Origin: Candidatus Collinsella stercoripullorum
GTDB taxonomy: Bacteria; Actinomycetota; Coriobacteriia; Coriobacteriales; Coriobacteriaceae
DNA length: 64,000 nucleotides
Assembly: GCA_019117005.1 (NCBI GenBank)
Contig: DXAO01000014.1
Location: 62,001 to 126,000, forward strand
Reading direction: 5' to 3'
Shown: piece after piece, positions 1 to 64,000 of the stretch
How positions within the stretch are numbered: position 1 is the stretch's first letter
How the letters are laid out: the number at the start of each line of letters is the position of its first letter
Made by a program: the position numbers and the translations under genes
The notes under the pieces: model-generated
What the model was told of the DNA's origin: nothing
What the model saw: the letters and a program-made list of their open reading frames with translations, nothing else
Databases searched by the model: none

Positions 1-1200
1 CTTGTAGACGTTCAGCGGGGTGTCGTAGGTGTACTGGATGGAGGTGACGTGGCTGTCGATGTCCCCGGGGTTGGAGTCCAGCCACTCCTTGACGGCCACC
101 ATGTCGTTCTCGTTGGCGCCGGCCGAGAGGCTCGTCACCATATCCGTCACGAGGTCCTTGGACTCCACCTCGCCCGAGGTGTTCTCCTGCGCGCTCTCGC
201 TCGCCGTACCCATCATCGAGGTCATCATGCTCGCCAGGTCGATCGAGGTCTGCCGGATGGTCAGCGGGTAGCTGCCCATCGTGTCCTCTTCCGTCTGGGC
301 GATGTAGTTCTGCGTGCCGTCGGAGAGCGAGAGGATCAGCGCGATGCCGATGATGCCGATGGACCCGGCGAACGCGGTGAGGAAGGTGCGGCCCTTCTTG
401 GTCATGAGGTTGGTGAACGACAGGGCGATGGCGCTCGCGTAGCTCATCCCGCGCTTGCCCTTGCGCGCGTCGGCCACGGCGTGGTCCTGGATCTGCTGCT
501 CGGTGAGGCGCTCACGGTCCGGGTCGACCGGGCGCGTGTCGTCGGTGAGCAGGCCGTCCTTGATGCGGACGATGCGGTCGGAGTACTCCTCGGCGAGCTG
601 GGGGTTGTGGGTGACCATGATGACCAGCCGGTCGCGGGAGAGCCGCTTCAAGATCTCCATGACCTCGACGGAGGTGTCCGTGTCGAGCGCGCCGGTCGGC
701 TCGTCGGCGAGGATGATCTCCGGGTCGTTGACGATGGCGCGGGCGATGGCGACGCGCTGCATCTGGCCGCCGGAGAGCTGGTTGGGGCGCTTGTGCATGT
801 GCTCGGCCAGGCCGACCTGGGTGAGCGCGCGCTCGGCGCGCTGGCGGCGCTCGGACTTGGAGACGCCCGAGAGCAGCAGGGCCATCTCGACGTTGGCGAT
901 GACGCTCTGGTGCGGGATGAGGTTGTAGCTTTGGAAGACGAATCCGACCGAGTGGTTGCGGTAGGTGTCCCAGTCGCGGTCGAGGTAGCTCTTGGTCGAG
1001 CGCCCGTTGATGACCAGGTCCCCGCGGGTGTACTGGTCCAGTCCGCCGATGATGTTGAGCAGCGTGGTCTTGCCGCAGCCGGACTGGCCGAGGATGCTCA
1101 CGAACTCCTGGTCGCGGAAGGTCACGGAGATGCCCTTGAGCGCGCGGACGACGGAGTCGCCGGCGGGGTAGTCCTTGGTGATGCCTTTGAGTTCGAGCAC
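1..1200 (-). CDS. ABC transporter ATP-binding/permease protein (MacB/FtsX type), 3' end cut by the window
   Basis: The N-terminal ATPase has Walker [10 protein letters not shown], signature [14 protein letters not shown] and Walker [13 protein letters not shown]. From about residue 255 a membrane segment ([21 protein letters not shown]) begins an FtsX-like permease, so ATPase and permease are one polypeptide. The extracytoplasmic part then runs off the left edge with no stop. I chose the GTG start at 1200 because AGAAGGGG lies 5 nt upstream of it; an in-frame ATG seven codons upstream has no ribosome binding site. Such fused exporters move peptides, lipids or antimicrobials; the substrate cannot be inferred here. 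It is followed (upstream on this strand) by a 370-bp gap with no gene. Confidence 0.9.
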
Positions 1201-1571
1201 GTGAACCCCTTCTAGCCGCATGGGTGCGCATCGGGCGGGTGGGCGGCTGCGCCCCGTCGATGCGAGGGGTCGGTCGCCGGCCGCCGGCGCGGTCGATTCG
1301 AATGGGTTTATCCTACCCGCTCGAGCGTGCGCAAGTCATATTTCCTTGTCCGGGCGGGGTGTTTGTCGAAGGGCGGGGCTGTGGCGGAGCCGCGGCGGCG
1401 CGTCGCCTGCGCGCCCCGGGAAGGCACCCGCCTGCCCCGGGAACGCCTAGATTGGCTGATACGGCCTGTTTTGTGCTCTCCCGGGGCAGGTGCCCCGCTT
1501 CCCGGGGCACGACCGCAGCCTCCCAGGACAGGCGCCCCATACGAAAACGGGGCCGCACGGCTCCGCCCTCT
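1201..1571. other. intergenic region with GC-rich palindrome
   Basis: No convincing gene. It holds the promoter region of the ABC transporter and the large inverted repeat at 1413-1508. Short open frames here have no ribosome binding site and no recognisable motif. Confidence 0.5.
1413..1508. repeat. imperfect 30-bp inverted repeat (CCCGGG-rich)
   Basis: Arms at 1413-1442 and 1479-1508 read gccccgggaag ... cctgccccggga and pair except for a few central bases; the loop is 36 nt. A related CCGGG-rich palindrome lies beyond the other end of the neighbouring transposase-like gene (2158-2178), so these may be ends or satellite copies of a mobile element. It has no T-run and is not an obvious terminator. 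Confidence 0.6.
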
Positions 1572-2087
1572 TTATGCCACGGCGCTGGCGCGCCAGCGAT
1601 AGTACCCGCTCAAAGAGACGCCGAGCGCCTCGCAGGCGACGCTGACGACCAGGTCGGGGTCCTTCTGCCGAAGCTCCTCGATCAGCTCGAAGCGCCGCGT
1701 CTTGCGCACGCCGCCCCGGTCGAGGGCCCCGCTCAGGGCGACGACGCCCCGAAGCACCTCGATCTCGCTGGTGAGCACCCTGATCTGCTGATGCAGGTCG
1801 CGCTGCTCGGCCGCGGTGACGGCCGCGCGCTCCTGGGCGCCCTCGCCGTCCGTCCGCGCCTGGCTCCAGCGCGAGATCGCCCCTTCGATGCGCTTGCGAC
1901 CCAGCACCTGCGGGTCGAGCCCGGCGGAGCGGAAGATCTCCGTGGGAGACTCCCTTGCGTAGTACCGGCGCATGCACTCGTTCCTGAACGAGCGGGCGTA
2001 CTTGATCGTATCGCCCTCGATCGACGCGACCGCTGGCAACGACAGCAGGTACGCGCGTTCCTCTTCCGTAAACGGACGTCTGGCCAT
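1572..2087 (-). CDS. HTH-domain protein, IS3-type OrfA-like (transposase N-terminal part, integrase core missing)
   Basis: The protein has 171 aa. The N-terminal half (MARRPFTEEERAYLLSLP and following) looks like a helix-turn-helix segment, followed by a coiled coil (about 80-120). The C-terminus VACEALGVSLSGYYRWRA matches the residues that normally precede the DDE integrase core in IS3-family OrfB, but a stop follows at once and no core is found in any frame downstream. The ATG at 2087 follows GGGGGAGGGATCG, a strong ribosome binding site. It is most likely a truncated or standalone remnant of an IS3-like element; a programmed frameshift product is less likely because no orfB follows. Flanking CCGGG palindromes support a mobile origin. 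Confidence 0.65.
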   Translation of the reverse strand: MARRPFTEEERAYLLSLPAVASIEGDTIKYARSFRNECMRRYYARESPTEIFRSAGLDPQVLGRKRIEGAISRWSQARTDGEGAQERAAVTAAEQRDLHQQIRVLTSEIEVLRGVVALSGALDRGGVRKTRRFELIEELRQKDPDLVVSVACEALGVSLSGYYRWRASAVA

Positions 2088-2157
2088 CGATCCCTCCCCC
2101 TGAGATTCCGGCCGTTTCCGCATCCCCGATCGAACTGCCTGGGACCGTCTGTCCCGG

Positions 2158-2178
2158 CGCGGGCTCCCCTAGCCCGCG
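2158..2178. repeat. short palindrome CGCGGGCT/AGCCCGCG
   Basis: Perfect 8-bp arms around a 5-nt loop, in the gap between the HTH/transposase-like gene and the terminator of the giant adhesin. Confidence 0.5.
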
Positions 2179-2216
2179 AAGCATCGTCCTTCCCGGGGAC
2201 CCGATGCCTTGATATG

Positions 2217-2254
2217 AAAGACGGTCGGGGCACCGCGCTCCGCGATGCCCCGGC
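2217..2254 (-). terminator. probable rho-independent terminator of the giant adhesin gene
   Basis: On the minus strand, shortly after the adhesin stop, GGGGCATCGCG pairs with CGCGGTGCCCC (one G-U) around a 3-nt loop. It is followed by CCGTCTTTC, a weak T-run. Confidence 0.55.
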
Positions 2255-2273
2255 CGCTTACGTCACATCCGCG

Positions 2274-5200
2274 TTAGCGGTTGGTGCGACGGCGCAGGAC
2301 CACACCGCCGGCCACGAGGGCCATGGCGGCCAGGCCGAGGCCGATGACCGCGACATTGGACATGTCGCCGGTCTGCGGCATGGCGTCGGTCGGCTCCTCG
2401 GGAGTCGGCTCGGCGGGCTTCACATAGGTGTTGGTGAAGCTCGGGAGCTTGCCGTCGTTGCCGTAGCTGACGGAGGCCGACGTCGAACCGTCGCCGTTAT
2501 CCGTGACCGTGACCGTGGCGGTATACACCGTCTCGTCGTAGGTCACGTTGTCCTTCTGGATGCCGTCGGTCGACTGGTCGTCGTCCTCAGGCAGCTTCTC
2601 GGACACCGTGTAGGTGTACTCTCCGGCCTCGGCGTACATCACCGGGTCATCGAAGACAACCGAACCGTCGGCGGCGTTGGTCGCGGTCTGCAGAACGTTG
2701 CCGTCCGCATCCTTGAGCTCGAAGGTGAACTCACCGTCAGCGAGCTCGCGACCGTCAAGCTTCTTGCTGGCGCCGAAGACGATGGAGCCGGGGTTGACGA
2801 TCTCGTAACCGTTCTCGAAGGTGATGCTCTCCACCTCGTTGCCATCGGCATCGGTGATCTTCCATGCGACGGACAGGGTGCCGTCCTGGTTGTCGGTGAC
2901 CGTAGCCAGAGCGTTGTACACGCTGCCATCGTAGGTGACACCGCCCAGGCCACCGTTGACCTCGGTGATCACGAACAGGTACTCACCGGGCTGGGTGAAG
3001 GTGACCTCCGGGAAGTTCACGCTGCCGTCGGCGGCATTGCTCGCGGTGAAGACGATGCCCTTCGGATCGGCGACACCGGGAGCGCTGGCACCGCGCAGCA
3101 TGAAGGTGAATTCGCCCTCATTGAGGCTGCGACCGGTGAGCGACTTCTTGATCGAGACGCCACCGTGGGTCGGATCGGTCGGAGTCGACGGGACCGGATC
3201 GGTGCCGTAGGTGTTGGTGAAGGTGAAGTCGCCGGCGACCGCGCCCTCATCGGAGGTCTTGGCGACAGAGATCGTTCCGTCGCCGTTGTCGGTCACGGTA
3301 ACCGTAACGGTCTTGGTGCCGGTGTCGTTGGTGATGCCGGCATAGGTGCCGGATTCGGTAACGGTGTAGGTGAAGGTCTTCTGGCGCTGAGCGCTCTGAG
3401 CATCGACGCCCTCGGTGTCATCGGTGGACTCGCCGCCGAAGACGTTCTCCATCGTGTACACGATGGTTCCGAAGCTGACGTTGCCCTGGGCATCGTTCTT
3501 GACGCTGGCGGCTTCGGGCATCGGAGCGCCCTCGGACCCGGTCAGCGTGAAGGTGAACGCGCCCTCGATATCGGCGAGGCTCGGCCCCTCAAGCGTGTTG
3601 TCATCAAGAGCGATGACCTTGTTACCGCTGAGCGCGACCTCCGCCTTGGCGTCCGCACCGTAGGTGTTGGTGAACGCGAGCGCGGCGTCGTCATTGACCG
3701 TGGCGGTCAGGCTGCCCTTGCCGTCGTCGACCACGTTGACGGTGACCTGGAAGCTGTCGTTCACCGCGGTGACGCCCTTATCGTTCTGAGCGGTGTCCTC
3801 GGAGACGGTGTAGGCAAACTCGTAGGTGACGGTGCCGTCATCGTTGCGATGGATCTGGGCGATACCGTTCGCGACAGCCTCGTTCAGCGATTGGGTGGTG
3901 TACTCGATCGGGCTGAACGTCACCATACCGGCCTGACCGTCGGCAGCCGCGCCGTTGGAACCCGTGGCGACCTCGTTGCCCTTGACATCGGTCACGATGA
4001 AGTCGAACTCATCCGCAACCATGTCGCGACCGGTCAGGGTCTTGGTGGCATCGAAGCGCACATCGCTCTCGCCGCCGACCGTGGTCGAACCGGCGTCATA
4101 GGAGTTGTTGAAGGTCAGGGTGACAGGCTGGACGTCGAGGGTCTGCGCAGCGGAGGCCGTGTAGGTCGCGACGAGCAGGCCGTCGACACGCGTCTCCACG
4201 GTCAGCGTACCGGATCCGCTGTCGGACACGGAGATGACAACGTTGTAAACGTGATCGTCGTTCTTGTAGCCCTCGGCACCGCCCTTGGTCTCAGCAACCG
4301 TGAACTCGAAGTCCTTACCGGCGTCGTCCTTGGTGAAGGTCATGTCGGTGACAACCGGGAGCGTCTCAGTCGCGGTGTTGCCGACGAGCTGTGCGGCGGA
4401 GGACTGAACCACCTTCGCGTCGCCGAGCTTCTCCAGAGCGTTCTCGTTCTCCGGGTCGACCGTGAACTCGAACTGGCCGGCAGCGATGTCATGACCCGTC
4501 AGGTTCTTCTGGATCTGCAGGCCGCCGAGCGCGTCGTAGTTGACCTCACCGGAGTTGTAGATGTTGGTGAAGACGCCGTTCTCGATGTTCGTGACGGCAG
4601 CGGTGAGACCGCCGTGCAGGTTGTCGGAAACCTGAACGGTAACCTCTGCGGTATGGGAGTCATAGGTGATACCGGCGTTGTCACCGGTGACCTCCGTCAC
4701 CGTGTAGGTGTAGACACCGATCTGGTCATAGGTAATCGTGCCGAATCCGAAGTCCGCGAAATCGTTGCCGTTCTCATCGGTATCGGTCTTGGCGTCCACG
4801 GTGACCTGGGTCTCCGCGGGCATGTACTTCGAAGAGGCCTCATCGGCGGCAGCGATCTCGAAGGTGAACGCATCGCCGTCCCAGGCCTTCCCCTGGAGCA
4901 CCTTCCTCAGCTGGATGCTGCCCTGCCCCTCATCGGGAAGATCGGTGGAACCGCTGGGCTCATAGGTGTTGGTGAAGTTGAGGGCCTCGGAAGAGTTGCC
5001 ATCCTGATCGTCGATCGAGGTGATCTCAGCGTTCAGGACACCCTCGCCGGCATCGGTGACCTCGACGTTCACGGTGTAGACCGTCGTATCGTAGGTCACG
5101 CCTTCGGTATCGGTATCAGCAGCGGGCTGCACCTCGGACACGGTGAAGGTGTACGTGCCCGGAAGGGTGAAGGTGATGTTCCCGAACGAGTCGCTGTAGG

Positions 5201-8200
5201 CGGCGTTCTGGTCCTCAGCGTTCTCATCATACGCGATGACCAAGCCGCTGGCGTTCTCCGGCAGCGTCACGCCGCCCGGGTTGTTCTCGCTCTGCTCGAG
5301 CTTGAAGGTGAAGGAATCACCCTCCTGCCAAGCGCGGCCATCGATTTCCTTGGAAACCGTGAGGTCCTTGACGCCCTCGGCGTCGCCGGGCAGGTCGCCC
5401 GTGGCCTTGTAGCTGTTGACGATCGTCGGGTTGTTTCCGTTCGTCTCGTCGAACGCGGCATCAAGCTGCCCGTCATTGCCGTCATCGGTCACATGGATCG
5501 TGATGGTCTTCGGGCTGTTGTCGTACGTCCAGCTGGTGTTCTCCGGCGCCTGGGTGGTCTCGGTCACCGTGAAGGTGTAGTCACCCACGGCGGTGAAGGT
5601 CAGGTCACCGAAATCGACGGTCTCGGAGTCCTCCTTACCGGTCAGGCCGGTGGTGGACTTGGTGATGGAGTTGTTCTCACCGAGACCCTGGACGTTCCCG
5701 GCGTTATCAGACGTGAGCTGGAGGGTGAAGTCGAACTCGGAGACCGCGGCAGCACCGGTGACATCCTTGGTCACCTGCAGATCGGCCTCATCATCACCGA
5801 CGGTCACGCCGTTCGGGACGTACGCGTTGGTGAACAGCGGGTCGTTGCCGTCCGCGCTCGCGACAAGGGCTCCCTCGTTGTTATCGGTGACCGTCACGAC
5901 GATCTGGCGAGTGTTGTCGTCGTAGGTCCAGCCGGAGGCCGTCGTCGTGTTGTCCTCGCTCACATCGAAGACATAGGTACCGGGCTCCTTGAAGGTGACT
6001 GTACCGAAATCAGCGGCCTTGGTGTCGCCGGCAGCGAAGTCCTCGGAGATGGTGGCGGTCAGCTTGCCGTCAACCAAGCCCACAACATCAGTTGCAGCAC
6101 CCTCGGAATCATCTGCGTTGAAGGCGGCTATGAAGGTGAAGTCCTCGCTGTTGGGAGCGCCCGTCACGGTCTTCTGCACGCCGATGCCGGACTCGGCATC
6201 CTTCACAAGCGTCGCCGGGGTGTACGTGTACGTGTTCACGAACGCAGCGGTGGGATAGGTCGCAGCGTCACCGCGGTCAAAATCAGCGCTCTTGTACTCA
6301 GTCGAGCTATCGCCCTTGGTCACCGTGGTGACCGTGCTCAGCGTACCGTCGCCATCATCGGAGACCGCGATCTCGACAGTCACCGGCTGCGCGTCATAGG
6401 TGTAGCCCTTGGCGCCGCCATTGACCTCGCTCACGACGAAGCTGAAGGTCTGACCGGCGTCATCCTGGTCGAAGGTCAGGCCGGCGATGCCGCGCCACAG
6501 GGCGGCAACACCGTTTGCAGCACCGTAGCGGTTGGCGAGCGTCGTGGTGGCCTCAGCAAGTTTGTCGGCAGAAGCCGTGTCACCATCAGGCGCGGTCACG
6601 GTGAAGTTGAACTGGTTCGCCTCAAGCGCATGACCGTTCAGCGTCTTGCTGAAGATGACGCCACCGGCCTCGTTGTCGTAGTTCATCGAGGCTGCGTAGC
6701 GGTTCACAAAGGTTGCGGAGCCGGAGGTGGTAACCGGGTCAGCGATGACCAGCTGGCCGTTCTCGTCGGTCACTTCGAAAGCAACCTGATAGGTGTGTCC
6801 GTCATACGTCCACGCACCGTTGGGAGCGTCCTGGGTCTCCGTCACGTTGAAGGTGTAGGTACCCGGGCGCGTGAAGGTCAGGTTGTCGAAGAGGATATTC
6901 GCAGAGCCGTCCTTGGCGATGGCGGGCGAGGTCATCACGTTGCCGTCCGCGTCGATGCCCGTCACCGAGCCGTTCGCGATGGCATCCCGCGTCTCGTTGT
7001 TGGCGGCAACCATCGTGAACTCGAACTGGCCCTCGGCACCGGCTGCGCCATCGAGCTGCTTGGTGATCTGCAGGCCGTCGGCCGCACCCTCGGTGGTGAC
7101 AGAGGAGGCGCGATAGCTGTTGGTGAACACGAAGTCGTTCCCGTTTACCGTAGCGACAACGCTACCGGTGCTCTGGTCCTGCGTCACGGCGATGCTCACG
7201 GTCTTGACCGTGTTGTCATACGTCATGCCGTTCAGCGTAGAGGTACCGTTACCGTTGTCGGCGGCACCCGCGGGGATAACCTCGCGAATCGCATACTCGT
7301 AGGTGTTGCCGATGTCATCGATGCCGAACTGGATGTCGGCAAAGGTGATCCCACCCGTACCGTTGTTGCCAACCTGAGTCTGCGCGGGCATGGGGGCACC
7401 CTGGGTCACGGCCGCGATAGTGAAGCGGAAGTCGTTGATATCGAGCGTGGTACCGGAGGTGTAATCCGTGAACGACTTGGTGCCGGTGATGTTGGCAGTA
7501 GCCACATCGTCGCCCAGGAAGTTGTTAGTGAAGACGGCATTACGGTCGTCAATAGAGGGCCACAGGGCCTCATCCTGACCAGTAGAAGTGGAGTCATCGT
7601 TGAAGGTGCGGTACATCGACTCGATGGAAGCGGCCAGGTTGCCTTCACCGTTATCGGTCACATTAACAGTCACGCGATAGATGGCGCCGGAGTAGGTAAG
7701 ACCGGACTCGGCCCCCTCGGTCTCCCGAATGAGATACACGTACTTCCCCACAGAGGAGTACTTGATCTCGCCGAAGCTGAACGTGACTTCCTCATTCTCC
7801 GTGTAGTTGGTCTGGTCGGTGTTGGTCAGCGTCACGGACGCATCACGGGGCATCGGCGCGTTCGGTGTGACATCGCTCAGCGTGAAGGTGAAGCTCTCGC
7901 CATCCTTCCAGTCGCGGCCCGTCAGCACCTTGGTGCCGTGGAGGCTGCCACCGGAGAGGGTCGTCTTGGCCACGTTGTAGGTGTTGGTGTATGCGACCTC
8001 GATCATGTCACTGGAAGCGATAGTGCCGATGGCGATCCGGCCATCAGCGCTGGCAGCACCGTTAACCGTGTTGGCGGCGGTGTAGCCGGCCTCGGCTTTC
8101 TCGGTCACCGTGAAGTTGGTGTCGGAGGGCAGGCCCTTGACAACCACGCGCTCACCGTTCTTGAGCGTGAGGGTACCGCCATCGGCGATCTGGCCGGTAG

Positions 8201-10643
8201 CAGCGGGCTCGGCGCCTTCGGTCACCTGCTGCGGATTACCGTCCACATCGACCGGCTGGTCCTGGGTGTTGTACTTGATGTAGTCGAAGCTACCCTGAAT
8301 GTCCGCAGCGCCGCCGTTGTTCGCGTTACCGAGGTCGACAGTGTAGGTGAACTCCTTGTCGTTGTGCACGGCGCCCGTGGTACCCCAGTCGACCGTCTTG
8401 GAGATCTGCAGGTCGCCGGAAACCGGGTAGGCGATCTTGCCGTTGTTACCGAGGGTCACCACAACCTGCTCGCCGTTCCAGGCAGGGCTGATGGAATCGG
8501 TTGCAGTCTCAGTTGTATTCGGATCCTTAGCCGCCTTAAACTCGGTGGCACGGGTCAGACGAGGAGAGCCACCCTCAATGTAGAAAGTACCATCATCGGC
8601 CCTGTGAACATAGTTTCCGAGCTGGCCGTCTTCAGCGACAAACGAAACCCATTCATTTTGGACACTCTCGTTTGCATAGTACGTACGCTGATAATAATAC
8701 GTGCTGTCAGGACGATATTCTCCATCTCTAACCGGATCCTGAACATCCGCGCTGTTGTAAATAGGCGTATCAACCGTGAAGTAATAGAAACTGTTGGTGT
8801 CAGCGGGAACGAAGGTCGCCGTCGTGGTGCCGACACCATCTCCGTTGTAGTTATTCGAGTAGAAATAGACGTTGCCAGTCTCCACATCGGTATGAGACTC
8901 GATATAGCCACCATCAATCTGCGATGCATCGAGGTTGCCCTTAGCATCGACAAGGCCGTCCTTGAGACCGACGGTGTAGTACACGCGAATCGGGTATGCC
9001 GGGAGCACCTCTGTCGTCGTGGTGGTCTCGCCGTCAACGGTGTTGGACTCAGCGGTATAGAGACGCATGGGGAGCATGGTGGAGGGAATCTGCACCTCTA
9101 CCGTATCGCCCTGCTGCGCGGCAACCCCATGGGTGACGGTAATCTCGATGTCGCTCAGATTGTGGCTGCCGGGATAGACAACCCCTTCATCATTGCCGTT
9201 GTCAACAGACCCCTGGAACACATAGGTCGTGGTAGATCCATCATCAGAAGTGTTAGCGGAAACCTGAGTGAATTCCTCGCCGGCGAACACGATGCTCTTG
9301 AAATTCTTGACCTCGGTGTAGTCGCCGAGCGTGTCGGTGAAGGTCAGGTAGCCAACGGGCTCCCCGCCGATGCTGTCATTCGACTCAATCGGCGACGTTG
9401 CACTGGAACCGAAATCATCGTAGATGGACTGGAACACGTCGTTCAGCTCATCAGCGTTATCCGCGGCAAAGTAGTAGTTACCCTCGGCCCTATCACCAAG
9501 CGTACAGTTCTCCGAAAAGTCAACCCGGTTGCTGTTCGTATTTCTCGAAGACGCGCTTGGGTAGTTGCTCGACACCGCATTCATGAAGTAGTTGGCATCG
9601 TGCGCCTGAGTTCCCTCACCACTCAAGTCACTCGGGTCTGCACCCTGGAAGACACCAACCGAGTAGATGCTAACCCCGGTCGTCTTCATCTCCCGGGCAA
9701 TGTTGACAGACTGACCAGCGTTGTCGTTTTCAACGAAATCGCCGTCACCGGGCATACCGTCGGTAAAGAAGACGACGACTTTCTTGGCCTCAGTCCGCGC
9801 ACCGTCACCCATGCCGTTGATTCCGTTGATGATGTTCTGTGCTTCCCTGAAGCCCGTCTCGGACTCAGTGCCGCCACTATAGGACAGACCGGTAACATAG
9901 CCCTTCAGACCGTTGGCGTTGCTGCCCTCGGTGCAGTTGACGAAGTACTGAGGAACCTCCCACCACCGACTAGCATTGTAGGCGTCCGCGTTGTCTGAGT
10001 ACGAAACGATGGAGACGCGATGCTGCTGCTCAGCGTTCTTCCCGGCATTCTCCTCGGCCACCGTATCGATGAAATTGGAGACCGCACTCTCCATAGCCTG
10101 ATCGATGCGCACGCTCGTCTGAGTACGCGTATAGAACTGGATGTGAGAGGTATCGCCATCGTCTGCGCTCGTCTTGGGAAACACCTGGATACCGTTCAGA
10201 TACCAGCCATCGAAATTAGCATCAAAAATGCCGGAGCGACGCTCTTCAATCTCCGCATAGCTGCCGTCTTCGTTGAGGGCATAGTACTGGGTGTTGTCAC
10301 CCCAGCCCTCATTCGGATCGTAAGCTTCATGATACTCGTAGCTTGTCAATCTCCCCTGAGTCATCGAGCCAGAGCGGTCGAGCACAAGGACGATGTCAAG
10401 CGGCTGGTTGATGGTCGTCTGACCGGAGATGTTGGCCGCGGAGGAAAGCGCAGAGAGACCGACAAGGGCAGTCCCCTCGTCATTCTTAATCTCAAAGGTC
10501 GTCTCCCCACTCTGGCTGGTCAGTTGCACATCACTCGTGTAGACCGACTTGTCCGTCCAGATACGACCGGTGTTCCGGGTGGAGTCTCCGGCATTGTCGC
10601 CGGATGAAACGCCGTTCTCACCGCTATACCAGTCGTCGTGCAT
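2274..10643 (-). CDS. giant sortase-anchored adhesin: vWA domain plus about 13 FctA/Spy0128-like repeats
   Basis: The continuous open frame encodes 2789 aa. Residues about 80-430 form a von Willebrand A domain (DIVLVLDRSGSM MIDAS, then YSGGTESETG and VVFFTDGMPG). After a spacer come about 13 repeats of 110-160 aa, each opening with a K-x-L/V-x-G motif (for example KVLTGRDW, KSLTGRSL, KKLDGREL) and carrying Y-T/V-F-x-V-T/S-E and F-x-N-x-Y. This is the pattern of T-antigen/FctA pilin domains that form internal Lys-Asn isopeptide bonds. The C-terminus is a sorting signal: MPQTGD at about 2755, a hydrophobic stretch, then RRRTNR. The protein is expected to be cell-wall anchored and to bind host surfaces (family knowledge). 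The first in-frame ATG has no secretion signal. A good signal peptide lies upstream in another frame (10644-10893), separated by two poly-G tracts, so this copy is either phase-OFF or mis-sequenced. Confidence 0.9.
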   Translation of the reverse strand: MHDDWYSGENGVSSGDNAGDSTRNTGRIWTDKSVYTSDVQLTSQSGETTFEIKNDEGTALVGLSALSSAANISGQTTINQPLDIVLVLDRSGSMTQGRLTSYEYHEAYDPNEGWGDNTQYYALNEDGSYAEIEERRSGIFDANFDGWYLNGIQVFPKTSADDGDTSHIQFYTRTQTSVRIDQAMESAVSNFIDTVAEENAGKNAEQQHRVSIVSYSDNADAYNASRWWEVPQYFVNCTEGSNANGLKGYVTGLSYSGGTESETGFREAQNIINGINGMGDGARTEAKKVVVFFTDGMPGDGDFVENDNAGQSVNIAREMKTTGVSIYSVGVFQGADPSDLSGEGTQAHDANYFMNAVSSNYPSASSRNTNSNRVDFSENCTLGDRAEGNYYFAADNADELNDVFQSIYDDFGSSATSPIESNDSIGGEPVGYLTFTDTLGDYTEVKNFKSIVFAGEEFTQVSANTSDDGSTTTYVFQGSVDNGNDEGVVYPGSHNLSDIEITVTHGVAAQQGDTVEVQIPSTMLPMRLYTAESNTVDGETTTTTEVLPAYPIRVYYTVGLKDGLVDAKGNLDASQIDGGYIESHTDVETGNVYFYSNNYNGDGVGTTTATFVPADTNSFYYFTVDTPIYNSADVQDPVRDGEYRPDSTYYYQRTYYANESVQNEWVSFVAEDGQLGNYVHRADDGTFYIEGGSPRLTRATEFKAAKDPNTTETATDSISPAWNGEQVVVTLGNNGKIAYPVSGDLQISKTVDWGTTGAVHNDKEFTYTVDLGNANNGGAADIQGSFDYIKYNTQDQPVDVDGNPQQVTEGAEPAATGQIADGGTLTLKNGERVVVKGLPSDTNFTVTEKAEAGYTAANTVNGAASADGRIAIGTIASSDMIEVAYTNTYNVAKTTLSGGSLHGTKVLTGRDWKDGESFTFTLSDVTPNAPMPRDASVTLTNTDQTNYTENEEVTFSFGEIKYSSVGKYVYLIRETEGAESGLTYSGAIYRVTVNVTDNGEGNLAASIESMYRTFNDDSTSTGQDEALWPSIDDRNAVFTNNFLGDDVATANITGTKSFTDYTSGTTLDINDFRFTIAAVTQGAPMPAQTQVGNNGTGGITFADIQFGIDDIGNTYEYAIREVIPAGAADNGNGTSTLNGMTYDNTVKTVSIAVTQDQSTGSVVATVNGNDFVFTNSYRASSVTTEGAADGLQITKQLDGAAGAEGQFEFTMVAANNETRDAIANGSVTGIDADGNVMTSPAIAKDGSANILFDNLTFTRPGTYTFNVTETQDAPNGAWTYDGHTYQVAFEVTDENGQLVIADPVTTSGSATFVNRYAASMNYDNEAGGVIFSKTLNGHALEANQFNFTVTAPDGDTASADKLAEATTTLANRYGAANGVAALWRGIAGLTFDQDDAGQTFSFVVSEVNGGAKGYTYDAQPVTVEIAVSDDGDGTLSTVTTVTKGDSSTEYKSADFDRGDAATYPTAAFVNTYTYTPATLVKDAESGIGVQKTVTGAPNSEDFTFIAAFNADDSEGAATDVVGLVDGKLTATISEDFAAGDTKAADFGTVTFKEPGTYVFDVSEDNTTTASGWTYDDNTRQIVVTVTDNNEGALVASADGNDPLFTNAYVPNGVTVGDDEADLQVTKDVTGAAAVSEFDFTLQLTSDNAGNVQGLGENNSITKSTTGLTGKEDSETVDFGDLTFTAVGDYTFTVTETTQAPENTSWTYDNSPKTITIHVTDDGNDGQLDAAFDETNGNNPTIVNSYKATGDLPGDAEGVKDLTVSKEIDGRAWQEGDSFTFKLEQSENNPGGVTLPENASGLVIAYDENAEDQNAAYSDSFGNITFTLPGTYTFTVSEVQPAADTDTEGVTYDTTVYTVNVEVTDAGEGVLNAEITSIDDQDGNSSEALNFTNTYEPSGSTDLPDEGQGSIQLRKVLQGKAWDGDAFTFEIAAADEASSKYMPAETQVTVDAKTDTDENGNDFADFGFGTITYDQIGVYTYTVTEVTGDNAGITYDSHTAEVTVQVSDNLHGGLTAAVTNIENGVFTNIYNSGEVNYDALGGLQIQKNLTGHDIAAGQFEFTVDPENENALEKLGDAKVVQSSAAQLVGNTATETLPVVTDMTFTKDDAGKDFEFTVAETKGGAEGYKNDDHVYNVVISVSDSGSGTLTVETRVDGLLVATYTASAAQTLDVQPVTLTFNNSYDAGSTTVGGESDVRFDATKTLTGRDMVADEFDFIVTDVKGNEVATGSNGAAADGQAGMVTFSPIEYTTQSLNEAVANGIAQIHRNDDGTVTYEFAYTVSEDTAQNDKGVTAVNDSFQVTVNVVDDGKGSLTATVNDDAALAFTNTYGADAKAEVALSGNKVIALDDNTLEGPSLADIEGAFTFTLTGSEGAPMPEAASVKNDAQGNVSFGTIVYTMENVFGGESTDDTEGVDAQSAQRQKTFTYTVTESGTYAGITNDTGTKTVTVTVTDNGDGTISVAKTSDEGAVAGDFTFTNTYGTDPVPSTPTDPTHGGVSIKKSLTGRSLNEGEFTFMLRGASAPGVADPKGIVFTASNAADGSVNFPEVTFTQPGEYLFVITEVNGGLGGVTYDGSVYNALATVTDNQDGTLSVAWKITDADGNEVESITFENGYEIVNPGSIVFGASKKLDGRELADGEFTFELKDADGNVLQTATNAADGSVVFDDPVMYAEAGEYTYTVSEKLPEDDDQSTDGIQKDNVTYDETVYTATVTVTDNGDGSTSASVSYGNDGKLPSFTNTYVKPAEPTPEEPTDAMPQTGDMSNVAVIGLGLAAMALVAGGVVLRRRTNR

Positions 10644-10664
10644 ATCGGGGTCGGAAGCCCACTG

Positions 10665-10672
10665 CCCCCCCC
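10665..10672 (-). repeat. poly-G (8) tract in the adhesin coding sequence, out of frame
   Basis: Eight C on the plus strand. It lies just after the signal peptide (ETLAE). Nine or six G would restore the frame to the adhesin body. Confidence 0.85.
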
Positions 10673-10831
10673 TTCGGCAAGGGTCTCCACGCCGAACGCG
10701 GCGTGCACGCCGTCCACGATCCCCTGCGCGAAGCCAGGAATCGCGACGACCATCGCCAGCGCCACGACGAGCGCGAGCAGACCGGCGCGAAGCTTACGCG
10801 CCTTCTTCGGGGTTACTCCGTTTTGGAGCGA

Positions 10832-10840
10832 CCCCCCCCC
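10832..10840 (-). repeat. poly-G (9) tract near the adhesin start, out of frame
   Basis: Nine C on the plus strand, 17 codons after the start. Ten or seven G would open the frame into the signal peptide; with nine, translation ends about 10 codons later. Confidence 0.85.
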
Positions 10841-10893
10841 GTGAGCTTTTTACGGGAAGTGCCCACGTCGGGGCGTTTCCTTGGCACTTGCAT

Positions 10894-11456
10894 CGTTACC
10901 TTTTCTCCTCTTCTCGCAACGTTTCAGCTACGTTTCCCCACCCACCAGAGTTCTCTCTCATGCCAGCCGAGAAGTCGTCGCCCGATCCCGAACGTCAACC
11001 TTCAACATGAGGTAGAACTCTGAACAGCGAGAGTCGCGTTAATTCTAGCTATAAGACCCCCGGTGGGTTTTTCGCTATATTCAGCCTTCTATCTGCATTT
11101 TTCTGTATCAGGGGGGACTGATTCCACATCTAATGACCCACTGGGTACGTGCACCGGATTTCCGCAGGAATCCCCTATCGCTTATCGCCCGACACTTTTC
11201 CTCGATAGAAGGACCCCCTATGATCATATAGTTATGGTGATTATATGGAGACAGGCGAACGGTTTTCTTAACTTTCAATCTATGCGGTCAAAACGGCCAA
11301 CTTGCGCCGCATCGACGGGTCTCCAAGATGACGCCGTCCCCTCAGGGGGACACCGCCAGATCGAGCGGCGCTCAAGCTGATTGGCAGGGCGGCCCCTCAT
11401 GCCTCCTCCTCGAGCGCCGGCTATACTGGATGCCACCCGAACCTTCAAGGAGACCC
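10894..11456. other. intergenic region between the divergent adhesin and rlmD genes
   Basis: About 560 bp, more AT-rich than its surroundings, with no supported gene. It must hold the promoters of both divergent genes. TATACT at 11422-11427 is a candidate -10 for rlmD, without a good -35. A small hairpin with a T-run (GACCCCCGGTGGGTTTTT, about 11047-11064) could be a weak terminator on the plus strand. Confidence 0.5.
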
Positions 11457-12755
11457 ATGCATCCCTCACCCCGCAGCAGGCACCGCAACTCCGGGCGCAA
11501 GGCATCCCGCCTCTCCGGACCCGGCACGCCGCGGCGCGACCGCCTCTCCGACGGTCCGTGCCCGGTCATGCACCGCTGCGGCGGCTGCGCATGGCTGAAC
11601 CTCCCCTACCGCAAGCAGCTCGCGCGCAAGCAGGCCGCCATGGAGGAGCTCTTCGCCCCGCTCATCGCCCGCTTCGGCTGGGATGTGCAAGTGGAGGCCG
11701 TCTTCGGCATGGGCGGCCGCGCCGGCGAGGACGCCCTGCCCGCGCCGCGCGGATTCCGCCATAAAGCGGTCACGCCGTTCGCCCCCGGCCCGCACGGCCA
11801 GGTGCGCTGCGGGTTCTACACGCGCGGCACCCACGAGATCGTCCACGTCCCCGACTGCATCGTCGAGGCGCCCGGTGCGCGGCGCATCTTGAACGAGGTC
11901 GCGCGCGCCGCCGAGGCCTGCGGCGTCCCCGCATACGACGAGGACGCGCGGCGCGGCATCCTGCGCTACGCCGTCCTGCGCATGGGGTGGCGCCGCGACG
12001 AGGCCATCCTCACGCTGGTCACCGCCCGCCGCAACATCCCGCATTTCCGCAGCTTCCTGGATGAGCTGCAGCACATCGACCCCTGCGTGACCGTCATCGC
12101 CCAGAACCTCAACGACCGCGTCACCAACGCGATCCTGGGTCACTCGACCACCGTGCTCCAGGGTCCCGATCGCATGCGCGACGACCTCCTGAACTGCACG
12201 TTCGAGATCTCACCCACCGCGTTCTACCAAACCAACCCGGAGCAGACGGAGGTCCTCTACCGCCTCGCCATCGAGGGGATGGACCTGCACGACGGCGACG
12301 TCCTGATGGACGCGTACTGCGGTAGCGGGACCATCGGCCTGTGCGCCGCCAAGGACGCGGCCGAGACCGGACGGCGCATCTCCCTGATCGGCGTGGAACG
12401 CAACGCCGCCGGCATCACCGACGCACGGCGCAACGCCCGGATCAACGGGCTCGAGGACCGCGCACGGTTCGTCGCCGAGGATGCGACGCTCTATATAGAG
12501 CGCGCCGCCGAGCGCGGTGAGCGCGTGGACGTGCTGTGCATCGACCCGCCGCGCGCGGGGTCGACCCCGGAGTTCCTGCGCGCCGCCTGCGCGCTCGCGC
12601 CGCGCCGCATCGTCTACGTGAGCTGCAACCCGGAGACGCAGGTGCGCGACATCGAGCAGCTCGCGCAGCGCGGGTACCGCATGGCGCGGCTGTGCCCGGT
12701 GGACATGTTCCCGCACACCTCGCATGTCGAGACGGTCGCGGTCCTGGAGCGGTAG
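11457..12755 (+). CDS. rlmD: 23S rRNA (uracil-5-)-methyltransferase, RlmD/RumA family
   Basis: The enzyme has 432 aa and methylates a uridine of 23S rRNA using S-adenosylmethionine. Near the N-terminus CPVMHRCGGC gives three cysteines of the family's [4Fe-4S] cluster; the fourth is probably in VPDCIVE. The MTase core has DAYCGSGTIGL (SAM loop), CIDPPRAG and the catalytic-cysteine motif YVSCNPET. I place the start at ATG 11457, with AAGGAGACCC directly before it; upstream in-frame codons (from 11328) have no ribosome binding site. The family also includes RlmC and TrmA-like enzymes, so the exact target base is inferred. Confidence 0.9.
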   Translation: MHPSPRSRHRNSGRKASRLSGPGTPRRDRLSDGPCPVMHRCGGCAWLNLPYRKQLARKQAAMEELFAPLIARFGWDVQVEAVFGMGGRAGEDALPAPRGFRHKAVTPFAPGPHGQVRCGFYTRGTHEIVHVPDCIVEAPGARRILNEVARAAEACGVPAYDEDARRGILRYAVLRMGWRRDEAILTLVTARRNIPHFRSFLDELQHIDPCVTVIAQNLNDRVTNAILGHSTTVLQGPDRMRDDLLNCTFEISPTAFYQTNPEQTEVLYRLAIEGMDLHDGDVLMDAYCGSGTIGLCAAKDAAETGRRISLIGVERNAAGITDARRNARINGLEDRARFVAEDATLYIERAAERGERVDVLCIDPPRAGSTPEFLRAACALAPRRIVYVSCNPETQVRDIEQLAQRGYRMARLCPVDMFPHTSHVETVAVLER

Positions 12756-12817
12756 CGCCGCCGTTTCACGGCTGCATCGGCGGCGGGGACGCTCGTGACG
12801 AGCCGGTGAGTCATCGT

Positions 12818-12839
12818 CCGGCTGCCAGATGGCAGCCGG
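12818..12839. repeat. hairpin between convergent rlmD and lipase genes
   Basis: CCGGCTGCC and GGCAGCCGG pair around AGAT. There is no T-run on either side, so a terminator role is only possible. Confidence 0.4.
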
Positions 12840-12883
12840 CGGGACCAGCGGGCTCCCGTCGCCCATATGGCGCCGGAGCCCGG

Positions 12884-14425
12884 TCACGCCCAGGCGGTAT
12901 CGGCCTCCAGCGAGGTCATCCACGCGATATAGACGCTCGGGTAGTGCCCCTGTAGCACCGCGACGGGGTCGATCCGCGCCATGCACGCGGAGAGCAGCGC
13001 GATCACGCCGGCGGGGGTCTTGAGCTCCTCCGCGGACCCCACCTGCCCGGAGAGGTCGCCCAACGCGGCGTCTATCGAGAGCTCGTTGTCGGGGCTGTAG
13101 ATACAGGGGATGCCCATCATGGACTCGAATGCCGCGCCCATCGCGTCGAATCGCGCCCCGAAGTCCGCGTCGTGCACCGACGGCAGCTCCATACCCCTGC
13201 CGTACCGCGTGTACCCCCAGCTCGAAGGCGGCAGGCTCACCATGATGTCGGCCGGGTTCACGATGTTGAAGATGCTTCCGTACCGCGCGTCCCCGGCATC
13301 CGGGGCCGTCGTCGTTCCCGGCGAGGCGAAGGTGTAGGCGCGGACGCGGTCGCCTGCACGGAGGGACGGCAGGGATTGCGGTGCGGAGCCGTCCCGCACC
13401 GCAGCCAGGTCGTCGAGGGCGGACGCCGCCACGAGGTTCGCGATGGCTCCCCCGCGGCTGTGCCCGACCAGCAGGATCTCGACGTCGTCGCCCGCCGCGT
13501 GCGCCGACCGGATGCGCGCGTCGACCGCCTCGCGGACCTCGCGCGCGGCCTCGGTGTAGCCCGGATGGCCGTCATCCGACGGCGCCGTGTCGACCGAGGA
13601 CGATGACGCGCCCGATGCCGCGGAATCGGCCGCGCTCCGCGAACCGTCTTCCCCGAGCACCGCGAGGTTGCTCAGCCATTCGGAACCGTAGCTCCCCCTG
13701 ATCGATACGAGCACGAGCGTCTTTGCACGAGTCTCCGCGACGGATCCCTCTGCGGCGGCTTCGGAGGAGGAGGCGGCACCGGAGAGGGAGGCAGAGGAAT
13801 CGCCGGAAGCGCTCTCGTCGCCGGCGCCGTCCGAGCCCGCCGCGGCGGTCGCCCCGACCTGCGCGGAACCCGAGTCCGGCTCTATGTGCTTGGTCGCGAC
13901 CGCATAGGCCGCTCCATCCGATTCATCCGTGACGAGCGAGAGCGCCTCGTCCACCACCTCGCTGCGGTACCGGTACGAATCCGTCGAGATGTCCGTGAAC
14001 CCCAGCTCGGCCAGCGCCTGCTCCATGTAGGCGGGCTGGCTCGACCCCTGCTGGTAGTACCCCGATTCGGAGTACGCGAGCGCCGCGATGACGGAGCAGG
14101 CGCGCGCCAGCTCGGGGTCGTACGTATCGGAATCCTGGAAGAACCAGCCGTCGTCCCAGACGATATCCTGGACGAGCTCGTGGGACACGGCAAGGTCGGT
14201 GAAGGAGAGCGATGCCTCGAAACGCCCGGTCCGAGGGGGAGCCTCCTCGCCCCATGCGACCGATGGGGCAGCCGGGGCGTCGACCGCCCCCTTGTTGAGA
14301 CGGCGCTCATGATAGCGGGTATACAGGATCACCGCGCCGACCAGCACGATGATCATGACGACCACCGCGGCCGCGACGGAGATGCGGCTCGCCGCGAACC
14401 CGACGGTGCGAACCACCTTATGCAT
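12884..14425 (-). CDS. membrane-anchored lipase class 3 (alpha/beta hydrolase) family protein
   Basis: The protein has 513 aa. One N-terminal membrane segment (about 15-35, ISVAAAVVVMIIVLVGAVIL) is followed by a long extracytoplasmic region. The nucleophile elbow is LLVGHSRGGAIANLV; YTFASPGTTT and NPADIMVSLPPSSWGYTRYG match the motifs that follow it in class 3 lipases. A Ser/Ala/Glu-rich, low-complexity insert (about 185-235) precedes the elbow. ATG 14425 follows GGGGAGGTGACTGCGC. The substrate is unknown: a lipid or ester hydrolase outside the membrane is the most that can be said. It is convergent with rlmD. Confidence 0.8.
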   Translation of the reverse strand: MHKVVRTVGFAASRISVAAAVVVMIIVLVGAVILYTRYHERRLNKGAVDAPAAPSVAWGEEAPPRTGRFEASLSFTDLAVSHELVQDIVWDDGWFFQDSDTYDPELARACSVIAALAYSESGYYQQGSSQPAYMEQALAELGFTDISTDSYRYRSEVVDEALSLVTDESDGAAYAVATKHIEPDSGSAQVGATAAAGSDGAGDESASGDSSASLSGAASSSEAAAEGSVAETRAKTLVLVSIRGSYGSEWLSNLAVLGEDGSRSAADSAASGASSSSVDTAPSDDGHPGYTEAAREVREAVDARIRSAHAAGDDVEILLVGHSRGGAIANLVAASALDDLAAVRDGSAPQSLPSLRAGDRVRAYTFASPGTTTAPDAGDARYGSIFNIVNPADIMVSLPPSSWGYTRYGRGMELPSVHDADFGARFDAMGAAFESMMGIPCIYSPDNELSIDAALGDLSGQVGSAEELKTPAGVIALLSACMARIDPVAVLQGHYPSVYIAWMTSLEADTAWA

Positions 14426-14689
14426 GCGCAGTCACCTCCCCGTCCCGAAGCGACCGACCGACGCTTCCCCGATGCTGATTCGAGCATACCCGCCCGCCGT
14501 GCATACGGGGTGTTCAAAGGTTTAGGTTTTACATAAGCCGAGATAGCGCGTACGGCGAACGGCCCCGCCGGCGATCGCGTTCGCCCTCCGGTTCATGCTC
14601 CGGATGAACGCGCGCGACGCGGAGACGGCGACCATGCCTGCATCCGGGTTCATGTTCTGCGCGAGCGCGCGACCCGGCTGAAACCCCGG

Positions 14690-15289
14690 TTACGCGCCCG
14701 CCGCGCGCTCCCCTGCCGTCAGCTCGCGCCCCAGCTTGTAGTACACGGGCTCGCCGGCGCAGCGGCGGCAGTACACATGGCCGTCCCGCTCGACCCCGCG
14801 CCCGTCGTGCACCCGCTCGCCGCACACCTCGCATACCTGCGTCTTGCGCGGGCGCCCGGGGAGGTCGTACTCCATGAAATCGGTCAGCTTGACCTCGTTC
14901 ACGCAGAAGAGGTCGTCATCGGACAAGCCGGCGAAGAACGCCAGCATCTCCTGCTTGTCGTGCGGGGCCTTCGGAACGCCGGGGCGCTGGGTGATCCGGA
15001 TCGCCCGGCCGCTCGCGATGTCGTAGAAGCTCGCCGCCATGATCCCGTAGTCGTACCACTTGAGACGGCGGCGCCCTAGATGGCAGTTGGCGACCGAGAT
15101 CACCGCGTCGGCGAGGCAGCGGTCGCACTCGACGAAGGCGATGAGGTCGCGGTAGGTGTCAGGGTCCTCGATATGGAAGAACTCCATGGCGAGGCGTGCC
15201 ATACGGCAGCCGATGACCTGGCCGGCGCACATGTGGCCGTGGAACGCGATGGCGCGCTTCAGGTCCTCGTCGAACGTTCTCTTCAGCAT
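14690..15289 (-). CDS. FmdE-family protein with C-terminal zinc ribbon
   Basis: The protein has 199 aa. The N-terminal FmdE domain shows HGHMCAGQVIGCRMA and later VECDRCLADAV with ANCHLGRR, the conserved Cys/His metal-binding pattern of the family. At the end CEVCGE ... CRRCAGE is a zinc ribbon. FmdE was named from formylmethanofuran dehydrogenase operons, but many bacteria without that pathway carry it, and its role there (metal or molybdopterin related) is not established. ATG 15289 follows GAGGAGACCG. It lies just downstream of the PHP and aminotransferase genes on the same strand and may be co-transcribed. Confidence 0.85.
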   Translation of the reverse strand: MLKRTFDEDLKRAIAFHGHMCAGQVIGCRMARLAMEFFHIEDPDTYRDLIAFVECDRCLADAVISVANCHLGRRRLKWYDYGIMAASFYDIASGRAIRITQRPGVPKAPHDKQEMLAFFAGLSDDDLFCVNEVKLTDFMEYDLPGRPRKTQVCEVCGERVHDGRGVERDGHVYCRRCAGEPVYYKLGRELTAGERAAGA

Positions 15290-15373
15290 CGGTCTCCTCG
15301 GTTCGGATGCGGAACAATGGATCGGCGGACGCTTGCCTCGGCGGCTGCGTCGCGGTCTTGCCGCGGCGCCGCG

Positions 15374-16213
15374 TCAGGCCTCGTACTCGGCCAGGTCCGC
15401 CAGGTCGGTCAGATCGCAGATCCCCGCGGCATCCAGCGCCTCGAGCAGGGAGCGGCGGTCGCGGTTCATGATGAGCTCCTCGGGGAACCCGATACCCTCG
15501 AGCATGCTCTGGGCATGGGGGAACCTGCCGACGGACGGCGCGATGTGCGCATCGCTCGACACGACGATCCCCACGCCCATCTCCGCGCAGCGCTGTGCGA
15601 TGCGCGAGCACACGCTGTGGAACCAGCCGCGAGTGTCGATCTCCAGGCTGTGCTCGTTGATCTCGATGAGCTTGCCCTTCTCCTTGGCGACGGTCAGGAC
15701 CTCGTCGATATCGAACGGAACGCCCGAGCGGCCCGTATGGCCCAGGATGAACACCTTGGGGTTCTCGAGCGCCTGCACGTACATGTTGGTCGTCCGCGCG
15801 ATGGGCGCCCCTTTGGTGAAGTCGCCGTTGTGCACGCTCGCGATCACGTAGTCGAGCCCGTCCGTCACGCGGTCGAACAGGCTGCCGTCCGAGGAGTACG
15901 CGCGCCCCACGATGGTCTCGGGGCAGTCGATATCCTGGCCGAACAGCCCGCCGTCGAGCGTCACGATGTCGGTTTCGGCACCGCGCAGCAGCACGACGCC
16001 GTCCCAGACCCGCGGCCAGCACGACTGGTTGAGGAAATACTGGAAGTTGCGCAGATGCTGGTCGGGGAACAGCATGCTGCTGAAGTGGTCCGCGGAACCG
16101 AGCAGCTCCATGTCGAGCGCTCGGCACGCGGCGATGTTCTCCCCCACGGTCGAGTACGCGTGCCTCGTGAACACCGTATGGGTGTGGACGTCGCAGGCTA
16201 TGCGGTAGCTCAT
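15374..16213 (-). CDS. PHP-domain metal-dependent phosphoesterase (histidinol-phosphatase/YcdX-like)
   Basis: The protein has 279 aa with the PHP metal-binding motifs in order: DVHTHTVFT at the N-terminus, SADHFSS, GAETD, VIASVHNGDF, ILGHTGRSG, IEINEH and VVSSDAHIA. ATG 16213 follows GGAGGAGGACCGCC. The family hydrolyses phosphoesters with a tri-metal site; YcdX-like members are general phosphatases and HisK-like members act in histidine synthesis. No histidine genes are nearby, so a general phosphatase is the safer call. It starts 36 bp after the aminotransferase stop and is likely in the same transcript. Confidence 0.85.
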   Translation of the reverse strand: MSYRIACDVHTHTVFTRHAYSTVGENIAACRALDMELLGSADHFSSMLFPDQHLRNFQYFLNQSCWPRVWDGVVLLRGAETDIVTLDGGLFGQDIDCPETIVGRAYSSDGSLFDRVTDGLDYVIASVHNGDFTKGAPIARTTNMYVQALENPKVFILGHTGRSGVPFDIDEVLTVAKEKGKLIEINEHSLEIDTRGWFHSVCSRIAQRCAEMGVGIVVSSDAHIAPSVGRFPHAQSMLEGIGFPEELIMNRDRRSLLEALDAAGICDLTDLADLAEYEA

Positions 16214-16249
16214 GGCGGTCCTCCTCCGAATCCTCGATCCCCGGTCCCG

Positions 16250-17431
16250 CTACGCCCGGTACTCCTCGGCGAGCAGCTTCCAAGCGGGCAGCGAGCGCTC
16301 GATCACCTCGCGGTCGATGCAGTACCCGAGGCGGAACCAGCCGGGCACCCCGAAGCTGTCGGACGGCACCGCGAGCAGCTCGTGGGCGCGCGCCCGCTCG
16401 CAGAACGCCCCGGCATCGGGTTCGAGCGCCTTCACCCACAGGTAGAACGCGCCGTCGGGCTCGACATAGGTGTACCCGTATTCGGACAGCGCCGACGTCA
16501 GCAGCTCGCGGTTGCGCGCATACGCCTCGACATCCGACGGCTCGTCCACGCAGTCGGCGACGACGCGCTGAAACAGGGACGGCGCGCAGACGAAGCCCAG
16601 CGTGCGCGCCGCGCCCGCCACCGCCGGCATCACGCGGGCGGCCAGCGGGCAGGTGTTCGGCACGAGCACCCAGCCGACGCGCTCGCCCGGCAGCGACAGC
16701 GACTTGGAATAGGAGTAGCACACCACGGTGTCCTCGTAGATGGAGGGGACCCACGGCACCTCCGCGCCGTAGACGATCTCGCGGTACGGCTCGTCGGAGA
16801 TCAGGAAGATGGGCTGCTCGCGACCGGCGTTCGCCTCCTCGAGGACCGCCGCGAGGGATTCGAGCGTCTCGCGCGTGTAGACGGCGCCCGTGGGGTTGTT
16901 GGGCGAGTCGATGATGACCGCCGCGGTGCGCGGGGTGATGGCGGCCGCGACCGCCGCGGGATCGATCTGGAAGGTCGTCTGGTCGGCGAGGACCTCCACG
17001 CAGGCGGCGCCCGCCTTCTCGATCCACACCGCGTGCTCGGGGAAGTACGGGGCGATGACGATGACCTCCTCGGCCGGGTTGGCGAGCGCGTGGACGCACA
17101 TCGAGACCGAGGCGGCGGCGCCCACGGTCATGAACACGTCGCCCATCCCGTAGGACGTCCCGAACCTGCGGTTGAGCGATTCGGCGACGGCGCGGCGCGC
17201 CTCGGGGAGGCCGGGGGCCGGGGTGTACCCGTGCAGCTCGTCGCTCGGCAGCGCGAGGGAGCGCTCGATGGAGGCCCGCACCGCCGCGGGCGCGGGGACG
17301 CTCGGGTTGCCGAGGGAGTAGTCGAAGACCTTGTCGGCACCGATCTGCGCCTTGCGCTCGAGGCCGTAGGAGAAGATCTCGCGGATGATCGAGCTCTCGG
17401 CGCCGCGTGCGTACATCGTCTCGTTGATCAT
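16250..17431 (-). CDS. pyridoxal-phosphate aminotransferase, class I/II
   Basis: The protein has 393 aa. It has the fold-type I pattern: DYSLGNPSVPAP, SPNNPTGAVY, FLISDEPYREIVY and the PLP lysine in SYSKSLSLPGERVGW. It is expected to transfer amino groups between an amino acid and an oxo acid; the substrate is not fixed by sequence. The ATG at 17431 (MINETMYARG) matches family length; an upstream frame to 17500 adds 23 residues of low similarity. The ribosome binding site is weak. It is divergent in context from ftsH's terminator and leads the aminotransferase-PHP-FmdE group. Confidence 0.85.
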   Translation of the reverse strand: MINETMYARGAESSIIREIFSYGLERKAQIGADKVFDYSLGNPSVPAPAAVRASIERSLALPSDELHGYTPAPGLPEARRAVAESLNRRFGTSYGMGDVFMTVGAAASVSMCVHALANPAEEVIVIAPYFPEHAVWIEKAGAACVEVLADQTTFQIDPAAVAAAITPRTAAVIIDSPNNPTGAVYTRETLESLAAVLEEANAGREQPIFLISDEPYREIVYGAEVPWVPSIYEDTVVCYSYSKSLSLPGERVGWVLVPNTCPLAARVMPAVAGAARTLGFVCAPSLFQRVVADCVDEPSDVEAYARNRELLTSALSEYGYTYVEPDGAFYLWVKALEPDAGAFCERARAHELLAVPSDSFGVPGWFRLGYCIDREVIERSLPAWKLLAEEYRA

Positions 17432-17500
17432 GGGGCCACTCGCTTCCCTTGGAGAACCGTCGTCGTTTCGTTGTGTGCCATTGTACGCGCATCGCGGCAC

Positions 17501-17532
17501 AAAAAACGGCCCCGCCGTGTCAGCGGGGCCGT
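17501..17532 (-). terminator. rho-independent terminator of the tilS-hpt-ftsH operon
   Basis: On the minus strand ACGGCCCCGC pairs perfectly with GCGGGGCCGT and is followed by TTTTTT, a few bases after the ftsH stop. Confidence 0.9.
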
Positions 17533-17537
17533 CGCTC

Positions 17538-19709
17538 CTATTGCTCTTCGGACCTGAGCGCCTCCTGGGCGTAGGCCGCCGCCTCCGCGGCTATCTCCTC
17601 GTCCGACTGCCGGGGCTTCCGAGGGGCCTCGGGCGCCGGCGCATCGGACGCGCCGTCCGACCCGGCGTCCCCGCCGTCGGATGCGTTCCCCTGCTGGCCG
17701 GCCAGGTACTCGTCCCAGGTGCCGTCGAGCAGCGCCGTCACCGCGTCGCCCTCGACGGTCTCGCGCTCCAGCAGGACGTCCTTCATCAGGACCAGCTGCT
17801 CGCGGCGCTCGGACAGGATCTTCTCCGCCCGCTCGTGCGCCTCGCGCATGATGCGCTGCACCTCGGTGTCGATACGGCGCGCCGTCTCCTCGGAGTAGTC
17901 CTGGTGGTCGGCGTAATCGCGCCCCAGGAACACCTGGTGCTGGGCCTCGCCGAACACCTGCGTCCCCAGCGCCTCGCTCATGCCCAGGCGCGTGACCATC
18001 TCGCGCGCCATCTTGGTCGCGCGTTCGAGGTCGTTCGAGGCCCCAGAGGTGATGTCGTCGCACATGAGCTCCTCGGCCACGCGGCCGCCCAGGAACACGG
18101 CGAGCTCGTCGAGCATCTCGTTCTTGGTCTTGAGGAAGTGGTCCTCGGTGGGCAGCTGCATGGTATAGCCCAGCGCCTGCCCGCGCGGGATGATCGTGAT
18201 CTTGTGAACCGGGTCGGAGTGCTCGAGCACGTGCCCCACCAGCGCGTGACCGCTCTCGTGGAAGGCGATGGTGCGGCGCTCGGTCTCGGTCATGACGCGC
18301 GCCTTGCGCTCGGGGCCGGCGATCACGCGCTCCATGGATTCCTCGACCTCGGACATGGAGATGGTCGCGCGCTGACGGCGGGCCGCCAGCAGGGCCGACT
18401 CGTTCAGGAGGTTGGCGAGGTCGGCGCCGGTGAACCCGACGGTGAGCTGCGCCAGCTTGTCGAAGCGCACGTCGTCGGCAAGCGGCTTGTTGGCGGCGTG
18501 CACGCGCAGGATCTGCTCGCGGCCGCGCACGTCGGGGCGGTCCACCGTGATCTGACGGTCGAAGCGGCCCGGGCGCAGCAGCGCCGGGTCGAGGATGTCC
18601 GGGCGGTTGGTCGCCGCGATGAGGATCACGCTCTCGTTCTCCTCGAAGCCGTCCATCTCGACGAGCAGCTGGTTGAGCGTCTGCTCGCGCTCGTCGTGAC
18701 CGCCGCCCAGACCCGCGCCGCGCTGGCGGCCGACCGCGTCGATCTCATCGATGAAGATGATGGACGGGGACTGCTCCTTGGCCTTGGAGAACAGGTCGCG
18801 CACGCGGCTCGCGCCGACGCCCACGAACATCTCCACGAAGTCGGAGCCGGAGATGGAGAAGAACGGCACGCCCGCCTCGCCGGCGACGGCCTTGGCGAGC
18901 AGCGTCTTGCCGGTGCCCGGAGGGCCCACGAGCAGCACGCCGCGGGGGATCTTTGCGCCCAGCTTGCGGAAGCGGTCCGGCTCGGACAGGAAGTCGCGGA
19001 CCTCCTTGAGCTCCTCGACGGCCTCGTCGATGCCGGCGACGTCGGCGAACTTGACCTTGGGGCGCGTGGCCTCGTTGGTCTTGGCGTTCGTCTTGCCGAA
19101 CTGCATGGCCTTGTTGTTGGCGCCGCCCATCTGGCGCATGAAGTACACCATCAGCGCGATGAGCGCCACGGTGGGCAGCACGCCGACCAGCAGGTTGGTG
19201 AGGAAGTTCGGGTCGGAGGTGTCAACCACGTAGGTGGTGTCGGGATGCGCCGCCATGAGGTCGTTCAGCGTATCGGACCCCACGTAGGTGGTGGTGTAGC
19301 TGTGCAGGGCGGCCTGCTTGCCGATATCGTCGGCGCTGGTCCAGTACCCGCCCGAGACGGTCCCGTCGGCGACGCGGTAGGTCGCGGTGTCCACCCGGTT
19401 GTCGGATACGGCCTCCACGAACTCGCTCGTCGAGAGCTCGGTCGCCGAGGGGGTGCTGGTGAAGAAGCCGCCCATGTTCATGAACATGTAGCACAGCAGC
19501 ACGCAGATGAGCAGGAAGTACAGCCATCCCATGCGCGAGGGCGGGCGATGGTAGCCTCCGGGCCCTCCCGAGCCGCGGCCGCCGAAGCGGTCGTCGAGCT
19601 TGCCGAACAGGCCGTCGTCATCCTTGCGGTCGCGCCCGTCCGGCTCCTCGCCCTGGGAGGCGAGGAGGCGCGCGCCGGCGCGGTCGATCGTATCGTTCCT
19701 ATAGGTCAT
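17538..19709 (-). CDS. ftsH: ATP-dependent zinc metalloprotease FtsH
   Basis: The protein has 723 aa and is a membrane AAA+ protease that degrades misfolded and regulatory membrane proteins. A basic/Gly-rich N-terminus precedes a first membrane segment (about 60-78, [19 protein letters not shown]), an extracytoplasmic domain and a second segment (about 165-185). Then come Walker [14 protein letters not shown], Walker [12 protein letters not shown], second region of homology [20 protein letters not shown], and the zinc site [10 protein letters not shown]. The end is acidic and disordered. It starts one base after the hpt stop, giving the conserved tilS-hpt-ftsH order. Confidence 0.97.
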
Positions 19710-20258
19710 CTACGAGTAAACCTCCGGTTTGAGCACCCCGATGTAGGGGAGGTTGCGGTAGCGCTCGGCGTAATCCAGGCCGTAGCCGACCACGAAATCG
19801 TCCGGGCAGTGCATGCCCACGTACTTCGGGTTGATGGCGGCCTGCTTGCCGGCGACGTCCTTCCACAGGAAGGTCGCGACCTCCAGCGAGGCGGGGTGGC
19901 GGCTTGACAGGTTCTTCATGAGGTAGCGCAGCGTGAGGCCCGAATCGAGGATGTCCTCTACGATCAGCACGTCGCGCCCCTTGATGTCCATATCGAGGTC
20001 CTTGACGATACGGACGATGCCCGAGGACTTCGCACCCTCGCCGTAGCTCGACACCGCCATGAAGTCGATGGCGAGCGGGCACTCGATGGCCCGCATGAGG
20101 TCCCCCATGAAGACCACGGCGCCGCGCAGGACCGCGATGAGCACCAGGTCCTTTCCCTGATAATCACGGGTGATGTCGGCGCCCATGCGGCGCACGACGG
20201 CGGCGATCTCCTCTTTGTCGAACAGCATGTGGTCGACGTCTGGATGCAAGGCTTCCAT
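19710..20258 (-). CDS. hpt: hypoxanthine phosphoribosyltransferase
   Basis: The protein has 182 aa and salvages hypoxanthine/guanine with PRPP to IMP/GMP. The PRPP loop is VLIVEDILDSGLTLRYL, with LIAVLRGAVVFMGDL near the N-terminus and FVVGYGLDYAERYRNLPYIG near the end, all typical of bacterial HPRT. It lies between tilS (36 bp upstream) and ftsH (immediately downstream) and is co-transcribed by position. The family normally sits in this order in many Gram-positive bacteria, where Hpt and TilS are reported to interact in regulating ftsH. Confidence 0.97.
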   Translation of the reverse strand: MEALHPDVDHMLFDKEEIAAVVRRMGADITRDYQGKDLVLIAVLRGAVVFMGDLMRAIECPLAIDFMAVSSYGEGAKSSGIVRIVKDLDMDIKGRDVLIVEDILDSGLTLRYLMKNLSSRHPASLEVATFLWKDVAGKQAAINPKYVGMHCPDDFVVGYGLDYAERYRNLPYIGVLKPEVYS

Positions 20259-20294
20259 GATGGCCCTTTCTGCGTAGCGCGTATCCGCTTGATA

Positions 20295-21950
20295 CTACCC
20301 GTCGACGCGCCCGTCCGACGCGGTAACGGGTTTGATTTTCAATATTATCAACAGCCTGGTGGCGGCCGTGCACTTGAACCGGTCGTCGAGGCGAATTCCG
20401 CCAACCCACACAACGGCGCCGCCCGGGGCGGTGCGGACCACCGGCACGCTCTCGCGCTCGGCCACCGGAACGCGCGCGGCACCCAGGATGTCCGATAGCT
20501 TCTTGCTGCGCCCGTGCATGCCGAGCGGGCACATCACATCGCCCGGCGCCGGGGCGTCCACCCAGAGGCGCGCGGTGAGGGCCTCCGCGGGGATGGCGCC
20601 GTCGGGCGACGACTCCGCCAGGCGCTCCAGGTCGCGCTCCGCATATCCCAGGGCGGCCGCATCGATACACGCCGTGAGCAGGTCGGCCTCCGGGGGTGGG
20701 AAAATAGGGACAGGCACTTTTTTCCCGCTCCCGTCGGCGCCTGGGAAAAAAGTGCCTGTCCCTATTTTCCCATCGGCGCAGGAGCGCGCGAAGGCGATCG
20801 GATCCTCGCCGTGCGGGACACGCACGATGCCCGATTCGATCACCGTGTGGTTGGCGAGCGGCATGCGCCCCGGCACCGGCAGCCACCCCGCCGCGAGGCG
20901 CTCCCGGGCGGCCGCGGTGCGCATCGTGAACGTGCCGAACTCCATGCGCGCGTCGACGCCCCCGGGAAGGGTCACCGAGCCCTCCCCCGCCGCCACGCAT
21001 GCGAGCGCGGCCTCGACATGGCGCATCTCCAGCCGCTCCTCGGGTGCGAGGCCGCGGTATGCGAGACGGACCATGCGCCGGGCGATGGCGACCTCGGCCG
21101 AGGCGAGGCGGGCGGCGTCCAACACGATCAGGCCCTCCTGCTCGTGCCTCACGCAGGCGCGCAGCGAGCGGGCGGCGAGCTGCGACATGAAGGCGTCCTC
21201 CTCGCCCAGGATGTCGCAGGTGGCGCCGATGGCGCGCTCGAGGTTGCCGTTGCGCTCCGTCGCCACCGGGACCACGCGGTGGCGGATGAAGTTGCGCAGG
21301 TAGGATACGTCCTCGTTGGACTCGTCCTCACGCCATCCGATCCCCGCCACCTCCAGGAAGCGGCAGAGCTCCGCATGGCTCATGTCGATGAGGGGGCGGA
21401 CGATGATGTTGCGGCGGCGCGGGATGCTCGAGAGCCCCGCGGGGCCGGAGCCCTTGATGGCGTTCATGAAGAAGGTCTCCACCCGGTCGCTCGCCGTATG
21501 GGCCGTCAGGATCCGCGCCGCGGAGCGCGGGGCGCCGGTCTGCTCGCACAGCTCGCGCACATAGCGGCGGGCGGCGGCGTAGCGCACCTCGCGGGCGGCC
21601 GCCTCCAGGTTCTTCCCGGACAGATCGGTGAACGACGCGTGCTCGACGCACAGCGGCAGCCCGTAGCGGGCGCACAGCTCGCGCACGAAGCGCTCGTCGC
21701 CGTCGGATGCCTCCCCGCGCAGATGGTGGTTGACGTGGAGCACATGAAGGCGCTCGCGGGCGATGCGGGAGGGCCCGCGGCCGTCCCGGAGGTCGAGCTT
21801 GGATGCGCATGCCATCACGAGGAGCGCCGTGGAGTCCGCGCCGCCTGATACCATGAGCACCACGGGAGCCGGCGCCTGCGTGCGCGCCGGGTGCTCCGCG
21901 CGAGCGGGCATCGGGTGCAAGCGGGCGAAATGCTGGGAAACTGTGGGCAT
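20295..21950 (-). CDS. tilS: tRNA(Ile)-lysidine synthase TilS, carrying an in-frame palindrome insertion
   Basis: The protein has 551 aa. It modifies C34 of the minor tRNA-Ile(CAU) with lysine and ATP so that it reads AUA. The PP-loop is VVLMVSGGADSTALLV; HHLRGEASDGDERFV and LTAHTASDRVETFFMN follow, as in the family, and a C-terminal domain ends the protein. ATG 21950 has AAGGAGGTCAC directly upstream; an upstream extension to 22115 has none. Residues about 393-418 (KIGTGTFFPGADGSGKKVPV...) are encoded by a perfect 30-bp inverted repeat (20697-20772) and do not look like TilS, so a repeat has been inserted while keeping the frame. It is first gene of the tilS-hpt-ftsH operon. Confidence 0.93.
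   Translation of the reverse strand: MPTVSQHFARLHPMPARAEHPARTQAPAPVVLMVSGGADSTALLVMACASKLDLRDGRGPSRIARERLHVLHVNHHLRGEASDGDERFVRELCARYGLPLCVEHASFTDLSGKNLEAAAREVRYAAARRYVRELCEQTGAPRSAARILTAHTASDRVETFFMNAIKGSGPAGLSSIPRRRNIIVRPLIDMSHAELCRFLEVAGIGWREDESNEDVSYLRNFIRHRVVPVATERNGNLERAIGATCDILGEEDAFMSQLAARSLRACVRHEQEGLIVLDAARLASAEVAIARRMVRLAYRGLAPEERLEMRHVEAALACVAAGEGSVTLPGGVDARMEFGTFTMRTAAARERLAAGWLPVPGRMPLANHTVIESGIVRVPHGEDPIAFARSCADGKIGTGTFFPGADGSGKKVPVPIFPPPEADLLTACIDAAALGYAERDLERLAESSPDGAIPAEALTARLWVDAPAPGDVMCPLGMHGRSKKLSDILGAARVPVAERESVPVVRTAPGGAVVWVGGIRLDDRFKCTAATRLLIILKIKPVTASDGRVDG
20697..20772. repeat. perfect 30-bp inverted repeat (REP-like) inside tilS
   Basis: Arm 20697-20726 begins tgggaaaatagggacaggca and is the exact reverse complement of 20743-20772; the loop is 16 nt. 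Base composition (A/T runs) differs sharply from the surrounding GC-rich gene. The repeat is read in frame within tilS. Confidence 0.95.
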
Positions 21951-22210
21951 GTGACCTCCTTGGTACCGCACCATTGTATCCGTTGGACCGCGCTCCAAGT
22001 CGCCTGCCCGCGGGCTCGGCGGCGGATAACGTGAAGGAGGGGCCGTCCCCGCCGTCATGATGACGGGGCGGAACAGCCCGCGTGTCATGCGCGGCGGGAG
22101 GACGCCCCGTGCCATACGCGGCGGCGGGGCCGTTCATGGCGCAGGGCCGCCCGTCCGCCACCATATCCGCCGCCGCCTGCCACGACCGATGGAAGCGAGG
22201 GTTTCACCAT

Positions 22211-23044
22211 ATGACGGATGAGGGACACGGGAACCGGACCTTGAGGCTGCACATCCTGGGAAGCGGGTCGAAGGGAAACTGCGCGCTGGTCGAGGGCCCG
22301 CAGGGCCTCATCATGGTCGACGACGGCTTCTCCCGCCGCGAGGTGCTCGCACGCATGCACGCCCTCGGCCTCGACGAGCACGACGTGCGCGCCCTGCTGC
22401 TCACCCACGAGCACACCGACCACGTGAGCGGCATCACCGTGTGGCACCGCGCCTTCCCGGTCGAGCTGTATGCGAGCATCGGCACGCCGGGCACGCGCAG
22501 GTACTTGGACGAGCTCCCCTTCTGTCAGTTCGTCCCCGGCGTATCCTTCGAGGTCGCAGGTATCTCGGTCCGCACCTTCCCCACCTCGCACGACGTGGTG
22601 AACCCGGTCGGCTTCCGGTTCGACTGCGCGGGCGACTCGATCGGCTACGCGACCGACACCGGCTACCTGACCGACGACGCGCTCGATGCGCTTGCCGGCG
22701 CGCGCATCCTCGCGCTCGAGAGCAACCACGACGTCCCGATGCTCCGCTGCGGCTCCTACCCGCGCTACCTGCAGGGCCGCATCCTATCGGACAGCGGGCA
22801 CCTCTCCAACGCGCAGGCGGCCGAGGCGGCGCCGCGCCTCATGTCCGAATGCACCGAGCAGCTCGTCGCCATGCACATCTCCCAGGAGAACAACCGGCCG
22901 AGCCTCGCCGTCCGCTCCTTCGCGGAATCGCTCGGGGCCTCGCTCGACGACGAGCTCGGCTCCACAGCCACCCTCGAGCGGGGCGACGGGCCGTCCCTGC
23001 GCATCCGCGCCGCCGGCCAGAACCGCCCCATCACGGTGGACTGA
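22211..23044 (+). CDS. MBL-fold metallohydrolase, WalJ/YycJ-like
   Basis: The protein has 277 aa. It begins LRLHILGSGSKGNCALVEG, then has LLLTHEHTDHVSGI (H-x-H-x-D-H zinc motif), FPTSHDVVNPVGF, IGYATDTGYLTD, LALESNHD and SDSGHLSN, the metallo-beta-lactamase-fold order seen in YycJ/WalJ exonuclease-like proteins. ATG 22211 follows GCGAGGGTTTCACCAT; in-frame codons upstream to 22082 lie in a repeat-like GC-rich stretch. The usual walRK neighbours are absent, so a cell-wall link is not supported here; 5' exonuclease activity is known for WalJ relatives. It is divergent from tilS and convergent with hsp20. Confidence 0.85.
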   Translation: MTDEGHGNRTLRLHILGSGSKGNCALVEGPQGLIMVDDGFSRREVLARMHALGLDEHDVRALLLTHEHTDHVSGITVWHRAFPVELYASIGTPGTRRYLDELPFCQFVPGVSFEVAGISVRTFPTSHDVVNPVGFRFDCAGDSIGYATDTGYLTDDALDALAGARILALESNHDVPMLRCGSYPRYLQGRILSDSGHLSNAQAAEAAPRLMSECTEQLVAMHISQENNRPSLAVRSFAESLGASLDDELGSTATLERGDGPSLRIRAAGQNRPITVD

Positions 23045-23178
23045 CGGGGAGACCTTCGCGCAGACGCCGCTATGACACGGAGATGCCCCATCCTTCATGA
23101 CGGGAGGCGGGGCAACCCCCGTACCATGACGGCCCCGTGTCACGTTGACCCCGCATCATGCCAGTCCGCCGCGTCATG

Positions 23179-23214
23179 AAAAAAACGGGTCCGGAGCCGC
23201 AGCCCCGGACCCGT
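23179..23214 (-). terminator. rho-independent terminator of hsp20
   Basis: On the minus strand ACGGGTCCGG pairs perfectly with CCGGACCCGT and is followed by TTTTTTT, about 35 bp after the hsp20 stop. Confidence 0.9.
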
Positions 23215-23248
23215 TCGCGGCGAGTCGCACCCCGCTTTGGATGGCGCG

Positions 23249-23677
23249 TTAGTCGATGGAGATCTTGGTGACGTTCTTCTTCTCGACGATCTTGGGCACG
23301 CTCACGGTCAGCACGCCGTCCGCGTAGCGCGCGGACAGGCCCTCGCAGGCGGCGTCCTTCAGGTACACACCGCGGGTCGCGCTGTAGGAGGTGAACTCCT
23401 TCTGCAGGTAGTTCTTGCCCTTGTCCTCCTCCTTCTCCTCGACCTTCACCGCGATGGACAGGCGCCCCTCGTTGAGCTCGACGTCGATATCGTCCTTGCT
23501 GACGCCGGTGAGGTAGGCCTTGACCTCGTACGAATCGCCCTTGTCCTCGACGTCCATCGGGAACGCCTTGGTCGACATCGGCGCGGAGGCGAGATCCATC
23601 ATGTCATCGAAGGCATCGAACAGGGACGTCGCCGGACGGAGACCGAACACCGAACGATACGGAACCATGCTTGCCAT
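23249..23677 (-). CDS. small heat-shock protein, Hsp20/alpha-crystallin family
   Basis: The protein has 142 aa and should be a cytoplasmic ATP-independent holdase for unfolded proteins. The alpha-crystallin domain runs from FPMDVEDKGDSYEVKAYLTGV through DIDVELNEGRLSIAVKV to the GVLTVSVPK signature. ATG 23677 is 8 nt after AAAGGAG; a GTG three codons upstream overlaps the ribosome binding site. An inverted repeat at 23815-23831 lies in the upstream region and could bind a heat-shock repressor. It has its own terminator and no operon partner. Confidence 0.93.
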   Translation of the reverse strand: MASMVPYRSVFGLRPATSLFDAFDDMMDLASAPMSTKAFPMDVEDKGDSYEVKAYLTGVSKDDIDVELNEGRLSIAVKVEEKEEDKGKNYLQKEFTSYSATRGVYLKDAACEGLSARYADGVLTVSVPKIVEKKNVTKISID

Positions 23678-23814
23678 ACTTATCACTCCTTTGTGATACG
23701 CCCTGCTCCCTCCGGGGCGCGGGGACTTCCTTGGTCGTTCATGGTTATGCCCGCATCCGCACTCCCCTATTCACGGCGATTCATATTTTTTAAGCGTCAC
23801 ATTGTCATCAAATC

Positions 23815-23831
23815 TAAGTGACTCTCACTTA
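23815..23831. promoter_or_regulatory. inverted repeat upstream of hsp20, possible repressor site
   Basis: TAAGTGA and TCACTTA pair around CTC in an AT-rich stretch about 140 bp before hsp20. The pattern is only loosely like HspR or HrcA sites, so the regulator is unknown. Confidence 0.4.
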
Positions 23832-23964
23832 AGTTTATCGAGTCGATGGATATGGAGCGTCTGTAGCGGCGGGCGACGGCACGGACGTTTTTCTTAAAAT
23901 GCCATTTCACTCTCGGTCTTGCCCGTACAATGACTGCAGGTGCGGCACCGGATTAAGGGCGGTT

Positions 23965-24444
23965 ATGGACGAGCGCATCGGGTCGACGGGACCCCTGAAC
24001 AGCGATCGCATGCAGCGCGGGGACGCGATGGATGAGCGTGCCCGCACGGCAGGATACCGGCGCGAGAGCCGCCATATCCCCCAAGAGCCGATCACGGACC
24101 CCGGAGCGGAGTATGCGTCGCACGGATACCCTCGACCTGCAAGGGCGACCGGACCGTCGAGACCGACGCGCCGGCATATGGGCGTCGCCACCAACGACCC
24201 CACATATCTCCCGGACACGCCCCTGAGCGGCGAGGGGGTCAGGCGCGGCCCCGCACACCCCGTCCCCGAGCCGGGCGAGCGCCGAAGCCTTCATTACGAT
24301 CGCTACCTCGAGCGCCCCAAGCCGGGAAAATCCATCTTCACCCGCCGCGAGCAGGCTCAGCGCAAAAGAACGCGCGCCCTCGTCCTGCTGGCGGTCCTGA
24401 TCGTCGCCATCGTCCTGCTGGTCTGGTTCCTCGTCCTCGGCTAA
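23965..24444 (+). CDS. hypothetical tail-anchored membrane protein
   Basis: The protein has 159 aa and is not recognised. It is hydrophilic, rich in Arg, Pro and Gly, and probably disordered up to about residue 130. A basic stretch (FTRREQAQRKRTR) then precedes a single C-terminal membrane helix (ALVLLAVLIVAIVLLVWFLVLG) ending the protein, so the bulk would face the cytoplasm. I chose ATG 23965 because AAGGGCGG lies just before it; an ATG at 23899 and one at 24028 are alternatives. It lies 52 bp before the cysteine desulfurase gene on the same strand. Confidence 0.6.
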   Translation: MDERIGSTGPLNSDRMQRGDAMDERARTAGYRRESRHIPQEPITDPGAEYASHGYPRPARATGPSRPTRRHMGVATNDPTYLPDTPLSGEGVRRGPAHPVPEPGERRSLHYDRYLERPKPGKSIFTRREQAQRKRTRALVLLAVLIVAIVLLVWFLVLG

Positions 24445-24496
24445 CCTGAGGCTGCCAACCGGCTGCCGGGGCAACCTCATGCGGAAAGGACGGCAT

Positions 24497-25717
24497 ATGA
24501 GCGACGCAAGCTCGCAGGATCCGTATATCTACGCCGACAACGCGGCCACGACGCCGCTGTCCCCTCGCGCCCTCGAGACCATGACCCCCTATCTCACCGA
24601 GTCGTTCGGGAACCCCGGGGGCATCCACCGCATCGCGCGCGACGCCGCATGCGCCCTTGAAGGCGCCCGCGCCCGCACGGCGGAACTGCTGGGGGCGCAC
24701 GCGCACGAGCTCTACCTCACCAGCGGCGGCACGGAGTCCGACAACTGGATTCTCCAGGGGGCGGTGCGCAGGCATCGCGACCTGAACGGGACGAGCCGGC
24801 CGGTCCGCGTGATCACGAGCGCCGTGGAGCACCATGCGGTGCTCCACGGATGCCGCATGCTGCGCGAGATGGGCGCGGACGCGGCAATGCTCCCCGTGGA
24901 CGGCTCCGGCCGGGTCGACCCCGCCTCCCTCTCCGACGCGCTCGACGATGCCGAGCGGGCGGGGGCCGATGTCGCCCTCGTCTCCATCATACTCGCGAAC
25001 AACGAGGTGGGGACCATCGAGGACATCCCGGTACTCGCGGGGATCTCCCATGAGCGCGGCATCCCCTTCCACACCGATGCGGTCCAGGCGGTCGGGCACA
25101 TCCCCGTCGATGTCGATGAGCTCGGGGTCGATGCGCTCTCGCTGTCGGCGCACAAGTTCCATGGACCGCGGGGGACCGGGGCCCTCTACCTGAGGGACGG
25201 GTTCTCCATACCGCCCATGGTCGAGGGCGGAGGGCAGGAGCGCGGGCTGCGTTCGGGCACGCAGGACGTGGCCTCCGCCGTCGGCATGGCTGCGGCGCTC
25301 GAGGAGGCGTGCGAGGACCTCGAGGGTCGCGCGCGGCGCGTGGGGGCGCTCCGCGACCGGCTCGTCTCCACGGTGCTGGAACGCACCCCGGGCGTACGCC
25401 CCACCGGCGAGCCCGACCCGCACCGGCGGCTCCCCTCGATCGCATCCTTCATATGCCATGACGTCGACGGCGAGCTGCTCGTGGTGCTTCTCGACCGGGC
25501 CGGGGTCGCCGCGGCGACGGGTTCCGCGTGCTCCACGGGATCGACCGAACCGTCGCACGTCATCACCGCGATGGGCTGGGACGACCCTTCGTGGAACCGC
25601 GGCACGCTGCGCCTTTCGCTTGCGGACGACGTCACGGACCGCGATATCGACCTCCTGTGCGAGCGCGTCCCCCGGTGCATCGAGCGGGCGCGCCTGCTCT
25701 CGGGCTTCTCGCGATAG
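24497..25717 (+). CDS. cysteine desulfurase (NifS/IscS family)
   Basis: The protein has 406 aa and should take sulfur from cysteine, as a persulfide, for Fe-S clusters or tRNA thiolation, using PLP. It opens IYADNAATTPLSPRALETM; TSGGTESDNW, SAVEHHAVLH, HTDAVQAVGHIPVD, the PLP lysine in LSAHKFHGPRG and the active-site cysteine in ATGSACSTGS are all present in order. ATG 24497 follows AAAGGACGGCAT. No scaffold or iscU-like gene is adjacent, so the sulfur acceptor is unknown. It is convergent with pgm. Confidence 0.93.
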   Translation: MSDASSQDPYIYADNAATTPLSPRALETMTPYLTESFGNPGGIHRIARDAACALEGARARTAELLGAHAHELYLTSGGTESDNWILQGAVRRHRDLNGTSRPVRVITSAVEHHAVLHGCRMLREMGADAAMLPVDGSGRVDPASLSDALDDAERAGADVALVSIILANNEVGTIEDIPVLAGISHERGIPFHTDAVQAVGHIPVDVDELGVDALSLSAHKFHGPRGTGALYLRDGFSIPPMVEGGGQERGLRSGTQDVASAVGMAAALEEACEDLEGRARRVGALRDRLVSTVLERTPGVRPTGEPDPHRRLPSIASFICHDVDGELLVVLLDRAGVAAATGSACSTGSTEPSHVITAMGWDDPSWNRGTLRLSLADDVTDRDIDLLCERVPRCIERARLLSGFSR

Positions 25718-25743
25718 CCGCCCTCCCCTGCCCCGCGGCATGG

Positions 25744-25776
25744 AAAAGCCGGGGTCCCCCGGAAGGCGCCCCGGCT
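25744..25776 (-). terminator. terminator between cysteine desulfurase and phosphoglucomutase genes
   Basis: AGCCGGGG pairs with CCCCGGCT. On the minus strand TTTTCC follows; on the plus strand CTCTCTC follows. It best serves the minus-strand phosphoglucomutase gene and may act both ways. Confidence 0.7.
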
Positions 25777-25798
25777 CTCTCACCCGTTCGACCGGCCG

Positions 25799-27493
25799 TT
25801 AGCTCAGCAGCTTGCGGCCCGCCTCCTCGATCGCATCGAGCTGCGCGTCCGCGGACGCCGCGTCGGCGCCCTTGGCGAAGATGTACAGCTTGATCTTGGG
25901 CTCGGTGCCGGACGGGCGCACGATGGCCTTGTCGCCGCCCTCGAGATCGAACTCGATGACGTTCGCCTTGGGGAGGCCGTTCACGCCGTCCACGTAGTCC
26001 ACGACCGCCTCGACCTTCGCACCGGCGATCTCCTCCGGTGCGGTCTCGCGCAGAGCAGCCATGATACCTGCCATTTTAGCGGCACCATCTGCACCAGGAT
26101 AGGACAGGGAGATGGTGCGGTTGTGGTAGTAGCCGTACTTCTCATACAGCTCGCGCATGGCCTGGACGAGGTTCTTGCCCTGCAGCTTGTAGTACTGCGC
26201 CATCTGGCAGATGAGCAGGCTCGCGTTGACGGCGTCCTTGTCGCGCACATGGTCCCCGGAGAGGTAGCCGTAGCTCTCCTCGAACCCGAAGATGTAGCGG
26301 TCGACCTGGCCGGCGTCGGACAGGCCGGTGATGATATCGCCGATGTACTTGAAGCCGGTCAGGCAGCGGCGCAGCTCGAAGCCGTACTCCTGGGCGAGCG
26401 CGTCGACCATCGCGGAGGAGACGATCGTGGTCACGGCGACCTTGTCGGCCAGGTCCTCGCCGCGCTCGGCGCGCATCTTGCAGATGTAGTCGAGCAGCAG
26501 CACGCCCATCTCATTGCCGGTGAGCAGCGTGTAGTCGTCACCGTCCTGGCAGGCGACTCCGACGCGGTCGGCATCGGGATCCGTGGCGAGCAGGAGGTCG
26601 GGCTGGACCTCGGCGCACAGGTCGATGCCCTTCTGCATGGCCTCGCGGATCTCCGGGTTGGGATACGGGCAGGTGGGGAAGTCGCCGTCGGGGTCCTTCT
26701 GCTCGGGGACGACGGTGATGTCCGTGATGCCCGCGCGGTTGAGGACGGTCGTGACCGGGATGAGACCCGTGCCGTTGAGCGGCGTGTAGACGAGCTTGAG
26801 CGGGGCCGCGGCGGACTGCTCCTCGGTCAGGTTGCACACCGAGCACTTGAGGACCGCGTCGTAGTACGCGTCGAGCACCTCGTCGCCGATCCACTTGACC
26901 CTGCCCTGCTCCACGGCCTCGTCGAAGTCCATCGTCTTGACGTCGGCGAAGGGGTCCGTCGCGTTCATGGCCGCGGAGATGGCGTCGGCGGCCTCGGAGG
27001 TGATCTGGCAGCCGTCCGGACCGTAGGCCTTGTAGCCGTTGTACGGGGCGGGGTTGTGGCTCGCGGTCATGCAGATGCCGCCGGAGCACTGCAGGTAGCG
27101 GGTAGCCCAGGACAGCGTCGGCACCGGGGAGATCTTGGGGTACACGTAGGCCGTGACGCCGTTCGCGGCGAGGATGGCTGCGGTCGTCTTGACGAACAGC
27201 TCGCCCTTGTTGCGGCTGTCGCGCGCGATGGCGACGGTGGGGTTCTCGAAGTTCTCGTTCAGATAGTTGGCGAAGCCCTGGGTCGCACGACCGACGGTGT
27301 AGATGTTCATGCGGTTGGTGCCGGCGCCGATGGTCCCGCGCAGACCGGCGGTGCCGAACGCGAGGTCCTGGAAGAAGGCATCCGTGATGGCATCCTCGTC
27401 CCCGGCTTCCTTCATGGCCTTGAGCTCGGCTAGGAGCTCATCGTCCGTGGCGTTTGCGATCCAAGTGTCAAGAAGCTCATGTACGTCCGACAT
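25799..27493 (-). CDS. pgm: phosphoglucomutase/phosphomannomutase
   Basis: The protein has 564 aa, the length of the larger PgcA-type phospho-sugar mutases that interconvert hexose 1- and 6-phosphates for cell envelope and glycogen metabolism. The phosphoserine loop is MTASHNPAPYNGYK, the metal loop ATDPDADRVGVA, the sugar loop GFEESYGYLSGD, and the C-terminal phosphate-binding motif RPSGTEPKIKLY. ATG 27493 follows GAGGAAAGGTGCTACGT. It is a monocistronic unit by position. Confidence 0.94.
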   Translation of the reverse strand: MSDVHELLDTWIANATDDELLAELKAMKEAGDEDAITDAFFQDLAFGTAGLRGTIGAGTNRMNIYTVGRATQGFANYLNENFENPTVAIARDSRNKGELFVKTTAAILAANGVTAYVYPKISPVPTLSWATRYLQCSGGICMTASHNPAPYNGYKAYGPDGCQITSEAADAISAAMNATDPFADVKTMDFDEAVEQGRVKWIGDEVLDAYYDAVLKCSVCNLTEEQSAAAPLKLVYTPLNGTGLIPVTTVLNRAGITDITVVPEQKDPDGDFPTCPYPNPEIREAMQKGIDLCAEVQPDLLLATDPDADRVGVACQDGDDYTLLTGNEMGVLLLDYICKMRAERGEDLADKVAVTTIVSSAMVDALAQEYGFELRRCLTGFKYIGDIITGLSDAGQVDRYIFGFEESYGYLSGDHVRDKDAVNASLLICQMAQYYKLQGKNLVQAMRELYEKYGYYHNRTISLSYPGADGAAKMAGIMAALRETAPEEIAGAKVEAVVDYVDGVNGLPKANVIEFDLEGGDKAIVRPSGTEPKIKLYIFAKGADAASADAQLDAIEEAGRKLLS

Positions 27494-27713
27494 ACGTAGC
27501 ACCTTTCCTCTACCGTATGAACCTTCCGGAACCCGCATGCCCGCGGGCGGCGCGCATAAGGCGCAGCTACTGGAATCTTACGTCATTTGGGTAAAGTCCG
27601 GCACATCGCACCGCCCGATGGACGATTTGTCCGGTAGATGCCAGGAGGGGGTCGGATCTGAGACGACCCCCTCTGGGGCACCCACCCGCCTCACGTGCGG
27701 GGCGAAGATTCCT

Positions 27714-27875
27714 TCCGAATCCACCGGGGCAGCGGTCCCTTCCGAATCCAGCACGGCGACGCCTGCTTCTGAATCGAGCGCGGCTGCGGCTCCTTCCAAA
27801 TCGAGTGCGGCGACGTCCGATTCCGAATCCATCATCAGGGCGTCATCTGAATCTTTCAGGGGCGATATTCGAATC
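27714..27875. repeat. 27-bp minisatellite with TCCGAATC core
   Basis: The core TCCGAATC (or TCTGAATC, TCCAAATC) begins at 27714, 27741, 27768, 27795 and 27822, exactly 27 bp apart, then at 27846 and 27868 with looser spacing. On the minus strand this would read as nine-residue units (DSEGTAAPV-like), but that frame has no ribosome binding site. Confidence 0.8.
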
Positions 27876-28223
27876 TGGTTCGCATCGGGAGCCGATTTCA
27901 CGACGCGGTGGGCGATGAACCGGAATGCATCCGCCCTCCGAATCCGCGCGCGATGACGGGAGGGGAGAGGTTCATATCTTGATCTTGTTTCCGCTGGCTG
28001 TTCGGTTGATTCGCTTCACCTGAATGATTCCACATCCGATTCTGAATTCGCGTCGAGACGACGTCAGCGCGATTGAGTTACGAAGCATCCAACACATCGA
28101 CTGCACCATTCACCATTTCACGTCTGATGCAGTCGAGGACGCGGGTGCACTTGCCACACGACTCCCGCGCCGGGAAGACGCCCTGCCGCGCGCGGTCGGG
28201 TAGCCCGTCGCCCTGCAAGCTGG

Positions 28224-28422
28224 GTGAAACAAAGGCGTCCATGGACGCGATGATCTCGCTGAGAACAGCTCTCAGCAAAACAATGGCGTCCATGCACGCC
28301 AATGTTTCACCCGGGCTTTTTCACCGCAAACGAAGTGAAACAAATGCGTCCATGGACGCGATAATCTCGCTGGGTACAGCTCTCAGCGAGACAAAGGTGT
28401 GCATGCACACCTTTGTCTCGCT
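28224..28422. repeat. two tandem palindromic elements with a 38-bp perfect palindrome
   Basis: Two units start with GTGAAACAAAnGCGTCCATG at 28224 and 28335, 111 bp apart. Each contains the palindrome GCGTCCATGGACGC and a CTCGCTG...CAGCTCTCAG hairpin. The first ends TGTTTCAC, mirroring its start; the second ends in 28385-28422, a perfect 38-bp palindrome centred on TGCA|TGCA. The units can form extended cruciforms. Confidence 0.85.
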
Positions 28423-29207
28423 TCGCAGTCATCCCCATAGCCGTCCTCAGGACGAGGCAACCGCGTTCATAGACGTCCTCGACAGATTCGGACTCGGCAC
28501 ACAGAGGATCGGACCGATACGGATGAATCGGTACTCAGATGGGGTTGGTTCGGTAGGCTTGAATCGGTTCCGACGGAATCGGTCGCGTATCGAAGCCCAT
28601 CGTCGCTTGAATCGTTCGCCATCGCATGCGAGCACTCATCGACTCGTTCGCCGCATCGGACAAGACGGCTCCACGACTCGATAACGGCCGACTCGATCCA
28701 TTCGCGTCAGGTCTCACCAACGGGCCGACCCCGAATGAACCATCAATGGGAGCACCGTGCGGAGCGCTCGCCGCAATCGACCCGCACATCCGGTCCGTTG
28801 CGGCTTCCGCAGGCGGTTCTCTACCGAACGCAGCTGAACTCTTCCATCTCCTACCTCGAGGGACGCAGTCGTCCTGCACACCCAGCCGAACCCCGTCCGA
28901 CTCTTTTTGGGTCGATCCTGCTTCGAATCGCACATCGCATCTCAAACCGATCCGCAATCTCGCACGCTGCGATCCACACAGAGCCATCGAAGCGTACCAA
29001 TGGCAGGGGATGCGACCCAACGAACGAATCGACGCATCGATGCGTCCTCCGAAACGGCTACCGAACCCCGGACTCGGTCCATTCGAATCCCCGCCGTCTC
29101 CGGTTGCACCAAATGATGCGAAGGTGGGGGAGAGCGGGGTATAATCGACCGAACGACCGAACCTATGACGCAGTCCCAACCGACCCAGATTACGACGAGG
29201 TGATCGC

Positions 29208-29714
29208 ATGCCGACAATCAAGGAGATCGCAGACGCTACCGGACGGGGAAAATCGACGGTCACCCGCGCGGTCAACGAGCTCGGCCTCCGTGAGAACGGC
29301 CATGCGAAGCCGGACGGACCGCGCGGCGCCCTGATCATCGATGCGGAGGGCGCTTCGATGCTCGCTGACTTCCTCACCAAGGGAACCGAGTCGAAGACCG
29401 CTCCGGAGTCGGATACGGAGACCGCCTCCCAGCCCCAGATCGATATCGAGGCGATCGTATCGGTCTACCGGGAGAGGATCGATGACCTCAAGGCTCAGAT
29501 CGAGAGCCTCAACGACCAGCTCTCCATGAAGGACGCCCAGATCAAGGAGCTCAACATCGCCTTGGAGAACGCGCAGGGAGCGGCTAAGGAGGCGCAGACC
29601 GAGACGAGGCGCGCACACGACCGCGTCGTCCTCATGGCGAGTGCGGGCGTCTGGGAGCGTCTGACGGGCTTCAAGGGCCTGTTGGGCCCTGCGAGCGATG
29701 TAGACGGTCAATAA
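29208..29714 (+). CDS. HTH DNA-binding protein with long coiled coil (DUF536/RacA-like layout)
   Basis: The protein has 168 aa. Residues 1-30 (MPTIKEIADATGRGKSTVTR...) form a helix-turn-helix; then a polar linker and a long coiled coil (about 75-145, IVSVYRERIDDLKAQIESLN and following). This layout occurs in plasmid-type DUF536 proteins and in chromosome-anchoring or partition proteins, but no family is certain. ATG 29208 follows GAGGTGATCGC, and TATAAT at 29140 gives a promoter. It lies between the repeat island and a duplicated tRNA end, which suggests it may have come with an integrated element. Confidence 0.8.
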   Translation: MPTIKEIADATGRGKSTVTRAVNELGLRENGHAKPDGPRGALIIDAEGASMLADFLTKGTESKTAPESDTETASQPQIDIEAIVSVYRERIDDLKAQIESLNDQLSMKDAQIKELNIALENAQGAAKEAQTETRRAHDRVVLMASAGVWERLTGFKGLLGPASDVDGQ

Positions 29715-29740
29715 GCCCGCTTCTCCATAGCGACGCGAAC

Positions 29741-29766
29741 CGAAGGGCCCCATATGGGGCCCTTCG
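29741..29766. terminator. perfect 26-bp palindrome after the HTH/coiled-coil gene
   Basis: CGAAGGGCCCCAT pairs with ATGGGGCCCTTCG, 26 bp after the stop. No T-run follows, so intrinsic termination would be weak. Confidence 0.5.
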
Positions 29767-29786
29767 CATGGAGACGGCTTCTGGTA

Positions 29787-29844
29787 ATGAAAAGACCCCG
29801 CCGCGGTGAGGTCGTCGAACCATATGGTGGAGGTTAGGGGGATC
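29787..29844. repeat. copy 1 of 58-bp direct repeat (last 20 nt of tRNA-Ala plus its terminator)
   Basis: It matches 30037-30094 with one mismatch and is offset by exactly 250 bp. It carries the CCA end and T-arm side of tRNA-Ala but not the rest, like an att duplication left by an integrase. Confidence 0.85.
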
Positions 29845-30036
29845 CGCGGGCGCCGTATCGAACGACACTGCGACCTGCCACCGCTGTTGCCTCTATAGGA
29901 AGGGGATCTGCGGCCACCGGGCGGCCGCTCCGGCTGCGGCGCCTGCGGCGCCTTGCCCGCGGTCCCGGGAAACGCTCTCGCGTTTCCACGCGACCGCGCC
30001 CCGAACGGGGTTCGACCCCGTGCACGACCCTCAGAT

Positions 30037-30094
30037 ATGAAAAGACCCCGCCGCGGCGAGGTCGTCGAACCATATGGTGGAGGTTAGGGGGATC
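30037..30094. repeat. copy 2 of 58-bp direct repeat, overlapping tRNA-Ala
   Basis: The functional copy: its right 20 bp are the 3' end of the intact tRNA-Ala gene. Confidence 0.85.
30040..30063 (-). terminator. rho-independent terminator of the tRNA operon
   Basis: On the minus strand GACCTCGCC pairs with GGCGGGGTC (one G-U) and TTTT follows, directly after tRNA-Ala. A near-identical duplicate lies at 29790-29813. Confidence 0.8.
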
Positions 30095-30150
30095 GAACCC
30101 CTGACCTCAGGCTTGCAAAGCCCGCGCTCTCCCAGCTGAGCTAAACCCCC
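30075..30150 (-). tRNA. tRNA-Ala (TGC anticodon)
   Basis: The 76-nt gene starts GGGGGTTTAGCTCAGCTGG and ends AACCTCCACCA with the CCA encoded. The 7-bp acceptor stem has one G-U pair; the anticodon loop CTTTGCAAG gives TGC, and GGTTCGATCC is the T-arm. It follows tRNA-Ile in the same direction. Confidence 0.97.
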
Positions 30151-30157
30151 AGGTAGT

Positions 30158-30202
30158 AATAAACACCCCAGCGGCGACTCGGCTCTCGCTGGGGTGTTTA
30201 TT
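30158..30202. repeat. perfect 16-bp inverted repeat between the two tRNA genes
   Basis: AATAAACACCCCAGCG (30158-30173) pairs perfectly with 30187-30202 around a 13-nt loop. It could be a processing hairpin or a partial terminator; a TTTATT stretch ends the stem on both strands. Confidence 0.75.
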
Positions 30203-30212
30203 GCGAAAGAAG

Positions 30213-30289
30213 TGGTGGACCTGACAAGATTCGAACTTGTGACCTCCCGGTTATCAGCCGGACGCTCTAACCAACTGAGCTACAGGTCC
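30213..30289 (-). tRNA. tRNA-Ile (GAT anticodon)
   Basis: The 77-nt gene starts GGACCTGTAGCTCAGTTGG, has CTGATAAC in the anticodon loop (GAT), GGTCACAAGTTCGAATC in the variable/T-arm region and an encoded CCA end. It pairs by context with tRNA-Ala downstream; Ile-Ala pairs are often found in rRNA operons, but no rRNA is nearby. Confidence 0.97.
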
Positions 30290-30468
30290 ATCGCGCTAGG
30301 AAATAATAGCCCAGACGCCGCGCGGGAGTCAACAACTTTTTTAAAAGAAATCTCGCGCCGTGAAAAGAAGGTTCGAAACCGCATATGGCAGCGGTTTTGG
30401 GTACTATACCTATTCAGTTCTTTCAAGGAACGCTCCGAGAACGCTTACCACGATTTGGAGGTGCCGTA

Positions 30469-30969
30469 ATGATCCGCGTTGACATCGAGACCATTATCAT
30501 GGCCTCCGGTCCCGTGCCCTCACTCATCGTCCTGCGCGAGCGCGGGGCGGATTCTTCGACGGACGCGCCCCTGCGCGCGCTTTCCATCCAGACGGGGTCG
30601 TACGAGGCCGCCGCCATCAGTCGCGGCATCGATGGGACGGAAGGCACCCGCCCCATCACGCACGATCTGATGCTCGATGCCATCCGCAAGCTCGGCGCGC
30701 ACGTCGAGCGCGTCGAGATCAACCGTGTCGAGGCACCGGTCTTCTACGCGACCCTCGTTCTTTCCGGGGGCGACCGCACCGAGGTGACCGTCGACGCCCG
30801 CCCGAGTGACGCACTGGCCATCGCTGTCCGGTCGAACGCCCCCATCTACGTCGAGGACGAGGTCATGAACCGCGTCGGGAACATCTCGTACCGCACCGAC
30901 GATGATGCGGAGAAGGAGTTCGAGCAGTTCGATGCGTTCGCGCATTCGGTCTCTCCGGATGACTTCTAA
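30469..30969 (+). CDS. bifunctional nuclease family protein (DUF151)
   Basis: The protein has 166 aa. The DUF151 core is visible as PLRALSIQTGSYEAAAISRGI, then LMLDAIRKLGAHVERVEINRV, VFYATLVLSGG and VDARPSDALAIAVRSNAPIYV, which are the conserved family blocks; the end is acidic (DDDAEKEFEQFD). Plant and bacterial members show DNase/RNase activity, but the cellular role is not settled. ATG 30469 follows GGAGGTGCCGTA. It is a single gene divergent from the tRNAs. Confidence 0.9.
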   Translation: MIRVDIETIIMASGPVPSLIVLRERGADSSTDAPLRALSIQTGSYEAAAISRGIDGTEGTRPITHDLMLDAIRKLGAHVERVEINRVEAPVFYATLVLSGGDRTEVTVDARPSDALAIAVRSNAPIYVEDEVMNRVGNISYRTDDDAEKEFEQFDAFAHSVSPDDF

Positions 30970-31274
30970 CCTGCGTACAGGCTGAGTGGGGGGGGGAGTA
31001 AGACGACGGTCATTCCGACCGATTCACACGAACCGCGCCGGGCCGCACCAGACCGCTCTGAACCGCACCGTCTACCGCGCCCCGTGAAGCCCTGAGGCCC
31101 TTATCGGTCGTAGCGACCTTCCGGCGCGTCGCGCAGCCGCCCCCTCATCTCAGGCGCGCGCCGCAAATGCGAAAGCGCTGCCATGCGAAAGCACCGCCAT
31201 GCGAAAGGCCCCGTCCCATACAGGACGGGGCCTTTTTCACAGCCCTTATGAATCGGAGCGCGCCCTGATGAGGT
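30970..31274. other. intergenic region between convergent DUF151 and gyrA genes
   Basis: No gene seen. It holds a run of nine G (30988-30996), three near-copies of a 16-bp unit starting ATGCGAAAG (about 31167-31210) and the terminator at 31207-31237. Confidence 0.6.
31207..31237 (+). terminator. rho-independent terminator between DUF151 and gyrA genes
   Basis: GGCCCCGTCC pairs perfectly with GGACGGGGCC and TTTTT follows on the plus strand. On the minus strand CCTTTCGC follows the stem, so it could also stop gyrA transcription. Confidence 0.85.
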
Positions 31275-34058
31275 CTACTCGTCCATCAGGTCCTCGAGCG
31301 CCTCGTCGCCGCTGCCGATATCGACATGGTCCTCATCGCGCGGGGCCTCCATCGCTCCGGCCGCCGCGAGGTCGAGCGACTCCTGGCCCTCGGCGACCGC
31401 AGGGGCCTTGGCCTTCTTCTTCGCGCTCGTCATGCGCGCCACGGCGCAGACCCGGTCGCCGTCGATGACGGACATCATCTTGACGCCCTGGGTGGCGCGG
31501 CCGGTCTTGGAGATCTCGTCGGTCTTCACGCGGATGACCGTCGCCATCTCCGTGATGATGAACAGCTCGTGCTGGGGCCCGACCGTCTTCATGGCGGCGA
31601 GCTGACCCTTCTTGTCCGTCATCTGGATGGTGTAGACGCCCTGGCCGCCGCGGTTCTGCACCGGGTAGTCGGAGACGGGGGTGCGCTTGCCGTATCCGCG
31701 CTCCGTGATCACGAAGAGGTCGCCGCGGCCGTTGGAGATCTCCATGCCCAGCACGCGGGTGTCGCCCTTCATCGTGATGCCGCGGACGCCGCTGGTGTCG
31801 CGGCCGGTGGCGCGGACCTGGTCCTCGGCGAAGACGATCGCCTTGCCGGCGGTCGTGGCGAGGATGATCATGTCGCCCTCGCGGACGCGGCGGACGTCGA
31901 GCAGGTGGTCGCCGGACTTGAGGTTGATCGCGATGATGCCGTCGCGGCGGCTGCGGTCGTAGGCGCTCATGACGGTCTTCTTGACCATGCCGCTCGCGGT
32001 GGCGAACATGAGGTACTCGTTGTCGGGGAACTCCCTGCACGAGATGACGCTCGCGATCTTCTCGCCGTCCTCGAAGGGCAGCAGGTTCACGATGGCGGTG
32101 CCGCGCGCCTGGCGCGTGCCGACCGGCAGCTCGTGAACCTTCAGGCGGTACACCTTGCCGCGGTTGGAGAAGAAGAGCACGTACTCATGGGTGCTCGCGA
32201 TGAACATCTCGTCGATGACATCGTCTTCCTTGAGGTTCGCGCCGGTCACGCCCTTGCCGCCGCGCTTCTGCGCGCGATAGGCGGCCACCGGGATGCGCTT
32301 GACGTAGCCGGTGTGGGTGATCGTGACGACCATGTCCTCGTCGGCGATGAGGTCCTCGACGTCCAGGTCGCGCTCGGCGGCGCAGATCTCCGTGCGGCGC
32401 TTGTCCCCGAACTTGCGGGAGATCTCGCGCATCTCCTCCTTGATGACGCCCAGGATCTTCTCCTCGTGCGCCAGCAGGTCCTCGTAGTAGGCGATGGCGC
32501 GGCGCAGGCCGTCCAGCTCCTCCTGGATCTTGTCGCGCTCGAGGCCCGTCAGGCGGCGCAGCTTCATCTCGAGGATGGCCGTGGTCTGCTCCGGCGTGAA
32601 GCCGAAGCGCTCGATCAGGCGGGCGCTCGCCTCGGCGTCGGTGCGCGAGGAGCGGATGATGGAGATGACCTCGTCGATGTGGTCGAGGGCCATGAGGTAG
32701 CCCTCGAGGATGTGGGCGCGCGCCTGGGCCTTCTTGAGGTCGAAGCGCGTACGGCGGGTCACGACGTCGACCTGGTGGTCGATGTAGCAGCGCAGGATCT
32801 CGCGCAGCGACAGGCACTTGGGCACGCCGTTCACGAGCGCGAGGTTGTTCACGCCGAAGGTGTTCTGCAGCGAGGTGTACTTGTACAGGTTGTTGAGGAC
32901 GACCTGCGGGATGACGCCCTTCTTGAGCTCGATGACCAGGCGGATGCCCTTGCTGGTCGACTCGTCGCGCATATCGGAGATGCCCTCGATGCGCTTCTCG
33001 TTCACGAGCTGGGCGATCTTCTCCTGCAGCGTGCCCTTGTTGACCTGGTAGGGGATCTCGGTGAAGACGAGACGGTTGCGGCCGGTCTTGGTGGACTCGA
33101 CATGGGCCTTGGCGCGGACGGTGATCGAGCCGCGGCCGGTCTCGTACGCCTGGCGGATGCCGTCGGACCCCATGATGCGGGCGCCGGTGGGGAAGTCGGG
33201 GCCGGGCATCACGGTCATGAGCTCGTCGACCGTGGCGTCGGGGTTGTCGATGAGCATGCAGGTGGCCTCGATGGCCTCCGTGAGGTTATGCGGCGGGATG
33301 TTGGTCGCCATGCCCACGGCGATGCCCGAGGAGCCGTTGACCAACAGGTTGGGGAAGCGGGCGGGCAGGACCTGCGGCTCGGCGAGCGACTCGTCGTAGT
33401 TGGGCTGCCAATCGACCGTGTCCTTCTGCAGGTCGCGCAGGAGCTCCATGGCGGGCTTCGCCAGACGGCTCTCGGTGTAGCGCATGGCCGCGGCCGAGTC
33501 GCCGTCGATGTTGCCGAAGTTGCCGTGGCCGTCGATCAGCGGGGTGCGCATGGAGAACCACTGGGCCAGACGGACCATCGTGTCGTACACGGCGATGTCG
33601 CCATGGGGGTGGTACTTGCCGATGACCTCGCCGACCGTCCACGCCGACTTCTTGTGCGGGCGGTTGGGGTAGATGCCCGACTCGTTCATGGCGTAGAGGA
33701 TGCGGCGGTGCACCGGTTTCAGGCCGTCGCGGACGTCGGGCAGGGCGCGGGCGGTGATGACCGACATCGAGTACTCGATGAAGGACTGCTTCATCTCGTG
33801 GCCGAACTCCGAGATCTGGAGCGAGCCGCCGTTGATGTCCTCGCCGGCGTCCTGGCCGCGGTCCACGGCGCCGAAGCTCTCCTCGAGCTCGCCGTCGTCC
33901 TCATCGTCCTCGTCGTCGACGGCGTCGGGGTCGTACCCGACCGTCTCACCGTCGTCGTTCTGCGTCTCGGCGCGGGCGAGCAGGCGCTTGAGGTCCTCGG
34001 GGAGCCCCTCGGAACCCTGCGTGCCCTCCCCGGGCGCGTTGTTCATATCTTCTGCCAC
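31275..34058 (-). CDS. gyrA: DNA gyrase subunit A
   Basis: The protein has 927 aa and cuts and rejoins DNA within the GyrA2B2 enzyme that adds negative supercoils. The catalytic tyrosine is in [24 protein letters not shown] and [17 protein letters not shown] are typical, and the C-terminal beta-pinwheel repeats carry a GyrA-box variant AQKRGGKG (QRRGGKG is usual). The N-terminus has an extra acidic leader of about 80 aa and the C-terminus an acidic tail. The start is GTG 34058, after AGGAGGTAGCAC; an ATG five codons in is an alternative. It follows gyrB by 121 bp, with a large hairpin between. Confidence 0.97.
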
Positions 34059-34117
34059 GTGCTACCTCCTGGTTCAGTCGTGGTCCGGTTCAGTCTGGTT
34101 CGGTCAGACTCAGTCGC

Positions 34118-34172
34118 GGTCGGCCGGGGGTTGGGTTGAAGCGAACCCGTCCCCACCCAACCCCGGCCGACC
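34118..34172. promoter_or_regulatory. 18-bp inverted repeat between gyrB and gyrA
   Basis: GGTCGGCCGGGGGTTGGGT (34118-34136) pairs with ACCCAACCCCGGCCGACC (34155-34172), with one bulged G and an 18-nt loop. No T-run follows on the minus strand. It lies within the expected gyrBA transcript and could adjust gyrA expression or mRNA processing. Confidence 0.6.
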
Positions 34173-34179
34173 CAGCGCG

Positions 34180-36231
<2,052 letters not shown>

Positions 36232-36255
36232 CTAACCTTCAATAGTTTAGTGGAT

Positions 36256-36290
36256 AAAAAGGGGTATCTCGACATGGTCGAAATACCCCT
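36256..36290 (-). terminator. rho-independent terminator ending the dnaA-dnaN-recF-DUF721 unit
   Basis: On the minus strand AGGGGTATTTCGA pairs with TCGAGATACCCCT (one mismatch) and TTTT follows. Confidence 0.85.
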
Positions 36291-36322
36291 ACAAGACAAC
36301 CAGACGCCGAATGAGGCCGCAT

Positions 36323-36910
36323 TCAGCCCTCCGGGGCGGTCCGGGACTCGAGGCTCGCGCGCATGGCGTTTTTCAGCGCGTCGCGCAGCCGGGTGTCGCC
36401 GATGGCGGAGACCTCGTCGTCCAGGGCGCGCTCCTCGGCGGCGGAGAGGCCGCGGTGCGGGGCGGCCTCCTTGCGGGGCGGGCGGGCGGCGGGATGCGCA
36501 GCGGCGGTGGCGGCGGGGGAGGCGGGCGGCTGGCGGCGGATGTAGTCCTCGCGCGACCGCAGGACCTTGATGTCGGAGACGTCCACGCCGCGCAGGTGCA
36601 TGCGCGCCCGGATGATCTCGCGCATCATGGTGAGCTCGGCCACCCAGGTCGCACCGTCGGCATAGACGATGAGCTCGTCGGATTCCGCCGCGTAATGCAG
36701 GCCCGTCACGTGGGCGCCCTCGCGGGTCCCCGCGCAGACGTCGTTCCACGCCTGGAAGACGCGGCCGCGGGCCTCGGCGGCGCGCATCTGGGCGCGCCTC
36801 GTCTCCGAGGCCCCGTCCATGATGCGGCGGCGCTCGGCGGGCAGGAAGTCGGCCAGGCTGTGCGTCTCCCCGGCGCGGTCGCGGCGCGCCGTCCCCCCGT
36901 GCGGGCTCAT
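36323..36910 (-). CDS. dciA: DUF721 protein, candidate helicase-loading factor DciA
   Basis: The protein has 195 aa. The DUF721 region is RGRVFQAWNDVCAGTREGAHVTGL followed by ELIVYADGATWVAELTMMREIIRARM, matching the family blocks; the C-terminal half is Ala/Pro/Arg-rich and ends in a helical segment. DciA proteins load replicative helicase in bacteria without DnaC/DnaI. The ATG at 36910 overlaps the recF stop (ATGA), the usual place of this gene in Actinobacteria. The function is inferred from family and position. Confidence 0.85.
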   Translation of the reverse strand: MSPHGGTARRDRAGETHSLADFLPAERRRIMDGASETRRAQMRAAEARGRVFQAWNDVCAGTREGAHVTGLHYAAESDELIVYADGATWVAELTMMREIIRARMHLRGVDVSDIKVLRSREDYIRRQPPASPAATAAAHPAARPPRKEAAPHRGLSAAEERALDDEVSAIGDTRLRDALKNAMRASLESRTAPEG

Positions 36911-38019
36911 CGACCGTCCCCCTCGTCCGAACCGATCCGCACCACGGCGGCGCGGTCGAGCACCTCGTCGGTGAAGTACCCGAGGTTGGTGGTGGTGATG
37001 ACCGTCTGGATCTCGTCGGCGATGAACCGCACCACCGACTCGCGGCGCGCCGCGTCCAGCTCGCTCATCACGTCGTCGAGCAGCAGGATCGGGTAGCGCC
37101 CCAGGATGTCCCGGGTCACCTCGACCTCCGCGATCTTCCATGCGAGCACCAGGCTGCGCTGCTGCCCCTGGCTCGCGAAGGACCGGGCCTCGCGGCCGTC
37201 GATCATGAAGACGACCTCGTCTCGGTGCGGGCCGACGAGCGTGAGGCCGCGGCGGCGCTCCTCCTCGCGCGTCTCCGCGAGTGCCCGGGAGAGATGGGAG
37301 GCGACTGCCTCGCGGTCGCGGGACTCGTCCGCCGGGATATCGCCGACCGAGGCGCGGTAGCGGACGTCGACCGTTTCACGTGGAGCGATGGCCCCGTACA
37401 CCTCGACCAGGCGGGTGCGGACGCGCTCCAGGAGCGCGAGGCGGTGCACGAGCACCGAGGCGCCCGCCGAGACGATCGCGTCGTCCCAGGCGGCGAGGAG
37501 CTCCGCGGGGACGAAGCGGTCCTTGAGCAGGTTGTTCCGCTGCTCGAGCGCCCGCTCGTAGGTCGAGACGAGCTGCGCGTAGCTCTCGTTGAGCTGCACC
37601 CCGAAGTCATCGAGGGCGGCGCGGCGGACGCTCGCCGAGCGCTTGATCATGTCGAGGTGGTCGGGGCAGAACAGGACGCTCGGAAGCACGCCGCGGACGC
37701 CTGCGGCGGTGACGCGCTTCCCGTTGCGGCTGAACGAGCGTCGGCCGCGCTCCGAGACGAGCCCCATATCCAGGCGGCGGCCGTCGCCCTCGAGCAGCAG
37801 CGCCGCCTCCGCACGGGACGCCCCCGTCCGGACGAGGTCGGCGGGGGAGGGGCGCCGGAACGACTGGCCGGCGGTCAGGAGCTGCAGGGCCTCGACCAGA
37901 TTGGTCTTCCCCGCGGCGTTGGGGCCCGCGAGCACGGTGACGCCCTCGGAGAGGGCGAGCTCGTACGCCTCATAGCTGCGGAAGTCACGGACCTTGAGGG
38001 TCCGCGCGTAGATTCCCAA
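36907..38019 (-). CDS. recF: DNA replication and repair protein RecF
   Basis: The protein has 370 aa. It is an SMC-like ATPase that helps load RecA at gaps. It begins MGIYARTLKVRDFRSYEAYEL, has Walker A GPNAAGKTNLVEALQLL, signature SFASQGQQRSLVLAWKIAE and Walker B PILLLDDVMSELDAARRE. The start is an unusual TTG at 38019, with GGGAGGTGGGGTATCG upstream and no better in-frame codon. A parS-like sequence (GTTTCACGTGGAGC, 37373-37386) lies within the gene. Confidence 0.95.
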   Translation of the reverse strand: MGIYARTLKVRDFRSYEAYELALSEGVTVLAGPNAAGKTNLVEALQLLTAGQSFRRPSPADLVRTGASRAEAALLLEGDGRRLDMGLVSERGRRSFSRNGKRVTAAGVRGVLPSVLFCPDHLDMIKRSASVRRAALDDFGVQLNESYAQLVSTYERALEQRNNLLKDRFVPAELLAAWDDAIVSAGASVLVHRLALLERVRTRLVEVYGAIAPRETVDVRYRASVGDIPADESRDREAVASHLSRALAETREEERRRGLTLVGPHRDEVVFMIDGREARSFASQGQQRSLVLAWKIAEVEVTRDILGRYPILLLDDVMSELDAARRESVVRFIADEIQTVITTTNLGYFTDEVLDRAAVVRIGSDEGDGR

Positions 38020-38148
38020 CGATACCCCACCTCCCTTCGTGGACCGTCACCGGCCGCCGTCGCAGGGGCGGCCGAGCCCGCACCGCAGGGCCGCCCCGGG
38101 GCGGCAGGGCCCACGGGGTGGAGGAGGCGGCGCGGCGCGACAACGCGA

Positions 38149-39252
38149 CTAGATGCGGACGGGCATGACCAGGTAGAGGTAGTTGATCTTGTCGTAGGAC
38201 TTGAAGATGCCCGCCTGGCTGTAGCTCTGCAGCTCCAAGGTGAGCTCCTTCTCCCGGTTCAGTACGTTCAGGCACCCGAAGATGTAGTGGTAGTTGAAGG
38301 CGATGACGCCCGAGGCGCCCTCGACCTCGACGTCGATGGTCTCGGCGGCCTGGTCCTGGTCGTTCGAGATCGCGGACAGCCCCATGGAGCCGGTCTCGGC
38401 CGAGATCTCGAACTTCACGGCGGAGTTCGCCTGCGCGACGACCGCGACGCGCTTGAGCGCGGCGGAGAACGACTCGACGTCGATCTTCACCGTGGTCGCG
38501 CAGGTCGCGGGCAGCAGCGCCTTGTAGTTGGGGTAGGTGCCCTCGATGCGGCGCGAGACGTAGGTGGTGTTGCCCGCGGCGAAGACCACCTGGGTGTCGG
38601 TCGAGCCGATCATGATCGTCGGCTGGCCGCCCATGATGTTGAGCGCATCGTTGAACGCCTCCGCCGGCACGTTGAGCTCGAAGCTCCCCTCGAGGGACGA
38701 GGTCTCCACCTGCGTATCGCACACAGCGAGACGGTAGGAATCGGTCGCGACGAGGCGGACCGTGTTGTTCTCGACCGTCATGTAGACGCCGTTCAGGACC
38801 GGGCGGTTCTTGTCGGTCGAGGTGACGCGCCAGACGCGGCCGACCATCTCGGACAGGATGACGCACGGCAGCTCAACGGAGCGCTCGAGGGCGATGGTGG
38901 GGAACTCGGGGAAGTCCGCCGGGTCGAGGGTGTTCAGGCGGAAGGAGCTCTTCTCGCAGGTGATGGAGACCTGCCTGTCCGCGACCTCGAAGGAGACGGG
39001 GGCGTCGGGGAGGGTCTTGGTGATGTTGGACAGCATCTTGCAGGGGATGACGGTCTCGCCCTCCTCCTCGACGCGCGCCGCGATGCGGTGGCGGATCGAG
39101 ATGGTGTAGTTCGATGTATGGAACTCGAGGACGCCCTCGGTTGCGCGGATGAGCACACCGGAGAGGATGGGGAGCGTGCTCGCCCCCGCGACGCCCTTCA
39201 TGACGATCGAGAGCGCCTCGGAGAGCGCCGGTTGGCTGACGGTGAATCTCAT
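38149..39252 (-). CDS. dnaN: DNA polymerase III subunit beta (sliding clamp)
   Basis: The protein has 367 aa and forms the ring that holds the polymerase on DNA. It begins MRFTVSQPALSEALSIVMKGV; LPILSGVLIRATEG and TVRLVATDSYRLAVCDTQV are family motifs and it ends YLYLVMPVRI as clamps do. I place the start at ATG 39252 (AAGGGACCGGCCAC upstream), rather than an upstream frame through AT-rich origin DNA. Confidence 0.96.
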   Translation of the reverse strand: MRFTVSQPALSEALSIVMKGVAGASTLPILSGVLIRATEGVLEFHTSNYTISIRHRIAARVEEEGETVIPCKMLSNITKTLPDAPVSFEVADRQVSITCEKSSFRLNTLDPADFPEFPTIALERSVELPCVILSEMVGRVWRVTSTDKNRPVLNGVYMTVENNTVRLVATDSYRLAVCDTQVETSSLEGSFELNVPAEAFNDALNIMGGQPTIMIGSTDTQVVFAAGNTTYVSRRIEGTYPNYKALLPATCATTVKIDVESFSAALKRVAVVAQANSAVKFEISAETGSMGLSAISNDQDQAAETIDVEVEGASGVIAFNYHYIFGCLNVLNREKELTLELQSYSQAGIFKSYDKINYLYLVMPVRI

Positions 39253-39492
39253 GTGGCCGGTCCCTTCTTTTATATATCTATCTATATATCTACATCTAAC
39301 AATAGTAATAAGCCTGTCGACGGTGTCGAAGAACGACATATCCCCAGATGGGGTCCGATATTTTTATCGTCTCGCGGATGTCGAGAACCGGCCCTGCTTT
39401 CGACAGCCGGTTTTGAACACCCATCCTTTGCACCGCCTCCTTCTCGTTTTCAACAGGTTCTGCCGAATCTTTCAAATGGTTTTCAACAGGTG
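39253..39492. other. dnaA-dnaN intergenic region: AT-rich stretch and DnaA-box-like nonamers (part of oriC)
   Basis: An AT-rich tract (about 39268-39311, tatatatctatctatatatc, then aatagtaata) is a candidate unwinding element, and TAGTAATAA resembles DnaA-trio triplets. DnaA-box-like TTTTCAACA occurs at 39447-39455 and 39480-39488, with TTTTGAACA at 39411-39419 and CTTTCGACA at about 39398. This mirrors the Bacillus layout with boxes on both sides of dnaA. Confidence 0.6.
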
Positions 39493-41262
39493 TCACGACT
39501 TGATGAGGATGACGTTCCGGAGCTGCTGGAGCTCCTCTCCGAACCGCGCGTCCTCCTTCATCTTCTTCTCGACCACCTCGATGCTGTGGATCGCCGTGGT
39601 GTGGTTGCGGCCGAAGGCCTCGCCCACCGCCACCAGGGACAGCTCGCACATGCTGTTGGCGAGGTAGATGGCGACGTGGCGCGGGAAGGCGATGTTCTTG
39701 GTGCGCTTGCGGCTGATCATGTCCTCATGGCTCACGTGGTAGAACTCCTCCACGACGCCCTGCACGGTGTCGATGCGGACCTTCTTGCGCGCCGTGTCGA
39801 AGTACTCGTCGGCGATCGCGTCGATATCGGTCGCCGTGAGCTCGCCTCCTGCCTGCTCCTTCTCGTAGGAGAGGCCCGCGCAGCGCTCGCAGAAGCTCTC
39901 GAGCTCGCGGATGTTGTTGCCCGAGATGTCCGCCATATGGCGCAGGTGGTCGTCCGTGAGGTGGCCCTCCTCGAGCGCGATCCCGTCGAGGATCGAGATG
40001 CCGTCGGCATGCGGGGTCTCCGCCGCGTTCGCGCAGATGGTGTTCTCGTAGTAGTACTTGAGGATGCGGTACTTGGTCTCGAAGCTCGGCTCGGAGACCA
40101 GGCAGAGCATGCCGGAGTTGAAGCGGCTCGTGAGGCGCTCGTCCATCTCCAGCTTCTTGGGGGCGCGGTCCGAGGCGATGACGATCTTCTTGTTCTCGCG
40201 GATGAACTCGTCTACCAGCTGGAAGAAGAATTCGATGGACGCCTGGCGCCCGATGATGTTCTGGATGTCGTCGATGATCAGCACGTCCGCGTTGCGGTAC
40301 TCGCGCATGATCGGCTCGCCCGGTCCGCGCTGCGACCCGAGGTCGCGCATGTAGTCGTCGAGGTACGCCTGGCTGTTCGCGTACTTGACGCGGATGTAGG
40401 GCTTCTCGCTCGCCAGGTAGTTCTTGATGGCGAAGAGCAGGTGCGTCTTCCCGAGCCCCGAGTTGCCGTATATGAACAGGCTCGTGCATTGCCCCGGCTC
40501 GTCCGCGAACGCCGCGAACCGCGCGGCGGACTGGTAGGCGTGGCGGTTCTCGTCGCCGAGGACGAAGTTTTCGAACGTGAACTTGGCGTTGATGCCCACG
40601 GCGGGGTAGGGTCCGTCCGATCCGTCGGACGTATCGGCCGCGGCCGCCGCGTCGGGTGCAGGCTGCGGGGCGGGCCCCGCCGCGGGCGCCGGCGCCTGCG
40701 CGGCCCCGTCCTCCCGCTTCATGTCCGCCATCATGCGGCGGAACTGGTCGGGCGACATGGTGTTGGTCACGCTCACGCGCCGCGGCCCTCCCTCCGCGGG
40801 CACGGCGAGCGCCGGTCCGCTGTGGTGCGATGCGGTTCCGGGTTCGGTCCGCGGTGCGGTGGAGGCCGCGTGTGCGACGACGGGTCCCATACCGCTTACC
40901 TGGGATGATGCAGTCGGCCTCTCTTCCTCGGTCATCGGCTTGCCCGCCTCGGAGCGCGCTTGGGGCGCGGTCGGCTGAACCGGTTCGGTGCGCGAGGTCG
41001 GGGTCCCCTCGTCGACCTGGGGGACGGTTATGTTGAGGGCGAGCGGGGCGAAGGCGATCTCCTCCAGGTACCGCTCGATCACCGTGCGCTGCTTCACCAG
41101 ATACGAGTAGGCGAACCTGCTCGGCGCCTCGATCGTGAGGGCGTCCTCGGTGAGGTTGGTCGCCCGCGCGCTTGCGAGCATGTTGATAAGCCGCGTGTCG
41201 AGACCGTCGCGCTGGCAGAACGCGATCGCGTCGTCGAGCAGAAGCCGTGCCTCGTTATCCAT
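39493..41262 (-). CDS. dnaA: chromosomal replication initiator protein DnaA
   Basis: The protein has 589 aa and opens the origin after binding DnaA boxes. Domain I (1-75) is followed by a long Ala/Pro-rich linker (about 80-225), then the AAA+ core with Walker A GNSGLGKTHLLFAIKN and Walker B VLIIDDIQNI, and domain IV with the DNA-binding motif AFGRNHTTAIHSIEVV. ATG 41262 follows GAGGTGAACG. It lies 19 bp after a GHKL-ATPase gene and is presumably co-transcribed with it. Confidence 0.97.
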   Translation of the reverse strand: MDNEARLLLDDAIAFCQRDGLDTRLINMLASARATNLTEDALTIEAPSRFAYSYLVKQRTVIERYLEEIAFAPLALNITVPQVDEGTPTSRTEPVQPTAPQARSEAGKPMTEEERPTASSQVSGMGPVVAHAASTAPRTEPGTASHHSGPALAVPAEGGPRRVSVTNTMSPDQFRRMMADMKREDGAAQAPAPAAGPAPQPAPDAAAAADTSDGSDGPYPAVGINAKFTFENFVLGDENRHAYQSAARFAAFADEPGQCTSLFIYGNSGLGKTHLLFAIKNYLASEKPYIRVKYANSQAYLDDYMRDLGSQRGPGEPIMREYRNADVLIIDDIQNIIGRQASIEFFFQLVDEFIRENKKIVIASDRAPKKLEMDERLTSRFNSGMLCLVSEPSFETKYRILKYYYENTICANAAETPHADGISILDGIALEEGHLTDDHLRHMADISGNNIRELESFCERCAGLSYEKEQAGGELTATDIDAIADEYFDTARKKVRIDTVQGVVEEFYHVSHEDMISRKRTKNIAFPRHVAIYLANSMCELSLVAVGEAFGRNHTTAIHSIEVVEKKMKEDARFGEELQQLRNVILIKS

Positions 41263-41281
41263 CGTTCACCTCGGTTCCCGA

Positions 41282-42604
41282 TTACTGCTGGTCCGTCTTG
41301 GATGCCAGGTGCGCCCGCCCGGCGTCGGTCAGGAAGCGCTTCTGCCCTCGCTTGACCACCAGTCCCTGGCTGCTGAGCGTCTCGAGCTCGCGGGACCAGG
41401 TGGGGGCGGAGGACCCGTAGGCGTGCGCGAGGTCCGTCGGCCCGCCGCTTCCGTGCTCCGCCAGGTAGGCGAGCGCCGCCTCTCCGCGCTCGCTCACGAA
41501 CGCGCCGCCCGCCGGCGCCCCGCCTCCCGCCTGTCCGGCGGCGCCGACTTGGCTCCCGGGGCCCGCCGGGGGGTACCCCTGGGGAGGAACTCCCTGATAG
41601 GCGGGGTAGGGGGCATAGGGTTGAGCGGTGTATCCCTGTCCGGCTGGCGACTGCGGGGGATAGGGCTGCATGTACGGTTGCTGGGCATAGGGCTGCGGGT
41701 AGGCCGCCGCCGCGCCCTGCGGCATCCCCGCAGCGCCGAATGCCCCCGCGCCGGGGTAGGCCTGCTGGTAGCCGTATGGCTGCGGGGGATATCCGGCGGC
41801 CTGCCAGGGGTTTCCCCCTAGCGCCGGCGCCCCCGGGTAGGGTGCCTGGGCTGCCGCGAACCCGGCCGGCGCCGCGCCATCGGGCATCGGGGTCCCCGGC
41901 GCCGTAGGGGCTGCCTGCGCGCCCGCGCCCGTCGGGGCTCCGGGGCCGAGCGCCCCTCCGCCCTCGATCTCCGCCGCGCCGCGCACGGCGGCCCCCCGTC
42001 CGTGCGCCCGCTCGATCTCGGCGGAGCGCGCGGGGTCTATGGATACGGTCACGACCGTGCCCTGGTGCAGGTTGTCCTCGATGGACACCGCCCCGCCGGC
42101 GTTCTCCAGGTACTGTTGGACCATGGGGAACCCGGCCCCCGTGCCCCTGATATAGCGCTTCTGGTTGCGGTCGGCGCTTGTCACGCCGAATTCGAACGCG
42201 CGCTCCTTGTCGTCGATGCCCGGCCCCTGGTCCGCGAAGCGGATGGTATTCCCGTCATCGAGGATGGAGATGATGGGCTCGACGAAGTTCGCGTGGATGA
42301 AGTTCTCGACGATCTCGCGGATGACCATGAGCGAGATCCCGCCGCCCTGCTCCTTCATGCAGCGGTACACGGTGTTCGTGATCTCCTCGAGGTAGGTGCG
42401 CACGTCCTTGGGTGCGATGACGATCACCCGGGGGGTGGAGAGCATGTCGTCGTAGATGGCGATGCGGGTGGCGTAGGACACCTGCTCGGCGGCGTTCATA
42501 TCCACAGCCTGCGCCCGCAGCTCGTCAGCGCCCCCACCGGTGATGTGGGCGTTATCCGGCGCGGGGTCACCCGAGTCGACGAATGGGTAGAAGTCATCGG
42601 ACAT
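41282..42604 (-). CDS. GHKL-type ATPase with Pro/Gln/Tyr-rich linker and C-terminal winged helix, first gene of the dnaA operon
   Basis: The protein has 440 aa. Residues 60-190 form a histidine-kinase-like ATPase fold: N box EIVENFIHA (97-105), G1 box DQGPGI (125-130) and G2 box RGTGAGFPMV (153-162). There is no phospho-acceptor domain, so it is closer to SpoIIAB/RsbW-like ATPases than to sensor kinases. Residues about 200-375 are a disordered linker of Ala, Pro, Gly with repeated PY and QPY. Residues about 375-440 look like a winged helix-turn-helix (LAYLAEHGSGGPTDLAHAYG...). It starts at ATG 42604 next to oriC and ends 19 bp before dnaA. The role is unknown; control of dnaA or of initiation is a reasonable guess from position. 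Confidence 0.8.
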   Translation of the reverse strand: MSDDFYPFVDSGDPAPDNAHITGGGADELRAQAVDMNAAEQVSYATRIAIYDDMLSTPRVIVIAPKDVRTYLEEITNTVYRCMKEQGGGISLMVIREIVENFIHANFVEPIISILDDGNTIRFADQGPGIDDKERAFEFGVTSADRNQKRYIRGTGAGFPMVQQYLENAGGAVSIEDNLHQGTVVTVSIDPARSAEIERAHGRGAAVRGAAEIEGGGALGPGAPTGAGAQAAPTAPGTPMPDGAAPAGFAAAQAPYPGAPALGGNPWQAAGYPPQPYGYQQAYPGAGAFGAAGMPQGAAAAYPQPYAQQPYMQPYPPQSPAGQGYTAQPYAPYPAYQGVPPQGYPPAGPGSQVGAAGQAGGGAPAGGAFVSERGEAALAYLAEHGSGGPTDLAHAYGSSAPTWSRELETLSSQGLVVKRGQKRFLTDAGRAHLASKTDQQ

Positions 42605-42937
42605 GGTCTTCGCAATCTATGTATGTGGACAGCCTCTACAGAATATCAGCTCGCCGTTCCGCACCTTTCAACAAGTTTTCCAATTCTGTTGAAAACTTTC
42701 GCACGGACATGAAAAGTTATCGACAGTTTCGACGCTACCTGTGGAAAACTCCCTGAAAGAACGTGAAAGATTTGCACAACGGTTCAAAACCTTTCGAAAC
42801 CTGAGGCACGCGTGGAGGACCTGTGCTGATATGCCCGCCGTTTCGTTGACATTTGCGCAGCATATTCCTACAATCTCTAAGCTCACGTGTCTATATCGTG
42901 TACGCACACGAAATGCAGCAGCAGGAGGAAACCAACC
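42605..42937. other. oriC: probable origin of replication (dnaA-side/rpmH gap)
   Basis: The region is the divergence point of leftward (dnaA side) and rightward (rpmH side) genes. DnaA-box-like nonamers: TGTGGACAG 42624, CTTTCAACA 42665, TGTTGAAAA 42687, TTATCGACA 42717, TGTGGAAAA 42740. The best is one mismatch from TTATCCACA. It also holds the rpmH promoter. Confidence 0.75.
42846..42874 (+). promoter_or_regulatory. promoter of rpmH
   Basis: TTGACA (42846-42851), 17-bp spacer and TACAAT (42869-42874), about 64 bp before rpmH; a near-consensus vegetative promoter. Confidence 0.85.
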
Positions 42938-43081
42938 ATGAAGCGTACGTACCAGCCCAACAAGCGTAAGCGCGCCAAGACCCACGGCTTCCGCGCCCGT
43001 ATGGCCACCAAGGGCGGCCGCGCCGTCCTCGCCCGTCGTCGCGCCAAGGGCCGCAAGCGCCTGACCGTTAGCGATAAGTAG
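42938..43081 (+). CDS. rpmH: 50S ribosomal protein L34
   Basis: The 47-aa protein [20 protein letters not shown]... ending [11 protein letters not shown] is a canonical L34. CAGGAGGAAACCAACC precedes ATG 42938. It is the first gene rightward of oriC and leads the rpmH-rnpA-yidD-yidC-jag operon. Confidence 0.98.
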
Positions 43082-43093
43082 CATGCGTCTCGC

Positions 43094-43423
43094 ATGAGGA
43101 CGATCAAATCTCGACGTGACTTCGAGCGCGTCTTCCATCAGGGGAGGAGCTATCGGCATCCTCTGATGCGCATGACGGTTTGCAGCGTCGAACACGAAGG
43201 CGATCCCGGGCGGGTCGCCTTCGTTGCTGCGAAGCGCCTCGGTTGCGCGGTGGTGCGCAACCGCTCGAAGCGCGTCCTGCGCGAGGCGGCCCGCGCCTGC
43301 GGCCTCCCGCGACCGGGATACGAGCTGATCCTGTTCGCGACCCCGCGCACCCGGACGTCCTCTCCGAGCGAGATGCAGGCCGCATTCCGGTCGCTGTCCG
43401 CTCGGGCGGGTATCGATGGATAA
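43094..43423 (+). CDS. rnpA: ribonuclease P protein component
   Basis: The protein has 109 aa and assists RNase P RNA in tRNA 5' maturation. It begins [21 protein letters not shown] and has the signature [15 protein letters not shown]. It follows rpmH by 12 bp and overlaps yidD by 8 nt. Confidence 0.96.
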
Positions 43424-43658
43424 CAAGGCTGAAGTTCAAGCGCACCTGCCGCGGCGGATCGCCGTCGCCGCGGTGCGCTTTTATCAATCGGTCATCTCCC
43501 CGTTGCTGCCCGATTCGTGCATCTACACGCCGACCTGCTCGCAGTACGCCGTCGAGGCGATCGGGAAGTACGGCGTCCTGAAGGGCTGCTGGCTGGGGTT
43601 CCGCCGCATCCTGCGGTGCAACCCCTGGCGAGCCGGCGGCTACGACCCCGTGCCGTAA
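43416..43658 (+). CDS. yidD: membrane protein insertion efficiency factor YidD
   Basis: The protein has 80 aa. The family pattern is clear: [35 protein letters not shown] and [17 protein letters not shown], with the three conserved cysteines. It overlaps the rnpA end and precedes yidC by 30 bp. Confidence 0.95.
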
Positions 43659-43688
43659 GGCGCGTCGCAATCATCGGAGGTTACATAC

Positions 43689-44459
43689 ATGTGGGACTGG
43701 ATCGTTACCATCCTCTTCCAAATCCTGAAGCTCATCCAGGGCTTCGCGGTTGACTGGGGCCTGTCCATCATCATCCTGGTCGTCATCATCCGACTCATCC
43801 TGACGCCCCTCATGCTCAAGTCCTCGCGCTCCACGGCGCGCATGCAGGTGCTCCAGCCCAAGCTCATGGAGCTTCAGGAGCGCTATGCGGACGATCCGCA
43901 GCGCCAGGCCGAGGAGATGCAGAAGTTCTACGCCGAGAACAAGTTCAACCCCTTCGGCAGCTGCCTGCCCCTCCTCATCCAGATGCCGATCCTGTTCGCG
44001 CTGTTCACGCTGCTCAACAACCTCCCGCAGTATTTCTCCGGCGAGAACTTCTCCTTCTACGGCATCCTCCCGGACCTCCAGGCCACCCCGAGCGGCACAC
44101 TCTCCCAGGGGATGGACGTCGCCGCCCCCTACCTTATCGCGCTTATCCTGTTCGCCGTGCTCACCCTCATCCCGCAGCTGTATATGGCGCGCAACCAGAC
44201 CGGCCAGCAGGCCTCCAGCATGCGCATGATGGCGGTCGTCATGGCGGTTATGATGCTCTGGATCGGCTGGAACCTCCCCGCGGGCGTCCTGCTGTACTAC
44301 GACGTCTCCTCCGCCTGGCAGGTCGCTCAGCAGCTCTTCGTCACGCAGCGCGTCATCGACAAGGCGAAGAAGGAAGAGGAGGAGCGCATGTCGAACGCCC
44401 CCATCGAGGTGGATGTCGTCCGCCGCGAGCGCAAGCAGCGCCCTCATAAGAAGCGCTAA
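43689..44459 (+). CDS. yidC: membrane protein insertase YidC/OxaA
   Basis: The protein has 256 aa, the short Gram-positive type without the large periplasmic domain. Membrane segments lie at about 8-35, 95-112, 140-165, 178-200 and 200-220. FNPFGSCLPLLIQMPILFALF is the family signature, and a Lys/Arg-rich tail (RRERKQRPHKKR) may contact the ribosome. ATG 43689 follows GGAGGTTACATAC. Confidence 0.95.
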   Translation: MWDWIVTILFQILKLIQGFAVDWGLSIIILVVIIRLILTPLMLKSSRSTARMQVLQPKLMELQERYADDPQRQAEEMQKFYAENKFNPFGSCLPLLIQMPILFALFTLLNNLPQYFSGENFSFYGILPDLQATPSGTLSQGMDVAAPYLIALILFAVLTLIPQLYMARNQTGQQASSMRMMAVVMAVMMLWIGWNLPAGVLLYYDVSSAWQVAQQLFVTQRVIDKAKKEEEERMSNAPIEVDVVRRERKQRPHKKR

Positions 44460-44500
44460 GGTCTACTGACTTATTAGGTACCTAACTATTGGAGTGTGCC

Positions 44501-45055
44501 ATGTCTGAGGAACTTCAGGAAGCAACGGTCGAGGTCATCGGTCAGTACCCCAAGATCGCGGAGCGCTATAAGGCGGGTGAGGAGCTGACGGACGAGGAGC
44601 TCGACACCATCGCTGACGTCGCCGTCTCCATCCTACGCGACCTGCTCGGGTTCTTCGATGCCTCCGATTCCCCCATCGACGAGTACGAGGGTGATGACGG
44701 GGAGCTCATCCTCGATGTGACCGCTCCCGACCTCGCGGTGCTCATCGGCCGTCACGGCCGTACCCTCGAGTCGCTGCAGTCCCTCTTCTCCCTGCTCGTC
44801 AGCCGCCGCCTCGGTTTCCGCTATCCCGTGGCCGTGGATGTCGAGGGCTACAAGAGCCGCCGTCATGACAAGGTCATCTCCATGGCCCGCTCCGCCGCCG
44901 CACGCGCCGTGCGTCAGCACTCGACGGTCAATCTTCCTCCTATGAGCGCATACGAGCGCCGTCTCGTTCATATCGCTCTGCGCGATGATGACCGGGTCGA
45001 CACCCATTCCGAGGGCTCCGATCCCGAGCGACGGGTTGTCATCACGGTCCTGTAG
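44501..45055 (+). CDS. jag: Jag/KhpB-like RNA-binding protein (KH and R3H domains)
   Basis: The protein has 184 aa. Its KH domain carries LIGRHGRTLESLQSLFSLLV, followed by the R3H region AVRQHSTVNLPPMSAYERRLVHIAL. The acidic N-terminus (about 50 aa) is shorter than Jag_N of Bacillus. ATG 44501 follows GGAGTGTGCC. It is the usual partner after yidC and is expected to bind RNA and affect cell division/elongation. Confidence 0.93.
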   Translation: MSEELQEATVEVIGQYPKIAERYKAGEELTDEELDTIADVAVSILRDLLGFFDASDSPIDEYEGDDGELILDVTAPDLAVLIGRHGRTLESLQSLFSLLVSRRLGFRYPVAVDVEGYKSRRHDKVISMARSAAARAVRQHSTVNLPPMSAYERRLVHIALRDDDRVDTHSEGSDPERRVVITVL

Positions 45056-45080
45056 ACCTGTCCTCCATCCTGCTTCTGTT

Positions 45081-45112
45081 GGGGCGTATCGAACGGTGCG
45101 CCCTTTTCTTTT
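45081..45112 (+). terminator. weak terminator after jag
   Basis: GGGCG pairs with CGCCC across a 12-nt loop and TTTTCTTTT follows, about 30 bp after the jag stop. Confidence 0.55.
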
Positions 45113-45157
45113 GCGTTTGCGATTTATGCGCGCACTCGTACCTGTCTCTACCTGCGA

Positions 45158-45194
45158 ACTGACTGAAATCCACGCATCGTGGATTTCAGTCAGT
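45158..45194. repeat. perfect 17-bp inverted repeat with 3-nt loop
   Basis: ACTGACTGAAATCCACG, CAT, CGTGGATTTCAGTCAGT. The stem is long and perfect; no T-run follows. Function unknown. Confidence 0.9.
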
Positions 45195-46171
45195 GGCTGA
45201 TTCGCCTGTCCTCAACCGCCTCGCTTTCGCATGCTGCGACCTCAGAGTGTTCGATCTGCCTTTTTCAACTCCCGTCTTCTGGTGGCGACTGCGGACTGAC
45301 CCATACGGCTTCCAATTGCCCGTCCTCTCTTCATGTGGTTCGTTGAGCAATATTTCAGCTGAGGAAATGTGTAGCTCCCTATGAAGGTGTCCTGGCTGCA
45401 GTAGGGGAGGGAGTGGTCGCGCTTTTAGATTGCCGAGCCTCTTTTTTGAGCTATTCACGTTGCGAGGTTCTGGTCGACTTCCCTTGCGACCTCTTTCTGT
45501 CCCTGCGCTCTCCTAAATCCCCTCTCCGTTCAAATAGTCTTGGTCTCCAAGTTCTTGGCGAACTGAACCTGGGTCTGTTGACGGTTATCCGTACCCCACC
45601 GATGAATCCCTTGCTTCACATGAACCTGTTCGTCTGTTGCCCTGTTTCCTTCACACCCATCGCCGTGCTCAGATCCCTAGGTCTCCACCACCCACGCCCC
45701 TTGGCCTTCTCTGTTTCGCAGCTCTCCTATGTAGGCTGATATCTCATATATGTATCAGTTAATCGCTGCGATCGTTCAGAGTGCAAGGCGGTCGTGCCGT
45801 GTGCTTGTTGTGCCACTGGTTGCATGCATGCCGTATCACCGTTGTGTCGTCAGAAACGCTGAATCTGTTGAATGAATCCACGTCAAAGTTCAGCTTCACC
45901 GTTTTTCATCCATCCAGTTCGCTCTTTGCTTCTCATAGCGGGTGACTGATCCAGCCATTGACCGCCCATATTCCGATTACAGCTGAACCGTACCTTCTTG
46001 CCCTTCAGTTCTTCCCTGTATGCAGCTTTTGCTTTTGCACTACAACGCCTTCCAGTAACAGCAGTTGGAGCATATACATATGATGTATATGGCTAAGCTC
46101 CCCTGACTGACAGGTACCTCCCTCCTTGTTGGTACACTTCTTCTGTCAATTCAGCTGGGAGGACCACTGCA

Positions 46172-46939
46172 ATGTCACAAGAACAGCGCCCTATCAACAT
46201 TGAACCGATTTCCTCTGACGTCGATCTTGAGGGCATGACCAAGGCTCTGGTAAATTACTGCGATTCGTTTGGTATCAGCATCTCCATAGAGGCCGCTCGT
46301 CACTGCATCGAGCATTTCCTCTATGTCATTCAGGTAAATCAGGTAATCAACCTTACCCGCATCACCGATATCGATGAGGGGATCGTCCTCCATATCCTCG
46401 ATTCACTTATGTTCCTGCCTTCCCTCAACCTTCATGCCTCCGAGCATGTACTGGATATGGGCACCGGTGCCGGGTATCCTGGTCTTCCTCTTGCGGCTAC
46501 CTCAAATGCTGATATTGTCTTACTCGATTCAGTTGGCAAGAAGGTTCGAGCTGTCTCCGCGTTCATTGATGCTCTTGGCTTTGAAAACGCTCATGCCGTA
46601 CACACTCGTGTCGAGGATTACGCGCGCGAGAACCCCTCTTCCTTCGACTGTGTTGTCGCTCGAGCTGTTGCGCCCCTCAGTGTTCTTCTCGAGTATGCTG
46701 CTCCTCTTCTGAAGAAAGATGGCAGGCTTGTTGTTTCTAAGGCCCCTCTGTCTGATGAGGAGCGTTCTTCTGGACTTCGAACTGTGAAGATCACCGGATT
46801 TGTGCTCTCCGACCTCAAAGACTTCGAACTTCCTTGTAACCTGGGCTCACGCCAGATGCTCACCTTTGTGAAAGCTGGTACGTCAAAGGTAAAGCTTCCT
46901 CGAGCGACCGGACTCGCTCGTAGAAAGCCGCTTGCCTGA
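46172..46939 (+). CDS. rsmG: 16S rRNA (guanine527-N7)-methyltransferase RsmG
   Basis: The protein has 255 aa and methylates G527 of 16S rRNA. NLTRITDIDEGIVLHILDSL, the SAM loop VLDMGTGAGYPGLPLA, LLDSVGKKVRAV and VVARAVAPLSVLLEYAAPLL are all present. ATG 46172 follows GGGAGGACCACTGCA. Codon use is visibly less GC-rich at third positions (many CTT, GTT, TCT) than in the genes to either side. It stands directly before the parS cluster and parAB, as in many Gram-positive bacteria. Confidence 0.95.
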   Translation: MSQEQRPINIEPISSDVDLEGMTKALVNYCDSFGISISIEAARHCIEHFLYVIQVNQVINLTRITDIDEGIVLHILDSLMFLPSLNLHASEHVLDMGTGAGYPGLPLAATSNADIVLLDSVGKKVRAVSAFIDALGFENAHAVHTRVEDYARENPSSFDCVVARAVAPLSVLLEYAAPLLKKDGRLVVSKAPLSDEERSSGLRTVKITGFVLSDLKDFELPCNLGSRQMLTFVKAGTSKVKLPRATGLARRKPLA

Positions 46940-46940
46940 T

Positions 46941-46956
46941 TGTTTCACGTGAAACA
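46941..46956. promoter_or_regulatory. parS: parS site 1 (perfect TGTTTCACGTGAAACA)
   Basis: It matches the consensus ParB-binding 16-mer in full and lies between rsmG and parA. Confidence 0.95.
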
Positions 46957-46972
46957 TAATGATTTCAACATG

Positions 46973-46988
46973 CGTTTCACGTGAAACC
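46973..46988. promoter_or_regulatory. parS: parS site 2 (CGTTTCACGTGAAACC)
   Basis: The 14-bp core GTTTCACGTGAAAC is intact; only the outermost bases differ from consensus. Confidence 0.92.
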
Positions 46989-46999
46989 ATGGTAGAGAG

Positions 47000-47015
47000 T
47001 GTTTCACGTGAAACA
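47000..47015. promoter_or_regulatory. parS: parS site 3 (perfect TGTTTCACGTGAAACA)
   Basis: It is a perfect 16-mer, 49 bp before the parA start; ParB bound here could also repress parAB. Confidence 0.95.
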
Positions 47016-47064
47016 TCTGCCAGCACTCCGGAAACGTCTATATCAACTGAACCAAGGAGGAGTT

Positions 47065-47865
47065 GTGGGATTTCGGGACGTAAAACGCTCGAAGAAGGGT
47101 ATCAACACCCGTATTATCGCGATAATCAACCAAAAAGGCGGTGTAGGCAAGTCGACAACTGCCGTAAATCTTGCAGCGGCGCTCGGTGAACTGAAATACA
47201 AGGTCCTAGTTGTAGATTTCGACCCGCAGGGAAATACGACGAGCGGATTCGGCATCGAAAAAGAGCAGCTGGAGAATTGCGTCTACGATTCCTTGCTCCA
47301 TGACGTGCCCGCAGAGCAGATTATCCAGGATACGGAATGCAGCAAGGTGTTCGTCGTGCCCGCGACAATCCAGCTTGCCGGAGCGGAGATCGAGCTCGTT
47401 TCGACGATGGCGCGCGAGACAAGGCTCAAGGATCTCCTTGAGCCTGTCGTCGATGAGTTCGATTTCATCTTCATCGATTGCCCGCCGAGTCTGGGCCTGC
47501 TCACGATCAATGCTCTCACTGCAGCAGACAGCGTCCTGATTCCCATCCAGTGCGAGTACTACGCCCTGGAGGGTGTCACGAAGCTTCTCGAATCGATGCG
47601 TATGGTCAAGGGGCGCATCAACAGGGAGCTCGATACCTTCGGTGTTCTGCTCACGATGTACGATTCCCGTACCTCGCTCTCGAATCAGGTTGTTGAAGAG
47701 GTTCAGAACTACTTCGGTGAGAAAGCGTTCAAGACCTGTATTCCGCGTTCTGTGAAGGTCTCTGAGGCTCCGTCCTTCGGAATGCCGGTCGTCAACTACG
47801 CTCCGAACAACAAGGGAGCGCAGGCGTATATGCAGCTTGCGAAAGAGGTGGTGCGTCGTGCCTAG
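47065..47865 (+). CDS. parA: chromosome-partitioning ATPase ParA/Soj
   Basis: The protein has 266 aa. It moves ParB-bound origins by ATP-dependent binding to the nucleoid. The deviant Walker A is INQKGGVGKSTTAVNLA, then VVDFDPQGNTTSG, FIFIDCPPSLGLLT and EYYALEGVTKLLE. The start is GTG 47065, right after AAGGAGGAGTT; an upstream frame would begin inside parS 3. It overlaps parB by 8 nt. Confidence 0.95.
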   Translation: MGFRDVKRSKKGINTRIIAIINQKGGVGKSTTAVNLAAALGELKYKVLVVDFDPQGNTTSGFGIEKEQLENCVYDSLLHDVPAEQIIQDTECSKVFVVPATIQLAGAEIELVSTMARETRLKDLLEPVVDEFDFIFIDCPPSLGLLTINALTAADSVLIPIQCEYYALEGVTKLLESMRMVKGRINRELDTFGVLLTMYDSRTSLSNQVVEEVQNYFGEKAFKTCIPRSVKVSEAPSFGMPVVNYAPNNKGAQAYMQLAKEVVRRA

Positions 47866-48751
47866 CCCGAAGAAAAAGGCTCTTGGTCGCGGGCTCGGTG
47901 CTCTCATGCAGGAAGCCCAGACGGAGACGGGCAGCGCCAGTGCTCAGCCTGATAGCACGGTCTTGATCGAGAAAATCCATCCTAATCCGAATCAGCCGCG
48001 CACGCACTTCAATGAGACGGAGCTCGAGGAGCTCAGCGAGTCGATTCGTGAGCACGGTATCCTTCAACCGTTGCTTGTAAGGAGGAAAGGCGACGAGTTC
48101 GAGATCATAGCGGGGGAGCGAAGGTACCAGGCATCGAAGATCGCCGGGCTCTCCGAGCTTCCCGTCATCATCAAGGATGTTGACGACCAGAAGATGCTCG
48201 AGCTTGCGTTGATTGAGAACCTCCAGCGTTCCGACTTGAATCCCATCGAAGAGGCGAAGGGTTACCGCCAGCTCATCAAGGCGAGCGGCATGACACAGGA
48301 GGCTCTCTCAAAGGCGGTTTCAAAATCACGTTCAGCGATCACGAACTCTCTGAGACTGCTTGATCTTCCGGAAAGGGTCCAGGAGTTTCTCTTCGAAGGG
48401 AAGCTGGCCGCAGGACATGCGCGCGCGATTCTGGCTGTGCCGTTCGAGGAGCAGCGCATCAAGCTTGCGGAGAAGGTCGTTGCCGACGGTTTGTCGGTGC
48501 GAGCGACAGAGAACCTTGCACCGTTGTTTTCTGTCGGGGAAACGCCGAAAGCACCCCGACCGGTTACCCCGCAATCGTATAAGAAGGCTGCACGCGTTCT
48601 CCGTCAGGTCTTCAACACAAATGTCAGGGTGAAGTCCACGCGCGGTAAGAACAAGATTGAGATCGAATTCAAAGACGAGGATGAGTTGGCCAGGATTCTC
48701 GAACAGGTGATGGAAACCGAGCGAGAGGACGGTGGTATGGATGAGGAATAA
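47858..48751 (+). CDS. parB: chromosome-partitioning protein ParB/Spo0J
   Basis: The protein has 297 aa. It binds parS and spreads as a CTP-dependent clamp. Box I is HPNPNQPRTHF, box II AGERRYQASKIAGL (the CTP-binding G-E-R-R-x-R-A type), then ENLQRSDLNPIEEAKGY and the HTH TQEALSKAVSKSRSAITNSLRLL. The start is GTG 47858 with GAGGTGGTGCGTC upstream, overlapping the parA end. Confidence 0.95.
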   Translation: MPSPKKKALGRGLGALMQEAQTETGSASAQPDSTVLIEKIHPNPNQPRTHFNETELEELSESIREHGILQPLLVRRKGDEFEIIAGERRYQASKIAGLSELPVIIKDVDDQKMLELALIENLQRSDLNPIEEAKGYRQLIKASGMTQEALSKAVSKSRSAITNSLRLLDLPERVQEFLFEGKLAAGHARAILAVPFEEQRIKLAEKVVADGLSVRATENLAPLFSVGETPKAPRPVTPQSYKKAARVLRQVFNTNVRVKSTRGKNKIEIEFKDEDELARILEQVMETEREDGGMDEE

Positions 48752-48995
48752 GATCATCGCGGCATCCATCTCGTTGGTGGCGATCGCTGCCGGCGCGTTC
48801 GTTGGATATAAGCTCGCAACAGATACGGAGCTCAGGGGCAGGCTGACGCGGGGCGCACGCGATGTCTATCAAACGTCTAAGAAGCGTGTCGGGGATATGA
48901 CGGAGGATGTGGCCGTCAGGACCGCGAAGATGACCAAGAACCCTAAGATCAACCAGGAATGGGTTTCGAATCAGTGGGAGAGCATCGGGTACTAA
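48741..48995 (+). CDS. small membrane protein (YtxH-like)
   Basis: The protein has 84 aa: one N-terminal membrane helix (IIAASISLVAIAAGAFVGYKLA) and a polar, helix-prone tail (LRGRLTRGARDVYQTSKKRV). It resembles YtxH-type stress membrane proteins, but similarity is weak. It starts within the last codons of parB (ATG 48741; GTG 48732 is possible), so it is translationally coupled to the par operon. Confidence 0.7.
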   Translation: MRNKIIAASISLVAIAAGAFVGYKLATDTELRGRLTRGARDVYQTSKKRVGDMTEDVAVRTAKMTKNPKINQEWVSNQWESIGY

Positions 48996-49091
48996 GGTAC
49001 CTAATCATTTATGCGTTCTGTAGCGATTCTCGGAGTGGGGGCATCGATACGCTCCCACATCCTGAGACCGGCCGATCGCATGGAGAAACCC

Positions 49092-49105
49092 GTTTCACAT
49101 GAAAC
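49092..49105. promoter_or_regulatory. degenerate parS-like site GTTTCACATGAAAC
   Basis: One base (G to A in the centre) differs from the parS core. It lies about 100 bp after the small par-linked gene; binding by ParB is possible but weaker. Confidence 0.5.
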
Positions 49106-49121
49106 CATAGCCTTGGTTCAT

Positions 49122-49161
49122 TGAAGAAAGCGCCCGGTTCCTCGTGGGGAACCGGGCGCTT
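49122..49161 (-). terminator. terminator of rlmN
   Basis: AAGCGCCCGGTTCC pairs perfectly with GGAACCGGGCGCTT; TTTCTT follows on the minus strand, 40 bp after the rlmN stop. It may also end the par operon on the plus strand. Confidence 0.8.
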
Positions 49162-49201
49162 CGGCATCGGGGTGCACAGGATGGAGAGGAGGCGGCCGGG
49201 A

Positions 49202-50254
49202 CTAAGCTCCCTGGACGTGAACCTGCTTCTGCTTGAGCTGCCCGCACGCCGCGTCGATATCGTTGCCGCGGGAGTTCCTGATGGTGGTCTCGACACCGTG
49301 CATGGTGAGACGGCGCTGGAGAGCCTCGATCTTATGCATGGGAGAGGGCTTCAGGAGGCTTGCGGGCGTGTCGTTGAGGGGGATGAGGTTCACATGGCAT
49401 AGGGTGCCCTGGCAGAAGTCGATCAGGGCCTCCATCTCGGGGTTGGTGTCGTTGACGCCCTCGATCATGGCGAACTCATAGCTCGGTCGACGCCCGGTCT
49501 TCTCGACATAGGACTGGAGCGCCTCGTGGAGGCGGAGGAGCGTGTACTTCTTCACGCCGGGCATGAGCTGGTTGCGCGTGCTCTGGACCGCGGAGTGCAG
49601 GGACACCGCGAGGGTGAACTGCTCGGGGAGCTCGGCGAAGCGCTTGATGCCGGGGATGACGCCGCAGGTGGAGACGGTCAGGTGCCGCGCGCCGATGGCG
49701 AAGCCGTCGGGGTCGTTGAGGATGCGCAGGGCCTTGACGGTCTCGTCGAAGTTGGCGAAGGGCTCGCCCTGACCCATGAAGACGACGCTCGTCACGCGTT
49801 CGCCGAAGTCGCGCGCGACATGGGCGACCTGATCGACGATCTCGCGCGCGGTGAGCGAGCGGGAAAGGCCGTTGAAGCCGGTCGCGCAGAAGGCGCAGCC
49901 CATGGCGCATCCGGCCTGCGTGGACACGCAGACGGAGAGCTTGCCCCGGCTGGGCATGCCGACCGTCTCGACGGAGGTGCCGTCAGGGTATTCAAGCAGG
50001 TACTTACGGGAGCCGTCATGGGAGACCTGCTTGACGAGCTCGACGGGCGTGGCGAAGGCGAAGCGCTCGGCGAGCAGCTCGCGGAACTTCTTCGGCAGGT
50101 TGGTCATCTCGTCGAACGAGGAGGCGTTCTTCTGGAAGAGCCACTCCTCGAGCTGCTTCGCGCGGAAGGCGGGCTGTCCGAGTTCGGCGACGAGGCCGAC
50201 GATGTCGTCATGGGTGAGCGCGCGGATGTCGCGCAGGCGATTTGAACGTTGCAT
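49202..50254 (-). CDS. rlmN: 23S rRNA/tRNA (adenine-C2)-methyltransferase RlmN
   Basis: The protein has 350 aa and is a radical-SAM enzyme that methylates A2503 of 23S rRNA and A37 of tRNA. The cluster motif is TQAGCAMGCAFCATG (C-x3-C-x2-C), with MGQGEPFANFDETVKAL and the catalytic cysteines in LTVSTCGVIPGI and DIDAACGQL. ATG 50254 follows AAAGGTACGTT. Confidence 0.95.
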   Translation of the reverse strand: MQRSNRLRDIRALTHDDIVGLVAELGQPAFRAKQLEEWLFQKNASSFDEMTNLPKKFRELLAERFAFATPVELVKQVSHDGSRKYLLEYPDGTSVETVGMPSRGKLSVCVSTQAGCAMGCAFCATGFNGLSRSLTAREIVDQVAHVARDFGERVTSVVFMGQGEPFANFDETVKALRILNDPDGFAIGARHLTVSTCGVIPGIKRFAELPEQFTLAVSLHSAVQSTRNQLMPGVKKYTLLRLHEALQSYVEKTGRRPSYEFAMIEGVNDTNPEMEALIDFCQGTLCHVNLIPLNDTPASLLKPSPMHKIEALQRRLTMHGVETTIRNSRGNDIDAACGQLKQKQVHVQGA

Positions 50255-50388
50255 AACGTACCTTTCACAGGGGTGTAAACGAAACAAGCATCTATACAAT
50301 AAGGTACAGCACGGCGCGGCGATGCGGTATCGCCGCGCATAGGACACACATCATCGGGCACCGGAGGTGCTGCAGAGAGGGGTCGGCC

Positions 50389-51357
50389 ATGGAGGGCAGG
50401 TCGAGGGACGGGATTCGCGTCGCGGTGCTGGCAGGGGGCTTTTCCTCGGAACGGGAGATCTCCCTCGCGTCCGGCGAGCATGCCATGAAGGCCATCAGGG
50501 AAGCCGGGTACGGGGCCGTCGAGCTGCTCGACCCGTCCGCCCCCGGCTTCCTCGCCGCCATGGAGGGCGGGTCGTGGGACGTCGCCTTCATCGCGCTGCA
50601 CGGCGCGGGCGGTGAGGACGGGATGATCCAGCACGTTCTCGAGTACCTGGGCGTCCCCTATACGGGATCGGATGCCGCATCCAGCGTGTGCGGCGCCGAC
50701 AAGGAGCTCTCCAAGCTCCTCTACGAGCGCGCGGGCATACCGGTTGCGAAGGGGGTCGCCCTGGAGCGCGGCCAGGGCTACGACGTCCCCGCAATCATCG
50801 AGGAGCTGGGGCGGGACCTCTTCGTCAAACCCGCGATCAACGGCTCGAGCTACGGCGTAAGCAAGGTCGAGGACGCAGCGCAGCTTCCCGCGGCAATCGA
50901 ACGTGCGTTTGATTTCAGCGACAAGGTGCTGATCGAGCAGCGCCTGGTGGGTGTCGAGGTCAGCGAGGGCGTTCTCGGGGGAGAGGACCTGGAGGCGCTG
51001 CCCGTCGTGGAGATCAGGTGCCCCGCGGACTCCGAGTTCTACGACCTGGACGTGAAGTACGTGGACCCCACGGATATCCACAGGATCCCCGCGGAGCTCG
51101 CCGCCGATGATTACGCTCGGGTCCAGGAGCTCGCCTGCCGGGCGCACCGCGCGCTCGGTTGCACGGGCTTCTCGCGCAGCGATTTCATCGTCACGGATCA
51201 GGGGCCGGTCATCTTGGAGACGAACACGATCCCGGGGATGACCGAGACCTCGCTGTTCCCGGATGAGCTGCGCCACGCCGGGATCGCGTTCTCCGAGGCC
51301 TGCGCCCAGCTCATCGACATCGCCCTCGACCGCGCTGCGGACGGGGCGGAGAGGTAG
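50389..51357 (+). CDS. ddl: D-alanine--D-alanine ligase
   Basis: The protein has 322 aa and makes the D-Ala-D-Ala dipeptide for peptidoglycan. VAVLAGGFSSEREISLASG, ALHGAGGEDGMIQHVLEYLGVPYTG, FVKPAINGSSYGVSKV and LETNTIPGMTETSLFP are the ATP-grasp ligase motifs. ATG 50389 follows GAGAGGGGTCGGCC. The next gene starts 6 bp after the stop. Confidence 0.95.
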   Translation: MEGRSRDGIRVAVLAGGFSSEREISLASGEHAMKAIREAGYGAVELLDPSAPGFLAAMEGGSWDVAFIALHGAGGEDGMIQHVLEYLGVPYTGSDAASSVCGADKELSKLLYERAGIPVAKGVALERGQGYDVPAIIEELGRDLFVKPAINGSSYGVSKVEDAAQLPAAIERAFDFSDKVLIEQRLVGVEVSEGVLGGEDLEALPVVEIRCPADSEFYDLDVKYVDPTDIHRIPAELAADDYARVQELACRAHRALGCTGFSRSDFIVTDQGPVILETNTIPGMTETSLFPDELRHAGIAFSEACAQLIDIALDRAADGAER

Positions 51358-51362
51358 AACCA

Positions 51363-54257
51363 TTGGCAACCATAGCTGAGGCGGTGATGGCGGGCACGCC
51401 CGACTTCGTCGTCAGGAACTACGAGACCCTGGTGGACCGGGCCCGCACCCGCACGTTCGGCCTGATCGAGGAGGACGTGATCGTCCTCGATACGGAGACG
51501 ACCGGTCTGTCCGTGCAGGACAACAAGCTGATAGAGATCGCAGCGGCCCGCCTGCGGGGACGCGAGGTCGTCGACCGTTTCGACACCTTCGTGCATCCCG
51601 GAGGGCCCATCCCGCCCGAGATCGTGCGCCTGACCGGCATCACGGACGTCGACGTGGCCGACGCGCCCTCGCCGGAGGAGGCGGTCGCGGCCCTCGAGGA
51701 GTTCGTGGGCGGATGCCCGGTCATCGCCCACAACGCCACGTTCGACCGGTCCTTCATCGAGGCGGTCAAGGGCGGCGTGCGCGTGAGCGAGGTGTGGATC
51801 GACTCGCTCGCCCTGTCGCGCATCGCGCTGCCGCGCCTGGCCTCCCACAAGCTGTCCGCCCTCGCCGAGCTGTTCGGGTGCAGCGCGGTGTCGCATCGCG
51901 CGAGCGATGACGTGGACGCCCTGTGCGGCGTCTGGCGCATCCTCCTCACGGCGCTTGCGGACCTGCCGCGCGGCCTCATGCGGCGCCTGGCCGACATGCA
52001 CCCCGATGTCCCCTGGAGCTACCGTCCCATCTTCTCCTACCTGGCAGGGGAGGACCCTGACGGCATCTTCTCCCTCGCCGCGGCGCGCGCCGAGGTCCTG
52101 TCCGCGGACGCCCCGCTGGAGCGGGTCGATGCCGACGAGCTCCCGGGGCTGGCGATGCCGAGCGGCGACGAACTCCAGGCGCAGTACGCGCCGGGCGGTC
52201 TGGTCAGCCGCATGTACCCCGGGTACGAGCCGCGCAGCGAGCAGGTCGAGATGGCCTGCGAGGTGCGCGACGCGCTCGCGACGTCGACCCATCGGGTCAT
52301 CGAGGCGGGTACCGGCGTCGGGAAGTCCGTGGCGTACCTGGTCCCCCTCGCGGAGGCGGCCCGCCGCAACCGCATAACGGTGGGTGTGGCGACCAAGTCC
52401 AACAACCTCGCCGACCAGCTCATGTACCATGAGCTCCCGCGCCTGGCGCGCGAGATGGAGGGCGGGCTGACCTTCTGCGCGCTCAAGGGGTACGACCACT
52501 ACCCCTGCCTGCGCAGGCTCGAGCGCCTCGCCCGCTCCACGGCCGAGATCAAGACCAACCGGGACCCCGCCGACACCCTGACCGCCATGGCGGTCATCTA
52601 CGCGTACGTCTGCCAGTCCCCCACCGGGGACCTCGACGGGCTGGGGATCCGGTGGCGCAGCGTCAACCGCGCCGACCTCACCACCCCCTCGAGGGAGTGC
52701 GCACGCAGGCTGTGCCCCTTCTTCCCGGACAAGTGCCTGGTCCACGGCGCCCGCCGTCGCGCCGCGCGGGTCGATGTGGTGGTGACCAACCACTCGCTGC
52801 TGTTCCGCAACGTCGCAGCCGAGGGCAAGATCCTGCCCCCCATCCGCCACTGGGTGATCGACGAGGCGCATTCGGTCGAGCGCGAGGCGCGTCGCCAATG
52901 GGCGCTGTCGGTGTCCGCGGAGGAGTCGCGGGCGGCGTTCGAGCGGCTGGGCGGGGAGCGGTCCGGGGCGCTCGGCCAGATGATCCGCAACCTCGCGGGG
53001 TCGGATGCGGCGACGCTCTACATGGGTCTTTCGGCCAAGGCGGTCGCCAGCGCCCAGCGCGCCTCGCTGGCCATGGCCGACCTCTTCGACGGGGTGCGCG
53101 ACCTCGCGCGCCGCGGGCGCTCGGACGGGTACGACAACGCGAACATCTGGATCGGCCCCGAGATGCGCGCCGGCGCCCCCTGGCAGGCCTTCCTTTCCTG
53201 CGGGCTGACCGCCGTGGACGCGCTCGACGAGGCCCATCGCAACCTCTCCTCGCTCGTCGAGACCGTGTCGCAGGACAAGCCGGAGTTCGTGGTCGACGTG
53301 GCGGACGCCGCGCGCCGGGTGGGGGAGATGCACGACGCCCTCGCCCTCATCATGGCGGGCGAGGACGAGCGCTACGTGTACTCCCTGCAGGTGAACAGGC
53401 GCCTGCGCGCCGGGGGCGAGTCGCTGACCGCCGAGCTTCTCGATATCGGCGAGATGCTCGCCGAGCGCTGGCTGCCCGAGGTCCATAGCGCGATCTTCAC
53501 CTCCGCGACCATCTCCATCGCGGGGAACTTCAGCCACTTCGAGCGCGCGGTCGGCCTGAACCGGCTGCCGAAGGGGAGCTCTCGGGCCCTCCACCTCGAT
53601 TCGAGCTACGACTTCGACGAGAACATGACCGTCGTCGTGGCCGGGGACGTTCCGGACCCGCGCAGCCGCGACGCGTACCTCGACACCCTGGAGCAGCTGC
53701 TCGTGGACGTCCATCTTGCCATGGGCGGCTCGTCGCTCACCCTGTTCACCAACAGGCGCGACATGGAGGAGCTGTACGCCCGGGTCGAGCCGCGCCTCTC
53801 CGCCGCCGGGCTCGAGCTCGCGTGCCAGCAGCGCAACGCCTCGGCGCGCCAGCTGCGCGACCGGTTCATCTCGGAGAAGAGCTCCTCGCTGTTCGCCCTG
53901 AAGGCGTTCTGGGAGGGGTTCGACGCATCGGGTGACACCCTGCGGTGCGTGGTGATCCCCAAGCTGCCGTTCTCAAGCCCCACGGACCCGCTGTCCTGCG
54001 AGCGCGGGCGCCGCGAGGAGCGCGCCTGGGCGCAGTACGCCCTTCCCGAGGCGGTGCTGGAGGTCAAGCAGGCCGCCGGCCGCCTGATCCGCTCGTCATC
54101 CGATGTGGGCGTCCTGGTCCTCGCCGACTCGCGCCTGGTGACCAAGGGGTACGGGAAGAAGTTCCTGAACTCGCTGCCCACCTCGGGCTATCAGCGTATC
54201 GAGAGCGGGAGCGTGGGTCGTTACCTGGAGCTGTGGCGCCGCGCCCACGAGCGGTAG
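51363..54257 (+). CDS. dinG: DinG-type helicase fused to an N-terminal DnaQ-like 3'-5' exonuclease
   Basis: The protein has 964 aa. Residues about 38-205 form an exonuclease with DEDD motifs (VIVLDTETTGLS, CPVIAHNATFDRSF, HRASDDVDALC). From about 280 follows an XPD/DinG helicase: Walker A VIEAGTGVGKSVAYLVP, cysteines around ECARRLCPFFPDKCLV fitting a 4Fe-4S site, DEAH box WVIDEAHSVE, and ATSISIAG/EGFDASGD/AAGRLIRSSSDVG in the second RecA domain. Such fusions act in DNA repair. I use TTG 51363 (AGAGG before it); ATG 51387 is an alternative. It forms an operon with ddl. Confidence 0.92.
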   Translation: MATIAEAVMAGTPDFVVRNYETLVDRARTRTFGLIEEDVIVLDTETTGLSVQDNKLIEIAAARLRGREVVDRFDTFVHPGGPIPPEIVRLTGITDVDVADAPSPEEAVAALEEFVGGCPVIAHNATFDRSFIEAVKGGVRVSEVWIDSLALSRIALPRLASHKLSALAELFGCSAVSHRASDDVDALCGVWRILLTALADLPRGLMRRLADMHPDVPWSYRPIFSYLAGEDPDGIFSLAAARAEVLSADAPLERVDADELPGLAMPSGDELQAQYAPGGLVSRMYPGYEPRSEQVEMACEVRDALATSTHRVIEAGTGVGKSVAYLVPLAEAARRNRITVGVATKSNNLADQLMYHELPRLAREMEGGLTFCALKGYDHYPCLRRLERLARSTAEIKTNRDPADTLTAMAVIYAYVCQSPTGDLDGLGIRWRSVNRADLTTPSRECARRLCPFFPDKCLVHGARRRAARVDVVVTNHSLLFRNVAAEGKILPPIRHWVIDEAHSVEREARRQWALSVSAEESRAAFERLGGERSGALGQMIRNLAGSDAATLYMGLSAKAVASAQRASLAMADLFDGVRDLARRGRSDGYDNANIWIGPEMRAGAPWQAFLSCGLTAVDALDEAHRNLSSLVETVSQDKPEFVVDVADAARRVGEMHDALALIMAGEDERYVYSLQVNRRLRAGGESLTAELLDIGEMLAERWLPEVHSAIFTSATISIAGNFSHFERAVGLNRLPKGSSRALHLDSSYDFDENMTVVVAGDVPDPRSRDAYLDTLEQLLVDVHLAMGGSSLTLFTNRRDMEELYARVEPRLSAAGLELACQQRNASARQLRDRFISEKSSSLFALKAFWEGFDASGDTLRCVVIPKLPFSSPTDPLSCERGRREERAWAQYALPEAVLEVKQAAGRLIRSSSDVGVLVLADSRLVTKGYGKKFLNSLPTSGYQRIESGSVGRYLELWRRAHER

Positions 54258-54279
54258 GGAGCCGGCATGGGGCGCGGGG

Positions 54280-54310
54280 CGTCCGTTCCGCCGCGAGGCG
54301 GAACGGGACG
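54280..54310. terminator. hairpin between dinG and the WYL genes
   Basis: CGTCCGTTCCGCC pairs with GGCGGAACGGGACG (one mismatch) in the convergent gap. There is no T-run. Confidence 0.45.
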
Positions 54311-54431
54311 GGCGCAAGACCGCTTCCTCCTGTATCCCGCATGGCGGGGCCCGCATTGACGATATCCCCCGCAGGCGTCGGAGCGGAGCGGTGCGCGCGG
54401 GCCGGGGACGACGGGCACCCGGCCCGTCGCC

Positions 54432-55358
54432 TCAGCGCGTCAGGCCGTCCGCGTAGGCGGCAAGGCCCTCCCTCAGCGCGCCCGGCCCCTCGATGACCAG
54501 GTCCCCGCCGGCGGAGAGGACCTGGTCGAAGAGCCAGGCGTCCGACGAGTACCAGAGCGTGAACGCGCACCGGCCGTCCGGGAGCACCTCGACCTCGCCG
54601 ATCCCCGCCCAATCGAGGCGCTGGACGAGGCCGGCGTCGGCGGCGACGAGGCGCGCGGCCCTCCCGCTCGCCCGCAGGCTCTCCGCCGTGCCCGCATGGA
54701 CCTGCGGATGGCGGTCGACGGAATCGTCGGTGAACGACACCCCCGCGATGCGGTCGAGGCGGTACCGGCGCTCGGCGTCCTTCTCGACATCCCAGCCCAC
54801 AAGGTAGGAGGCCCCGTCCTCGTCGGAGATCAGCATGGGGTCCACGAGGCGCCCGCTCGGCGAGTCCTCGCCGAGCGCCCGGTAGGAGATGCGGCATCGT
54901 ATGCCGTCTTCGATCGCCTCCGCGAGCGCGGTGAACCACGACCCGTAGCGCGCCGGTTCGGCGACGCGCGTCCCCTGGGCGTCCGCCTCGCCGATATAGG
55001 GCATGACCGCGTCTCGGATGCGCCCGCGCGTCCCCGCGTCGATGTCCAGGGCATCGAGGACGTGGGCGATGACCAGCGCCTCCTCCATGGTGAAGCGCCG
55101 CGGCGAGAGCAGCGCGGCCTCGCCCTGCAGGCGGATCTCGCCGTTCGCGACCGAGATCGCCGCCCGCGCCCCGCTCGTCCGGTCGGAGAGGGCGGAGACC
55201 GTCTCCACCACGGCGTCGACATCGCCCGGACGCACCCCGAGCATCCGGGCCGCCTCCGCGCGGGCGATCCGCTGCCCGGGCGCCGCGGAGAGCGCCTCGA
55301 GCAGGCGGATCCCGGCCGTCACGAGCTGCTCGGCGGTCAGGTTCTCAGGCTTCGGCAT
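54432..55358 (-). CDS. WYL-domain transcriptional regulator (PafC-like)
   Basis: The protein has 308 aa. The N-terminus is a winged helix-turn-helix (LLEALSAAPGQRIARAEAARMLG), and the C-terminal WYL region reads CRISYRALG ... ASYLVGWDVEKDAERRYRLDRIAGV. It overlaps the end of the preceding WYL gene by 14 bp, the tandem arrangement of actinobacterial pafBC, whose product activates DNA-damage genes. Next to dinG this fits a damage response role, but that is inference. Confidence 0.85.
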   Translation of the reverse strand: MPKPENLTAEQLVTAGIRLLEALSAAPGQRIARAEAARMLGVRPGDVDAVVETVSALSDRTSGARAAISVANGEIRLQGEAALLSPRRFTMEEALVIAHVLDALDIDAGTRGRIRDAVMPYIGEADAQGTRVAEPARYGSWFTALAEAIEDGIRCRISYRALGEDSPSGRLVDPMLISDEDGASYLVGWDVEKDAERRYRLDRIAGVSFTDDSVDRHPQVHAGTAESLRASGRAARLVAADAGLVQRLDWAGIGEVEVLPDGRCAFTLWYSSDAWLFDQVLSAGGDLVIEGPGALREGLAAYADGLTR

Positions 55359-56406
55359 GGGCCGCCACCGCCTTTCCGATCAGGGAGTTCCATTCATCGA
55401 CCAGCTTCTGCGGGGAGAAGGGCCTCATGCTCGCCTGGGCGTGGGAGAGCGCGAACGCGGCTGCGGCGCGCATGTCGCGCACCTTGACCGTCCACAGGCG
55501 CCTCCCGTCGACCAGATGCTCGAGCTCGCCGCGCCCATGGGTGATGGCGACGACCTCGTCCTCCCCGATCGAGCCGTCGAAGGTGAAGCAGGCCTTGCTC
55601 GCCAGCCCCCCGGCGATATCGAAGGGCAGGAACAGGTAGTCGCGCACGTCGAACCACGGCGGGACGGTATACGATCCCGCGGGCCTCCAGCAGCGCGTGA
55701 CGCGGTCGGCGCGGAAGGTGCGCACCCCGCCCGACTGCTCGTCCAGACCGACGTAATAGGTGTGCCCGTCCTGCATGAAGACGCCCCAGATCTCGAGGGT
55801 GCGCTGGCTTTCCGCACCCCGCGCGTCCAGGTAGGCGAAGCGTATCCTGCGCTTCATGGCGAAGGCGGACCACAGGGCGTCCGCACAGCGCCCCGCTCCG
55901 CCGTCGTCCCCGTCGCACCGGTCCGTCCCGTCCTCCCGTCGTGTCTCCCCGGCATCCGCCCCGCTGCCGGGTCCCTGCGTCAGGGCGACGAGCTTTGAGC
56001 GGATGCCGAGCAGCGCCTGGCGGTAGGGGATCTCCTGCCGGGACAGGCTCTCGTCCACGGCGCGCAGGAGCGTGTCGGCGTCGTCCCGGGAGATGACGCC
56101 GGCGGGCGCGTAGGTGGAGGCGCGGTCGATGGTCCAGCGGCTCCCGTCGGTCGCCGTCGCCCCCTCGTCGCGCACCTCCACGACATGGATGCCGTGCTCG
56201 GCGAGCCGGTCCCGGTCGCGCTTGAACTTCTTGAGGTCGGACGCCCGGTTGTCCGAGCCGTAACCCAGGTCGGAGTCGCTCACGATCTGCTCGGTGGTGA
56301 GCGGGTTGGAGGATGAGTTGAGGACGAACAGGAGGTTCAGAACGCGCAGGGCGGTCTCGTTGCGGCCGCGCCCGCCGTCTGCCTCGGAGCTCTTGCGCAC
56401 GCTCAT
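55345..56406 (-). CDS. WYL-domain transcriptional regulator (PafB-like)
   Basis: The protein has 353 aa. The N-terminal HTH region reads ALRVLNLLFVLNSSSNPLTT; the WYL domain shows RIRFAYLDARG and HTYYVGLDEQSGGVRTFRADRV. ATG 56406 follows AAAGGGCCCCGC; the frame extends upstream to 56574 without a ribosome binding site. It is the first of the pair and is divergent from the M28-like gene. Confidence 0.85.
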   Translation of the reverse strand: MSVRKSSEADGGRGRNETALRVLNLLFVLNSSSNPLTTEQIVSDSDLGYGSDNRASDLKKFKRDRDRLAEHGIHVVEVRDEGATATDGSRWTIDRASTYAPAGVISRDDADTLLRAVDESLSRQEIPYRQALLGIRSKLVALTQGPGSGADAGETRREDGTDRCDGDDGGAGRCADALWSAFAMKRRIRFAYLDARGAESQRTLEIWGVFMQDGHTYYVGLDEQSGGVRTFRADRVTRCWRPAGSYTVPPWFDVRDYLFLPFDIAGGLASKACFTFDGSIGEDEVVAITHGRGELEHLVDGRRLWTVKVRDMRAAAAFALSHAQASMRPFSPQKLVDEWNSLIGKAVAAHAEA

Positions 56407-56754
56407 GCGGGGCCCTTTCTGACGTGAGGGGAATCCAAGGCTGCAACCCATTCTAGGAAAGCCGCGCCCGCTCGTGCCCCGCGGGTCCGCTGAACGACAC
56501 GAGGAAACTACGGGGGCGAGCCCGCCGCGCGCGAGCGGGGGTCGGTCCGCGCCGCCGCCGTGAGAGGGCCGCATGCGACCGAATCCGAGGCCCCGCGCTT
56601 CGATATGGAGATAGGTGGATGAACGGGCCGCAAACGCCGGTGAGAGGAGGGCACCGCTGCGGCGGGATGGGGTTCAGGGTATACTTTCGACTACATACGG
56701 ACCCATCGCCTGCGCGAAAGGTCCGCATAACAGGACAAACGATGCGGAGCCCCT
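56407..56754. other. intergenic region between divergent WYL and M28-like genes
   Basis: No gene seen. TATACT at 56679-56684 is a candidate -10 for the rightward gene; no clear -35. The leftward promoter was not identified. Confidence 0.5.
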
Positions 56755-59700
56755 ATGGCCAATACCCAGAAATATCTGAACCACCTGCTTCAGAACATCG
56801 GTATAACCCCAGCGTGCAGCGAGGAGGAGCGCGCAGCCGCCGACGAGCTCGCGCGCATCTTCTCCCGCCATGGCTTCGAGCCCGAGATACAGGAGTTCAC
56901 GTCGTCCTCGTCTCCCAAGCTCGTGCGCGCCATCCTGTGCACCGTGCTGTTCGTGGCGACGGTGCTCATGGGCATCGGGGGCGCCCTGGGTGTCGTCGGC
57001 ACCATCCTCGTGATCGCCTGCGCGGCGCTGTTCGTGCTCGAGCGGACGGGGCGCATCGCATATCCGCAGATCGGGTCGGGCGGCCTGTCCCAGAACGTCA
57101 TCGCGTACCACAAGGCCGAGGGGCCGCTCGCCTCTCCGCGCAACCGCCCGGTGGTTGTGGTCGCCCATTACGACTCCCCGCGCGCGGACATCCTGGCGGA
57201 GCACCCGTACTCCACCTACCGTCCCATCCTCGTGAAGGTGCTCCCCTTCGCCATGGTGGTCCCCGCCGCCATCGGGATCGTGAGGGTCTTCCCGGTCCCC
57301 GATGCCGCCAAGATCGTGCTGTGGGTGCTCGCCATCCTCGTGTCGCTCGTTCCTCTGGCGAGCGCCGTCGCGACCTTCCTCAACCGCTACGCCCTGCCCT
57401 ACACCTCGGGGTCCGTGTGCAACAAGTCCTCGGTCGCCGCGATGCTCGGCGTGATGGACTCGGTCGCCCCGTTCCGCGGCTCCTCGGAGTTCCCCGACGA
57501 CGTCCCGTTCGAGCAGTTCATGGCCGAGCAGGTCGAGCTCTACGGTGACGAGCTGGTCCCCGAGCCGCATCCGGTCGAGGTCTCCGCCCGCGCCGAGCGC
57601 GAGGAGCAGCAGGACCTCGTCGCCGAGCTCCCCGACGCCCAGGCCCCCGCCGCGCCGCAGGACGCGGCGTTCGAGCGGGCCGTCCCGTCCGATCCGTTCG
57701 TATCCGAGGCGCCCGCCGATCAGGTTCCGCTCGAGGGTGCGACCATCGAGATGCCCGCGCTCGACGTGGACGGCGCCCCCGCAGCCGATGCGACGGCCTC
57801 CTTCGAGGTGGTCTCCATCCCCGATGGCAGCGAGTCCGTCGAGGAGATGCCGGAGGAGGAGCCCGCCGACCGGCTTCCCGTGAACGCCGCCGGCTGCCTG
57901 CGCTACGGAACCGACATCATCCGAGCCCTCGGCATGGTCGATGCCAGCTGCGCGATCGAGTACGAGCCCGACGCGCTGCCCGCCCCCGCGCCGCGTCCCG
58001 CTTCCGCCCGGGAGGTGCGCCCCGCCGAGCCCCGCCCGCAGGACCCCGTCCAGACGGAGGCCCCCCGTGCTGTCGCGGAGCCGGTCGTCGCGCCGGTCAG
58101 CGCCCCCGCCGCCGAGCGCGTTCCCGCCCCCGCGCCCGTTCAGCCCGCACCCGAGGTTTCCGAGCAGCCCGCGTATGCGCCCCTCCAGGAGCAGCCCGCG
58201 GCCCCGGAGCCGGCGTATGCCGACGCCCCGGTCGAGGAGCTGCAGGCTCCCGCCGTGTTCGATGCGGAGCAGTTCGAGGGCGCGCCCACGGAGGATGCGA
58301 CCGGCGTGGACGCCTACGACGAGCCCGTCCCCGTGCGCGACCCGTTCGAGTACATCGCCGAGCCGGCGTACGACGAGGACCTCGACGTCGAGGATGAGGA
58401 CGACCTCCCCGAGCTCGACCTGGACGATCTGAACATCACCGACGAGGAGATCGCATCCGCGATCCCCGCCGAGTACACGCTCGCCGACGACGAATCCGAT
58501 GACGGGTCCGCCGCGGACATCGAGGACGGTCTCGACGGCTTCGCCTTCCAGGAGGAGGCTGAGGAGGAGCCGCAGCCCGCCGACGCGACGGTCACCATGG
58601 ACGCCTCGGTGTTCGACGAGGCGGAGGCCTTCGAGGCGTCGGAGTCCATCGATGTCGAGGGGGCGGCCGCTGCCGCCGAGGACGGGCTCCCCGTCGATGA
58701 CGAGGACGCTTTCCAGGCCGTGGATGCGGGGGACGTCGACGATACCGACGGCTCCGCGGAGACCGCGTTGTTCGACATCCCCGCCGCCGAAGACGAGGCG
58801 GGCGCATATGACGAGGAGCTTTTCGAGGGAGACGAACCCGTCGACCTCGATCCCCCCGCCGCCGATGCGTTCGATCTCTATGACGACGACGATGTCGAGA
58901 TCATGCAGGCGATCTACGAGATCCTCGATGACCAGGACGGGTCGGATGAGGACGACGAGGAGCTCGTGAGCGAGCTCGAGCCCGTCGAGCCCATCGATGC
59001 CACCTCCACGTTCGAGCCCATGGACGAGACGGTCGCGCAGGCGGTCGTAGACGATGACGGGCTCGAGGATGGTTCCGCCGACGAGCTTCCCGAGGACGAG
59101 GATGCGGAGTCCGCATCCGAGGACGGGGATGAGCCGCAGGCGGATATGGAGGCCGGCGACGACGCATCGGTTTCCGATGACGCTGACGAGGTCGATGTCG
59201 CCGCGGGGGATGTCCCCGATGCCGCGGCGTCGGAGGAGGAACCCGTGCGCGGCGGGACGCAGGCGTTCGATATGACGGCCGCCGTCGACCGCACGCAGGC
59301 CACGCCCCCGGTCGCCCCTGTCGACACGACGATGCCCCAGCCGGTCGAGACCGTCGACTCGCTCATGGCCCAGATCACCGCCGAGCCCCCTGCGCGCCCG
59401 CAGCGGTCCATCAACCTTCCGGACATCTCCGCCCCCGCACCGCAGAGCGCCCCCAGCGCCTCCGTGCAGCAGCGGACCATGCCCAACATCCCGAGCCCTG
59501 CGCCCCAGCAGCGGACCATGCCCAACGTTCCGTCGCCCGCTTCGGCTCCGGCGAACCGTTCGGCCCTGTTCGACCTGCCCGACCCCTCGGCGAGCGCCGG
59601 CGACCCGCTGGCGAACGTCGGAGGCGGCACCGGGTCGGTCCGCAGCTCCTCGACGTCGCGCTTCACGGTCATCAACACCGCCGACATCCCCATGCCGACG

Positions 59701-60429
59701 ACCCCTCCCGAGGGCACCTTCGAGACCATCTCGGCTCCTGCACCCGTCGAGAAAAAGAAGAAGCGCTCCCGCGGCGGCCTGTTCGGCCGTAAGAAGAAGC
59801 GCGAGGAGTCCAGCATGAGCGACTGGCTCGGCGTGGACGACGACTTCGATGCCAAGCGCTCCGGGCGAGATATCGGCTCGTGGGACAACTTCGAGGGCGA
59901 TGACGGCTGGAAGGGCGGCGCGACCGGCGACGGGGACCTGACCGAGGCCGAGCTGCGCGGCGCCATCGCCTCGCTCGGCGATGATGAGCTGCTCGGTCAC
60001 GACATCTGGTTCGTGGCCACGGGTTCGGCGGAGAACGGCAACGCCGGTATCCGCACGTTCCTGGAGACCCATCGCGATAAGCTGCGCGGCGTCTTCCTCA
60101 TCAACCTCGAGTGCGTCGGAGCCGGCAGGCTCGCCATGGTCGCCCGCGAGGGCGAGCGCCGCGTCCTCAAGGGGGACAAGCGCATCATGGGGCTCATCTC
60201 GCGTGTCTCCGCCGACTTCCACCACGAGATCGGTGCGGTGGAGATGCCGTATCTCGACACCGATGCGCACGCCGCGATGGAGATGAGCCTGCGCTCGGTG
60301 ACCCTCGGCGGCGTCGACGGGTCCGGGTTCGCATACTCGCACAGCGAGCGCGACCTGCCGGTGAGCGTCGATGTCGACAACATCGCGCTCGCGGCCGACG
60401 TGGTGACCGAAGTCATCCGCCGTTCCTAA
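56755..60429 (+). CDS. M28-peptidase-like membrane protein with an ~800-residue disordered insertion and altered catalytic residues
   Basis: The protein has 1224 aa. The N-terminus (1-60) and VVVVAHYDSPRAD (about 133-145) match the start of M28 zinc peptidases. Four membrane helices lie at about 61-101 and 158-212. The next M28 block, SGSVCNKSSVAAMLGVM, has Cys where the family has the bridging Asp (GxxDNxSG). Residues about 240-1060 are Pro/Ala/Glu/Asp-rich and disordered, with RTMPNIPSPAPQQ repeats and a basic patch EKKKKRSRGGLFGRKKKR. The fold resumes at about 1065: FVATGSAENGNAG (Ala replaces the catalytic first Glu of EE), FLINLECVGAG (Glu for Asp) and FAYSHSERD. ATG 56755 follows GGAGCCCCT. 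Peptidase activity is doubtful; a scaffold role is possible. Confidence 0.75.
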   Translation: MANTQKYLNHLLQNIGITPACSEEERAAADELARIFSRHGFEPEIQEFTSSSSPKLVRAILCTVLFVATVLMGIGGALGVVGTILVIACAALFVLERTGRIAYPQIGSGGLSQNVIAYHKAEGPLASPRNRPVVVVAHYDSPRADILAEHPYSTYRPILVKVLPFAMVVPAAIGIVRVFPVPDAAKIVLWVLAILVSLVPLASAVATFLNRYALPYTSGSVCNKSSVAAMLGVMDSVAPFRGSSEFPDDVPFEQFMAEQVELYGDELVPEPHPVEVSARAEREEQQDLVAELPDAQAPAAPQDAAFERAVPSDPFVSEAPADQVPLEGATIEMPALDVDGAPAADATASFEVVSIPDGSESVEEMPEEEPADRLPVNAAGCLRYGTDIIRALGMVDASCAIEYEPDALPAPAPRPASAREVRPAEPRPQDPVQTEAPRAVAEPVVAPVSAPAAERVPAPAPVQPAPEVSEQPAYAPLQEQPAAPEPAYADAPVEELQAPAVFDAEQFEGAPTEDATGVDAYDEPVPVRDPFEYIAEPAYDEDLDVEDEDDLPELDLDDLNITDEEIASAIPAEYTLADDESDDGSAADIEDGLDGFAFQEEAEEEPQPADATVTMDASVFDEAEAFEASESIDVEGAAAAAEDGLPVDDEDAFQAVDAGDVDDTDGSAETALFDIPAAEDEAGAYDEELFEGDEPVDLDPPAADAFDLYDDDDVEIMQAIYEILDDQDGSDEDDEELVSELEPVEPIDATSTFEPMDETVAQAVVDDDGLEDGSADELPEDEDAESASEDGDEPQADMEAGDDASVSDDADEVDVAAGDVPDAAASEEEPVRGGTQAFDMTAAVDRTQATPPVAPVDTTMPQPVETVDSLMAQITAEPPARPQRSINLPDISAPAPQSAPSASVQQRTMPNIPSPAPQQRTMPNVPSPASAPANRSALFDLPDPSASAGDPLANVGGGTGSVRSSSTSRFTVINTADIPMPTTPPEGTFETISAPAPVEKKKKRSRGGLFGRKKKREESSMSDWLGVDDDFDAKRSGRDIGSWDNFEGDDGWKGGATGDGDLTEAELRGAIASLGDDELLGHDIWFVATGSAENGNAGIRTFLETHRDKLRGVFLINLECVGAGRLAMVAREGERRVLKGDKRIMGLISRVSADFHHEIGAVEMPYLDTDAHAAMEMSLRSVTLGGVDGSGFAYSHSERDLPVSVDVDNIALAADVVTEVIRRS

Positions 60430-60476
60430 GGCAAGCGGCCGGGCCTCGCCGCGCGCCCGAGGAGGTTCGAAGTGTT

Positions 60477-60512
60477 GAACGGGGTCGCATCCAAGCGGAT
60501 GCGACCCCGTTC
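60477..60512 (+). terminator. strong hairpin after the M28-like gene
   Basis: GAACGGGGTCGCATCC pairs perfectly with GGATGCGACCCCGTTC around AAGC. There is no T-run, but a second hairpin follows. Confidence 0.65.
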
Positions 60513-60531
60513 CGTTCGGCGGTGCAAAGGC

Positions 60532-60563
60532 TGCCCCCTCGGTTTTCGGTGACCGAGGGGGCA
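60532..60563. terminator. second hairpin in the convergent gap
   Basis: TGCCCCCTCGGT pairs with ACCGAGGGGGCA around an 8-nt loop; TTACC follows. It probably serves the glutaredoxin-like gene from the other side too. Confidence 0.5.
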
Positions 60564-60720
60564 TTACCTCAAGTCTTCAGCGCGTTCAGATGCGCATCTC
60601 AGCCGTTCAGCCGGGTTGAGAGGCGAATTCCGGCGTCATCTGCCAGCTCCTTTCACGGGGTGCCGGGGCGCATCCCTCAGCCCTCCAATTCCCAAGCCGT
60701 CGAAGGCAGCCTCAACCTTC

Positions 60721-60963
60721 CTATGAGAGGTGCTCGGCGAGATAGTCGACGATATCGGAGGATTCGTACAACGGCTCGCCGTCGATGAACAGGCAGGGGA
60801 CCTGTCGTTTCCCACCGACCTCGATCAGGCGGGACTCCGCATCCCGATCCTGCGTGATGTCGCGGAGGGGAAGCTCGATACCGTGCTCTCCCATGTAATC
60901 GAGCACCCTGTGGCAGAACGGGCAACCGGGCATGATGAAGAGCTCGTAGTTATCGGTGGTCAT
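60721..60963 (-). CDS. glutaredoxin-like protein
   Basis: The protein has 80 aa. It reads ELFIMPGCPFCHRVLDYM (CPxC redox site), ITQDRDAESRLIEVGG, QVPCLFIDG (cis-proline) and SSDIVDYLAEHL, the glutaredoxin/GST-N fold. ATG 60963 follows AAAGGACACTC. It may reduce disulfides or act with glutathione-like thiols; the electron donor is unknown. Confidence 0.88.
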   Translation of the reverse strand: MTTDNYELFIMPGCPFCHRVLDYMGEHGIELPLRDITQDRDAESRLIEVGGKRQVPCLFIDGEPLYESSDIVDYLAEHLS

Positions 60964-61130
60964 GAGTGTCCTTTCGTTTCGGGAATACGGCCATAGGCTC
61001 TTGTACCCAGATACATCGGCGTCTGGATATTGCGCGCAATCGGATACCCGACGGGGTCTTCGGGGGTATACCATCAGAAGGCCGTGTCCTGATAGCATAG
61101 AGGGACCGCTGAGCGTATCGAGGAGGTCGC

Positions 61131-61337
61131 GTGTTCACGTTTATCAAGCGCCACTGGGTGGCCTATCTTGTCGGCGCGCTGATCGCCCTCGCCCTCGGGT
61201 TCGGTGTCGCGTACGCCGTCGGCGTGATCGGGTCGACGCCCGAGGCGACCCGGATCGAGCAGGCCGAAGCGGAGCAGGAGGACGCGGAGGCCTCGGAGGA
61301 TGCCAGCGCGGAGACCGACGCCTCATCTGCCTCCTAA
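61131..61337 (+). CDS. small single-pass membrane protein with acidic tail
   Basis: The protein has 68 aa. One helix (WVAYLVGALIALALGFGVAYAVGV) follows a short basic N-terminus; the rest is Glu/Asp/Ala/Ser rich. The GTG start at 61131 follows GAGGAGGTCGC. It is not recognised; it lies between a glutaredoxin gene and sortase and is convergent with the sortase. Confidence 0.6.
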   Translation: MFTFIKRHWVAYLVGALIALALGFGVAYAVGVIGSTPEATRIEQAEAEQEDAEASEDASAETDASSAS

Positions 61338-61375
61338 TCAGTGGAAGGGCTTCTAGGCCCGCACGGAACCGCCCC

Positions 61376-62110
61376 TCATATCGCCGCGAATACGACGATC
61401 GTCCTCCATCGCTGACCCGGTATCGGGCTCGAGCAGGTGACGAGCGTCAGAACTCGTTCGGCGCGCCCGACCAGGACATCCGCCTCCTCCGATGCTATCG
61501 ATGCCTCCTTCGCCAGGTCGCTCAGCCAGCTCCGGAACTCCGACCGCCCGGGGAACGAGAAGCGCTGTATCACCTGAAAGGACGCGTCGACCTCAAGGAC
61601 GCACAGCGGCCTGAAGGCCCGTGACGTCCCGTCCGGCATCGAGAGGCGGGCGGACCCGAGCGAGTCGAACACCTCCTTCCGCAGCGCGCCGACCAAGGGG
61701 CTGAACATGAGGTTGGACCCGAAGCGGTGGTGGGCGAAGACGAGGAGGTTGCGACCGCGCACGTCGGTCCGGGTGTCGAGGTACGGGCAGCCGAGCGCGT
61801 CCCAGGCGCCCTCCGCGTTATGGCTGAGGTACCAGTCGTGCGGTTTCTCCGGTGGCGGTTGGACAACCGGCAGGGAGATCGGGGTCCCTTCGACTTCGAG
61901 CCAGGCGACGATATCCGGGTACGACGACGTGAGCCGCCCCCATCCGACGCCCCCGTTCGACTCTCCGTCCACCCCGGGTCTCTCCAGCTGTACGGAACTG
62001 CCTGCCCGCAGGTCATCGAGGGCGATCGAGGCGGCCGAAGCCATGATGCAGAGCAGGCACACGGCTTCGGCCGCTCGGGAGAGGAGACGTCGATGAGCCC
62101 TCGCACTCAC
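61376..62110 (-). CDS. class B sortase
   Basis: The protein has 244 aa. An N-terminal membrane segment (about 13-32) precedes the sortase fold. NLLVFAHHRFGSN holds the catalytic His (127 or 128), LTLVTCSS the catalytic Cys (226), and GQRWRTIVVF the Arg (236). PDIVAWLEVEGTPISLPVVQ and YLDTRTD are class B features. The GTG at 62110 begins 2 nt after the stop of the upstream Cna_B gene, so the two are translationally coupled and the sortase most likely anchors that protein. Confidence 0.9.
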   Translation of the reverse strand: MSARAHRRLLSRAAEAVCLLCIMASAASIALDDLRAGSSVQLERPGVDGESNGGVGWGRLTSSYPDIVAWLEVEGTPISLPVVQPPPEKPHDWYLSHNAEGAWDALGCPYLDTRTDVRGRNLLVFAHHRFGSNLMFSPLVGALRKEVFDSLGSARLSMPDGTSRAFRPLCVLEVDASFQVIQRFSFPGRSEFRSWLSDLAKEASIASEEADVLVGRAERVLTLVTCSSPIPGQRWRTIVVFAAI

Positions 62111-62112
62111 GA

Positions 62113-64000
62113 TCAGCTCGGGTCGGGGCGCCTGTGTGCGGTCGCCGCAACGGCGATGCCTCCGGCGGCGGTCGCTGCGAGCAACAGCGCGATCGGGAGG
62201 ACGGCCGTCTGATCGAGCAGGGGGACGACCGTCAGGGGGACTTGGACCACCTCGTCCTCGTCATGGTCTTCCAGGCGGTCCCCGCCGCCGTTGCGGTACA
62301 GGTCGAGGCGGGCTCGGTTGACGAGCTCGACGCCGTCGCGAAAGGAGCCGGTGACCCTCAGGTGCAAGACCGCGGGGGAGAGCTCTCCGGCCTGCGGGTC
62401 ATCGCCCACGGGTTCCCCCTCATGTTCGCCGGGGATATCGTCCAGGTCGTCATGCGGGTCTTTCAGGTTTTCACGGTCCCATGACCCCTCGCGCGTGGTG
62501 AATCCCTCCTCGACCCTTCCGTACTCGAAGCGCACCGCCACGACGCGCTCATCTTCGAGCAGTCCGAGGTCCGCGACCTCAAGGTCCCGAGGCTCCGTCG
62601 TGCTGACATCGCGCTTCCACAGCCGCCATCCCGTGTAGTCGAGGACCCGCCCGTCGCCACCGATCTGATCGGTGACCGACGGGTCGCGCAGCCAGGGGTT
62701 TTCATGGCCATCGTCCAGCGTCGCGTTCGCGTCGGACTGCTCGGGGTCGGCGTCCTGCCGGTTCGTGCGGTACCACACGTTCATCTTGCCGTCGAAGTCT
62801 CCGCGTGCGCGCGGGGTCGTGATCCCCTCGAGCTCCGCAAAACCCTGTTCGGCTCCGTCGATCTCATCGGTCATGGTGAACTCGTCGACCCATGTCGAGC
62901 TCGTGTTGCGCAGGTCGATGCTGTAATCGTATCGCCCTTCCGCGGAGACGCTCACCGATGCGGTGTTCCGCCCGTCGCCGTTCTCGCTCGTATCCGATGC
63001 GACGGGGTCGGCGATCTCCTGCCGCTTGTCCACCTCTCCCGACACCTCGACGGGCTCGTCGTACATGGTGACCGTCTGCACATCCCCGGTCTCCTCGACG
63101 GTGAACTCGACTGCCGTCGCCTGATCGTAGGTGCGCGGGGTGATGAGCTCGACGAGCGTGTAGGTTCCCGGTTCGAGCATCTCGATGCGATGGGGCTCAC
63201 TGCCCGAGGTCCACGACTCGATCATGTCGCCGTGCTCATCGATGATGGCGAGCTGCGCTCCCGGAAGCTCCTCCTCGTCAGTGATGTCGCGCTTCGAGAT
63301 ATCGACCTTCGTGACGTCGTCCTCGACGGTGATCGTGGTGTGCCCTGCTCCGTCGACCGTGCCGTCATCCGCGACATGGAACTCGACGACCGCGTCGTTC
63401 ACCAGATATCCCGCAGGGGCCTCGACCTCGCGCAGGCGGTAGGTGCCCGCCTCCAGGTGCCCGAACCGTATCCTCCCCTCATCGTCGGTCGTGTAGCGCT
63501 CCGTTTCCCCGTCTTGCCGCTTCTCACGGGGACCGGGGTCCTCCTTCACGCGCTCCAGCTCGAAGACGGCGCCGGGAACCGCGACCCCCTCTGCCCCGAG
63601 CCTGGTCTTCTCGATATCGACCCGCGTCGGTTCGTCGCTCGCCTCGACACGCGCCTCCACCACGGGCGTCTGCCGGTCCTCGTAGGAAAGGGTGAACGTC
63701 CTCGGTGTGGGATCGAGCATGTGGCCGGCGGGCGGTTCGGTCTCCACGAAGGCGTATATCGCGCTCCCGTCTCCCAAAGGAAGCTCGGAGGTCGTCGCGG
63801 TGCCGTCCTTGCCGGTGGTCACATGGTCGAGCACCTCCCCGGAACCCGCCTGGAGGGAACCGGTGGGGGAGTAGATGTCCTCCTGCGCCACGACGTCGTA
63901 TTCCGCGCCTTTCAGGGTCTTCCCGTCCTCCGAGCAGGTCTTGACGATCGTCGCCCTGCCCTTCGCAGCCTCGTTCTCGACGGAGATCACGGTGATGGGT
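62113..64000 (-). CDS. Cna_B-repeat surface protein, N-terminus outside the window
   Basis: The visible part has about 629 aa and the frame is still open at the window end. At least three prealbumin-like/Cna_B units are seen (KGAEYDVVAQED..., VPGAVFELERV..., LPGAQLAIIDEHG...), each with a K and a GTYxLxEx(E/I)xP motif. Then comes an Asp/Glu-rich non-repeat domain, and a C-terminus with hydrophobic AVLPIALLLAATAAGGIAVAAT and RRPDPS. No LPxTG is present; PLLDQTA is the only candidate before the hydrophobic stretch. The adjacent class B sortase suggests a non-standard sorting motif. It is a likely adhesin or pilus subunit. Confidence 0.8.
   Translation of the reverse strand, partial: PITVISVENEAAKGRATIVKTCSEDGKTLKGAEYDVVAQEDIYSPTGSLQAGSGEVLDHVTTGKDGTATTSELPLGDGSAIYAFVETEPPAGHMLDPTPRTFTLSYEDRQTPVVEARVEASDEPTRVDIEKTRLGAEGVAVPGAVFELERVKEDPGPREKRQDGETERYTTDDEGRIRFGHLEAGTYRLREVEAPAGYLVNDAVVEFHVADDGTVDGAGHTTITVEDDVTKVDISKRDITDEEELPGAQLAIIDEHGDMIESWTSGSEPHRIEMLEPGTYTLVELITPRTYDQATAVEFTVEETGDVQTVTMYDEPVEVSGEVDKRQEIADPVASDTSENGDGRNTASVSVSAEGRYDYSIDLRNTSSTWVDEFTMTDEIDGAEQGFAELEGITTPRARGDFDGKMNVWYRTNRQDADPEQSDANATLDDGHENPWLRDPSVTDQIGGDGRVLDYTGWRLWKRDVSTTEPRDLEVADLGLLEDERVVAVRFEYGRVEEGFTTREGSWDRENLKDPHDDLDDIPGEHEGEPVGDDPQAGELSPAVLHLRVTGSFRDGVELVNRARLDLYRNGGGDRLEDHDEDEVVQVPLTVVPLLDQTAVLPIALLLAATAAGGIAVAATAHRRPDPS

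Follow-up and report, generated by a model that had tools for sequence, protein, structure and literature searches.

A conserved poly-G tract in the leader of a giant Collinsella wall adhesin gene is most likely a phase-variation switch, with a second tract as a possible further gate

Why does the gene for a giant surface protein in Candidatus Collinsella stercoripullorum begin with two poly-G tracts, each of which leaves its reading frame broken? The locus lies on the minus strand of the window, the 64,000-nt stretch of DNA analyzed here, and a sequence-only reading had proposed that a G9 at 10832-10840 and a G8 at 10665-10672, both out of frame, together gate secretion of the protein. Both runs are exactly there (C9 and C8 on the plus strand), and translation of the assembled sequence shows both to be out of frame. 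On the minus strand, a Shine-Dalgarno-like sequence (GAGGAG, AAGG; 10899-10910) stands just upstream of a putative ATG start codon (10891-10893), followed by 17 codons, the G9 (tract 1), a signal peptide, the G8 (tract 2) and an ORF of 2789 aa (2274-10643) that has no signal peptide of its own. The leader signal peptide, KKARKLRAGLLALVVALAMVVAIPGFAQ (10724-10807), was read from the translation rather than called by a signal-peptide predictor, and the two tracts are separated by 159 nt.

With tract 1 at G9, the ATG frame closes at a TAA (10813-10815) after 26 residues. The signal-peptide frame is itself closed by a TAA just upstream of tract 1, and from there to the hydrophobic core it holds no start codon; we therefore rejected a start codon downstream of tract 1 as an alternative. 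This frame crosses tract 2 into the wrong frame and then meets a stop. We also ruled out the internal ATG at 10643 as the start, since no signal peptide follows it. The earlier proposal that one more G in each tract joins start codon, signal peptide and adhesin into one frame is correct, and it is one solution among several, because a single frame is restored at each tract by a length change of either +1 or -2.

We counted 33 distinct runs of at least eight Gs in the 2.22-Mb genome, which by an arithmetic estimate predict only ~0.05 same-strand pairs within 200 bp genome-wide, so the pair in this leader is beyond chance. One further close pair of G8 tracts (C24, 174 bp apart) turned up genome-wide, and was ruled out as a second double-tract gene for want of a coding signature. 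Within ORFs of clear coding composition, we found 7 G or C runs of at least seven in 352 kb of this genome. Tracts 1 and 2 both lie inside the 5' coding part of their gene and are at least eight bases long, as expected of a phase-variable gene. Elsewhere in the window, another G9 tract (30988-30996, plus strand) has no long open frame on either side.

From its domain content, the long ORF is predicted to encode an adhesin or pilin-like protein with sortase-type wall anchoring, and it is these domains that suggest the name adhesin. Pfam matches place a VWA domain at 9579-10085, and a DUF7601 domain followed by 13 FctA isopeptide pilin-type (Spy0128-like) domains at 2394-8417 (approximate limits). 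The chain ends with an MPQTG sortase-type anchor motif (2367-2381), a hydrophobic span and RRR. A comparison with the PDB gave a weak sequence match to streptococcal T-antigen pilins, and the nearest named homologue, from Collinsella sp. An2, is 69% identical in the VWA region. The two frameshifts in the assembled sequence could mark a decaying pseudogene, a reading we consider very improbable: the ORF runs for 2789 codons without a stop, dN/dS against the An2 gene is ~0.2 over 1710 aligned codons (a rough value, as dS is ~1.5 and near saturation), and both frameshifts fall exactly on G runs. The adhesin gene appears instead to be under purifying selection, with no visible decay, as far as this rough ratio can tell. 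It uses GGG for 20 of its 284 glycine codons, and its codon bias most likely accounts for a 2924-codon ORF antisense to it (1224-9998, plus strand).

The adhesin gene stands alone. Its neighbors are an RNA methyltransferase gene and, directly downstream, a gene for a transposase-related HTH protein (1572-2123, minus strand); there is no sortase or further pilin gene among the neighboring genes, and the only PF04203 match in the genome sits on contig 16. Viral contigs contained no relatives. Among the homologues, a protein recorded from Lachnoclostridium sp. An131 (L098), named as a Firmicute, is 70% identical to the window adhesin; its gene has 46% GC, lacks a tract and is saturated at synonymous sites, which suggests an old transfer between phyla. 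The Collinsella provencensis homologue (L114 / L012) carries an in-frame TAG between its signal peptide and VWA part.

We used the VWA region as a query blind to the tracts, and collected 80 homologous loci from species-representative genomes. On the gene strand, runs of at least nine Gs occurred 14 times in the 330 nt 5' of the VWA match (26 kb in total) versus 6 times in the other 664 kb, an enrichment of about 59-fold; the opposite strand of the 80 loci held one such run. Because the loci are related, this test overstates their independence, though the leaders are very diverged. In 13 of the 14 tract loci, all from Coriobacteriia, an SD-supported ATG (start codons in homologues were inferred and picked by Shine-Dalgarno context) is followed by 8-11 codons, a G9-G11 tract and a signal peptide. 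The tract-bearing genomes include Collinsella (An2, C. massiliensis, AK_207A and one uncultured Collinsella), Eggerthella sinensis, Gordonibacter An230, Rubneribacter badeniensis (two genes), and MAGs of Eggerthellaceae, Atopobiaceae and Coriobacteriaceae. The fourteenth locus, in Bifidobacterium italicum, has a G14 upstream of the probable start, and homologues in the C. aerofaciens group have no tract. In C. tanakaei and Olsenella profusa, the same Thr-Gly-Gly-Gly as in the tract leaders is encoded in frame with mixed codons, as ACG GGT GGA GGT and ACG GGG GGT GGG, respectively; with the tract broken and the leader in frame, the gene would be locked on.

The lengths of these tracts cross reading frames. 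The tract is in frame in 5 of the 13 homologues (L106, L108, L119, L129 and L131), one G too long in seven (L100, L105, L109, L118, L120, L161 and L149, the last ambiguous, as a second ATG would put its tract in frame), and one G too short in one (L097), which is also the state of tract 1 in the window. L129 and L161 have nearly identical leader DNA, with an in-frame G9 in the former and an out-of-frame G10 in the latter. Phase variation had been raised as a possibility for both window tracts, with a lack of variation among relatives named as what would speak against it. For tract 1 it is well supported, with a tract at the same place in many Coriobacteriia and frames crossed in both directions; tract 2 has no homologous tract in which variation could be seen. 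We also noted extra homopolymers near some of these leaders. Both Rubneribacter loci (L100 and L120) have an additional G10 ~430 nt before the VWA match, which follows a short ATG leader and lies upstream of the tract-bearing leader. L119, whose adhesin leader has an in-frame G10, has an intergenic C11 upstream of that leader, 465 nt before the VWA match, possibly a promoter-spacing tract.

A leader of the same design as that around tract 1 occurs elsewhere in this genome, where the leader of a secreted C69 peptidase contains a G9 (contig 6:78884-78892; L085:1884-1892). The closest three copies of that leader, from this genome, a C. tanakaei genome and genome G038, share 94% mean column identity; their sequence is nearly invariant except at the tract, which reads G9, G9A and G10A. 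All three frames are filled, making this a second likely phase-variable gene in the genome. As in the adhesin family, tract length here differs across frames between related genomes, and the C69 copies appear to be the clearest sign of tract length change on a short time scale in the genus. Given the recurrence of tract 1 in its family, its frame-crossing lengths and the same design in the C69 leader, tract 1 is most likely a slipped-strand phase-variation switch. To judge from the homologous leaders, the tract is an ancient feature of these adhesins in Coriobacteriia.

If both tracts were instead under-called by one in sequencing or assembly, the gene would simply be intact. This alternative, already raised by the sequence-only reading, draws on the fact that every coding tract of this assembly whose frame could be judged (tract 1, tract 2 and the C69 tract) is one G short. 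For the family, under-calling is not supported, because it predicts homologues one G short and the out-of-frame homologues, which come from independent projects, are mostly one too long. The same assembly also contains G10 tracts and an intact penicillin-binding protein gene with an internal C7, and even a miscalled tract 1 would still belong to a family of length-variable tracts. Error as the whole explanation therefore seems unlikely to us. Because the three tracts are uniformly short, and because deposited G-tract lengths are known to depart from those actually present (Penno et al, 2022; PMC9187656), the out/out state of both tracts in this strain is uncertain; that tract 1 can switch has much stronger support.

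By analogy, the mechanism and logic of such a switch are already known from the G-tracts of Bifidobacterium pili. In Bifidobacterium breve UCC2003, the sortase-dependent pilus genes bbr_0113 and bbr_1889 are switched ON and OFF by poly-G tracts; bbr_1889b encodes 2674 aa, and loss of downstream transcription by polarity has been argued (Penno et al, 2022; PMC9187656). Both systems belong to gut actinobacteria and combine a small 5' ORF with a giant ORF for an LPXTG-type protein that bears the anchor and lacks a signal peptide, with a G tract in between whose frame decides secretion. The window locus, known from sequence alone, differs in belonging to Coriobacteriia rather than Bifidobacterium, and in its tract layout, with the conserved tract preceding the signal peptide and a second one following it. 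Tract 2 is the one placed as in B. breve, between the secretion-signal ORF and the anchor-bearing ORF, whereas tract 1 splits the start codon from the signal peptide. The LPXTG-type anchor and pilin domains are present (MPQTG and 13 FctA matches), and a pilin cluster with a dedicated sortase is absent, judging from the neighboring genes and a genome-wide search for PF04203.

The homopolymer contingency loci of Neisseria, Campylobacter and Helicobacter likewise have a 5' G tract in a surface gene, with lengths that cross frames between genomes (PMC5084427, PMC6321876, PMC2823697). The locus described here differs from them in encoding a Gram-positive, sortase-anchored giant adhesin with two tracts in one leader, and its variation is seen between genomes. 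With FctA/Spy0128-type pilins and streptococcal T-antigens it shares domain content (the 13 FctA matches), whereas here a lone gene carries all domains in one 2789-aa chain together with a VWA domain.

The second tract has a different history. At its position, the An2 gene reads GAA ACG GGT GTC TGG, and the window reads GAA, then G8, then CAG TGG in the adhesin frame. No homologue examined has a run of at least seven Gs at this place; a Coriobacteriia MAG (L152) has a single, in-frame G8 inside its signal peptide. As relatives lack a counterpart, tract 2 is best read as a recent gain specific to this lineage. At eight Gs it is also short for a tract expected to slip fast.

These observations qualify the proposed two-lock switch, of which the tract 1 gate is well supported and the second lock, formed by a tract absent from the closest homologues, is only possible. 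We hold tentatively, at somewhat below an even chance, to the reading of an AND gate in which the G tracts on either side of the signal peptide act in series and slip independently. If it is true, display would need both tracts in frame, the ON fraction would be the product of two, and cells in which only tract 1 is in frame would secrete a short peptide that lacks the anchor. We give a similarly tentative place, also short of even, to the alternative that tract 1 is a real switch and tract 2 is no second lock, either because its true length is in frame and was miscalled or because it is a fortuitous G run with little slippage. The absence of tract 2 from the closest and all other homologues examined and its length of only G8 favor this alternative; the rarity of runs as long as tract 2 in coding sequence of this genome argues against it, as does B. 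breve bbr_1889, where the G tract that splits the two ORFs follows the signal peptide (PMC9187656).

The frames might also be joined at the RNA level. Slippage during transcription, or frameshifting by ribosomes, at the G runs would yield a low, constant amount of adhesin from unchanged DNA. Homopolymers of such length can promote slippage of RNA polymerase and ribosomes, and the purifying selection on the downstream gene is in keeping with such recoding. Here, however, each protein molecule would require two separate events, and the in-frame tracts and tract-free in-frame leaders among the homologues would be unneeded under programmed recoding. We regard recoding as improbable.

Overall, the wall-anchored VWA/pilin-like adhesin is probably encoded by a contingency gene in which slippage at tract 1 gates secretion and tract 2 forms a second gate if its G8 is real and slips. 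In this model, replication slippage would alter the length of tract 1, and one length class in three would join the ATG to the signal peptide. In the assembled state, translation would end after 26 residues and nothing would be displayed; the out-of-frame tract would yield only this peptide, and downstream transcription would probably be lost by polarity, as argued for B. breve. A slipping tract 2 would act as a second frame gate in series. With both tracts in frame the adhesin would be displayed, adhesion would be the switched trait, and the population would be mixed for a large surface protein.

In the literature searched, whose coverage left out most subscription journals, no paper turned up on phase variation through homopolymers in Collinsella or Coriobacteriia. 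What appears new is a pre-signal-peptide tract that recurs in Coriobacteriia adhesins, and the doubled tract. The former would carry poly-G switching of giant wall adhesins beyond Bifidobacterium, into Coriobacteriia of the gut (Collinsella, Eggerthella, Gordonibacter, Rubneribacter and Atopobiaceae); the latter, if real, would be a natural test of how serial tracts tune ON frequency. We predict that cultured strains will often be OFF for tract-bearing adhesins, and that annotations will mislead where they list a giant ORF lacking a signal peptide and, 5' of it, a small ORF.

Three other contigs of this genome (40, 32 and 4) carry a G8 at or near a presumed ribosome site or N-terminus (L070:5011, L092:4955 and L094:4993, respectively). 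The genes at these sites resemble an acyltransferase, a polysaccharide pyruvyl transferase and a bacterial sugar transferase, and the tracts are possible further switches of surface polysaccharide.

Follow-up and report, generated by a model that had tools for sequence, protein, structure and literature searches.

A species-private family of arrayed 36-bp palindromes in Candidatus Collinsella stercoripullorum: candidate sites for a symmetric DNA-binding protein

An imperfect 36-bp palindrome, GYGARACAAWSGCGTSCATGSACGCSWTTGTYTCRC, occurs in 27 copies at nine loci in the genome of Candidatus Collinsella stercoripullorum, and these copies form a real, dispersed family that is private to this species. 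We propose, with moderate confidence and from patterns of sequence variation, that the arrays are recognition sites for a putative two-fold-symmetric DNA-binding protein, which would have spread once in REP-like fashion and would since have been kept by selection. Phosphoglucomutase relatives in named genomes, the nearest of them 92% identical, likewise place the genome in Collinsella. The genome comprises 2.22 Mb in 59 contigs and is 95.4% complete; the window, which is the whole 64,000-nt stretch under analysis, corresponds to C52:62001-126000.

Four copies of the palindrome occupy window positions 28224-28421 (Table 1). A sequence-only reading of this DNA had described two units 111 bp apart, the second of which closes on a perfect, loop-less 38-bp palindrome, and both features are present. 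The units start at 28224 and 28335, are 82% identical across 94 nt, and each consists of a pair of 36-bp palindromes around a 15-bp spacer; copy 4 with one flanking base per side forms the perfect palindrome at 28385-28422, whose arms (28385-28403 and 28404-28422) match at 100% with the loop absent. Strings that were suggested for counting also recur: with up to two mismatches, the 14-mer GCGTSCATGSACGC is found seven times in the window, where 2.8 matches are expected, and four of the seven lie within the array; GTGAAACAAANGCGTCCATG has 13 strand matches in the whole genome against 0 for the reversed control. Rfam has no match at the array locus, and the known RNA families in the window are two tRNAs only. 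The intergenic stretch at 27501-29000 is rich in GATTC/GAATC, with 10 GAWTC in 27501-28000 compared to 0.7 expected from the window mean, and is flanked by genes for phosphoglucomutase and a helix-turn-helix/coiled-coil protein (29208-29714). Among congeners, this gap holds a similar long stretch in L112, L113 and L117 and a short one in L111 and L114. Four direct repeats of CCTTCCGAATCCA type with a 27-bp step lie at 27701-27835.

Table 1. Parts of the window array (window coordinates) and the nine loci of the family (contig coordinates).
Feature	Position	Strand	Copies	Remarks
Palindrome copy 1, 36-bp imperfect	28224..28259	.		profile score 36.6 bits
15-bp spacer TGAGAACAGCTCTCA	28260..28274	.		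type TGR...YNR
Palindrome copy 2, 36-bp imperfect	28275..28310	.
24-bp gap between two dyads	28311..28334	.		within 111-bp unit period
Palindrome copy 3, 36-bp imperfect	28335..28370	.
15-bp spacer TGGGTACAGCTCTCA	28371..28385	.		last base is first base of 38-bp palindrome
Palindrome copy 4, 36-bp	28386..28421	.		sole perfect one of 27
Locus	C2:1237		3
Locus	C5:26857		2	C5:26857-26943
Locus	C5:41814		4
Locus	C6:91570		2
Locus	C15:13181		2
Locus	C52:60219		3
Locus	C52:90224		4	window 28224
Locus	C52:183771		1	solitary
Locus	C58:26205		6

A genome-wide search with the 26-bp core, allowing up to three mismatches, defined the 27 palindromes and returned nothing for the reversed control. A profile built from these copies gave 54 strand matches, which fall on the identical 27 places and score between 43.5 and 27.0 bits. 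The boundary is sharp: in 97 other genomes, no candidate among the best 70 scored per genome exceeded 18.8 bits, a depth at which weak remnants could escape. With up to three mismatches, the 36-mer had no match in 57 other relatives, and the 26-mer had none in 42 other congeners and none in 395 further genomes from the class (these sets overlap); the profile had no match at the 44 loci covered of 68 named phosphoglucomutase loci. Plasmids and phages searched by blastn, viral contigs scanned with an exact 20-mer and a collection of 84,980 species scanned with an exact 25-mer (records of this genome possibly left out) likewise gave no match; of the 27 own copies, the 20-mer pattern fits just 11 and the 25-mer pattern 9, so that these scans would miss single divergent copies. 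A phage or plasmid origin was rejected on the blastn and viral 20-mer results. Because copies are present in this genome and none occur in the congener, class, phage, plasmid and viral sequences searched, the family is private to the species, and the copies that had been sought in related genomes were not found. Literature searches on palindromic repeats, repetitive extragenic palindromic sequences and MITEs in Collinsella or Coriobacteriia turned up no such family by title or abstract.

Within the site, variation is confined to a few two-state positions that alternate with strict ones. Of the strict positions, 4 and 6 show no change in 54 half-sites and 3, 12, 14, 15 and 17 one exception each; positions 2, 5, 10, 11 and 16 are strongly variable, mostly between two states. 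Complementary transversions account for 21/22 minority bases at position 10, 17/18 at position 16 and 15/21 at position 11, and transitions account for all changes at positions 2 (16), 13 (8) and 18 (8) and for 25/27 at position 5. Neighbouring positions 2-5 and 10-11 are correlated, and mean identity between copies is 28 of 36. Two halves resemble each other no more within a palindrome than across copies: symmetric matches number 367 compared to 376 ± 6 when halves are re-paired, standard pairs make up 80.6% of cells versus 82.5% shuffled, and double changes at paired positions number 9 versus 17.2 shuffled. The two halves thus vary independently and without compensation, and therefore neither cruciform nor RNA hairpin pairing is preserved. 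All copies other than the perfect one have 3 to 7 mismatched pairs of 18. Halves of different copies paired at random are perfect in 0.57% of cases, which gives about 0.15 perfect copies expected in 27, so the 38-bp palindrome is a chance extreme and unremarkable within the family. The sequence-only interpretation as a dispersed palindromic repeat family or a binding array for a dimeric protein has held up, with a pattern of change that favours a symmetric protein on double-stranded DNA; its stress on cruciforms and on the perfect palindrome has not.

Gaps between neighbours are exactly 15 bp in 14 of 18 cases (the remainder are 13, 24, 36 and 12 bp), and neighbouring palindromes are mostly 51 bp apart. 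Within the spacer, position 3 is a purine in 13 of 14, and position 13 is a pyrimidine and position 15 a purine in all 14. The middle nine bases are mostly dissimilar, with identity slightly above chance (0.365 versus 0.300 shuffled), which fits copying of whole dyads. Neighbouring palindromes compared directly are not clearly more alike than others (404 versus 393 ± 6.6 shuffled), and the 14 dyads compared in inverted orientation have no excess identity (387 versus 394 shuffled). The 87-nt long hairpin of a dyad was rejected as the unit on this absence of extra likeness by inversion.

Strict and two-state positions, independent halves and fixed spacing are expected of sites that a symmetric protein reads in double-stranded DNA. 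Each 36-bp palindrome would be one such site, with each subunit of the putative protein reading an 18- to 21-bp half-site, and a 51-bp step, close to five helical turns, would let neighbouring sites load several dimers on one DNA face. Exchange of A with T, or of G with C, hardly alters the minor groove; a minor-groove-reading protein could tolerate such changes, and ordinary drift would not be expected to give mainly these. Past copying is required because the family occupies nine unrelated places. Copies may have spread to intergenic places in this lineage, as REP-like elements do, and may afterwards have been retained by selection on recognition. Against reading the palindromes as binding sites, the copies share descent, so that a few old variants shuffled by conversion could likewise yield two-state positions; the correlation of neighbouring positions and the slight likeness of the spacers weigh on the same side, and one copy (C52:183771) stands alone.

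Eight loci lie between predicted genes and one lies within gene remnants; by nearest predicted genes, six occupy tandem gaps, two divergent and one convergent. Array neighbours include acpP, dnaX, prfA and genes for phosphoglucomutase, a peptidase, a macro-domain protein, a chloride channel and a protein kinase. Binding could bear on nucleoid organisation, local regulation or recombination; the flanking genes are unrelated and have no pathway in common, on which basis a DNA-organising role for the arrays is our guess. Our own reading of the translations gave the names dnaX, phosphoglucomutase, aldo-keto reductase, alcohol dehydrogenase, aspS and polA. The array at C5:26857-26943 (L027:8286-10000) is flanked by remnants of aldo-keto reductase and iron alcohol dehydrogenase genes and continues the reading frame of the truncated aldo-keto reductase remnant. 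One array lies between acpP and an ABC transporter gene, and congeners that keep this gene order (G015, G008, G034, G016 and G021) lack it in the orthologous gap. On either side of the acpP array the genes follow the order found in congeners, so no large rearrangement is seen there, and the flanks are too diverged to locate the insertion point by empty-site comparison. Other inverted repeats are present in this gap in G015, G034 and G021; upstream of acpP in L100, L103 and L105, GACAAGTTTGWACCYGGC-type inverted repeats occur where this genome has the array. Target duplications, for which the sequence-only reading had suggested a check, were not seen at any of the nine arrays; the only matches there are short, 4-7 nt, and attributable to chance.

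A lineage-specific chromosome-organising site is a distinctly unlikely form of such a role, in which near-origin arrays with everted, half-parS-like ends (GYGARACA) would be read by a putative diverged ParB-like or other two-fold-symmetric nucleoid protein that arose in one Collinsella species. The palindrome ends fit GYGARACA and are compatible with the parS half GTGAAACA, whereas the family halves point outward over a 15-bp gap, the site is 36 bp compared to 16 bp for parS, and GTGAAACA is read by just 9 of 54 family halves. Three of the nine loci (8 of 27 copies) are on C52, the 193-kb contig that carries dnaA, and their distances to this gene are 12, 42 and 81 kb (binomial P of 0.037, counted by locus). 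This skew toward the origin is weak because dnaX, aspS and polA map far from dnaA in congeners: in single-contig congeners, dnaX, an array neighbour, is about 180-230 kb away, aspS roughly 400-490 kb and polA >900 kb. The mapping used these three genes (prfA is on the same contig as dnaA) and left out the C5 loci and the C2 locus, where best matches are 40-46% identical and not clearly orthologous. By the parS consensus (the ParB site), the window itself has three parS sites inside 75 bp (46941-47015), two of them exact (TGTTTCACGTGAAACA) and the third with two mismatches, about 6 kb from dnaA (39493-41262, - strand).

The main rival to the binding-site reading is that the family consists of untagged REP-like or MITE-like mobile repeats, that is, dyads moved in trans by a transposase now lost or unrecognised and without host function; we hold this to be possible, though doubtful. 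Paired palindromes of 20-40 bp in intergenic DNA are REP anatomy as set out in PMC3733652 (compare PMC3116915 and PMC8040213). The family has this look: it is 36 bp long, dispersed and extragenic, and its presence at nine unrelated places, the slight likeness of its spacers and the absence of the array from the orthologous acpP gap of congeners would all suit mobility. The genome also has two RAYT-like Y1 transposase genes (L089:2820-3704 and L090:2557-3441). Both, however, stand beside other palindromes such as GCGGGAAAATAGTGACAGGCACTTTTTTCCCGC, and the best match to the 36-mer there has 14 mismatches; a RAYT-cognate REP was rejected on these other palindromes. Of the 54 palindrome ends, none has GTAG within 8 nt, one has GGAG and seven have CGTC (1.8 by shuffling), so that no constant terminal tag exists, and paired units are not inverted dimers. 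Nor do half-decayed copies adjoin the arrays, since the next-best stretches there have at least 12 mismatches of 36; 26 of the 27 copies sit in arrays. REP, BIME and REPIN elements of the GTAG and CGTC superfamilies, with their RAYT transposases, provide the closest comparison, being short palindromes, paired or clustered, intergenic and often species-specific, with dyads foldable as one long hairpin; the family differs by its missing tag, its absence beside the RAYT genes, its uncompensated halves, a fixed 15-bp spacer, the lack of decayed copies, one single copy and a total of 27 copies only. The window has a tRNA-lysidine synthetase-like gene (20295-22115) in which the stretch KKVPVPIFPP resembles, by eye, a translated RAYT-type REP sequence that was inserted in frame. 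Neisserial dRS3/NIME arrays, likened here by description, are also arrays of short inverted repeats with differing intervening sequence, whereas the family spacers are 15 bp and mostly fixed and no phage or integrase link was found. Palindromic elements of Rickettsia (RPE) are open in frame, as is the one family array that continues a truncated gene frame, but family copies are almost all intergenic and their codon usage is not coding-like. RPE and dRS3, the latter as CGTC-1, are named in PMC3733652.

Among functional alternatives to a binding site, recombination sites of att, res or hix type for a serine or tyrosine recombinase appear unlikely. Exchange at the CATG centre would shuffle half-sites, in line with the independent halves, and the array between aldo-keto reductase and alcohol dehydrogenase remnants would also suit recombination. 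In their dimensions, arrayed symmetric sites of 36 bp with halves of 18 bp fit recombinase sites. Conserved gene order around the acpP array argues against this, as does the absence of a recombinase among the predicted genes adjoining the arrays, families having been searched for some of them. Selection on pairing itself, as in terminators, mRNA stabilisers or cruciforms, is very unlikely: the window array folds strongly as RNA (z -10.9 versus shuffles; 0/200 shuffles equally good) and there are three terminator-like matches on the - strand compared to 1.5 expected, but the compensating stem changes of a structured RNA or intrinsic terminator are missing, double changes being fewer than shuffled, and 12-17 of 27 copies have non-standard pairing at four of 16 pairs (5-32, 10-27, 11-26 and 16-21). 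Hairpin or cruciform selection was rejected on this lack of covariation, and the arrays occur in tandem, divergent and convergent gaps alike. In Collinsella stercoris (L191:1302-1437), three hairpins lie 52 bp apart and two share a GAGAGTT-type centre; they were rejected as a related array, having differing pairing arms and T-rich tails, and we read them as terminator-like and unrelated. A translated 17-residue repeat, (S/G)ETx(A/V)(S/C)M(H/D)AxVSLxxx(L), readable on both strands, is extremely unlikely. Positions 2, 5, 8, 11, 26, 29, 32 and 35 are third codon positions in one frame, nearly all matches are open on both strands (one has a stop), gaps of 15, 12, 24 and 36 bp preserve the frame (one 13-bp gap breaks it), and the frame of a truncated gene runs on into one array. 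Gene-like codon usage and silent variation are nevertheless not seen: codon scores are -2.7 and -3.2 per 11 codons, GC3 is 71% versus 93% in five genes, and fourfold site 14 is nearly fixed (53/54 half-sites). A peptide search of 117 other genomes gave nothing below E 0.08 and Pfam gave no match; the negative codon score and the lack of related peptides led to rejection of the translated repeat. CRISPR arrays likewise combine repeats near 36 bp in length with spacers that differ, whereas the family repeats are palindromic over their full length and variable, not near-identical, and their spacers are 15 bp compared to about 25-40 bp; in the gene list, no cas gene was noticed close to the arrays.

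Most bacterial palindromic repeats are classed as RAYT-moved REPs or as hairpins. The present family is REP-like in look and lacks the tag, the RAYT neighbour and the inverted dimers of REPs; its variation points instead to recognition of double-stranded DNA with a fixed geometry. If the putative binder exists, it would represent a new sequence-specific system of single-species origin, whose site preferences would already be supplied by the 27 natural variants.
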